A stretch of 64,000 nucleotides of DNA, taken from positions 13,324,459 to 13,388,458 of the forward strand of contig CM053261.1 of the NCBI GenBank assembly GCA_028583405.1, given 5' to 3'. Below the pieces are notes generated by a model. It searched no databases and was not told the origin of the DNA. It was given only the letters and a program-made list of their open reading frames with translations. Shown here in pieces: positions 1 through 64,000 of this stretch; within the stretch, counting starts at the first letter, position 1; each line of letters opens with the position of its first letter. The stretch is from Pogonophryne albipinna. Lineage: Eukaryota > Chordata > Actinopteri > Perciformes > Artedidraconidae. Position numbers and translations under genes: made by a program.

Positions 1-1132
1 TTTGATATGGAATAGAGGTTTTGGCCGGACAATTTAAAAACACATTTTTCATGGATCTTACCAAGGACAATATCAAGAAAACTATTATAAGAAATAATAT
101 GGATACAAAAGTAACCATGCATGAGGCCATGAAACAAGGCAGTGATAATGGACACTAAGTTACAGTAAGAGTAATATTTTATGCGTTATTATAACCTTTT
201 CTTGATTGATTCCAATCTCATTTTGGTATTTGAAAAACAGTAGAAAAAATATCCATTCTCAGTGTCACAACAACCTTGGCTGGTGATCTAACAATAACCG
301 TTGAATAAAGGTTTTATAGTGTTCAAAGCGAAGCTGTGGTTAGCCAACGGCAGCTTTTCAAATGCTATTTATCTCAACTATTAATAAAAGATAATATTAA
401 AAAAAACATCCAACAAGGACTGCCATGATTGAGAAATATTTAAGAGCACATCTTATAAGAACATAAGTAATGAATAACATGATTCATCATAAATGTCCTG
501 ATTTGTGAGGTGAGAAACTCCACTTACATTTAGCCCTGTAAGCAGCGCAGAGACTGGATCAGCAGTTTGCTCCAGCTGAAATGACATTTAGGATGTTCAG
601 ACAGGTAATAACACGATTTTATCCAATCCATCGAATTGTGCTCTGCTTCCCCCGCTTACTTATTAAAAGGCCATTTAAAAAAAAAAAAAGGGGTTTTCTT
701 GAGTCAGGGGCTCTTTAAATCTGATTCACAAGTGTGGGAATGTTAACTCTTAAAATAAGATGACAGCCAAGTATGCATAATTGTGTTTGACACCCTACTC
801 TCTCTTGTTTTGTATTTTCTCTACCACCAAGGCTAATTCATTAACTGATTTCTGCCTCTTTTAATCTCTTTTAAGTTTTTCATTCATATCAGTGAGTGAG
901 TTTTCATGAATCCTCTTTGACTTCCTGCTATAATGAAGTTCCAATTGGTGACTAATGTCAGAATGCTGGCTTCCTTTCCCCTCCTGTTGGCAGCGTGTTT
1001 CCTGCGTTTCCTCCAGCTGTTGGAATCCACTGACACTCAGACCTGGAGTCTCACTCAGTATTCTGCTCAATGCTCGCAGCAATAAGCAGAGTCTGATGCT
1101 TTTCTTTTTTTGTACAGTTCATGTCTTCTAAC
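1..1132. other. 3' flank / 3' UTR side of smad4
   Basis: This sequence lies immediately downstream of the smad4 stop codon on the minus strand. It is AT-rich and presumably contains the 3' UTR. I see no second gene and no convincing repeat in it. Confidence 0.4.
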
Positions 1133-6433
<5,301 letters not shown>

Positions 6434-6711
6434 TTAAAATGTACATTGCATGACATCAAGTGCCACTCAAAGCACAAATGTGTATCACCTAGCCTTCCTT
6501 TCAGGTGTGGGAAAATAACAGATTATCATGTTCAACCCTCAATCTAATGTCCCTTTAAAATGACATAACACTTCAGTCTAATTTAAGCCATTGTTTGTGA
6601 AGAAAGGTATTAATGGCAACTTTCCAAACCTTTAGGGGTCAATACAGAAGGTTGTCTGGATATCTGCCATTTACATTTGTAATTGTGTTAACTCCTGTCA
6701 CTTGGTTTAAC

Positions 6712-6870
6712 CATACATTACAAAGCATTTAGCTTGTGCTTTTATCCAAAGCAACTTACAATAAGTGCAATAAACCATAAAGATTCAAACTAAGGACCAC
6801 AAGAACAGTGCTGACATATGTACTTCCAACAACATCATCAAGTGCTAATTGTGCCATTAAAAATGGACAG
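6712..6870 (-). mobile_element. L2-like LINE/SINE 3' tail remnant
   Basis: Read on the minus strand this matches the 3' tail shared by the two LINEs in this window (GTAAGTTGCTTTGGATAAAAGC and AAATGC). Only the last ~150 bp remain. The same tail is often carried by fish SINEs, so the source could be either. Confidence 0.55.
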
Positions 6871-7572
6871 CTCACAGAAACTGCACATGGTCGCCCTCTG
6901 CAAATATGGCCATTACATTTAGGCTAACATTCACCACATATATTCTTTTGGCACCAGAAACTGCGCGTTTTTCTGCACGTAGAAAACCTCGTCGGTTTAT
7001 CAAATTTAGATTAAAAGGTTATTTCAAAGCAACATAGCTAACATTAGCCCAGATGGTTATCAGCTAATAAACAGGGGAGTTTAACATTTCTTAAATAAGC
7101 CTCAGTAGTAGTGCAACGCAACCTCGCTTAAATTATAATGCTCAGTTATAATCTCGTCTATTTAAATAGATACACATATGTCTTGAATATACAAGTGTTA
7201 GGGAGCATTAGTATAACTAACATTGCCTAGCTTCTGTTGGGTGTCTCTGCTAGCAATTACTGTGATTGCAGTAGTATACCATTAGCTACAGCAAGCTAAC
7301 GCTGATTCAGAAAGCTTTCGTATCATTAACTTTATCAAAACGAACATATTCCTGGACTTACAGTCATAAACCCGCGATGCAGCGTTCGTCCCAGTGGTAC
7401 AAGATGATAATAAGTGAGTGGTTTAAGCCTCCTAAATACCGATATGCTAACGATAACTAGCCTGCAATAATGATGTTTTGGCAAGCCTGCTGTTAGCTAC
7501 CCTTCTCCTCTGACGGACGAACTCCACTACCTCATAGCATCTTTTACAACGGCATAAAATAAAAACACTTAC

Positions 7573-7705
7573 CCGTTGATCTGTTGTTCTAAATACACTA
7601 AAAAGTGAACCTATAATATAATTACTAGTACTACACGTTTAACTGGCCACGAAAATAAACAGAAAAATCCTCTCCACCCATCACGCTCAGACTGCGCATG
7701 CACGT
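7573..7705 (-). promoter_or_regulatory. probable smad4 first non-coding exon and promoter
   Basis: On the minus strand a consensus splice donor (GTAAGTG, starting at 7572) follows a stretch upstream of the smad4 coding exons. Just upstream of it, at 7692-7703, is CTGCGCATGCAC, which resembles the NRF1 motif typical of TATA-less housekeeping promoters. A second donor-like GTAAGTCC lies near 7363 and could mark an alternative first exon. The link to smad4 rests on position and strand only. Confidence 0.4.
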
Positions 7706-8234
7706 ATGGACAGTGATAGGCGTGGCGCTGCTGTTTGTTTTTCTCTCGTATTTTTCATAAGAAAACCTCATTTAATAAATAACCAAGAAAGAGGCCCATT
7801 GTCAGAAATAATCCCAGTTGGAATTTAACTCCAATTTGTAAGATTTATGAATCATCCATATATGGGGCATTCTACCGAATTAGTACAAAGTGCGATCCCA
7901 CAACAAGAAAAACTATTTAACAAAACAATTAAGTATTCAGTATATTTACTAAGAATATGTTATGGTCTATTTAAACATAAGGCATTAAATGATATAGTGA
8001 TAAGCTTAATATATACAAAAACATAATTTATAGGGTACTTTCTATTGGGAAGTAGCTGTCCCCAACCCTGACATCTACATTTCTATAAATAACACTTAAA
8101 ACATTTTTTTAAATGTAGTTCAATGGTGTATTTAGAAGATCTTTATGATTAAATTCAAACAGAAGTTGGAATATTTAGATTTATTGTGGGTATCATTTTT
8201 TACTAAAAAAAACTATATTCAAAAAATCATGTCA
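7706..8234. other. AT-rich intergenic sequence, nothing recognised
   Basis: Between the smad4 promoter side and the inverted-repeat complex at 8.27 kb. AT-rich, with only short spurious open frames. It ends with the GTCACTACCGAAACAC motif (8235) that recurs at 13.4-14.0 kb. Confidence 0.4.
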
Positions 8235-8267
8235 TGTCACTACCGAAACACAAGGGGTTTTAGTCGA

Positions 8268-8664
8268 ATGGCTGAGGCCCTTTCTCACTTCTCTTATTTT
8301 TCATTTCCTCGCTCATCGGTCTCGGTCTCACCGGAAGTTGATTTGTCTGCGCCATCTTGGCCCTTTCTCATTTCTCTAACTCCCCTCCTCGACTCCCCTC
8401 CTCGACTCCTATCCTCGATACTTAGTCCCGCCCACAGGAGATGTGAGCCGAGGAGCCGAGGAGGGGAACCGAGGAGAGAGGAGGGGAAGCAGCAGGCGGT
8501 TAGAGAAATGAGAACTCCTCTCCTCTGAGCGGTCATTTTAAAGAGACGTCCATTAATGATGACAGGAGGCACAGCAGCCCTCTGTCTGATGGACAGATGT
8601 GTTCATGACCACTTTGATTCATTCACAGTGCGGAATAATGAGACAATAACAGGCTACAAATGCG

Positions 8665-8701
<37 letters not shown>

Positions 8702-9494
8702 GTATATATTTATATACATATATATACAATTTCAGAATCAAACAGAGCACTCTCATATTAACGTAACACTATCAGAGACTGGATATACCCCCCCCCCCCC
8801 TCTCTGGTCGCTACAATGAGGAAAATAAATGACGGACCAAAAGTTTTATTTACAAGTATTAAAAGTAAGCAGAGGACACCAAACCAACTGAGACCTGTCT
8901 GTCCGCTGCATCTACACACACACTGTACCAAACACACACACGCACCTACAGCTAACAGCCTAATAGCCGTTGTGTATTTTATTATGTGAAGCACTAAATG
9001 GTTTTAGAAAAATATGGACTCTTTGTTTGTAGATATCTACTAAACTACAGCAAATAAAGAGAGTAGGCCTGTTATACTGAGTGATATATATTATACACAC
9101 TGCTCTGCTTTCTGCACGGACCTCACAGCTGTTCTCTCAAGAAACATCGCGTCGCGATGAGAGCAGTTAATAAAATAATATCCAGGGGATGCATGCAGAG
9201 CTGTCATTGGCTGAGATCAGTCCGGCCGTGCGTCACGACTCTTTGAAACATCTCTGTTGCCGGAAATGCATCCACGAAGGAGCCGTGGAGGACCGTGGAG
9301 GACCCATCAGTGTATCCTCGGTTAGAGCTCCTCCAGAGAGCCTCCTCGATGCTCGATGCTCGGTCCTCGAAGTGCATTTAGAGAAATGAGATGTCCTTCA
9401 ACATGGCGCGCTGAAATTCATTTCCGGGTCACGACCGGAGGACCGAGGAGTCGAGGAGTCGAGGAGGGGGATTTGATGAAATGAGAAAGGGCCC
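8268..9494. mobile_element. composite inverted-repeat element(s) with GGCCCTTTCTCA ends
   Basis: The left end (GGCCCTTTCTCACTTCTC) is the complement of the right end (GAAATGAGAAAGGGCCC). Inside, a second GGCCCTTTCTCATTTCTC copy begins near 8360, and the sequence is full of CTCCTCGA / TCGAGGAG words in both orientations. I read it as one MITE nested in or beside a relative; exact boundaries and target duplication are not clear. No coding potential recognised. Confidence 0.5.
8669..8698. repeat. (CA)n microsatellite
   Basis: About 15 CA units followed by TATGTATATATTTATATA. Confidence 0.95.
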
Positions 9495-9529
9495 TTGAGT
9501 AGCGTCCCAATGGCCTTATTTTTGCCGGA

Positions 9530-9612
9530 GGACCGAGGAGCGAGGAGCGAGGAGCGACAATAGAGGAGCTATAATCGACAATAGAGGAGCTATAATCGAG
9601 GGACCACCAGAC
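9530..9612. repeat. short tandem repeats GAGCGAG and GACAATAGAGGAGCTATAATC
   Basis: GACCGAGGAGCGAGGAGCGAGGAGC is followed by two copies of a ~21-bp unit containing AATAGAGGAGCTATAATCG. They adjoin the inverted-repeat complex to the left and use the same CGAGGAG words. Confidence 0.6.
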
Positions 9613-9881
9613 CATCCTTCGATGACATCCTCAGACACTCGCCCCGCCCCCTTACTGTGTATCGCTCACTGATTGGACGATGCAGTGCATGCACTTGATG
9701 CTTCTTGACATGAGAGCAGTTTCCCAGCGGAGTTAAGAAAATACATGAACCTCACGGGAGTCACTCCTCAGTTTATACCCTCTTTTGTTTCAATTAATGT
9801 ATCATTTAGTTACAAATATGTGATATATCTGAACAACAAAGTGGTCAAAAATCATTTTATTCATTTTTTGGAAACATTTTC

Positions 9882-11342
9882 ATTACATTACATTGCATTT
9901 AGCTGACGCTTTTATCCAAAGCGACTTACAATAAGTGCATTCGACCAGGAAGACACAACCTTGAAGAAAACAGAATCATATAAGTACATCAGGTTTCATC
10001 GAGCCAAACATTTCAAGTGCTACTCAACTGGCTATAGATAAGCCAGTCCTTTATTAGTATATAAGTGCTCTGTTAGTAATTCTATCGCTCGAGGTGGAGT
10101 CGAAAGAGATGAGTTTTCAGTCTGCGCCGGAAGATGTGCAGGCTTTCTGCTGTCCTGATGTCAATGGGGAGCTCATTCCACCATTTTGGAGCCAGGATAG
10201 CAAACCCACGTGTTTTTGCTGATGGGAACTTGGTTCCCCCTCGCAGCGAGGGTGCAGCGAGTCGTTTGGCTGATGCAGAGCGTAGTGCACGCGCTGGGGT
10301 GTACAGTTTAACCATGTCCTGGATGTAGGAAGGGCCAGATCCATTCGCAGCATGGTACGCAAGTACCATTGTCTTGAAGTGGATTCTAGCAGTTACCGGA
10401 AGCCAGTGAAGGGAGCAGAGGAGCGGAGTGGTGTGGGAACATTTTGGAAGGTTGAAGACAAGACGAGCAGCTGCATTCTGGATGAGCTGCAGAGGTCGGA
10501 TGGCACATGCAGGTAGACCAGCCAGGAGGGAGTTGCAGTAGTCTAGGCGTGAGGTGACGAGAGCCTGGACCAGAACCTGCGTGGCTTTCTGGGTCAGCTG
10601 GGGACGAATCTTCCTGATGTTGTAAAGCGTGTATCTGCAGCAACGGGTTGTAGCAGCGATGTTTGCAGCGAAGGACAGGTTGTTATCTAGGATCACACCC
10701 AGATTTCTTGCAGTCTGAGTCGGGGAAACAACAGAGGTGCCGATGTTGATTGTCAGGTCAAGAGTGGGACAATCTTTTCCCGGAAGGAAAAGCAGTTCAG
10801 TCTTGTCAAGGTTGAGCTTGAGGTGATGAGCAGACATCCACTGAGAGATGTCAGCTAGACAAGCAGAGATGCGTGCGACGACCTGGGTCTCTGAGCGGGG
10901 AAAGGACAGAATTAATTGGGTGTCGTCAGCGTAGCAGTGGTATGAAAAACCATGCGGGCTAATGACTGATCCGAGCGAGTTTGTGTACAGGGAGAAGAGG
11001 AGGGGACCAAGAACAGAGCCCTGAGGGACCCCTGTAGTTAATTGACAAGGGTCGGACTCGGACCCTCTCCAAGTTACCCTGTAGGTACGGTCTTTGAGGT
11101 ATGAGGTGAGGAGGGAAAGTGCAGAGCCTGAAACTCCAAGTTCTTGGAGAGTGCGAAGGAGGATCTGATGGTTCACCGTGTCGAATGCAGCTGACAGGTC
11201 CAACAGGATGATGACAGAGGAGAGGGATGCTGCTTTGGCAGTGTGCAGTTCCTCAGTGACAGCAATAAGAGCAGTTTCTGTGGAGTGACCTGCCTTGAAA
11301 CCAGACTGGTGCGGATCCAGAAGGTTGTTCTGATGGAGATGA
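9882..11342 (-). mobile_element. 5'-truncated L2-like LINE, reverse-transcriptase half
   Basis: Minus-strand copy of the same LINE family as 51730-54907. An open frame, 11203-10082 and extending upstream without a stop towards 11340, encodes reverse transcriptase: LLDLSAAFDTVNHQILL, the PQGSVLGPLLFSLYTN block, catalytic YADDTQL and the C-terminal WNELP...LKTHLFRL region ending at an intact stop. Homology stops at about 11342 inside the ORF, so endonuclease and 5' parts are missing, the usual result of incomplete reverse transcription. The 3' end carries the GTAAGTCGCTTTGGATAAAAGC tail and a short CATTA repeat. Confidence 0.9.
10082..11203 (-). pseudogene. LINE reverse transcriptase fragment
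   Basis: 373-residue open stretch of LINE ORF2 lacking the endonuclease domain. The first ATG is internal to the RT domain and is not a real start. The RT catalytic motif YADD is intact. Compared with the 51.7-kb copy, this one keeps the original C-terminal frame (…TPARALRSASAKRLAAPS…), showing that the other copy suffered a 13-nt deletion there. Confidence 0.85.
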
Positions 11343-11775
11343 TCGCTTTTTTCGTTTTACATTCTCATGTATTGTCATTTCCATTCAGTCAGTCATTAAG
11401 TGCTATTTAAAATGTTAATTTGTTACATAACCAATTAAAAACAAACAAAGTGTGCAATCCAATGAATGTTAATCTAACTGGGTTTTGATAGATAATATAT
11501 CTCTTTTTCTTCTCTCAATTATTTTATTTCTATTGTGCACTCTAATCAATATTAATCCAACGAATGTTTGTTTATACATTTTAAGAATGGCGTTTATCTT
11601 TTTTGAGAATGAGTTCTTATTTGATTTTATTTATTTGGGTCTACAACAGATGAGACAAATGTTTGTGTGTAGGCGGGGGTGTTTGTGAAAATAACGGGGA
11701 CAGAGCTGCTGTCAGACGATCAGCTGTGCGGCGTCATCACAAACGGACGTCGCTTCACGTAACGCTCCGGAGGAA

Positions 11776-12190
11776 AGGACGTCCCATTGCTCTTAAAACT
11801 CATTTCCCTGCTTCTCGTGGTTTCCTTGGCCCCGTCTCAGGTCGGTTAAATTAAATCCTTGCTTCCCTCACTTGCGTCGTTTCCCTGTGTCTAGTCCCTC
11901 CCACCAGGGAAGCATGGAGGGACGCAAGGAAACCACGAGAAGCAGGGAAATTAGTGATTATCGCTCCTCGGTCCTCCGGCAGAAATAAGAGCCATGGGCC
12001 TATTCAAGATGGCGCAGACAAATCAACTTCCGGTGAGACCGAGGACCGAGGAGCGAGGAAATGAAAATAGTCGACCTGAGACGGGGCCCTTGCGTCTCTC
12101 CATGCTTCCCTGGTGGGAGGGACTAGTCGCAGGGAAACGACGCAAGTGAGGGACGTAAGGAATCCATTTAACCGAAGTGAGAAGGACCCT
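11776..12190. mobile_element. palindromic MITE-like complex (GGCCCCGTCTCAG ends)
   Basis: Two interleaved inverted repeats: GGCCCCGTCTCAGGTCG (about 11828) with CGACCTGAGACGGGGCCC (about 12091-12108), and CTTCTCGTGGTTTCCTTG (about 11810) with CAAGGAAACCACGAGAAG (about 11925). A central stretch (CCTCGGTCCTCCGGCAGAAATAA) resembles the 8.3-9.6 kb complex. No coding content recognised. Confidence 0.5.
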
Positions 12191-12258
12191 GAGCCTGGTT
12201 TTTAGCAAGACCCCTGCATTTTTGACAAGGCAGTGACACTGCATCCCTGTCCCTCATG

Positions 12259-12393
12259 CAGGCCCGGTTCGACGGGGGTGCATAAGGGTGAGTCACCCTC
12301 AGTTGAGTCGTTATGCACCCTCATTTGAAAAATGAAAAGTAAAAAAAAAAAAATGGAAAGTGAAAAATATTACATATATAATAATAATAATAA

Positions 12394-12424
<31 letters not shown>

Positions 12425-13350
12425 AAGAAGAAGAAGAAGAAGAAGAAGAAGAAGAAGAAGAAGAAGAAGAATTTAGTTGAGATAAAATAAATTGTAATTG
12501 TGGTTAAATAACATTGTCTGCTGCATTTATTTGGTCAATTTAAACGGTAAGTAACGTTATTATGTCAGGTGTGCATGATCTGTGCCTCTGCACGTTCGTC
12601 ATCTGCAAGGTGCTTACACAGCAAACAGTGATGGACATCAGAAAATTGTTAAAACTACCAGCCCTAATCGCCAGCAGTAACACTGCATCTACTGCAGGTA
12701 ATAACAGTTCAGATCATGGGGATATTACGTTACCCGCGGCCACTGTCGTGGACACTAACGCCCGACTCGCCGGCTTTGCCTGCCTCGCCCACGGAGGGCG
12801 GAGCTGCCGCAGCCGTCTTCGTTGCCCCAAACACCGCCACCCCTCAGCGGCCCGCAAGTGCCAGAGGACCTCGGGAAAACACAGCCTGCCCAGGTATATT
12901 TAAAAAAGTACCAACTCGCCTGTACAGTGGGGTAAGGCGCTCATTTTGCAGCTCATGGTTTCAAAACAGAGATTGGCTGGAATATTCATGTAAAAAATAT
13001 GCCATCTTCCTGCTATGCATGTAGACATTTCGGTTCAAGTAAGTCAGATGCCTTCACCACAACTGGTGAATGAATGAATCAAGCAAAGAGCACATAGATC
13101 CATAGATCTCTTCATTTTGCCCTCAAAGTGCACCAAATTGATGCTTTTAACTTCAATATTTAAAAAAAAATCTTCTCGGGGGAGCATGCCCCCGGACCCC
13201 CCTACAGGAGGTGCGGACCCTCCTAGAGGAGGTGAAGACCCCCTTAGAGGGTGTTAGGTCCACTCCCCACTTATAAAAATAGCACTTTACCACTGCACCC
13301 TCTCTAATCTCAGATGCACCCTGAGTCATTTTGTTCTGGAACCGGGCCTG
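12259..13350 (+). mobile_element. hAT transposon derivative with exact 8-bp duplication
   Basis: Terminal inverted repeats CAGGCCCGGTTC / GAACCGGGCCTG, 12 bp perfect, flanked on both sides by CCCTCATG (12251-12258 and 13351-13358). Inside, plus-strand sequence around 12840-13030 translates to PRENTACPGIFKKVPTRLYS and WFQNRDWLEYSCKKYAIF, which look like the N-terminal TTF-type zinc-finger region of hAT/ZMYM-like transposases; a frameshift follows and the rest of the transposase is absent. The element is therefore a non-autonomous internal-deletion derivative. An (AAG)n tract lies within it. Confidence 0.88.
12380..12470. repeat. (AAT)n then (AAG)n microsatellite
   Basis: About five ATA units followed by about 25 AAG units, inside the hAT element. 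Confidence 0.95.
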
Positions 13351-13358
13351 CCCTCATG

Positions 13359-14030
13359 GCTGAATGGCAAGTAGCTATATCCCATACTTTTGATATAAGT
13401 CTGTTCCAAAATCTGAAAATCGGCCTGTAACCTTAAGAATTGTCACTACCGAACACATATTATCTTCAATTAAGTAAACTTTTTCAGGGTTTTATGCAAA
13501 GTATTAGGTTTTTATGTGTGTTAACCTCTTCAAAGACGTATGCTAGCCATGTACTTGCTAGCATTCTTTAGTTATGGTCAACTTTAGCTAGAATCGTCAC
13601 TACCGAAACATACGGTTATGTTTCGGTAATTGACATGATCGTTTCGGGTAGTGACAAAATGGAATGGTAAGCAGGTAAATCCCACCATTTTGAAATAAAT
13701 GTGTTTTAAAGTCTGAAAATCTAAGGTCTCTTATTATACTATTGTTCGGCCTATATTATAGGTCTCATATATATAAAAAAAACATGTCTATGAAGTGTTT
13801 TTCTCAAAATACCAAACAGATCACCCATTCTAGCCTCATTCCCCTCTATTTCAGCCTGTTACTAAAGTGCTGATTCTGGGTCATAGCTTCAAACATTCAC
13901 ACTTCAACATAAGGCATGTTATGAGTTAAGATTAAGCAATAAGGTTGAGGGAATATGATACAACCTTGAGAACAAAATACTGTGGTCACTACCGAAACAC
14001 TGGATGTTTTGTAAAAAACGTAGTATATTG
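13359..14030. repeat. old repeat with recurring GTCACTACCGAAAC motif
   Basis: Contains two diverged copies of a ~60-bp word (GGCAAGTAGCTATATCCCA… near 13368 and GGTAAGCAGGTAAATCCCAC near 13660) and five copies, on both strands, of GTCACTACCGAAAC or a close variant. Part of it (13722-13895) matches 27568-27745 in the arvcf-like gene. The hAT at 12259-13350 is inserted in its left part. Class unknown. Confidence 0.5.
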
Positions 14031-14338
14031 AGTTATCAACTAAAATGATATGATACTGATTGGTTTAATGTATGTTCAATGTCAACAATCATCAACTCTG
14101 GAATCAATATGATCAGTATTATGCATTTTACAAAGAAAGTTTGCATTATGATTTTTATGAATTGTATAAATTGAACTTTGATATTTGATTAAAAATTCAC
14201 TTTTATTAATTTAATTGTGAAAACCCTCAAGAAATATTTGTTAAAATACTATTTAGAGAAGGGAAGGTAAAACACACATGTCATTCTTCATCAGAGGTGG
14301 GATGTAACTAAGTACTTTTACTCAAGTACTGTACTTAA

Positions 14339-15459
14339 AGGGGGGGTAGGTAAGTTTGAGAAACCGGCTCGAGATACACTTTTTGTTATATTCCATGGAA
14401 TGCTCTTAACATCCCGATAGCAATGCATATCTTAAGTGCTTTGACAAAAAATCCATAAAAAAATTTCATCTGTGGAAGCCGTAATACTGTAAAAAGTACG
14501 ACCAATCCATTTAGCCGGCCCGGCTAAACGGATTGGATTGCCGTCCTGTCTGTCAGCCTTCCATCTCGTGCACGCACAAATGTATCTCGTGCCCTCATTG
14601 GGCGTGCATTGCAGCAGTACTTCAATGACTCGCCAGCAACAGGCGGCCACTTTCACCATGGCAGTTAGGTTCAACATCGTCTACTGGTGGCAAAAGAAAT
14701 AATGTAACGGAGCAAATTAGGAACAAAAACAAAGTGGAAACTAGGAGAATTCAAACCAGAGTCAATATCGGAGTTGCTTTTCAACGATGGCGACAACTGA
14801 TGGAACACACCTATGGGGGTTATTCCCTATCTTTATTCAAGAGCGTGGTATTTAAATTTGAGAGCATACTTTATGTATTTATTTCCCTCAAACCCTGCCC
14901 TCACACTCAAACAGTGCCTGCTTGCACTTTGCTCTGCTTCTGCTCAAACTGTACGCTTGCACTCAGATATATTGCTGCTTACGGATTTTTTCTGCTCTCA
15001 GATTTATTCTCTGCGCGCTCGAAACTTTTGTGCAACAATCCTGTCAAAATCCCTCAACCAATAGGAGGCCAGGTGTCCTTGCGGGTGCGTTCGTTTTACT
15101 TATTACAGCGTCCCGTAAGGGCGGTTACTCTTTGGTGCGATGACAGGGTTTGAGTGAAGGAAATCAATAAAGTATGCTCTCAAATGTAAATACCACGCTC
15201 TTGAATAAAGATAAGGAATAACCCCCATACACACCGATTTGAAATCTGACGCCGTGGTCGCTCTTTTTCTCTTGGACAGGTTTTGTATGGTTTACAATTC
15301 CCCTGAACTATATAGCCAACCTAAGTCATGTGCGCGTTCATGTGTGTTGGAGGAGGTGCTCTGTAAGGAAGTCTGAAGGAAGGGGCGGATTCTTTTCGGC
15401 TGTGTACTTTCAAATTTTAGTGCACTCGAGCCGGTTTCTGAAACTTACCTACCCCCCCT
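14339..15459. mobile_element. TTAA-duplicating DNA element (piggyBac- or Kolobok-like)
   Basis: Perfect terminal inverted repeats AGGGGGGGTAGGTAAGTTT… / …AAACTTACCTACCCCCCCT (about 35 bp with few mismatches, extending through CCGGCTCGAG), flanked by TTAA at 14335-14338 and 15460-15463. It sits inside the hAT-like element and is itself interrupted at 14814. No transposase recognised. Confidence 0.82.
14814..15227. mobile_element. MITE with ~80-bp inverted repeats and TA duplication
   Basis: Begins TGGGGGTTATTCC, ends GGAATAACCCCCA, with inverted homology running about 80 bp inward (TTTATTCAAGAGCGTGGTAT…). TA on each side (14812-14813 and 15228-15229) fits a Tc1/mariner-type target. Third level of nesting. 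Confidence 0.75.
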
Positions 15460-15970
15460 TTAAGTACAACTTTTAAGGTACTTGTACTTTACTTGAGTAT
15501 TTCCATGTTGTGCTACTGTGTATTCCTACTCCACTACAATTCAGAGGTGAATAGTGTACTTTTACTCCACTACATTAATTGAATACCTTTAGTTACTTTA
15601 CAGATATGGATTATTGATGTGAAAAATAATCAACACTTAAATCAGACTTTCGTTACACCTGGAGTAAATTCACAAGCTAACCTGCAGTATACAAAGTCAT
15701 TAAAACTGCACCTATGCCAGCTTTGATAACACTTTAATGCGTCAATAATTATAATCATAACATATAATATATGTTATTCTGAAATGGACCAACTTGCATA
15801 ATGAGTGCTATTACTTTTGGTACTTTAAGTACATTTTTATGCTATACTTTTGTACTTTTACATGAGCAACATTTTGAATGTAGCAACTTTTACTTGTAAG
15901 AGTGTATTCCTAAACTGTGATACTTCTACTTTTAATCAAGTACAAGATCTGAGTAATTCTCCCACCTCTG

Positions 15971-18767
15971 TTTTTCATACATATTCAAATAGATTGCTTC
16001 TCCTCACCAGATGGTTGTCACCATAAAAACAAAGTTGGTTATATTATTTTATATTTGCTGGGTGCATTCCTCTCCAATGTATTAATGAATGCATGTCCAA
16101 TGTATACAAGAATACATCTTAAGATGATGTTCTCAAAACATCTTTAAGGTGTAACTTAAGTGTTGTGATGGTTTTACTGTACTTTCAAGTCTATTAGAAT
16201 AGTGTGACATCACAGTAATAAAACCATTCTACTGTCCAATTCTCCCTTTCTGGTTCTCTCTCTGTCCATATATCCCAATGAGATTTACCAAGTGTTTATG
16301 ATTCAAAGTTACCCTCCCATGAACCTCAACAGCTTTGTTGCATAAGATTGATGTCCAAAAGCTGCCAAATAAACCTGATGACAAGTTGTTTTCCAGACTA
16401 TGTAGAGATAGGCAAAGAGAAGGATTATAGAAAAGCAGCTTCTATTTATAATGTATCAGCTGTAAAAATATAATATAGAATAAGTATACAGATATCAAGC
16501 ATGGTTAAAAATGCAGATATTTAGGTGCCAACGGTGTTGACCAATGAACAACACAAATAATGCGTTTCATAAAAACAAACCCATTTATTGTTTGTGTAGT
16601 AAACTAAATAAACAGAATGATATATTTGTAAAGCTTAATTATACATTATTCTGGAGGTGGAGTAATGTAACATTATTCTTCTTTTTATTTATATTGATGC
16701 CTGTTAATGTTTAAACAATGCAGATGGGTGTTTCAATAAAATGAAGCCATCACAACAGAACACAGAATATGATGAACCCAAAGAGTATGGGGAATAGTGC
16801 TCAAGGGTCTTGGCTAAAAAAGAACATTAAATGTAAGATTCGGCATCTTCCCCTCACCCAAATCCTTTTTGTATGGTCCCTAACCAAACAAAAACAGGCC
16901 ATAGTGAACAGAGAAGTTGGAATATTGGATTTTTTTAGGAATAATTATTCGGTTTTTACTTTTTCTGTTTTCAAATAAGTTCCACACTGTGAAATAAATG
17001 TATTATCTGTCACTGTCAGTCGATATCTCTGCCCTGCAAACTTGGCCGATGTAAATCTGTGAGCTGAGTGAGGATCCTATTAAGTCAGAAGGTTCAACAG
17101 TGTTATTCCGTCAATGTTATCTGCTTCTGACTGTTAACAGCAGAAGCAAGGTGATGATGTGACATGTATTTCTTTCCATTTGTACTGTTGCTGGGACTCG
17201 ATAAGGGAGTCAGCATGCCCGTGTCAGAAAGAGGAAGTGGGGGGTTCAGAGGGCACTGAGCAACCTGATGGCAGGATTGTCAATAGAGCATGTTGGCGTT
17301 GGAGACCAGGAATCTGACACCACCTTCTCACAAATGCTGCCACTTGGAGTGGCGTCTCATCCTGAGTGACGGTCTACAAGACTCCAGGCTCTGACACCTC
17401 CTTATCACTGTGGCATGGAGCGGGCAGCGAGAGGCCCGCCAGGCATGTGACGCTAGAGTTATGGGGATTAAGGTTGTTAGGTAGACACTGCTGTGATTAC
17501 ATGACAATGAAACAGGGTGTACAAGAGATCAAAACTTGCTTAATGAGAATTTTATTCTTTACAACTATGATAACAATAATATCGGTGTGATAACCAAAAG
17601 CAGAATATGAATGGCTGCGGTGTGAGGAAAGATATCACAGCAGTTTATAGCAATGTTAGGTAAGAGAAATTGTTCATTTTTCAGACAGGAATCCCAGAAG
17701 AAATCCAAGACACTGTGAAAGTCATCTCCTGGTCAAAAGCTAGATATAATGGCAAGCAAATAAAGGGGAAAATGTCACATACTTTAAATAATTTCAGCAG
17801 CTACAACGTACCATAGTCCATCTTCTTAATGAGCATATAGCCAACCCTATGATTCAATGCAATGATTTTAAGAGACTTTTCATACAAAAACAAAAACATA
17901 CAGCATCCTATAAGTAGTGCAAATCATTGTTATCCGGGGGCTATCCTGAATTGTAGATTTTTCAATTATTCTGAAACTGAATATGCTGGAGCAACTACTG
18001 CATTAGATGTATTTCCTGCCAGAACGAAATGTAGATATTATAAAGAAAGGTCTGTGATGAAAAGATGTCAGATAATAAGATACTGCATTTACATATTGCA
18101 ATTAGATGGCTTGTAGAAGTATTTTCTTTTCAAGCACTGTAATAACCCGGGGCGCGAACTTCACTTTTGTCAGATTCAGTACCTTGAAACATTCTTTTGA
18201 TCTTGGATCCCACACACATACTTTGAAACAATTCAGAAGGTTGTTATTGCAACTGATAACAGTGCTGTAGTATTGAACCTTTTGACTAGCTCGCCATTAA
18301 TGACATGGAGTTTCCAAACAGGATTTATCGGAATATTCAGACATCCACTCTCAGAACCTTCTTTCTTTTCTCTTGCAGTGTCAGATGGGGCCGATAACCT
18401 ACAGTAGTATTTGCAGGAATATGGCCTGTGATTTACACTGTAATGTGGTATTATCCAAAAGCATTCTAAAATACATAAAACAGCAAATAATATATTAAAT
18501 CATGACAAAAGCTTTATATTCTACATTAATATAATAATAACCTTTATACAATTACAAATGTACATCATTTAGCACAGCATGTGTCCGTCCCTAATATACA
18601 ACTATATGTCTAGAGTTCTGTTTTTGCACACCACTGTAGAGATCTTAAATACTGTGGAAACAAGCACATGATAAGGAATATAAATAGATGAATAGATGTG
18701 TTTCTGAGATGATGGTTGAAACATTGGTGCAGTCTCTCTCTCTCTCTCTGTGTAAATGTTTCCAAGA
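15971..18767. other. intergenic / 3' flank of bmp10-like gene, nothing recognised
   Basis: AT-rich sequence downstream of the bmp10-like stop codon. The proximal part (about 18.1-18.77 kb) probably includes its 3' UTR. A short CT run lies at 18734-18750. I found no gene, tRNA or clear mobile element. Confidence 0.4.
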
Positions 18768-20455
18768 CTATCTACAGCCACACTCTGCCACCACCATCCC
18801 CTCGTACTTTTGGATGTAAGTGGTCACTCCGTTATCGAGATAAAGGAGTGAAATTGGCTCCAACTTAGTGGGTACACAGCAGGCACGCGATGCCCTCTCC
18901 GGACTCTTAACACTCAGCAGTGTCTGCACTATGGCATGTTTGGTAGGCGAGACCTCGGAGGTCATAGGGGGGTTGCACACGCCGTTGCACTCATACGCCT
19001 CATAGCCCGCAGGCCGGATGATCCACGTGTCCCAGCCAATGTCTTTAAAATACACAAAGAGTGGGGTCCTCTTGCATGGCTCGCTCTTAACATTGCGACG
19101 GATTCGGGGAGGTGTGTCATAGATAAGGTTGGACTGCAGTTGCATGAGAGACTGTTTGTCCAGCTCGTCCTGAATAGCGTGGCCGGCATTGTGGTTCCCC
19201 CAGAAAGCTGGTTGGCTTCGGCCTACATTATCAGGAAGGTCATTCTCATGTTCGATCATCTGGTTGAGCTCTTGTTTATCCTGCTTGTGATCTCCGATTT
19301 GATCATCTGAGAATACAATCATCACTGCATTGTGTTTCCCCTCCAAACTCCTGTCGATATCAACCCCAACCAATCTCTCGTCCTGCTCCGTGACCTCTTG
19401 AGTGACCCCTTCCTCTTCTGACCCAAGACATGCAATATGTACCTCCAGACTGTGAGTAGCAAACCCCAACGACTTCCGCCAGAGTGCAACCGCATGAGTC
19501 AGGTCAAACGACACCCAGCTCTTATCTTTGGCACGAAAATGCTTTGTCACCAGTTCCTCAAAATCCTTCATCTCCACCACCTCTTCTTTATCCCTCCTTC
19601 TCCCTTCTTTCCCCACCTCTTTAGTCCAAACAACGCCCTCATGTATTTTGTAAATGGTCACCTTGCAGTCAATGCCGGCATTTGGTCTTTGGGCCTTCTG
19701 GAACAGGGTGAAAAGGCGGAGCTCAGCTATGGTTATGTGCTCATGCATGGAGATGTTGAACAGCAGGGGATGTATCCGTACACCCCTTGTTGTTATGCTG
19801 TAGGGGGAGGAATCTGAAATCAAGATATCAAAAAAAGTGTTAATCAATGCATTTTGTATGTTTTTGATGTCAAAACTCATGTTAAACTGTTATATATTAA
19901 AAATGTAAACACACAAAATTCACGTTTAGTTTTTTTGTAAATCATATTAATTTTCAAGGCAATTAAAACAATAAACACTTCTAGATTTATGTATTATGAT
20001 CAAAGCAATCAACATTTTTATATCCTTAAATCTTAAGAATGTCAGAGAAAACCAATAATAAATAAATAAATTACTTGATATAAATGCTCAAAAAGTTTGT
20101 TAAACACAAAGAAGTTTGTACCTTCATTCTTGAAACTGCGCACGACGTTGGCTGAGGGAACAGCTGTGCGGTCGTTGGCAAAGCGGTCGTACAGCTCCAG
20201 CATGTATTCTGGGGGCTCCCTGCGGGCAGGCAGAGGCCTGGGCTGGGGCCTCAGCTCGGTCAGGTTCATCGTGGAGAGAAACTGACTCAGAAAGACCTGA
20301 GCATCAAGTAGCGGATTATCACCCATCCTGACTGATAAGCTGTGACTGTTCTCAGGAGACCTGATAGGACTGCTCATGCTCAAACCAGTCAACATCAGGA
20401 GAAAGACATTCGAAGAGCGGGTAAATCCAAAGTTGGAGAGGACTGAAACAGCCAT
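18768..20455 (-). CDS. BMP10-like TGF-beta family ligand, two exons
   Basis: Secreted ligand of the BMP9/BMP10 subgroup; relatives act on endothelial and heart cells through ALK1-type receptors. Exons 20455-20122 and 19813-18768 join at a GT-AG intron in phase 1 to give 459 residues. The ATG at 20455 is followed by a hydrophobic signal-like segment (VFLLMLTGLSM). After a long prodomain a furin-type site RIRR precedes a 108-residue mature domain. That domain has all seven cysteines of a covalent dimer (CKRTPL, ECNGVC, ACCVPTKLEP, CGCR). GYEAYEC, PTKHAIVQ and KLEPISLLYLD match BMP10 better than GDF2/BMP9. The prodomain has charged repetitive stretches and aligns less well with human BMP10. Longer in-frame upstream ATGs exist (20764) but would put the signal peptide inside the protein. 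Which fish bmp10 paralogue this is cannot be settled here. Confidence 0.9.
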
Positions 20456-23400
20456 GGTAGAGTGGAGTAAAGGTTTAAAATCCAGAGATTGAGTATCAGA
20501 TGAGAAGACGGGAGGGATCCTTTGGAAAGGATACCTGCAACTGGGAAAGACTGTCCTTCGGTAAATGACAACAGGTTGCTGTTGGGGGCAAAGACAAAAC
20601 AGGTTTGCCCTTGTTGAACTTGAGGTTTGGTTCTGAGGGCAGGGCTGTGCTGTCCAATGTGCCGTGCTGACATGTTTGGAGATGTTTGGCCTTGCTCTGC
20701 CCACCTCCCTCTCCACCCGCCAGGACCTTATCATCCATTTCCACTGATATCTTGATGCATGCATTTTTTTCCTAATTAACCACTGACAAAACTTGCCTTA
20801 AAGTGACTTTAGATCAGCATTATATGTTCATGTATGTAGTGATTTATGTTGCACAATGCTGACATTTAAAATGTTTAACCGTTATAAAAAACAAATAAAG
20901 AACATAATGGGTTTGGAGATAACAAAGTTTTTAAGTTTTCAAATGATGTTGGTGGTTCTACTTTTCATTCTAATGCCTGAAATCAATTACCAATTAACAA
21001 TATGTGTTCATTTATGCTATGCAATCTCCACAAGAGGCCAGTGTAGACTCAGTGTCTGTACTTCTGCCTCCTCATCTTAAATGTAATTAAACATTTTCAT
21101 TAAGTGGTTAAGAGGGTTGATTTGATCTCATTTGCATATGCTTTTAGCAAATTACTGGTGTTGTTTTAATAGCGGCTCTCTGACAGCTCACAAATGCAAT
21201 CATTGACATCAAAGTACACTCACTTTAACAAACAAAAAACGTATTTAAATAAATGAAAACTCATACAACACTGACATTCCACTCATAGCTCTGAAAACAC
21301 GTATATGAGACATACACATCATGCCTTGACATGAAGCTATAGATATTTGAACACAGTACATGAGTATCTAGATGCCAACACGTTACTGCTGCAGCCTGCC
21401 GAATGAAACATGACTAATGTCAACACATTTCAGCGCACTCAGTGGCATTGTGCAACCAAGATCAAAGTTTGTTATCAGTCCTCACAGCGACTGCTGATAT
21501 GAGGTTATATAAATGTCTTGACAGCTTGTCTGGGTGTACATGATGTAGGAAATGTAGTATTCTAATGTTTATTCAAGGCAAAAACATGTTATTTATTTGA
21601 TTTTAAATATGTCACAAATTACTTTTGGGGAGGAAATGAGAATACAAAGACAAATGTAGCATTGGTATTCTTTGGAAGTGTTTTTGTGATACTCCTTTGC
21701 TGAGTCACTGCTTAATCAATAAATGCATTATGTATAGGGCGTAACAAGCATAATACATATTAAAACCATATATTGTACGGTACATTTTTGTCATCTCTGA
21801 TAAGTTTGTTGTAAGGTATTCTGCATACTGAATTTATGCTAATATATTGAAATGTTGTGAGTTTTGCAAAGAACTGGACATTACTAGAAGTAGACAAAGC
21901 AATCTGAACAGTATTGCAATGGATGCTGTAGAGTAGGTCATGTTTTAATCTATATTTAACCAGGTAGTCCGGTATTGCAGTAGGTTGCAGACCAAAATAC
22001 AGTATGTATAAAGAACATCCAACATATTGCTGTTTGTTTCAAAATATAACTGCTGGGAGTTGAGCATGTTTTCCAGACTGTTCCCCTGGAATAATTAAAT
22101 TCATTAGTCAGTGTTTTTTGGCCAATGCACCTCCATTTTGGCACAGATTTCTCCTCTTTGGATCTCTTTGGGTAGGTAAGTGGTTTGAAAACTTGCATAT
22201 CATTGTTATGAGTGCCAGAAATCATCTACAGCTCTCAAATTCTGCCAACTGGCATTCAACCAAGTATGACACACATGTGTAGTTGTATTTGCAATTGTTG
22301 TTTAGCTGTGTTAGAGTTTGGTGTTTATTATGTTGTACCAGCACATAGTGTGACTGCTAGCAAAGAATAAGCCCTGGCTGTGTACAAATGTTCTTTATAC
22401 AACGAATGTGTAGGTTTTTAAGTTTGACCACAACGTAGAGACATTTGAAAATGCAATAGTCACAATTGACTGCCTATAAAGAAAATGAATAGGAGACTTT
22501 ATCTATTAATTTAAACCAATAAATAAATAAATACAGGGTTGTTAAACCTGCCGGGGGTGCTGTTTGGTATCCACTGATAAAATGGAAGAGGGCATAAAAT
22601 CCAGTCTGCAAAACAAAAAAAGACTTCAATAAAAATGTGAAATTATGCACATCATTTATTTTAATTTTTCATTCAATATAGCGATGCAAAAAGGACCACT
22701 GCAAAGCAGAGTTGTATAGAATGTAGGATCACTTACCGGGATTAGCTAATGCACATCGATAACCTTTAATTAATAACATGGGTATTACAATAAATATTAC
22801 AATATAAATACCTTCATTTAGAATATTAACAGTCTTTTGTTACACATTTACAATTCCCTTTTGCCTATCATGAAACAAATGGAATAGAGAGGCTTCGCTA
22901 ATAACAGCATAGTCGAGTCTGATGGCAGCTTTGTCAAGAATGAACTGAATTTAAAATCATTTGGATGTTTTTGAAGACGAGGCCGACGGTGGCCCTAATA
23001 GTAATTATCTCAAACACTGACCAAATTATATTTAAATAATTTTATATCAGAATATTTTTCAGCCCATAACCCATGGGGATGGACAACAACCGATGCTAAT
23101 TTAGACCTTAAACTTGACAAACTAGACGTTTTATAAATTATTTCCTTTTTGTGTAGCAATACAATTCAAATTGTACATGTCATATCATCTTTGGAGTCAT
23201 GATTCACCACAGTTTGCATATTCAGGCTATTTCATATGTCGAACATAATCCTTCATGAGTTTTTCAGAAATACAGTAGGCTATATTATGCTAAAGGTCAA
23301 AATCTATTAAATGTTTTTCCAAATAACCTCCATAATATATACATGTAAATGTTTGGCACGTTATTTCCTGTAAACTAAGGAAATTATTTGAATTTTCTGT

Positions 23401-23482
23401 ACAAGAATGAGCAAATAGCACAAATCTGTATTTCACCAATGGAGAGTGTCTCTACAGGATGTATCTGGCCGTGTTGTGGTGT
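20456..23482. other. intergenic between bmp10-like and arvcf-like genes
   Basis: Upstream of the bmp10-like start and downstream of the arvcf-like stop, so it should hold the bmp10-like promoter and the arvcf-like 3' UTR. AT-rich; I saw no gene and no well-bounded repeat. Confidence 0.4.
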
Positions 23483-37028
<13,546 letters not shown>

Positions 37029-38576
37029 CTAAAGCACAAAGACATAAATGTGTGTGTTAATATATTATACACAACAGAGAAATTATTTTGGGGTAGACAA
37101 CACGATGACAGCACACCGTGTCATTAAAGCTGTCGCACATGATAAGGGAGTAATGAAAGACTGTGAGCTCAGTCAGTGATGAGAGCACAACTCACTCCCC
37201 CTCCATAACCATATCATTTGTATCATTTGAAACAAGATCTGTTAAAATCCTGCTGGAAAATGCCACTTATTTCTTAATTATGCTGAAAATCTGAGACATT
37301 CTGTGCCTCTGTGTTCAAACTATTTGGTGAGCTGTAATTTAATTGAGCAATCTATCAATAGCACAATAACACTCAAGCTGCTGCAGAGCCAGAGATCATG
37401 TGTAGACAGCAAGTTAGAAATACTGACATAATAAAGGATGAGAGGATTAAGTGGTTGTACGAGTTCTCCATTGTCATATACTTTCGTGCAGGCTTACTCT
37501 ATCAGGTAAAATGTGCTTTCCTGAAGGTTATTAGTATAACAACAAGTACACAAATCATATATATATTCAGATTCAGATATTTACAGCCCATTGGTGTATG
37601 CATGCATGATTTGTTTTCCAATTATTATATTCAGGCTCAATTCCTGTTGAAATTTGCCAACATTTTAAATGGATACAGTTGTTAAAGCTTTTATAACGAT
37701 ATCAGGGAGCAGTTAGCTTCTTTTGAAATGAAGTCTACAGATACTGACAGGGAGGGAGGCTTGCACCGTGTAACAAAAAGAGAAGAGGTACAAAAAAGTA
37801 GACACCAACAGTGTAGTGTCTGGTAATAAATCAGGAGGGAATAAAGCCATGTTTTTCTGAAGTGTGCATCTGCACCAGGCTTCTGAGTTACAGTTTAGTA
37901 GGTCAACTCGACTGATGGGAACATCGTACATTAAATAAAACAAAACAGACCATATCTGCATTGTTATTTTTGTTTCTCCATAAAACCTATACAAAAAAAT
38001 CCAGGCCATTTCATAGACATAATGTTCATGCCTAAATCCCTCTTAACAGATGTTGACATTGCCCTTTGTGTTATGTAAGCTTGTACAAGTGCCACTTGAC
38101 TATATACAGCAGGATAGTAATAGAACTGGATGGGAGCATCAAGTTAGTTAAGTCATTTAAGTGTGTTGTTATGAGACCAGATTAACCACCATTTACACTT
38201 GAATCAATAATCCAGCTGCTGCTCTGGTACAACATGAGGATATTTCTCTCATTTCCATTTGCTTATTTCAATTAGAACTTGAAATTCTCTTTTTCTTCTC
38301 AACAGAATGGGTTTCATCAACCGGAGTGGATTAATTATTCAGCATCTTGGTGTGAGAAAGAACTGGAGGCAGTAATTGACTGTAAACACATTTTATGCTG
38401 GTTTTAATACAAACTTCAGATTCATTTAGGCGCGTCTACAAAAATGTGCCTCGCTGCTCTAATGATCTCAATCAATATCCGATTATCTGATACACCTTTT
38501 TTAAGTCCCAAGAGCCTTTTGATTGCAGCAGCTGCAATTCTTTTAGATCTTGGACAAACAATAACAACCAATCAAC
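37029..38576. other. intronic/upstream sequence of arvcf-like gene, nothing recognised
   Basis: AT-rich sequence upstream of the first recognised arvcf-like exon. I could not find another exon in it. Confidence 0.4.
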
Positions 38577-38581
38577 ATATT

Positions 38582-38967
38582 TGTCACGATTCTCATGTTA
38601 TGTCACGTTTGTAGTTTTGTATGTTTGGGTGTTTGCTGTCATGTTTTCCTCCTGGGTTATTGTCTGGTCCTTTTCCCTGTGTTTTTCCTCCCATCGTTAG
38701 TTTCCCTGGTGTGTCTAGTTGTCTGATTGTGTTCACCTGTTGTCCTTGTGTTTCTCCTCCCCTGCCCGGCTGTTTCTCGTCCCGTGATTACCCCTCCCTG
38801 TATTTAGTCGTGTCTCTTCCTGTGTTCAGTGTTGGTTCGTCTTTTGTTGGTGACTGAGTTCACCGGTGAGTGTTCTGTTTTGTCTATGTTAGTTTAGTTA
38901 TCCTTGAAATAAAGGTTTTTCAGAGTTATCTGCATTTGGGTCCTGCTTCCTTCACTCAACCGTGACA
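38582..38967 (+). repeat. 5' LTR with promoter and poly(A) signals
   Basis: 386 bp. TATTTAG at 38801 lies 30 bp before GTTGGTTCGT (38831), the predicted RNA start. AATAAA is at 38908-38913. An 8-bp TAGTTTTG insertion near 38612 is absent from the 3' LTR. Confidence 0.9.
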
Positions 38968-38969
38968 GT

Positions 38970-38979
38970 ACGAACCAAC
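38970..38979 (+). promoter_or_regulatory. predicted self-priming primer-binding site
   Basis: ACGAACCAAC, three bases after the 5' LTR, is the exact complement of GTTGGTTCGT at 38831-38840 in the LTR, which begins 30 bp after a TATA-like box. In the Tf1/sushi group the RNA 5' end folds back onto the primer-binding site to prime reverse transcription. The 10-bp match is seen directly; the priming role is inferred. Confidence 0.7.
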
Positions 38980-38984
38980 CAGAA

Positions 38985-41012
38985 ATGGATCCAGCAGATG
39001 ATCCTTTTGAGGTGGAACTACAACATTTTTCCTTTTATTTGGCTTGCTGCTATGATTGGTGGAAGGGAGCGTCCAGTGCTCTGCAGAAGGAGGCCGCTCT
39101 GGTAGAGGCGCACCGGTTGGCTATGGAGAAACCAGACTTGGTGAAATTCTTACCTGGCTGGATTTTGAACTTCCTCTGGGTGTGTGATTTCCAGCCTGCT
39201 GACTACAACCGTCTCTGTGTGTTCCGTCTGGAGTCAACCCATGCTTCTGCCCCAGTTCCTGCTCCTGTCCAGGAGTCGTATTCTGGAACTCGTCTGGCTT
39301 ATGGAGGTCCACGGAGTATTCAGGCGGCTGCTAAGAGAAGGAGTCGCAAGGCCAAGCTAGCAGCCCGAGCCCCAAGAGCCATGGTTCCAGCCCCAGTCCT
39401 GGCCCCAGCAACCATGGTTCCAGCCCCAGCAGCCATGGTTCGGGCTCCAGTACAGGCCCCAGAAGCCATGGTTCCGGCAACAGAACCGGCCGACACAGCC
39501 ATGGTTCCGGCCTTAGTTTCGGCCCCAGCAGCCATGGTTCCGGCTTCAGTACCGGCCCCAGAAGTCATGGGCCCGACTCCAGTTTCGGCTACAGGGCTGG
39601 CTCCCCAGCCGACGCCAGCTCCCCGAGTCTTGTCGCCGTACCGGCCGACTCCAGCACCTCGTCTCCTGCTGGCTCCCCAGCCGACGCCAGCTCCCCGAGT
39701 CTTGTCGGCGTACCGGCCGACTCCAGCACCTCGTCTCCTGCTGGCTCTCCAGCCGACGCCAGCTCCCCGTGTCCTGTCGGCGTACCGACCGACACAAGTC
39801 CCCTCACAAGTCCCCTCACGAGTCCCCTCACGAGTCCCCTCTCGAGTCCCCTCTCGAGTCCCCTCTCGAGTCCCCTCTCCAGTCTCCTCTGAAGTTCCTA
39901 CCCGAGTCCTCTCTCGAGTCCCCTCTCGAGTTCCCTCTCGAGTTCCCTCTCAAGTCGACTCTCGAGTCTCCACTGAAGTCCCTACTCGTTTGCCGTGGGA
40001 GGTTCCGCTGGGGGTCCTGCCAACCTTGTGTCCTGTGCCGTTGGAGGCCCTGCCGACTACTCTTCTGCCGGGGGTCCTGCCAACCCTGTGTCCTGTGCCG
40101 TTGGAGGCCCTGCCGACTACTCTTCTGCCGGGGGTCCTGCCAACCCTGTGTCCTGTGCCGTTGGAGGCCCCGCCGACTACTCTTCTGCCGGGGGTCCTGC
40201 CAACCCCGTGTCCTGTGCCGTTGGAGGTCCCGACGACTGCTCTCCTGCCGGGGGTCCTGCCAACCCTGTGTCCTGTCCCGTTGGGGGTCCCGACGACTGC
40301 TCTCCTGCCGGGGGTCCTGCCAACCCTGTGTCCTGTCCCGTTGGGGGTCCCGCCGACGACTCTTCTGCCGGGGGTCCTGCCAGCCCTATGTCCTGTTCCG
40401 TTGGAGGACCCGCTGAGAGTCCTGCCAATCCCATGTCTTGTTCCGTTGGAGGTCCCGCCGTTACCTGTCTCGCCGGGGGTCCTGCCAACTCCTGGTCCTC
40501 TTCCGTGGGGGATCCTGCCGAAGCCTGTCCCACCGGCTCTGGTTCCTGTCCGGCCTCCGGAGCTGTCCCGTCAGCGCCTTCCTGCCCGGCCTCCGGAGCT
40601 GTCTGGTCTTCGCCCTCGAGCCCGGCCCCCTGAGTGCCACGGTCTTCACCCTCGAGCCCGGCCCCCTGAGTGCCACGGTCTTCGCCCTCATGCTCGGCCC
40701 CCTGACTCTTCCTGCCGCTGCCTTCGCCCTCATGCTCGGCCCCCTGAGTTTGCCCGCTTTGGTATTCGCCCTCCATGGACTCTACCTTGCCCCCGGGCCG
40801 TCCGCCCGAGACCCCCACCTTGGACTTTGCCTTGCCCCCGGGTCGTCCGCCCGAGATCCCTTCCGGGCCCTCCGCTGTGCTCCTGGGCTGTCAGCCCAAA
40901 ACCCGTCCTCCAGACCCCCTCCACCCACCCTGGTGCGCGTAGTGTTGTGTCCCTCCTCCGGACCCCCCTCCACCCACCCTGCTTGAGGTTTTGGACTTTT
41001 GTGGTTTTTTAG
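38985..41012 (+). CDS. proline-rich repetitive ORF of the LTR element (gag-like start)
   Basis: 675-residue ORF starting MDPADDPFEVEL, 18 bp after the 5' LTR, at the position and with the kind of start expected of a sushi-type gag. Residues 1 to about 85 are non-repetitive, with aromatic-rich CYDWWKGASS and FLPGWILNFLWVCDF. The rest is low-complexity: AMVPAPV units (about residues 125-205), TPAPRLLLAPQP units, PSRV/PSQV units of 4 residues (about 265-320), seven or so 20-residue units of type VLPTLCPVPLE (60-bp DNA period, 40008-40430), then RPPE(C)HGLRPRA units. There is no zinc knuckle, protease DTG or RT motif. Whether a protein is made is unknown; because the repeats are multiples of three, other frames are also open. 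I do not regard it as a host gene. Confidence 0.65.
   Translation: MDPADDPFEVELQHFSFYLACCYDWWKGASSALQKEAALVEAHRLAMEKPDLVKFLPGWILNFLWVCDFQPADYNRLCVFRLESTHASAPVPAPVQESYSGTRLAYGGPRSIQAAAKRRSRKAKLAARAPRAMVPAPVLAPATMVPAPAAMVRAPVQAPEAMVPATEPADTAMVPALVSAPAAMVPASVPAPEVMGPTPVSATGLAPQPTPAPRVLSPYRPTPAPRLLLAPQPTPAPRVLSAYRPTPAPRLLLALQPTPAPRVLSAYRPTQVPSQVPSRVPSRVPSRVPSRVPSRVPSPVSSEVPTRVLSRVPSRVPSRVPSQVDSRVSTEVPTRLPWEVPLGVLPTLCPVPLEALPTTLLPGVLPTLCPVPLEALPTTLLPGVLPTLCPVPLEAPPTTLLPGVLPTPCPVPLEVPTTALLPGVLPTLCPVPLGVPTTALLPGVLPTLCPVPLGVPPTTLLPGVLPALCPVPLEDPLRVLPIPCLVPLEVPPLPVSPGVLPTPGPLPWGILPKPVPPALVPVRPPELSRQRLPARPPELSGLRPRARPPECHGLHPRARPPECHGLRPHARPPDSSCRCLRPHARPPEFARFGIRPPWTLPCPRAVRPRPPPWTLPCPRVVRPRSLPGPPLCSWAVSPKPVLQTPSTHPGARSVVSLLRTPLHPPCLRFWTFVVF
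40008..40430 (+). repeat. 60-bp tandem repeat, about 7 units
   Basis: Units of CCTGTGTCCTGTGCCGTTGG… with period exactly 60 bp, within the ORF of the LTR element. Units 1-3 are nearly identical; later ones diverge. Confidence 0.92.
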
Positions 41013-41047
41013 GGACGTCTGGAATCCGTCCCTTGAGGGGGGGGTTC

Positions 41048-41425
41048 TGTCACGATTCTCATGTTATGTCACGTTTGTATGTTTGGGTGTTTGCTGTCAT
41101 GTTTTCCTCCTGGGTTATTGTCTGGTCCTTTTCCCTGTGTTTTTCCTCCCGTCGTTAGTTTCCCTGGTGTGTCTAGTTGTCTGATTGTGTTCACCTGTTG
41201 TCCTTGTGTTTCTCCTCCCCTGCCCGGCTGTTTCTCGTCCCGTGATTACCCCTCCCTGTATTTAGTCGTGTCTCTTCCTGTGTTCAGTGTTGGTTCGTCT
41301 TTTGTTGGTGACTGAGTTCACCGGTGAGTGTTCTGTTTTGTCTATGTTAGTTTAGTTATCCTTGAAATAAAGGTTTTTCAGAGTTATCTGCATTTGGGTC
41401 CTGCTTCCTTCACTCAACCGTGACA
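41048..41425 (+). repeat. 3' LTR
   Basis: 378 bp, matching the 5' LTR except for an 8-bp gap and at least one substitution (CCCGTCGTT for CCCATCGTT). Followed by the ATATT duplication. Confidence 0.92.
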
Positions 41426-41430
41426 ATATT

Positions 41431-43601
41431 AGAGTATAATTGATTTAAAATGTGTTTTTTTAAATCCAGGAAATCCATTCCACTGCATCATTAATAACCT
41501 ATTTCACCATGAATTGCTTCACCCTCTAAATCAATTTTTATTGTATTTAATACGACACAAATGCTTATAATCTCAACTGAAATGCATCACTCAACAGCAC
41601 AGACATTAAATGCAAATACTGCACTCGGATTAAAATAAAATAAAATACCAAACTCTTTTTTTCTGAGGCTGCGGCATTAAACCGAACAAGTGCTGAGAAC
41701 TCAACTCCACTGCATTAACTGAGGCTGCGGAGATCAGCTGACTGCATGTGGAGGGAGAGGGCTTGATTCGCTTTTCAAACAGCAAACACAAGAGCCCCTC
41801 ATATCCAAGAGCAAAATGTGTCAGATGGGCGAGGAGATGAAAGGGTCACACAGGAGAAACTGGCAGCCGGGAAATTCTTTTGGCTAAAACACCTCTGAAG
41901 GGGGTTTGATTGGACATTGTTCGGCTACACTGAGTGAACGCCAGGCCAAAAGATGGACAGGGAACTACTGTTATCCACAGACGGCTTGATGGCATATTTG
42001 GAGGATGATAATAGGCTGGACAGGGGCCCATGTGCTGTCCCCGTCTGATTCGAGCTCCAGGGAAGGCCAGGCCGCTGTGAGTCAAATCTCATTTAAATAA
42101 CTCACTGCACCATCACTAACTAAGCGTGCTCGCAGAGCCAAATAGGTCGAGATGACAAATCTGACTTCAAAAACAATGGGGGAAAGTCTGGTATGTAGCT
42201 GGCAGGAGACAGAAGGGTATGATTAGCATCTTGTCCCCATCAACTCTCAGTTTTGGGGCCAGCTGCAGCTAGGTTTTATATTTGGGGGACATCTAATGCT
42301 GAGTGAGTTTTTAGGTGACCAGCTCAAGGGCACAACAGACAAGTCATGATTCAAAAATAGTCCCACATCTATTTCAGATAGAATACACCATTCTAAAAAT
42401 GATGTAATTGAATCAGTGAGGGCAGTCATTTTGTAGTGATCAAACTTAAATCAGCTTTAGCAGGCAGTTTGTCTTTTTCAAACTGTGGGATTGAAAGAGT
42501 AATGCTTCCAGTGGATAATAAAACATGACATCAGCCCACTGATGTCAGAAGACATTAGTCACAAGTTTGTCACAACTCATGCCCTCCACTATCTGTTGAA
42601 TCAGTGATGCTCATGGATATTTCGTGTTGCTGTAGATTCTGAATGAAAATGCCACTGAAATGACCCATTTCCTAAAAGGATTCTTATTATTTAGGACTTG
42701 TTTCCTGCAGAGACCCTGCATCTGTCTGTTATGCAATAAATCATTTTAAGTCATAACCCAGCCAAGTGGGTCTGTTTGGAGAAAACACTGATGAAAAATG
42801 ACAGGCCAGAAAAAACAGAAAGAAGGATATTCATTCTCAAAGTTTCTATTCGAAGCCTCTTTTCCCTCCTCTGAGCCTCAAATAGTTAAATGCTGCATGG
42901 TCAAATGTGATGTCTCTCTGATACATCACGGCAATACACTTACCAGTGTGTGCAGCATTCCCCCCCCCCCCCCCCTTGAGGGATAACCTCCCCTTATAAT
43001 GCAATCAAACATGATCCCCCCCCTTTATAAGCTTGCCTATGCATTTGCACACATGCTTGGCGGTGCGCGTGCACACAAACACACACTTGATGAAGATGTT
43101 AGCATCATGTCCCCATGCGTACAAGGAGACTGCACCGAGCAGCAGGGAGAGGGAAGGAGGTAAAGCGATTGATGCCTCCTTCAGTCATCATGACAGAGGC
43201 AGAATGCAAAGTTGTGGAGGGCTACAGTTCTCTGAAGGAAGGAGAGGAAAAAACTGACAAGCAAAAAAAAGAGGGAGGGTACAGAACAAATAGAGCCATT
43301 CCACCACACACTTACCTCTTTTACTTCAGCGGGCATTGCCAAATCTTCTCTGCTTCCCCACAAATGATGAGCAAGATGCGTCCGCCAGTGAGACGTCTGT
43401 TTCTCTGTTGATTTTTTGCCTTGACTCTTCCTTTGAGCATATGAGGCAGTTCAAACATGAGCAGCCATCCTTTCCTCCCAGCTTTCACCAACACACGTCC
43501 TCTCTCTCCCTTTTTTCTCTCCCTCCCTCTGCCTCTGTTCTCTCTTTCTCTCACAAACGCACACTAGACGCACCATGCACAGATTTGCTCAACACAGACA
43601 T

Positions 43602-43602
<1 letters not shown>
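41431..43602. other. unannotated intronic/upstream sequence
   Basis: No exon, tRNA or bounded repeat recognised. Contains a short poly(C) run near 42960-42975. Confidence 0.4.

Positions 43603-43657
<55 letters not shown>
43603..43657. repeat. (CA)n microsatellite
   Basis: About 27 units; open frames across it are artefacts. Confidence 0.97.
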
Positions 43658-43659
<2 letters not shown>

Positions 43660-43853
43660 AGAAGCAATAAACGGCGGGCTCCCTCTCATTACTGCACTCC
43701 TCCTCTGATCTGTGCTGCAGTTAATGTGTGCGCTATTAGCAAGGTGCTGAATCAACTCTGTGATGCTGAGCCTGTGAATGGCTTAGGTAAGTGCAGAGCC
43801 CTGCAATCCCTGTGCGCTACCCATATTTTCTGGCAGCCTTGGTGCGCAGGCAG

Positions 43854-43855
<2 letters not shown>

Positions 43856-43942
<87 letters not shown>
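43856..43942. repeat. (CA)n microsatellite
   Basis: About 44 uninterrupted units. Confidence 0.97.
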
Positions 43943-43945
<3 letters not shown>

Positions 43946-44241
43946 CCGTTCCCTGTGGGCTCACAAGCAGATGCAGCTGGAGCAGCCCGCACTAGTTTGG
44001 TCCTGTGTCACCCATGTGCAGCATAATAAAGGGCGAGGGATGGGAAGGTGCATAGAGGCTGAATGCTACACCAGGAAGACACACACTCCACACTGAACCG
44101 GTGTTGTTCTGAAAACTGTAACAAACAAATCAAAACCTTTTCCCCCACCTGTTTTCCTGTTAGTTAATGCATCTCCATCTCAATGCGTTGTTATTTGATA
44201 GGCTTAGAAACCAAGCTAAAGATTCATGCAGAAAGGGATTC

Positions 44242-44312
44242 ATAGATAAGGCAAGGCAAGGCAAGTTTATTTATATAGCACTTTTCAACACAAGGCAATT
44301 CAAAGTGCTAAA
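44242..44312 (-). mobile_element. LINE 3' tail fragment
   Basis: AAGGCAAGGCAAGGCAAG followed by TTTATTTATATAGCACTTTTC is the reverse complement of the tail seen at 3120-3197, here with three TTGCC-type tail repeats. Only the last ~70 bp remain. Confidence 0.65.
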
Positions 44313-44319
44313 TGCTCCA

Positions 44320-46504
44320 TATGTTTTTTAGATGTCGTCACTAAAAAATCTGAATCATTTGTTGTGGTGGATTTTTTTGGGAGCTTCTTTCTCTTTTCTG
44401 ATGTAGTGGGTATAACATCATTTCTAAAAAAGGAGTCTGAGATTGGCTGAAATGGTCTGAAATAATCACGTTGATTTTCTGACATCCACTTGACTTGAAA
44501 AATACTGACTGATGATCAGCTATCATCTACGGAACAGTGCCATCTCTCATCTGTCTTTCATTTTGATTTAACAGCGACCCTCCATTAGTGACCCGGGGAG
44601 CATTTAGAGAAACTCATCGTCTGCATTTTTGTCATCCCTGTATGTCTAAACTTTGCTAATAGACAGTGGTTTGATATTTTTGAAGCAAACACCTTTGCAT
44701 TTTTGAGGTGCATTTCATAAAAACTCTTGGCTCAGTCATCCTTGCCTCATTTTTTTTGAATCCCTTGTTGGTAGTTAATAATATCTCCTTGTTATTTCAG
44801 AATATATACTCAACAGAACAGTAGCCACAGAAACGGTGAAGTGGAATTAAAAAAGAACCTTGATTATTTTTGACACATCAGAAAAGATGAGTGATTCTTT
44901 TGATCAGTTAAAAAGCTCCCTGGGGGAAAAGCTATCATTTGAGTCATCTCCTTTAATTGAAAAAAGAAAAGAGTGTAGATCTTGCATTGTGGAATTAAAT
45001 TATCATCTATGAAACAGCATGTTTTCACATTAGAAGGATTTACCGATATGCGAACAAGAATCCATTTGTTCCAGAAATGATTACTGTTCGCTGCTCTCCC
45101 ACCGCTCCATATCCACACTTGAAGGTCCATCAAATGGAAAATACCAACAGTAAGTGTTTTAATGGTTTTGGGTCACTGACAGACACCAGAGTGGCTTTTT
45201 ATCACTAGGTGGCTTAGTTTTTATACTGCTTGATATTCTAATGGAATTTTGTTGTACTTAATTACATTTATAAAACTGAATATCCAATACTAGATACAGG
45301 GCAGACATGAACAGAGATATTAGATGCAGACATAAAGATGTACAAAATGTACAAATTTACCCAATGCCTGAAAAGTCAGAGGATTAGCTTCTCACTTTAT
45401 CCAGAGGGGCTGGAAGTGTTCAAACTTGAATGAAAAGGTATTCAATAGTCTAATGTCAACCCAGCACTATAGGAATAGGAGGAAATTGGAATTGGAGGAT
45501 CAGCAAAGTGATAACAATTCATCTTCTGGGAACAATTAATGTATATAACAAAATTCATAGCAAGCACTTTTTAGCTTTTAAGATATTTCACGATAAAACT
45601 AATGATTCATCCTCTGGGGAACATGAATGAAGAAAACTAATCTGACTATCTCTCCAACAGTTCCTATGTATTTAAGCAAATAATTTAAAAGATATGAAAC
45701 CATTCCTCCACAAGGAATTTCATACTACAGTGTTTCAATGATTGTGATGTAAATTGCAAATAGCTAATTGTACAATATAGCCTCTCGGTTTTCCACCATT
45801 TCATCATATATGTGCTGTATGTAGTTTGAATTTGTTAAACCTTTAAATTCTCAAAAGTCACTGCAATAACTATGAAGCAAGCTCAATTATTCCCGTCTTC
45901 AATTTAAAACATTTACATTATGTGAACTTTCTCTGTGCATCATTTTGTCCATCTGAAAAAGCAAGAAGTGAAGTAAAACACTAAAAAACAACCCACACAG
46001 GTGAGTCAGTGTGAGATAGCAGGGACTGACACCTTAGCGTTAGAGCTGGAAATGTCACTGATGATGGATGAGACCTTTTCATACTTCAAATAAATTATAC
46101 TGGAGTTATTGACATTCCCTCAGGGTGTACAGTTTTGGAAATTACTTTGAGATTATTGCACTTAATGTGACAAAATGTCAGCTGTATGGATCTGTGAGCC
46201 AAAATTAATATTTCATTTATTATAAGCTTCTTCTCACTTTCAAGCCCACAAACTTTACCTGATATCACCTCACGTGCATGCACACAGACACAACTCTTAA
46301 AAAATATTTTTGCCTCAAGGACTTCTCTGCTATACCTCTCTTCAGGCTGAATTGAGAAATGTTTCATTGTTGGGACAGCATCAAGGACTGCTGTGACAGA
46401 GAGAGTCTGTAACCACCAGATTATCAAGCGTGTCTTGCCTCTAGGCTCTGTCATTTTCCCTAAATTGCTTTTAAATTCTAGGCATTTGCATGTGCATGCA
46501 GTAA
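44320..46504. other. unannotated AT-rich sequence
   Basis: No gene, RNA or well-bounded repeat recognised. Confidence 0.4.
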
Positions 46505-46539
46505 CCCCCCCCCCCCCCCCCCGCCCCCCCCCCCCCCCC
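46505..46539. repeat. poly(C) tract (G-rich on minus strand)
   Basis: About 35 bases of C broken by a single G; the minus strand could form a G-quadruplex. Confidence 0.95.
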
Positions 46540-46659
46540 ACGACACACCTGCATGGTCTCCCTACACTTTAATGTTAACCTACTTTGGAAGCCGTCTCCC
46601 TTAGGTCTGCCGCATGTATAATTACCATACACAGATGTCATTAAACTTCAACCGCTGTC

Positions 46660-48201
46660 CAGTGGCGGAGCTGGGGGGTGGCTGGGAGTGGCCACGGCCA
46701 CCCCCAGCTGAATCCTGGCCACCCCAAACACCCTCACCACGGGGTCCAAACAATTTTAGAACATTAAGAAAAAAATGTTTAGTAACCTTTCATCATTCAT
46801 CAAGAATTAACATTAATATAAAGTTATATTGATAATGTACTCACTAAACTTACAATTCATTTAACTTATTTTCTTCCAAAAGTTAATTATCCAAAGCCTC
46901 TGAACACCCCCTTCTATTTACATGTAATGGTTTGGTCCTGCCTCCAAACGCGGTGCAGCACCGCCAGCACTTTCTAGCAGAGAGTGAGAGCATGTTAGGA
47001 GCAGGGATGCTAGTACTTACTTGTGAACCATGTCTCAACGACTAACAAAGTCAGGCTTTCAAAAGAGAAAAGAAAGGAGAGAAAGACAAGAGAGAGGGAC
47101 TAAAGGGCCACAGTATGTCACCCAGTTTTTCAAAGAAAAGGTGGGTGTGGTCTATGAGTGGTGGAAATGTGTCTGTTAGCTACGCGTAGTCCATTGTAAA
47201 TAATAATTGTTATGTTTTTTTTGTACTAAGCTGACATTAAGTACTGTTAATATATATACAGGTTTTTAATTTCACTCCTCTTTTAGCTGACATTTAATAA
47301 ATGCAGGTACATTTTTAGCAGCTATTCATACTAAATCAGTTGTCCCTCCCCCTGGTGCCAGGACCAACAGATCCATCTCTAGACTCAGCAGCCCTGTCCC
47401 CCCATAAGTGTTATATGTTCACAGCTCAGTGTCAGTAAATACTGTGCAGTTAGTATTGGACTACAAGATATATGCAAGCCTGTACAGGTAGTTATTTAAA
47501 GCATAAATGAGTCGGTTGGGTTCTGGAGGTGTGGTTACAGCAATTGTGCTTAGTTGGCGTGGCCTGGGCCTGGTGGTGGGGCCCAATGTGATATATTTCC
47601 ATGGGGCCCAAAATCCCTGGCGTGTATGGCCAGAGGGCAGGACCTATAACACATTTACTACCCAATAGCATTGTGAGGCTGAACAAAAGGACCTTTTGAC
47701 TATGTAAATGTAGTCTTTTAAAAAAAAAAAACATTTACTGACTTTTTTAGGATAGTTAAAAGTAATGTTGTAAAATTACAACCGGGGGCCTTACAGGGTT
47801 AAGGGCTATTGTTTATTGTTATTTACTTGAAGATGTTTATTCTTAACCTATCATTTAATTTAAAAACTCTTATTTAAATGATGTGTGTGTGTCTCTGTAT
47901 TCCTGATGATACACTGAGAGAATGAGCTCATAGTGCTGCTGATCACCAGAAGCTAAACAGTCTGTATATTGCATTACATTTGTATAATGTAAGCTTCGTT
48001 GATACTTTGTAAATAGTTAGATATACTGAATATTATTTGATCTATTCCACCATTTAATCCCAAATAATGTAGAGGTGTGTTGTAGGTGCCTATAGTGAGA
48101 TGTAGCTTTATGTTCATATAGTAGTGATTTCAATGCCACCCCAAAATGATCACTGGTTCCATCCTGGCCACCCCACTGAAAATGTTCTGGCTCCGCCACT
48201 G
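46660..48201 (+). mobile_element. hAT element with exact 8-bp duplication
   Basis: Terminal repeats CAGTGGCGGAGC / GCTCCGCCACTG (one-base differences inward), flanked by CCGCTGTC at 46652-46659 and 48202-48209. Plus-strand sequence from about 47031 translates as MSQRLTKSGFQKRKERRERQ, like the N-terminus of hAT (ZMYM1-like) transposases; the remainder of the transposase is missing, so it is a deletion derivative of 1542 bp. Confidence 0.88.
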
Positions 48202-48240
48202 CCGCTGTCTTCATGTCAGCTACTCACTGCATCTGCCTTT

Positions 48241-48945
48241 GGCGCATTCACACCGCAGTACTTTTCCCACAAAGGTTCATGAGAACTTAGTTCATGAGAA
48301 CTCAGTTCATGAGAACTCTTTAGTTCTCATGAACTGAGTACAGAATACAGATCGCGTTCACACCGGAATAAGTCCCTGGGGGAGGATTAGGCAAATGAAG
48401 CCGCTGACGTCACTTCTTCTTCTTCTGCTTTGGGTTTACTGGCAGGCCGCAAACCACTTCACGGCGTATACTGCCGCCCAAAGTCCCCGGCCGGAAGTCC
48501 CCGGAGTTGGGGACTGGCTTCAGTAGAAGCTGCTGGGACTCCCAGCAGCTTCTACTGAAGCCTTCCGAGTAAATCGCCAGAACGCCGACACCTCCTCATC
48601 TCAACCGCTCCCATGTTTTATTTTGTGTTGCCATAAGTTAGTCTCTCTGCGTTTCTGCGCTGGGCTAATGCTAATAATGCTAATGCGAGGATAATAAAAT
48701 GGCTGCTTCACAACATTTTTTGGGAGTTTTACGGGGCGTGGTTTGCAATCCGCCCAGCCAATCAGAAATATAGCTCTTTTCTCACAAGAGAGCCGCACGA
48801 AAGTCCCTGCTTTTCGTGGGGGTAAAAAGGTTCTCATGAACTAATTTTAGTACCGACTCTTTTTGGTGTGAACGCGACAAAAGAGTTCTCATGAACTAAG
48901 TTCTCATGAACCTTTGTGGGAAAAGTACTGCGGTGTGAATGCGCC
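48241..48945. mobile_element. DNA transposon-like element with 63-bp perfect inverted repeats
   Basis: Left end GGCGCATTCACACCGCAG and the inward 63 bp are repeated in reverse at the right end. Copies of GTTCATGAGAACT add subterminal repeats. Flanks (CTTT / TATT) give no clear duplication, so superfamily is undetermined. A perfect hairpin lies at 48516-48562. Confidence 0.75.
48516..48562. repeat. perfect 22-bp hairpin with 3-base loop
   Basis: Arm 48516-48537, loop ACT, arm 48541-48562, no mismatches seen. Near the centre of the inverted-repeat element. Confidence 0.9.
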
Positions 48946-51245
48946 TATTATATGTAATTACGTTTATAATGGACAGCTTTCAGAGTCAAACATGTTTTAT
49001 ATTGCTGCTCATTCTTCTTCGATTTCAAGTCAAGGTTCAATTATTGTCATTCTACAACACAGTGAGGGAAAACATTCAAGTTATAGTCCCTTTATGATAC
49101 AATAGAATAGAAAAATGAATGTGTTATGCTTTAGTAAGCTGCCTGGGCATCTATTGTACTGTATCTATCGAATTTTTGAAACCTTTTGTCCCATTACAAT
49201 CTTATTTGTCAGTTAAATACATATAAATTTGCTGAATGGAATAACAGTCACATGTTTTTCAAGCTCACAAGTTTCTGTCCATCCTTTATTATGCTTTCTC
49301 AGTGACGTGTGCAGTGTTGTAGGTTATTTTCCAGATATTTCAGCCTTTCATTTAGCCATGTATGTGTTATTTGACTCAGGTAGTAATCAAGACTGCCAGG
49401 GACATCTTTAAACGTTTTTTTTTTTAAACTCCATGTTATATTAGCCTGGTCCTAAAGATGGAGATGAGTTGTGGAAAGGTGAACATTTAATATTCTATTT
49501 ACTTAAAAATACGTAACTGGCTGAAATCTAAACAACCACCAAGGTCTATTTGTGGTAAATGCCTAAAGGGGTTGAGCACTTCCAGGGATCAAGAATTTTA
49601 AAGATGACTATTCTCTGTCCAATTATAGCAGGGTATAAAAATATGATCAGTTCTGCAAATTCATGAGATGTTTTGCAAATCAATTCTGCATAATAGATAC
49701 ATTTCAAGATTTGATGTGTAAAAAATCAGCAAGTTGGGAAGCTAAACAGTAAACAGTTGAATACTGTGTATTTTCATTCATATTCGTGCAGCATCCTGGG
49801 TCTTATTACCCTCTCGCGTTCTCTACCTATATTTCATAGAGCTCTCCAGTGTTTACTCTCAGTTTACTAACTAATACAAATCTGCAAAAATGACCTGAAT
49901 CGCCAGCAACGACTACCGTCGTACTTTGTTGCCACCAAGGACATCGTGTGTTTGGATTCATATATTATAACTCCGATCACGTTTTACTTTTCTTTTCATG
50001 TTCTCCTACAGTCTACCTGGGCAACTACTGTAGCTTTGAACTATTTTCTACAATCTGTACATTGATTTATTCTCGGTTCCTATCGCCTGGCCTGATACCA
50101 CTCACACACACGTAGGAAATAATGTTCTCTATGTTAACAGCAAGAATAAATCCAATTGTCCTGAATGCATTGATGAATTAAAAAGAGGAGAAAGAGCCAC
50201 ACATTCCTCCAATCAGACACCTCAGCTTTATGTGTACATGCCGTTTTGTTAAAGTCGTCATAGCCACAATAACTGTATCGAAAATTGGCACAACCAACCA
50301 TGTGACAGAGATGAATCTAATTATTGCTGCCTATTATCTAAACACAGTCGACAAACACCCACACAGAAAAATGCATATTACATTTGCAGCATGTATGGAG
50401 CTGAATGAATTGAAATGAACAGATGCCCACACAGTCTTTGGTGCTCAGCGGGGAATTTAACATCCTTTTCCTGTGTACACTGCCACACAGACGCACAGTC
50501 AGTGCACATTTTTGTCCTAATTAAAACCCACACTGCCCACCTCTGCTCTGCTCAGACTGGCATGTTGAGCTGAGCCTAATTCAATTTAACGCTGAGACAA
50601 AACGTCTATCAAGAGTTTACAAAAAATAAGAAATTGGTGCCAGCAATGTGTTAAATCCTGCTTGTATTTCAGATGGCCCCCTTTACACACAGTGCATAAT
50701 AACACTGGAAATACCAGAAAAGGTCACCAAAATCGGCTTCAGATGGGAAAGGTCACATTTAATTTTCATATTCAAATATTCAAAGATGATCACATAAGCA
50801 ACACCAATTTGCAGAAGTATAACAGGAAATCAGTACATTATGCTACTTCTGGAAAGGATCCAGTCAGATTGAGAGTTTGTCTTCAGACTATAAATGACAA
50901 AGCAGTCCCCTCATGGTGAGTTTTAGGAACTACCACCAGGCAGGATCACACAAGCACAACTTCTCCTGAGGCAGCACTACAATACATCCCTTCCCTGTGA
51001 TTTTGATTAATAATGTAAATATTATAAAACAGCCCCCTCCCATCCAGAGGAGAAACCAACCAGGGCGCTATTAATCCAACTTCTCTTTGTCAAGTGTGAC
51101 TGTAGCAAGTGCTTAATCACAACCAGGGAGAGCCCGGGGAGGAAATGAAATGCATCAGTGGCACTGCAGCTGAAAATGACAATCAGCCAGTTCAGAGATG
51201 TCTCTGATGATCAGGCATATCAATGAGCTGAGAGAAAAGAGACTG
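48946..51245. other. unannotated sequence
   Basis: AT-rich; no gene, tRNA or well-bounded mobile element recognised. Confidence 0.4.
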
Positions 51246-51246
51246 A

Positions 51247-51292
<46 letters not shown>
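51246..51292. repeat. (GA)n microsatellite
   Basis: About 20 GA units followed by a short CA run. Confidence 0.95.
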
Positions 51293-51294
<2 letters not shown>

Positions 51295-51729
51295 CACACA
51301 CACACAATCACTGCTACAGAGAGTCAGTGGCACAAATGTAGGTCAGTATGCAGCGTAGCTAGAATTATCATAAACAATTTAGGAGACTTGAAAATGTATC
51401 AGAGTAAATGACCCCAAGTTTAGGAGTCTGTGTTCCTCAGATGAACTCTCACACTGTTTACTCTTTTTGTATTGCTCTGTTTTTCAAAACATCATGCATA
51501 GAGAAAGAAAAAAATATAGTAGGTTTCACATTTATGTCAAGTCCTCTTGAGTCAGAGCAGTGGCCCACCCAGTTTACTCATTGGCCCACCCTGAGAAAGC
51601 TTCGGTGTAATTTAAAAAAAAAAAAATTATTTAATCATTATTAGAAAAAAAATGTATTCACCCATTGAGAATATCCAAGAATTCAAAGTGAAATTCAAGT
51701 GAACAAATATCGAGTTTAATTAATGTTGT

Positions 51730-54663
51730 ATGTATCGCTGGTGTTTTATTTCATTTGGTTGTTTAGCCCCTCATGCTATAATCATGTGTATTTTCTCCAT
51801 TCCTGTTCATGTGTCCTCTCGCAATTATCACTGGCCCCGTGTATCTCGTAATCGATATAACCGGCCTGCTCTCGTCTATCCCACATGCTCCACTGACATC
51901 CAACATCTAGTTTCAGGCGGCCTGGGGAACTGCCAGTCAGCTGTTCCTAAGGCTGACTTCATCTCTGGCTACGCTTCCCTGCAGTCTCTGGATTTCATTG
52001 CTCTCACTGAGACGTGGATTACTCCATCCAACACATCCACCCCAGCAGCTCTCTCCACAGTATATTCCTTCTCCCATACACCCAGACCCACTGGCAGAGG
52101 AGGTGGCACTGGTCTCCTGCTCTCTCCCAAATGGAGCTTTTCCCTCTTCAAGCTACCTAACTTCACTCCTTCCACCTTTGAATTCCATGCCGTCACAGTA
52201 ACCCATCCTATACAATTAACCATTGTTGTTCTCTACCGTCCACCAGGCGCCTTGGGGGACTTCTTGGAGGAATTAGATAATCTCCTCTCACACATCCCTG
52301 AAACTGGCCCTCCCGCTGTACTTCTCGGAGACTTCAACCTCCAGACAGGGAAGATAGACGAACTAACATCTCTGTTAACCGCCTTTGCTTTCTCACTGTC
52401 TCCATCCCCACCAACTCATAAAGCTGGCAATGTCCTTGATCTCATATTCTCAAGGAACTGCATTACTTCTAACCTCTCTGTAAACCCGCTCCACACATCC
52501 GATCACTTCTTCATTTCATTCTCTCTACCCCTTTCCAAACATAATGAACTAATCTCTTCTCATCCTGCACCTGTCCGCCGTAACCTTCGTTCCCTCTCCC
52601 CCTCTACCTCATCGGTGCTCTCAGCCCTCCCTTCCTCTGACTCGTTCCAACTCCTACTTCCAAACTCTGCTGCAGAAACTCTCCTCTCTACTCTCTCATC
52701 CTCTCTGGACTCTTTCTGTCCTCTCACATCTCGGCAGGCTCGTCAGTCCCCTCCTGCTCCCTGGCTAAATGACGCACTGCGTGCTAATAGAACCGTCCTT
52801 CGGGCAGCAGAGCGGAAACGGTGGAAATCCAAACACCGTGACGACCTCCTAACCTATCAGGCTCTCCTCTCCTCTTTCTCTGCTTCCATCTCTCAGGCAA
52901 AAAGCACTTTCTTTCAAGATAAGATCCAATCTTCCTATTCCAATCCCAAAAAACTATTTTCCATCTTCTCCTCCCTCCTGGACCCCCCCCCCAAAGCCCC
53001 TTCCCCCTCCTCCCTTCTGTCAAGCGACTTTGTTAACCACTTTGAAAAAAAGGTTGATGATATTCGCTCTTCTTTTTCTGACTCACCTTTACTCACCACT
53101 GGGTCACCAGACCCTCCTTTCACCCACACACTGACCTCCTTTTCCCCTAGCTCTCCAAGTGAGGTTCTTACCCTCATTACCTCTGCCCGCCCTACCACCT
53201 GTCCTCTGGACCCTATCCCTTCAAACCTCCTTCAGACTATCGCTCCTGATATTCTACCGTTTCTCACCCATTTCATCAACACTTCTCTAATTTCTGGTCA
53301 CTTTCCAAACAGTCTCAAGGAGGCAAGAGTAAACCCTCTCCTAAAGAAACCCACTCTCAACCCGTCTGATGTTATAAACTACAGGCCTGTCTCTCTCCTC
53401 CCGTTCCTGTCTAAAACACTTGAACGCGCTGTCTTTAAACAACTCTCCTGTTATCTCCATCAGAACAACCTTCTGGATCCGCACCAGTCTGGTTTCAAAG
53501 TAGGTCACTCCCCAGAAACTGCCCTCCTTGCTGTCACTGAGGAACTGCACACTGCTAAAGCAGCCTCCCTCTCCTCTGTCATCATCCTGTTGGACCTGTC
53601 TGCTGCATTCGACACGGTGAACCATCAGATCCTCCTTCGCACTCTCCAAGAACTTGGAGTTTCAGGCTCTGCACTTTCCCTCATCACCTCATACCTCAAA
53701 GACCGCACCTACAGGGTTACTTTGAGAGGGTCGGAGTCCGACCCTTGTCAATTAACTACAGGGGTCCCTCAGGGCTCTGTTCTTGGTCCCCTCCTCTTCT
53801 CCTTGTACACAAACTCGCTCGGATCTGTCATTAGCCCGCATGGTTTTTCATACCACTGCTACGCTGACGACACCCAATTAATTCTGTCCTTTCCCCGCTC
53901 AGAGACCCAGGTCGTCGCACGCATCTCTGCTTGTCTAGCTGACATCTCTCAGTGGATGTCTGCTCATCACCTCAAGCTCAACCTTGACAAGACTGAACTG
54001 CTTTTCCTTCCGGGAAAAGATTGTCCCACTCTTGATCTAACAATCAACATCGGCACCTCTGTTGTTTCCCCGACTCAGACTGCAAGGAATCTGGGTGTGA
54101 TCCTAGATAACAACCTGTCCTTCACTGCAAACATAGCTGCTACAACCCGCTGCTGCAGATACACGCTTTACAACATCAGGAGGATACGTCCCCAGCTGAC
54201 CCAGAAAGTGACGCAGGTTCTGGTCCAGGCTCTCGTCATCTCACGCCTAGACTACTGCAACTCCCTCCTGGCTGGTCTACCTGCATGTGCCATCCGACCT
54301 CTGCAGCTCATCCAGAATGCAGCGGCTCGTCTGGTCTTCAACCTTCCTAAATTCTCCCACACCACGCTGCTCCTCCGCTGCCTTCACTGGCTTCCGGTAA
54401 CTGCTAGAATCCACTTCAAGACAATGGTACTTGCGTACCATGCTGCGAATGGATCTGGCCCTTCCTACATCCAGGACATGGTCAAACCATACACCCCCGC
54501 TCTGCATCAACCAAACGGCTCGCTGCACCCTCGCTGCCAAGGGGACCCAAGTTCCCATCAGCAAAAACACGTGGGTTTGCTATCCTGGCTCCAAAATGGT
54601 GGAATGAGCTCCCCATTGACATCAGGACAGCAGATAGCTTACACACCTTCCGGCGCAGACTGA
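51730..54663 (+). CDS. LINE ORF2: endonuclease and reverse transcriptase
   Basis: 977 codons. Apurinic-endonuclease-type domain: LTETWI near residue 93, LLGDFNLQ near 200, HTSDHFFISF near 255. Reverse transcriptase domain: NYRPVSLLPFLSKTLER, DLSAAFDTVNH, TGVPQGSVLGPLL near 680, catalytic YADDTQL near 714. These belong to the L2/CR1 part of the non-LTR elements. The first ~60 residues look like run-in sequence, so the true start may be downstream or the 5' part is missing. After DMVKPYTPA a 13-nt deletion relative to the 9.9-kb copy (near 54500) shifts the frame, replacing the last ~70 residues and ending early. The RT core is intact but the C-terminus is not, so activity is doubtful. Confidence 0.9.
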   Translation: MYRWCFISFGCLAPHAIIMCIFSIPVHVSSRNYHWPRVSRNRYNRPALVYPTCSTDIQHLVSGGLGNCQSAVPKADFISGYASLQSLDFIALTETWITPSNTSTPAALSTVYSFSHTPRPTGRGGGTGLLLSPKWSFSLFKLPNFTPSTFEFHAVTVTHPIQLTIVVLYRPPGALGDFLEELDNLLSHIPETGPPAVLLGDFNLQTGKIDELTSLLTAFAFSLSPSPPTHKAGNVLDLIFSRNCITSNLSVNPLHTSDHFFISFSLPLSKHNELISSHPAPVRRNLRSLSPSTSSVLSALPSSDSFQLLLPNSAAETLLSTLSSSLDSFCPLTSRQARQSPPAPWLNDALRANRTVLRAAERKRWKSKHRDDLLTYQALLSSFSASISQAKSTFFQDKIQSSYSNPKKLFSIFSSLLDPPPKAPSPSSLLSSDFVNHFEKKVDDIRSSFSDSPLLTTGSPDPPFTHTLTSFSPSSPSEVLTLITSARPTTCPLDPIPSNLLQTIAPDILPFLTHFINTSLISGHFPNSLKEARVNPLLKKPTLNPSDVINYRPVSLLPFLSKTLERAVFKQLSCYLHQNNLLDPHQSGFKVGHSPETALLAVTEELHTAKAASLSSVIILLDLSAAFDTVNHQILLRTLQELGVSGSALSLITSYLKDRTYRVTLRGSESDPCQLTTGVPQGSVLGPLLFSLYTNSLGSVISPHGFSYHCYADDTQLILSFPRSETQVVARISACLADISQWMSAHHLKLNLDKTELLFLPGKDCPTLDLTINIGTSVVSPTQTARNLGVILDNNLSFTANIAATTRCCRYTLYNIRRIRPQLTQKVTQVLVQALVISRLDYCNSLLAGLPACAIRPLQLIQNAAARLVFNLPKFSHTTLLLRCLHWLPVTARIHFKTMVLAYHAANGSGPSYIQDMVKPYTPALHQPNGSLHPRCQGDPSSHQQKHVGLLSWLQNGGMSSPLTSGQQIAYTPSGAD

Positions 54664-54907
54664 AAACTCATCTCTTTCGACTCCACTTCGAGCAATAGAA
54701 CTATTAACAAAGCACTTATATACTAATAAAGGACTGGCTTACCTAAAGCCAGTTGAGTAGCACTTGAAATGTTTTTGCTCTATGAAACCTGATGTACTTA
54801 TATGATTCTGTTTTCTTCAAGTTTGTATTTTGTTGGTCGAACGCACTTATTGTAAGTCGCTTTGGATAAAAGCGTCAGCTAAATGCAATGTAATGTAATG
54901 TAATGTA
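51730..54907 (+). mobile_element. nearly full-length L2-like LINE
   Basis: Contains ORF2 with endonuclease and reverse transcriptase (see CDS) and ends with the GTAAGTCGCTTTGGATAAAAGC tail plus ATGTA repeats at 54885-54907. I did not find an ORF1 upstream and cannot fix the 5' boundary. The 3' half is close to the copy at 9882-11342. Confidence 0.9.
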
Positions 54908-55692
54908 TGTGTTTTATCCTCTGAACCGAACTCATTTACGGTAAAAACTGGTTGTTGGTTCCGGCCCCATGGTTCCGGCGCGCGCCATAATAGAGTGGCG
55001 AAGCCCCTCCCTCCATGGGACCTTATTTCGAAAAAATTATGTATTGAAGTCAATGGAGAGAGAAAGATTATCTTTCGATCCCGTTTGAATTGTGCCACGA
55101 ATTACACATATGATGTTTGTCAATTTAAAAGATAATTTTGCAAGTAAAAAAAAAAAATGTGTCGTAAAACTGTGAAGTAACACATTTGTTTGTGTGAAAC
55201 GCTCATCTCTACTACTACATCAACTACTAACTACATCTCTGGTCTCGCAGAACAACACACGTCACCAAGATGGCCGTCACTACTGTCTTGTCAACAAAAC
55301 GATTGACTACCCTCACTATCACCACAATGAAACACGTCCAGAAGAATGTCATGCAAAGCTGCCTGCCTGCCTGCCTTCCTTTGATTCTCTCTGAACTGCC
55401 TGGTCTTTTTAATGTTTAATGTCAACCATTTGTGCAGATAGCATGAAGTAGAAAAGATCGGCGATCGCCGATGCTAGCGTTAGCATTTCTCCCCCGGGCT
55501 TAAATTGTGTATTATAGAATGATCACACCGGTGACAGTACTCTTCAAAGGGTTCACGAAATATGACTACTACTCTTACTGTTTAACATTTTGGGTTACTT
55601 AATGTTACTTCATATTAAGGCTAATAAAAATGACAAGGCTGTAATGTTAACTAACGTGCTAGCTACTAGCTAGGTAGCTAACTTGATCCAGC
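54908..55692. other. intergenic/intronic sequence, possible satellite-like fragment
   Basis: 54920-55090 (CCATGGTTCCGGCGCGCGCCATAA region and TGGGACCTTATTTCG) looks like part of a dispersed repeat, but I cannot bound or name it. Nothing else recognised. Confidence 0.3.
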
Positions 55693-56887
55693 TAGTGTTA
55701 ATTTTCGTCAGCTATTTTTTAATTTAGTTTTAGTCTTAGTCCTGTGTTAAATTCTCTTTTTAGTTTTAGTCATATTTAGTCACCTTCATCCTGTTTTTAT
55801 TTAGTCAAGTTTTAGTCGACTAAAAGTCTGAGCATTTTAGTCTTATTTTAGTCGACTAAAACAGTAAACATTTTAGTCAAGATTTGGTCGACTAAAAGTC
55901 TGAGCATTTTAGTATTATTTTAGTCAAAGAAAACTAATTATTTTAGTCTACTTTTTGTCAATGAAAACTGTTGAGTGTTTTTTAGTCATCAGATTATATA
56001 GAACATTTCAGTCAAAATAGTCTAGCCAAAACCAATCATTTGTCATTTTAGTATATATAAATAAATAAGATCTTGTCCTTATTTGATGAAAAACACAGGT
56101 TGAATGATTAAGAATGCAGCTTTGCAGAGACTATCTGGTCAGGTTTGTGGTGTTTTTACCAGTGTTATGGCCACATTGCTTCCCTTCTGATAAAACAATG
56201 CATTCGCTTTTTTTCTCCGCCTCATTGTAGCAAAAATGGGCCCAAATATCACATCGTTTCTTTCTCCCAAGCAGTGGTGGCTTTAGACTTTTTCGTTGTC
56301 AGTCATTTTGACGGACAGGATCGTAATATTTCCGTCGTAATCCATTATTATCCGTCGAGTGCACAATTTATCACTCACTCGCGCTGACGGGGGGTATTCG
56401 GTTAACGCGAGTGCGACCACTGCTCCCAAGCCCTGTTGTTGCCATTTTATTTTCTGTTAAATAAGGTTAGTTAGACCATGAGTTAGACCCGAGTCTTCCT
56501 GACAGTTCACAGTGTGCCGCTGCCCGGTGTAATTCAAATGTACCGCCGCGCGCAGCACAGACACACACTGCTGCTGCCCTGCCGCAGCACCGGAAATGGA
56601 ACTGCTGGGAGAAAAACTGACTATCAGAGATGTAACGTTATCTTTGATAATATTTCGTCTCCTCATTTTTCGTCACCGAAAGTAAAGAGAGATTTTGGCA
56701 TAGTTTTTATTTAGTAAACTACATTTTCGTCTCATCACTTTTCGTCAACGATATTGCATGATGATTTTGTTACAGTTATTGTTTACTGCCGTCGGTGCCG
56801 TCTCGTCATCGTCTCGTTTTCGTCATGGAAAAAAAGGTCGTTGACGAACATATTTCGTCATAGTTTTAGTCAACGAAATTAACACTA
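55693..56887. mobile_element. hAT element with exact 8-bp duplication
   Basis: Ends TAGTGTTAATTT…/…AAATTAACACTA, flanked by GATCCAGC at 55685-55692 and 56888-56895. Interior has many TTTTAGTCGACTAAAA words as subterminal repeats. 1195 bp, no transposase recognised. Confidence 0.87.
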
Positions 56888-57346
56888 GATCCAGCCACTC
56901 CTGGGGGGTATACTACGAAGCAAGATTTTCGCTTAGCCGGCTAACTTCAGGGAAAACTCGGGGTTTCCGGTCCTACGAAGCTGGTTCTCTTTTTAGCAGG
57001 CTAGATCTCCATGGTAACTTATGCTGTGCGGCTAATCTGGGGGGTAAACTACGAATCTAGTAACATATCCTGGATATGTTTTGAGTTATCCGGTTGATTT
57101 AATCCAAAACAAAGCCGCTCTCGCTAAACTGTCCTACAACGCTGGCTATCAACTCGTTCGCTCAAGCCAGCCGTGTCCTATCTAGTTAGGTGCGCGTTCA
57201 CATGAAAGGGGTGGTATTTGGAGCATTCGACCAATCACAAACATGGAGAAGTGTACTGACAGCGCAGCGTCATAATTCCTGAATGAAAAGTCAACAATAA
57301 TATTCGTCAAATATGAAGAAGTTAAACTTTAAACATCCATGACTTA

Positions 57347-58330
57347 AACACTTTATCCAGGATAAAAGCCACATAGCTGCACCTGCAAGGTGAATAGAGA
57401 ACCGCAGTGACGCGTCCTAAAACCCGGATGTAAACTCCTTCCGGTTCCTTCGTCAAAAACGCAATGCAATTTCTCCATAGGATTTTGGAAAATAGCTGGA
57501 AATAAGGTCTGTGGTTGACACACATTTAAGAGACGGATCACGTTTTGTTCAGCCGGATAATATCCACATGTCTATCCTACTTTTATAATTTTCGAAGCAT
57601 AAATCTAGTCGCAAGAAGCAAAATGATAACGTTATACTATAAAGGAACTACAGCAGGGTCGCTGCTTCAACGTCACGCCAACTTAAGATCCATATTCAAA
57701 CATACAGATTGTAAATGGTACAAGTTGAAGCGTTTGTTTGAACAGTTTGCAGGAGGCAGGTACTTGCTTTCAAGCAGAACAGGACAAACAAACTTAGCGG
57801 GAGTGTTTTACGCGTTGAAGCGTTTGTTTGAACAGTTTGCAGGAGGCAGGTACTTGCTTTCAAGCAGAACAGGGCAAACAAACTTAGCGGGAGTGTTTTA
57901 CGCGTTGAAGCGTTTGTTTGAACAGTTTGCAGGAGGCAGGTACTTGCTTTCAAGCAGAACAGGGCAAACAAACTTAGCGGGAGTGTTTTACGCGTTCGGT
58001 GTAATGACGTAAAACGGCCTGGACAACTTCTGTAGTCCTATTCAGCCACTTGTTAACAACCATCGTTTTTCAGACACGGAAACTCTTCAAAAATCACCAG
58101 CGGGGTCACTGCTGATGTATTTAATGTCGTAGAACAAAACGTGATCTGTCTCTTCAATTTGTGTCAAACACAGACCTTATTTGGAGCAATTTTCCAAAAT
58201 CCTATGGAGAAATTGCATTGCTTTTTGTGGAAGGAACCAGACGTGGTAAAAATGCTAACTTACTTCCGGGTTTTAGGACACTGCGGTTCTCTATACAGCT
58301 GGTAAAAGAAAAAGTGTTTGAATGCGTACA
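57347..58330. mobile_element. DNA element with ~200-bp imperfect inverted repeats, interrupted by the LTR element
   Basis: 57347-57550 and 58130-58330 are inverted copies (shared words AGAGAACCGCAGTG, GCAATTTCTCCATAGGATTT and ATCACGTTTTGTTC). The right copy is cut off exactly where the LTR at 58333 begins, so the LTR structure inserted into this repeat arm. The outer left part may start near 56904, where GGGGGGTA(T/A)ACTACGAA occurs twice. Confidence 0.65.
57725..57994. repeat. 90-bp tandem repeat, three units
   Basis: Units at 57725, 57815 and 57905 begin TTGAAGCGTTTGTTTGAACA. Units 2 and 3 are identical as far as I can see; unit 1 differs at one base (GGAC for GGGC). The unit is 30 codons, so an open frame (57545-58012) runs through, but it has no recognisable protein features and lies inside the inverted-repeat element. 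Confidence 0.92.
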
Positions 58331-58332
58331 TG

Positions 58333-58721
58333 TGATGCCCCTGTGGGTTCATCAGTAGAGAGGAGGTGGCTGTCCTGTCTGTGCTGTGGTGATTGGTGAT
58401 TGCAGTAACTCAGGGCACCTGGGTCTGGTGTCCTGCAGCTATTTAACGCCTCTCTGCTCCTCTCTCTGCTTCTCCCTGCAGGCACACCGGTTTTGTTGAG
58501 TATAATAGGAGTTTCTTCAGTTGCTTTACTTTGTGCACTTCAACACTCTCACACACATGTCCATACAATCCTCACCCTGCATTTACATTACTGATACCAC
58601 TGACTTCCACACCTCATACTTTACTGGTTTTGATTTGGTTTGTCCTAAATAAACACCTTTACCTACCCGTTGATATGTTGTGTCTCCTTTTTGTTGTGGC
58701 CTTTTGAGCCAGGTCGCAACA
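58333..58721 (+). repeat. LTR (plus orientation) at left edge of palindromic retroelement
   Basis: 389 bp, TGATGCCCCTGTGGGTTC … GTCGCAACA, with TATTTAA near 58440 and AATAAA near 58648. Differs from the minus-orientation LTR at 60996-61400 by several substitutions and indels (16 bp net length). Confidence 0.85.
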
Positions 58722-58723
58722 AA

Positions 58724-58736
58724 TGGGGGCTCGTCC
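58724..58736 (+). promoter_or_regulatory. tRNA-Pro-type primer-binding site
   Basis: TGGGGGCTCGTCC, two bases after the LTR, matches the start of the proline-tRNA primer site used by many retroviruses and some Ty3-like elements; the match then breaks (AGCG). Confidence 0.75.
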
Positions 58737-59289
58737 AGCGGGTTATTTGTTTAAAAAGTTTGTGTAGTGCTCAGAGCACATGGTGTCATTGAGCAGCTGA
58801 TTCATTGTTGTGGTCCAGCTGTGTGCTGGCTTGTCGCTGCTATTTGGGGGACACATCATGTCTTTTGGGTTTCAGGAAGCTGTAGTGTTTGACATGTCGT
58901 CAGGTTTTGTGTGCTAATCAGAGGGTAAGATGTTGCTGTTTGTTACGCTTTTGTAAAAGAGATTTTCCCCGCTAGGCTTAAGTGGCGTTTCCCCTTGGGT
59001 TGCGTCTGTTTTTTTTTGTTTTCATAGTGTTGTGGCGACGTGGTTAGTGTCAGCTGTTTTCGGACAGCTGTCTCGGGGGCACGTCCGCGTGAGTTCTTGG
59101 TGTTACCTGCGTGCAGGTTGCTCCATAACTCCGCCGGGTTCCAGTGCGTAATTACCCACCGCAAGCCACATGAAGACTAGGTGAGATTAGGAAGATTTTG
59201 TTTAGGCAGTTAGGGGGAAATTCTCTGTTGGGTTAATCTTATGCCCATGCGTGTTGGCAGTTTAATACTTTGCTTTCTGATTGGCTATT

Positions 59290-61095
59290 ATGACTTCTTT
59301 GTCAGCGTTTGTGGATGTGCCCTCAGTGTCTTTCTTAGATGATTGCCAGAAGGCGCAGTTGGTCGAAATAGCAGAGCACTATGACATTGCTGTTGTGGGG
59401 AGCAAGCGGAAACATGACATTAAAACTGTCATTGTGTCATCTTTGTTTGAACAGGGGGTGTTGCAGAAGAGTGAGTCTGGTGCAGCAGGGTTCGTGCCGG
59501 TAGTGGTTCAGACAGCTGGTTTGACGTTCGAGCAGCAAAAGGAGCTTTTGGCCATGCAGTTGGAGCAGGAGAGATTGCGGTTGGAGTTAAAGTTGGAGCA
59601 GGAGAAGTTGAGGTTGGAGCAGGAGAAGTTGCAGTTGGACATGAGGTTGGAACAGGAGAAGTTGAGGTTGGAGCAGGAGAAGTTGCAGTTGGAGTTGAGG
59701 TTGGAGCAGGAGAAGTTGCAGTTGGAGATGAGGGGTCAGCAGCAGGAGGTAGAGAAGCGTTTAGAGGTGGAGAAGGTGCTGGAGGTGGAAAAGATGAAAT
59801 GTGAGGTGGAACATGCTAGATTACGGCTGATGGGAGAGGGCAAGTTTTCTCCAGGGGAGGATGGTGGTGATAGGTCGGCATCAGGCAGTGGCGATATCAT
59901 TTCTTACTTGCGATTAGTGCCAAAGTTTAATGAGCGTGACCCGGACATTTTTTTCACTCTATTTGAACGCATAGCAGAGGCAAGAAACTGGTCAGATTCG
60001 GACAGAGTGCTGTTACTTCAGTGTGTACTCACTGGGCGAGCACAGGAAGCCTATTCAGCTGTTTGTGGCGAAAATGCTTTGGACTATGATAGAGTAAAAT
60101 CAGCGGTGTTGAAGTCTTACGAACTGGTTCCTGAAGCGTATCGTCAAAGGTTCAGAAGTTGGGTGAAGGGAGATAAACAGACACATGTGGAGTTTATCCG
60201 TGATTTAACTTCTCATTTTCAGCGGTGGTGCGCGGCAGCAAAGGTTGCAAGTTTTGACGGTCTTTGTGAGCTCATTGTCTTGGAACAATTTAAAGACATT
60301 CTCCCTCAGCGTGTGGCCACTTATGTGAATGAACAGAAGCCTTCCACCGCGTTTAGAGCTGCTGAATTAGCGGACGATTTTGTGTTGACACATAAGGGCA
60401 GTTTTACTGAGAAGTATTCTAGGGGTGATTGGAAACGTGGAGAAGACAATGGCTATGCCCGCGGTGGTGCAAAGTTTTCACCAGGCTCCTCCCGTAGATT
60501 TGTAGGTCCAGGGCGATCCGAGGGCGCCAGAGTGGGCCAATGTCATTATTGCCGAGAAGAGGGTCATTGGAAGGAGCGGTGTCCGTTGCTGGAACCTGAG
60601 GGGAAGCCTCGTTCTTCATCACATGCTCCAGCCATGTGTTGTTCTGCCGTTTTGGTTAAAAAGCCGCAGGGTGTAAGATCGGGCATGGTGCCTGTTAAGA
60701 AGCTGGTTTGTGCCGACTTGGAGGTGGGTTCTGTTTTTGAGCCGTTCATAACGGAAGCCGTTGTATCAATGGTCGGTAGTGACAAGTATGTTCCGATTAA
60801 GGTGTTGCGTGACACAGCAGCTAGATACTCATTTATTGTTGAGTCAGTGTTGCCTTTTTCGTCAGAGACAGAAACAGGGGATTTTGTGCTGATGAGGGGC
60901 ATGGAGATGGGCTTGATTCCTGTGCAACGTCATACAGTAGTGCTGGATTGTGAGCTGGTACGGGGAGTTGTGTCTATCGGCGTGCGTCCCCCATTTGTTG
61001 CGACCTGGCTCAAAAGGCCACAACAAAAAGGAGACACAACATGTCAACGGGTAGGTAAAGGTGTTTATTTAGGACAAACAAATCAAAACCAGTAA
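59290..61095 (+). pseudogene. gag-protease ORF, plus copy, truncated into antisense LTR
   Basis: First 567 residues equal the minus-strand ORF (see 61375-63666). The match ends at 60990, and the frame then runs through PBS-like and LTR sequence in reverse (VATWLKRPQQKG…) to a stop at 61095. The protease-like region is present, but everything after it, including the SSRP1-like part, is lost. The ATG used is the fourth codon of a longer frame opened by a TTG. Confidence 0.85.
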
Positions 61096-61400
61096 AGTAT
61101 GAGGTGTGGAAGTCAGTGGTATCAGTAATGTAAATGCAGGGTGAGGATTGTATGGACATGTATGTGTGTGAGAGTGTTGAAGTGCACAAAGTAAAGCAAC
61201 TGAAGAAACTACTATTATACTCACAAAACCGGTGTGCCTGCAGGGAGAAGCAGAGAGAGCACAGAGAGGAGCAGAGAGGCGTTAAATAGCTGGACACCAG
61301 GACACCAGACCCAGGTGCCCTGAGTTACTGCAATCACCAATCACCACAGCACAGCCAGGACAGCCACCTCCTCTCTACTGATGAACCCACAGGGGCATCA
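60996..61400 (-). repeat. LTR (minus orientation), 3' LTR of the minus-strand element
   Basis: 405 bp, reverse complement of the 58333-58721 LTR with small differences. Beyond its U5 end comes AAATGGGGG, the LTR-to-primer-site sequence of a 5' LTR, which then joins inverted gag sequence at a shared GGG. No strong polypurine tract abuts its U3 start; the nearest purine run is about 41 bp upstream (61442-61452). Confidence 0.85.
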
Positions 61401-63666
61401 CCTTAAGACGGGGCCCCAAAGGGATCCACGACAACCCAATATCCTCCTTCTTAACTCCAGCTTTTTTAATTTCCTTCTTAGGACTGGAGGACGCTCCTCC
61501 TCCGCCGCTGTCCCACTCCTCCTCGGGTTGGCTGGCGTTGATCCACAGCATGTAGGCGCTCATCGGCCTCTTGGGCGCGCCGACCTCGTTCGGCCTCCTC
61601 TTGTTCGGCCTCCTCTTGTTCGGCCTCCTCTTGTTCGGCCTCCTCTTGTTCGGCCTCCTCTTCTTCGCTTTGCAGGGTTTCCTCTCTTTCTTCTCCTTCT
61701 TCTTTGTCTCGATCTCAAAGTCAAAGGACCGTGCTGGACCACATTTTCCAGACTCCGAAACAGGTAGGTCAGTCGACATCCTACGGCTCTGCGCACGCGT
61801 AACAGTATAAACTGGAGACACACTTGGAAATTGCAAACCGCTCTCATCTGGCTCTACAGATGCCAACGGCCTGGAAATCACCACAGGCGGTGGCACACCC
61901 GCCCACACAGCACTACCAGCTAGATCGTTGCCCAAAATCATCTGTACCCCATCAAGTGGCAACGCGGGACGCACGCCGATAGACACAACTCCCCGTACCA
62001 GCTCACAATCCAGCACTACTGTATGACGTTGCACAGGAATCAAGCCCATCTCCATGCCCCTCATCAGCACAAAATCCCCTGTTTCTGTCTCTGACGAAAA
62101 AGGCAACACTGACTCAACAATAAATGAGTATCTAGCTGCTGTGTCACGCAACACCTTAATCGGAACATACTTGTCACTACCGACCATTGATACAACGGCT
62201 TCCGTTATGAACGGCTCAAAAACAGAACCCACCTCCAAGTCGGCACAAACCAGCTTCTTAACAGGCACCATGCCCGATCTTACACCCTGCGGCTTTTTAA
62301 CCAAAACGGCAGAACAACACATGGCTGGAGCATGTGATGAAGAACGAGGCTTCCCCTCAGGTTCCAGCAACGGACACCGCTCCTTCCAATGACCCTCTTC
62401 TCGGCAATAATGACATTGGCCCACTCTGGCGCCCTCGGATCGCCCTGGACCTACAAATCTACGGGAGGAGCCTGGTGAAAACTTTGCACCACCGCGGGCA
62501 TAGCCATTGTCTTCTCCACGTTTCCAATCACCCCTAGAATACTTCTCAGTAAAACTGCCCTTATGTGTCAACACAAAATCGTCCGCTAATTCAGCAGCTC
62601 TAAACGCGGTGGAAGGCTTCTGTTCATTCACATAAGTGGCCACACGCTGAGGGAGAATGTCTTTAAATTGTTCCAAGACAATGAGCTCACAAAGACCGTC
62701 AAAACTTGCAACCTTTGCTGCCGCGCACCACCGCTGAAAATGAGAAGTTAAATCACGGATAAACTCCACATGTGTCTGTTTATCTCCCTTCACCCAACTT
62801 CTGAACCTTTGACGATACGCTTCAGGAACCAGTTCGTAAGACTTCAACACCGCTGATTTTACTCTATCATAGTCCAAAGCATTTTCGCCACAAACAGCTG
62901 AATAGGCTTCCTGTGCTCGCCCAGTGAGTACACACTGAAGTAACAGCACTCTGTCCGAATCTGACCAGTTTCTTGCCTCTGCTATGCGTTCAAATAGAGT
63001 GAAAAAAATGTCCGGGTCACGCTCATTAAACTTTGGCACTAATCGCAAGTAAGAAATGATATCGCCACTGCCTGATGCCGACCTATCACCACCATCCTCC
63101 CCTGGAGAAAACTTGCCCTCTCCCATCAGCCGTAATCTAGCATGTTCCACCTCACATTTCATCTTTTCCACCTCCAGCACCTTCTCCACCTCTAAACGCT
63201 TCTCTACCTCCTGCTGCTGACCCCTCATCTCCAACTGCAACTTCTCCTGCTCCAACCTCAACTCCAACTGCAACTTCTCCTGCTCCAACCTCAACTTCTC
63301 CTGTTCCAACCTCATGTCCAACTGCAACTTCTCCTGCTCCAACCTCAACTTCTCCTGCTCCAACTTTAACTCCAACCGCAATCTCTCCTGCTCCAACTGC
63401 ATGGCCAAAAGCTCCTTTTGCTGCTCGAACGTCAAACCAGCTGTCTGAACCACTACCGGCACGAACCCTGCTGCACCAGACTCACTCTTCTGCAACACCC
63501 CCTGTTCAAACAAAGATGACACAATGACAGTTTTAATGTCATGTTTCCGCTTGCTCCCCACAACAGCAATGTCATAGTGCTCTGCTATTTCGACCAACTG
63601 CGCCTTCTGGCAATCATCTAAGAAAGACACTGAGGGCACATCCACAAACGCTGACAAAGAAGTCAT
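61375..63666 (-). CDS. gag-protease polyprotein with SSRP1-like tail, no pol
   Basis: 763 residues from the ATG at 63666 to a stop inside the LTR. Residues ~15-60: small helical SAP-like N-terminal domain. About 80-185: long Leu/Glu-rich coiled coil with LEQEKLRL repeats. About 200-370: capsid region like the SCAN/gag fold of Ty3-like elements (FFTLFERIAEARNW, FRSWVKGDKQ). 418-431: zinc knuckle CHYCREEGHWKERC. About 505-600: retropepsin-like domain with LRDTAAR in place of the usual DTG/DSG, and LGNDLAG. About 610-640: linker VTRAQSRR, which in relatives leads into reverse transcriptase. Here it instead runs into ~95 residues resembling SSRP1 (646-740), then LTR. Reverse transcriptase, RNase H and integrase are absent, so the element is non-autonomous. 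Family: Ty3-type retroelement; finer placement not possible here. Confidence 0.85.
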   Translation of the reverse strand: MTSLSAFVDVPSVSFLDDCQKAQLVEIAEHYDIAVVGSKRKHDIKTVIVSSLFEQGVLQKSESGAAGFVPVVVQTAGLTFEQQKELLAMQLEQERLRLELKLEQEKLRLEQEKLQLDMRLEQEKLRLEQEKLQLELRLEQEKLQLEMRGQQQEVEKRLEVEKVLEVEKMKCEVEHARLRLMGEGKFSPGEDGGDRSASGSGDIISYLRLVPKFNERDPDIFFTLFERIAEARNWSDSDRVLLLQCVLTGRAQEAYSAVCGENALDYDRVKSAVLKSYELVPEAYRQRFRSWVKGDKQTHVEFIRDLTSHFQRWCAAAKVASFDGLCELIVLEQFKDILPQRVATYVNEQKPSTAFRAAELADDFVLTHKGSFTEKYSRGDWKRGEDNGYARGGAKFSPGSSRRFVGPGRSEGARVGQCHYCREEGHWKERCPLLEPEGKPRSSSHAPAMCCSAVLVKKPQGVRSGMVPVKKLVCADLEVGSVFEPFITEAVVSMVGSDKYVPIKVLRDTAARYSFIVESVLPFSSETETGDFVLMRGMEMGLIPVQRHTVVLDCELVRGVVSIGVRPALPLDGVQMILGNDLAGSAVWAGVPPPVVISRPLASVEPDESGLQFPSVSPVYTVTRAQSRRMSTDLPVSESGKCGPARSFDFEIETKKKEKKERKPCKAKKRRPNKRRPNKRRPNKRRPNKRRPNEVGAPKRPMSAYMLWINASQPEEEWDSGGGGASSSPKKEIKKAGVKKEDIGLSWIPLGPRLKVMPLWVHQ
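61456..61731 (-). other. host-derived segment resembling SSRP1 (FACT subunit)
   Basis: In-frame part of the gag ORF whose blocks match the chromatin factor SSRP1 in SSRP1 order: RSFDFEIETK (middle domain), KKEKKERKP (basic linker), GAPKRPMSAYMLWINAS (61581-61531, first helix of the HMG box), EEWD (later in the HMG box), then SGGG…SSSPKKE of the basic tail. Sequence between blocks is missing, so no complete HMG box remains. Five 15-bp units encoding KRRPN (about 61588-61665) sit between the blocks. Recognition is from memory of vertebrate SSRP1 and should be confirmed by search. Confidence 0.75.
61588..61665. repeat. 15-bp tandem repeat, five units
   Basis: TTCGGCCTCCTCTTG repeated five times on the plus strand; encodes KRRPN on the minus strand within the SSRP1-like segment. 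Confidence 0.95.
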
Positions 63667-64000
63667 AATAGCCAATCAGAAAGCAAAGTATTAAACTGCC
63701 AACACGCATGGGCATAAGATTAACCCAACAGAGAATTTCCCCCTAACTGCCTAAACAAAATCTTCCTAATCTCACCTAGTCTTCATGTGGCTTGCGGTGG
63801 GTAATTACGCACTGGAACCCGGCGGAGTTATGGAGCAACCTGCACGCAGGTAACACCAAGAACTCACGCGGACGTGCCCCCGAGACAGCTGTCCGAAAAC
63901 AGCTGACACTAACCACGTCGCCACAACACTATGAAAACAAAAAAAAACAGACGCAACCCAAGGGGAAACGCCACTTAAGCCTAGCGGGGAAAATCTCTTT

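What the first reader, a model, noticed from the sequence alone, without database searches (positions are those of the whole stretch)
61375..64000. Gag-protease LTR element that carries an in-frame mosaic of the host gene SSRP1 instead of pol
Seen: after the protease-like domain and the VTRAQSRR linker, the frame continues into RSFDFEIETK, KKEKKERKP, GAPKRPMSAYMLWINAS, EEWD and a Ser/Gly-Lys tail, then the LTR. Known: these words occur in this order in SSRP1, and its HMG box begins with the PKRPMSAYMLW motif. Inference: the element replaced pol with reverse-transcribed SSRP1 mRNA by template switching, as acute transforming retroviruses captured host genes, and then lost pieces between the blocks while staying open. 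A gag protein fused to a DNA/nucleosome-binding fragment of FACT could bias where particles or complexes go. I know of no described element like it.
Basis: partly seen in the sequence, partly recalled or inferred. Interest (0 to 1): 0.88.

Follow-up and report, generated by a model that had tools for sequence, protein, structure and literature searches.

The report
Jumping gene carrying spliced host SSRP1
In an Antarctic fish, a family of virus-like jumping genes lost its copying enzymes, picked up a piece of the host's chromatin gene ssrp1a from spliced messenger RNA, fused it in frame to its own coat protein, and then spread to many places in the genome.

Summary
The minus-strand ORF 61375-63675 (766 aa) is SCAN-type gag, CCHC and a protease-like part, fused in frame to SSRP1-derived sequence (about 61443-61733), then the element's 3' end and LTR. 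The SSRP1 part matches this genome's ssrp1a at DNA level (77/77 bases in copy L008), and the 3 introns it spans are absent, so spliced mRNA was captured. Its motif is absent from Eleginops and Cottoperca SSRP1, so capture postdates the Eleginops split. The fused ORF was found at 59 scored loci, 55 without a stop. Seven full copies are about 3.6 kb; LTR pairs differ by 0-0.75%; 6 of 7 have 5-bp target duplications. The same genome holds an open 1615-aa gag-pro-IN-RT-RH relative with a similar 3' end and LTR, the likely helper. The fragment is not an HMG box and shows no purifying selection at residue level; a chromatin-tether role is possible but unshown. Host-gene transduction is known; this is a new variant.

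The parts
61375..63675 (-). Gag-protease-SSRP1 fused open reading frame, 766 aa (ATG at 63666)
62560..62826 (-). SCAN (retroelement capsid-type) domain, residues 284-372
   Evidence: Pfam PF02023 E 8.1e-19
62371..62418 (-). CCHC zinc knuckle, residues 420-435 (16 bits, below Pfam's cut-off of 20.8)
61801..62250 (-). protease-like part with LRDTAARYSFI and ILGNDLAG, up to VTRAQ; named from recall and from the same motifs in the gag-IN relative P0015; no Pfam match of its own; limits approximate
   Evidence: sequence
61443..61733 (-). SSRP1a-derived segment: blocks RSFDFEIETK, KEKKERKP, KRRPN repeats, GAPKRPMSAYMLWINAS, EEWD, GGGGASSSPKKEIKKAGVKKE; ends approximate to a few bases
61403..61442 (-). 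element's own 3' end (GGATCCCTTTGGGG..CTTAAG); the purine tract of other copies is missing in this copy
60998..61401 (-). 3' LTR, about 404 bp; stop codon of the ORF lies inside it
60988..60997 (-). stub of a primer binding site (AAATGGGGG) that follows the LTR and is joined to the inverted gag copy
63667..64000 (-). leader of the same element (continues past the window to a primer binding site near 64232; no 5' LTR there)
58331..58721 (+). 5' LTR of the second, partial copy
58724..58736 (+). primer binding site TGGGGGCTCGTCC (tRNA-Pro type by recall)
59290..60990 (+). partial gag-protease of the second copy, stops before SSRP1

Best explanation
A non-autonomous Ty3/gypsy retrotransposon of the Gmr type (gag-pro-IN-RT-RH order in its relative). 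During reverse transcription in a cryonotothenioid ancestor, the enzyme switched from the element's RNA, just after protease, to a spliced ssrp1a mRNA, skipped parts of it, one of them at a short repeat, and switched back just before the 3' purine tract. This replaced IN-RT-RH with SSRP1 sequence in frame with Gag. The product kept its LTRs, leader, Gag and protease-like part and was copied and inserted by enzymes supplied in trans by full-length relatives. Further slips in the tail and recombination between lineages gave successive waves. Shown: fusion, donor gene, spliced origin, many loci, LTRs, target duplications, open relative with pol. Inferred: template switching, trans mobilisation, waves. 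The tail, if it does anything, most likely acts as a basic, unstructured nucleic-acid-binding or nuclear-entry extension of Gag (about 0.35, tether included).
For: Spliced host match at DNA level: exon junctions 608, 782 and 925 of the mRNA are crossed without introns (at 782 only 6-7 bases lie on the left side). 59 of 59 scored loci, the window copy among them, match through the tail to residue 741 or further, main pieces 94-100% identical; 55 have no stop inside, 4 have one. Seven copies of 3571-3635 bp with two LTRs, 0-3 mismatches in about 400, TSD in 6 of 7, that of L006 inside a GT repeat. Three loci with Gag 94-95% identical have frames of 1615, 1622 and 1615 aa; one read downstream has IN before RT and RNase H and the same purine tract and LTR start. 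Gag-only search: of 82 scored loci 66 have frames of 686-816 aa (4 of these with a stop inside gag), 4 have 1000 or more, 12 are shorter. Classes III and IV are mosaics.
Against: No RNA, protein or mobility data. Copy numbers are lower bounds from searches that score only the best candidates, and not every locus was read. Trans mobilisation rests on shared ends and Gag, not on an observed event. The left switch point is not sharply defined because the relative differs there. Tail pN/pS is 1.06-1.30 on few sites, so the tail may be unimportant. In L037 the frame is shifted after SSSPKK, and Gymnodraco P0002 ends in the same shifted frame, so a frameshift at the far end was shared or arose twice. 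L005 shows no target duplication.
Confidence: 0.88

Rival explanations
1. The tail is a passenger: SSRP1 sequence was captured by accident, only Gag-protease matters, and the frame is open because the copies are young and because a basic tail does no harm. (A rival on function, not on origin.)
For: Tail pN/pS 1.06, 1.25, 1.30 in three comparisons against Gag-pro 0.42, 0.26, 0.41. The HMG box and the middle domain are both broken. Young copies: LTR divergence 0-0.75% in 7 of 7. Of 16 older tails readable, 6 lose the frame before the end of the HMG block and 3 more after it.
Against: 8 indel classes shared by 3 or more copies are all multiples of three; 36 of 40 tails found by DNA alone, the query copy included, are net in frame; the basic KRRPN/K unit, once in the host, is repeated in the copies. 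The ranking of copies favours open tails, and 15-bp and AAG repeats slip in threes, so this is weak.
Confidence: 0.45
2. Chromatin tether: the tail directs Gag or the integration complex to chromatin, as foamy-virus Gag and MLV p12 do, using a fragment of a factor that already assists retroviral integration.
For: FACT is reported to bind avian retroviral integrase and chromatin, and to help HIV-1 integration (PMC9861059 passages; PMC5534098 abstract); the tail is basic, K+R 23-40 against D+E 11-20 in the 7 copies computed.
Against: The folded HMG box is not retained, no residue-level constraint, no insertion-site study done.
Confidence: 0.2
3. A LINE-made processed ssrp1a pseudogene landed in an element and pol was lost later.
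For: Introns are absent, which both routes predict.
Against: No poly(A) seen, only an internal mosaic of the mRNA, junctions just after protease and just before the purine tract, in frame on the left.
Confidence: 0.05
4. Assembly chimera or chance similarity.
For: The window copy sits in an odd inverted pair.
Against: Same fusion at 59 scored loci and in protein records of another species, Gymnodraco acuticeps; the Pogonophryne record P0001 is from the same species as the window and is not independent.
Confidence: 0.01

Closest known systems
Bs1 of maize
   Same: LTR element that carries pieces of host genes (PMC13317346 passages)
   Different: Plant element with segments of three host genes; here one host gene, a vertebrate Gmr-type element, 59 scored loci and an open relative with pol in the same genome
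Crocodilian ERVs with KIT-ligand or nectin3
   Same: Host mRNA captured by a vertebrate LTR element (PMC4299795 passages and section 15)
   Different: Those are endogenous retroviruses with long intact host ORFs said to be under purifying selection; here a mosaic fragment fused to Gag-protease without residue-level constraint
Acute transforming retroviruses (Gag-onc fusions)
   Same: Host mRNA replaces viral genes, often fused to Gag, moved by helper (recalled, not tested)
   Different: No infectious agent or tumour gene here; germline retrotransposon, chromatin gene
Gmr family LTR retrotransposons of fish
   Same: Single gag-pol frame of 1506-1634 aa in tetraodontiform fish (PMC11117352 passages); relative here 1615 aa. 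That IN precedes RT in Gmr1 is recalled
   Different: The chimera has no IN, RT or RNase H
Foamy-virus Gag and MLV p12 chromatin tethers
   Same: Possible function only: a chromatin-directed part of Gag (PMC9861059 passages)
   Different: Not shown here; origin unrelated

Membership tests
LTR retrotransposon | two direct LTRs with TG..CA ends | tested here: met
   7 of 7 copies L002-L008 have two LTRs; the first 10 bases of one L005 LTR differ. Not met in the window copy, which lacks a 5' LTR
LTR retrotransposon | short target-site duplication | tested here: met
   5 bp read by eye in 6 of 7 copies (L006 inside a GT repeat); none seen in L005
LTR retrotransposon | primer binding site and purine tract | tested here: met
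   TGGGGGCTCGTCC after the LTR and CTTAAGGGGGGGGC before it, 7 of 7; tRNA-Pro identity is recalled, no tRNA gene compared
Gmr-type Ty3/gypsy | IN upstream of RT in one gag-pol frame | tested here: met
   on the relative L081: H2C2 127-180, rve 201-296, RVT_1 628-781, RNase H 847-977; the order as a Gmr mark is recalled and no tree was built
Gmr-type Ty3/gypsy | IN-RT-RH present in the element itself | tested here: not met
   the ORF has no such Pfam match, no IN match in the loci held, copies are 3.6 kb; described as a non-autonomous derivative
host-gene transduction | captured sequence lacks host introns | tested here: met
   3 of 3 introns spanned absent
host-gene transduction | captured part moves with the element | tested here: met
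   fusion at 59 of 59 scored loci, TSDs in 6 of 7 copies read
host-gene transduction | captured gene under purifying selection (as reported for the crocodile ERVs; not required) | tested here: not met
   tail pN/pS 1.06-1.30 against Gag-pro 0.26-0.42, few sites
SSRP1 / HMG-box protein | complete HMG box | tested here: not met
   0 Pfam families for the tail; HMG_box covers 548-616 in SSRP1a, the tail keeps about 546-566 and 595-598
Gag chromatin tether | Gag binds nucleosomes | not testable with these tools
   needs experiment

The most novel reading that the evidence does not exclude
A retrotransposon built itself a chromatin-directed Gag by capturing part of a host FACT subunit that retroviral integration already uses, and the basic tail, repeatedly reshaped in frame over successive waves, helps it reach or enter chromatin while relatives supply the enzymes.
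Probability: 0.2. Interest if true: 0.87.

Novelty: new variant of a known kind. Interest (0 to 1): 0.68.

Why it matters
It is a clear, datable vertebrate case of an LTR retrotransposon taking a spliced host mRNA into its Gag frame and then spreading, with donor gene, open relative, intermediate forms and recombinants all present in one genome. It gives a series of natural forms in which to ask whether a captured tail changes where or how well an element moves. The species' genome paper reports many recent gypsy copies (PMC10716251 passages), so the process may be recent or still running.

Tried and rejected
Chance basic sequence or normal env/pol end: rejected by DNA identity to ssrp1a and by the relative's IN-RT-RH in that place. 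Assembly artefact: rejected by the number of loci and the Gymnodraco records. A claim that the tail is younger than gag (low silent divergence) was dropped: identity along the element shows that the difference comes largely from a swapped gag segment. A selection claim from open frames was weakened: copies are ranked with the tail included; the gag-only search and tail-DNA search were run to reduce this. No IN-like match lies in the window or in the loci held. Tail folding gave only a low-confidence model (mean pLDDT 58.9, one sequence); no fold search was made. Rows dropped: L028 and L034 had no anchor; L023, L036 and L041 were left out of the indel count because no 3' end was found or the fetched piece was short; L028, L029, L030 and L034 were in no pooled class. 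The 13-nt event at column 540 (3 copies) is an artefact of how pieces were cut and was not counted.
Full report
What is in the window. The minus-strand frame 61375-63675 codes for 766 aa. Pfam finds a SCAN domain at residues 284-372 (E 8.1e-19) and a CCHC knuckle below the cut-off; the next part carries LRDTAARYSFI and ILGNDLAG, which I read as protease from recall and from the same motifs in a fish gag-IN protein (P0015). From about residue 649 the frame becomes SSRP1: the tail alone matches SSRP1 chains of solved structures first (E 1.6e-4), and a protein search gives 13 hits, 3 notothenioid gag fusions and 10 fish SSRP1. The frame then runs through the element's own 3' end and stops inside the LTR.

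Where it comes from. Contig lengths C1-C4 (59,391,674; 50,992,350; 47,603,259; 45,138,401) and C12 (41,761,029) equal the lengths of chromosomes 1-4 and the N50 printed for Pogonophryne albipinna (PMC10716251, passages). The totals differ slightly: 1,073,210,567 bases in 861 contigs held here against 1,074,502,020 in 1,111 scaffolds in print. That paper also reports many recent gypsy copies.

Donor. The only multi-exon match to SSRP1a in this genome lies on C3:26388890-26399294 (62 of 2932 candidates scored). I spliced eight of its exons in a script. Six tails were compared: pieces of 38 bp or more match at 77.7-100%; the lower ones hold repeat gaps or lie at a deletion; L008 matches 77 of 77 bases. 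Three introns fall inside these pieces and all three are absent (for the middle one only 6-7 bases match on the left). RRPKEVGAPKRP occurs in 1 of 248 proteins held (Pseudochaenichthys SSRP1a; gag proteins counted in the 248); Eleginops and Cottoperca have other residues. Eleginops is described as the closest sister of the Antarctic clade (PMC10298351, start of abstract and passages), so the donor sequence is cryonotothenioid.

Losses. Between the first two blocks 354 nt of mRNA are missing, bounded by ACAAAG on both sides; between the HMG start and KEEWD 92 nt are replaced by 5. The copies of this genome in which both flanks could be read share these two; P0014, a protein of ENA source, joins the blocks differently and has no HMG block. 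Later losses define classes: I keeps KTVKVVKE and IKAVEAKK.. (L023, L032, L039); II lacks the basic stretch (L033, L035, L036, L038); III lost the IKAV part, 57 nt (L024-L027, L031, L040); IV lost that and 24 nt (window, L002-L008, L041-L080; L028-L030 have this tail on a class III-like gag); V lost only the 24 nt (L037, and the Gymnodraco proteins by likeness). The KRRPN/K unit occurs once in the host and repeatedly in class IV.

A family that moves. With the whole ORF, 59 loci were scored of 4426 candidates; all 59 match through the tail to residue 741 or further, 55 without a stop. With gag alone, 82 loci were scored: 66 have frames of 686-816 aa (4 of them with a stop inside gag), 4 of 1000 or more, 12 shorter; that the 66 all carry the tail is inferred from length where not read. 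With tail DNA, 40 of 325 candidates were scored: 39 match over the whole query and 1 over 387 of 391. Seven full copies are 3571-3635 bp, LTR pairs differ by 0-3 mismatches, and 6 of 7 have 5-bp duplications, one of them (L006) inside a GT repeat; L005 has none that I could see. Among 18 further loci LTR pairs differ by 0-2.6%, highest in L037; LTR pieces of 150 bp or more in L023, L032-L035 and L037-L039 are only 76.5-90.3% like a young one, and L036 has none.

The relative with enzymes. Three loci have frames of 1615, 1622 and 1615 aa with Gag 94-95% identical; a fourth, of 1182 aa, has a stop. I read 3.6 kb downstream of one gag (L081): VTRAQSRK.. leads into H2C2, rve, p58_C, RVT_1 and RNase H in that order, then a 3' end like the chimera's: the purine tract is the same, the stretch from there into the LTR is 85.5% alike over 242 columns and a later LTR piece 98.7% over 75. 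Thus SSRP1 sits where IN-RT-RH is. Frame size fits the Gmr family (PMC11117352, passages); the domain order as a Gmr mark is recalled, and no tree was built.

Selection and recombination. Against copy L004, Gag-pro has pN/pS 0.42 (6 young copies), 0.26 (6 of class III) and 0.41 (8 of class I/II/V); the tail without its repeats has 1.06, 1.25 and 1.30 (comparisons are not independent, tail sites few). So Gag is constrained and the tail, at residue level, is not seen to be. Frame is nonetheless mostly kept: 8 indel classes shared by three or more copies are multiples of three, and frameshifts were counted in one or two copies each (61 tails); 36 of 40 tails found by DNA, the query copy included, are net in frame. 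Ranking and slippage in threes weaken this. Of 16 older tails readable, 6 lose the frame before the end of the HMG block and 3 more after it. L037 is shifted after SSSPKK and Gymnodraco P0002 ends in the same shifted frame. Five of six class III copies are 96-100% like class IV copy L004 over most bins but 90-94% in one gag segment (bins 1500-2250), where L004 is 96-98% like class I copies L032 and L039, though not L023; L031 is also lower at 2500-3000. Elements recombine, by the kind of switching that I infer for the capture.

How it may work. Capture by template switching in a particle that held element RNA and ssrp1a mRNA, then mobilisation in trans, is the best reading of the anatomy. What the tail does is open. 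It is basic, matches no Pfam family and is predicted without confidence (one sequence). FACT is reported to assist avian and HIV integration, and foamy Gag and MLV p12 to tether to chromatin (PMC5534098 abstract; PMC9861059 passages). I give the tether 0.2, a general basic nuclear or nucleic-acid function 0.35 including that, and passenger 0.45.

Novelty. Transduction of host genes by LTR elements is known: maize Bs1 (PMC13317346 passages) and crocodile ERVs with KIT-ligand or nectin3 (PMC4299795 passages and section 15). Searches of the held open-access library with SSRP1, capture, retrotransposon and notothenioid terms showed no such element in the titles and abstracts listed (one search found 0 papers). 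I call it a new variant of a known kind.

The window copy itself is odd: LTR, stub of the primer binding site, then an inverted gag copy, and on the far side a start at the primer binding site without LTR. A minus-strand cDNA before its second jump would look like this; I infer end-joining of incomplete cDNAs. An assembly error at this one place is not excluded.

Noticed in passing
window 58331-64000 and L001 4124-4355: Composite inverted insertion: arms 58724-60990 and 61966-64232 with one mismatch; one copy starts at the primer binding site and ends with LTR plus a primer-binding-site stub, as an incompletely reverse-transcribed cDNA would.
   Followed up: partly
L024-L027 and L040 against L004, element bins 1500-2250: Class III and IV elements are recombinants: gag middle 90-94% alike, other bins 96-100%; the class IV middle resembles class I copies L032 and L039.
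   Followed up: partly
P0014 (675 aa, ENA source): A gag fusion that keeps RSLDFEIETVKVVKEKK.. but has no HMG block before the element 3' end; a different deletion form.
   Followed up: no
G000 C14:6815834-7076864 and C2:129808-493483: Clusters of tails with the IKAVEAKK part in short frames of 90-147 aa, perhaps segmental duplications of an old copy.
   Followed up: no
P0077, Pseudochaenichthys cep104 isoform X1: A gene model named cep104 includes a SCAN gag domain of this kind; prediction artefact or real fusion not checked.
   Followed up: no
window 57719-57996: Three tandem copies of a 90-bp unit, 97% alike, inside an open frame of 155 aa.
   Followed up: no
L001 4691-5250: Foldback of two 150-bp arms, 94% alike, just outside the window.
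   Followed up: no
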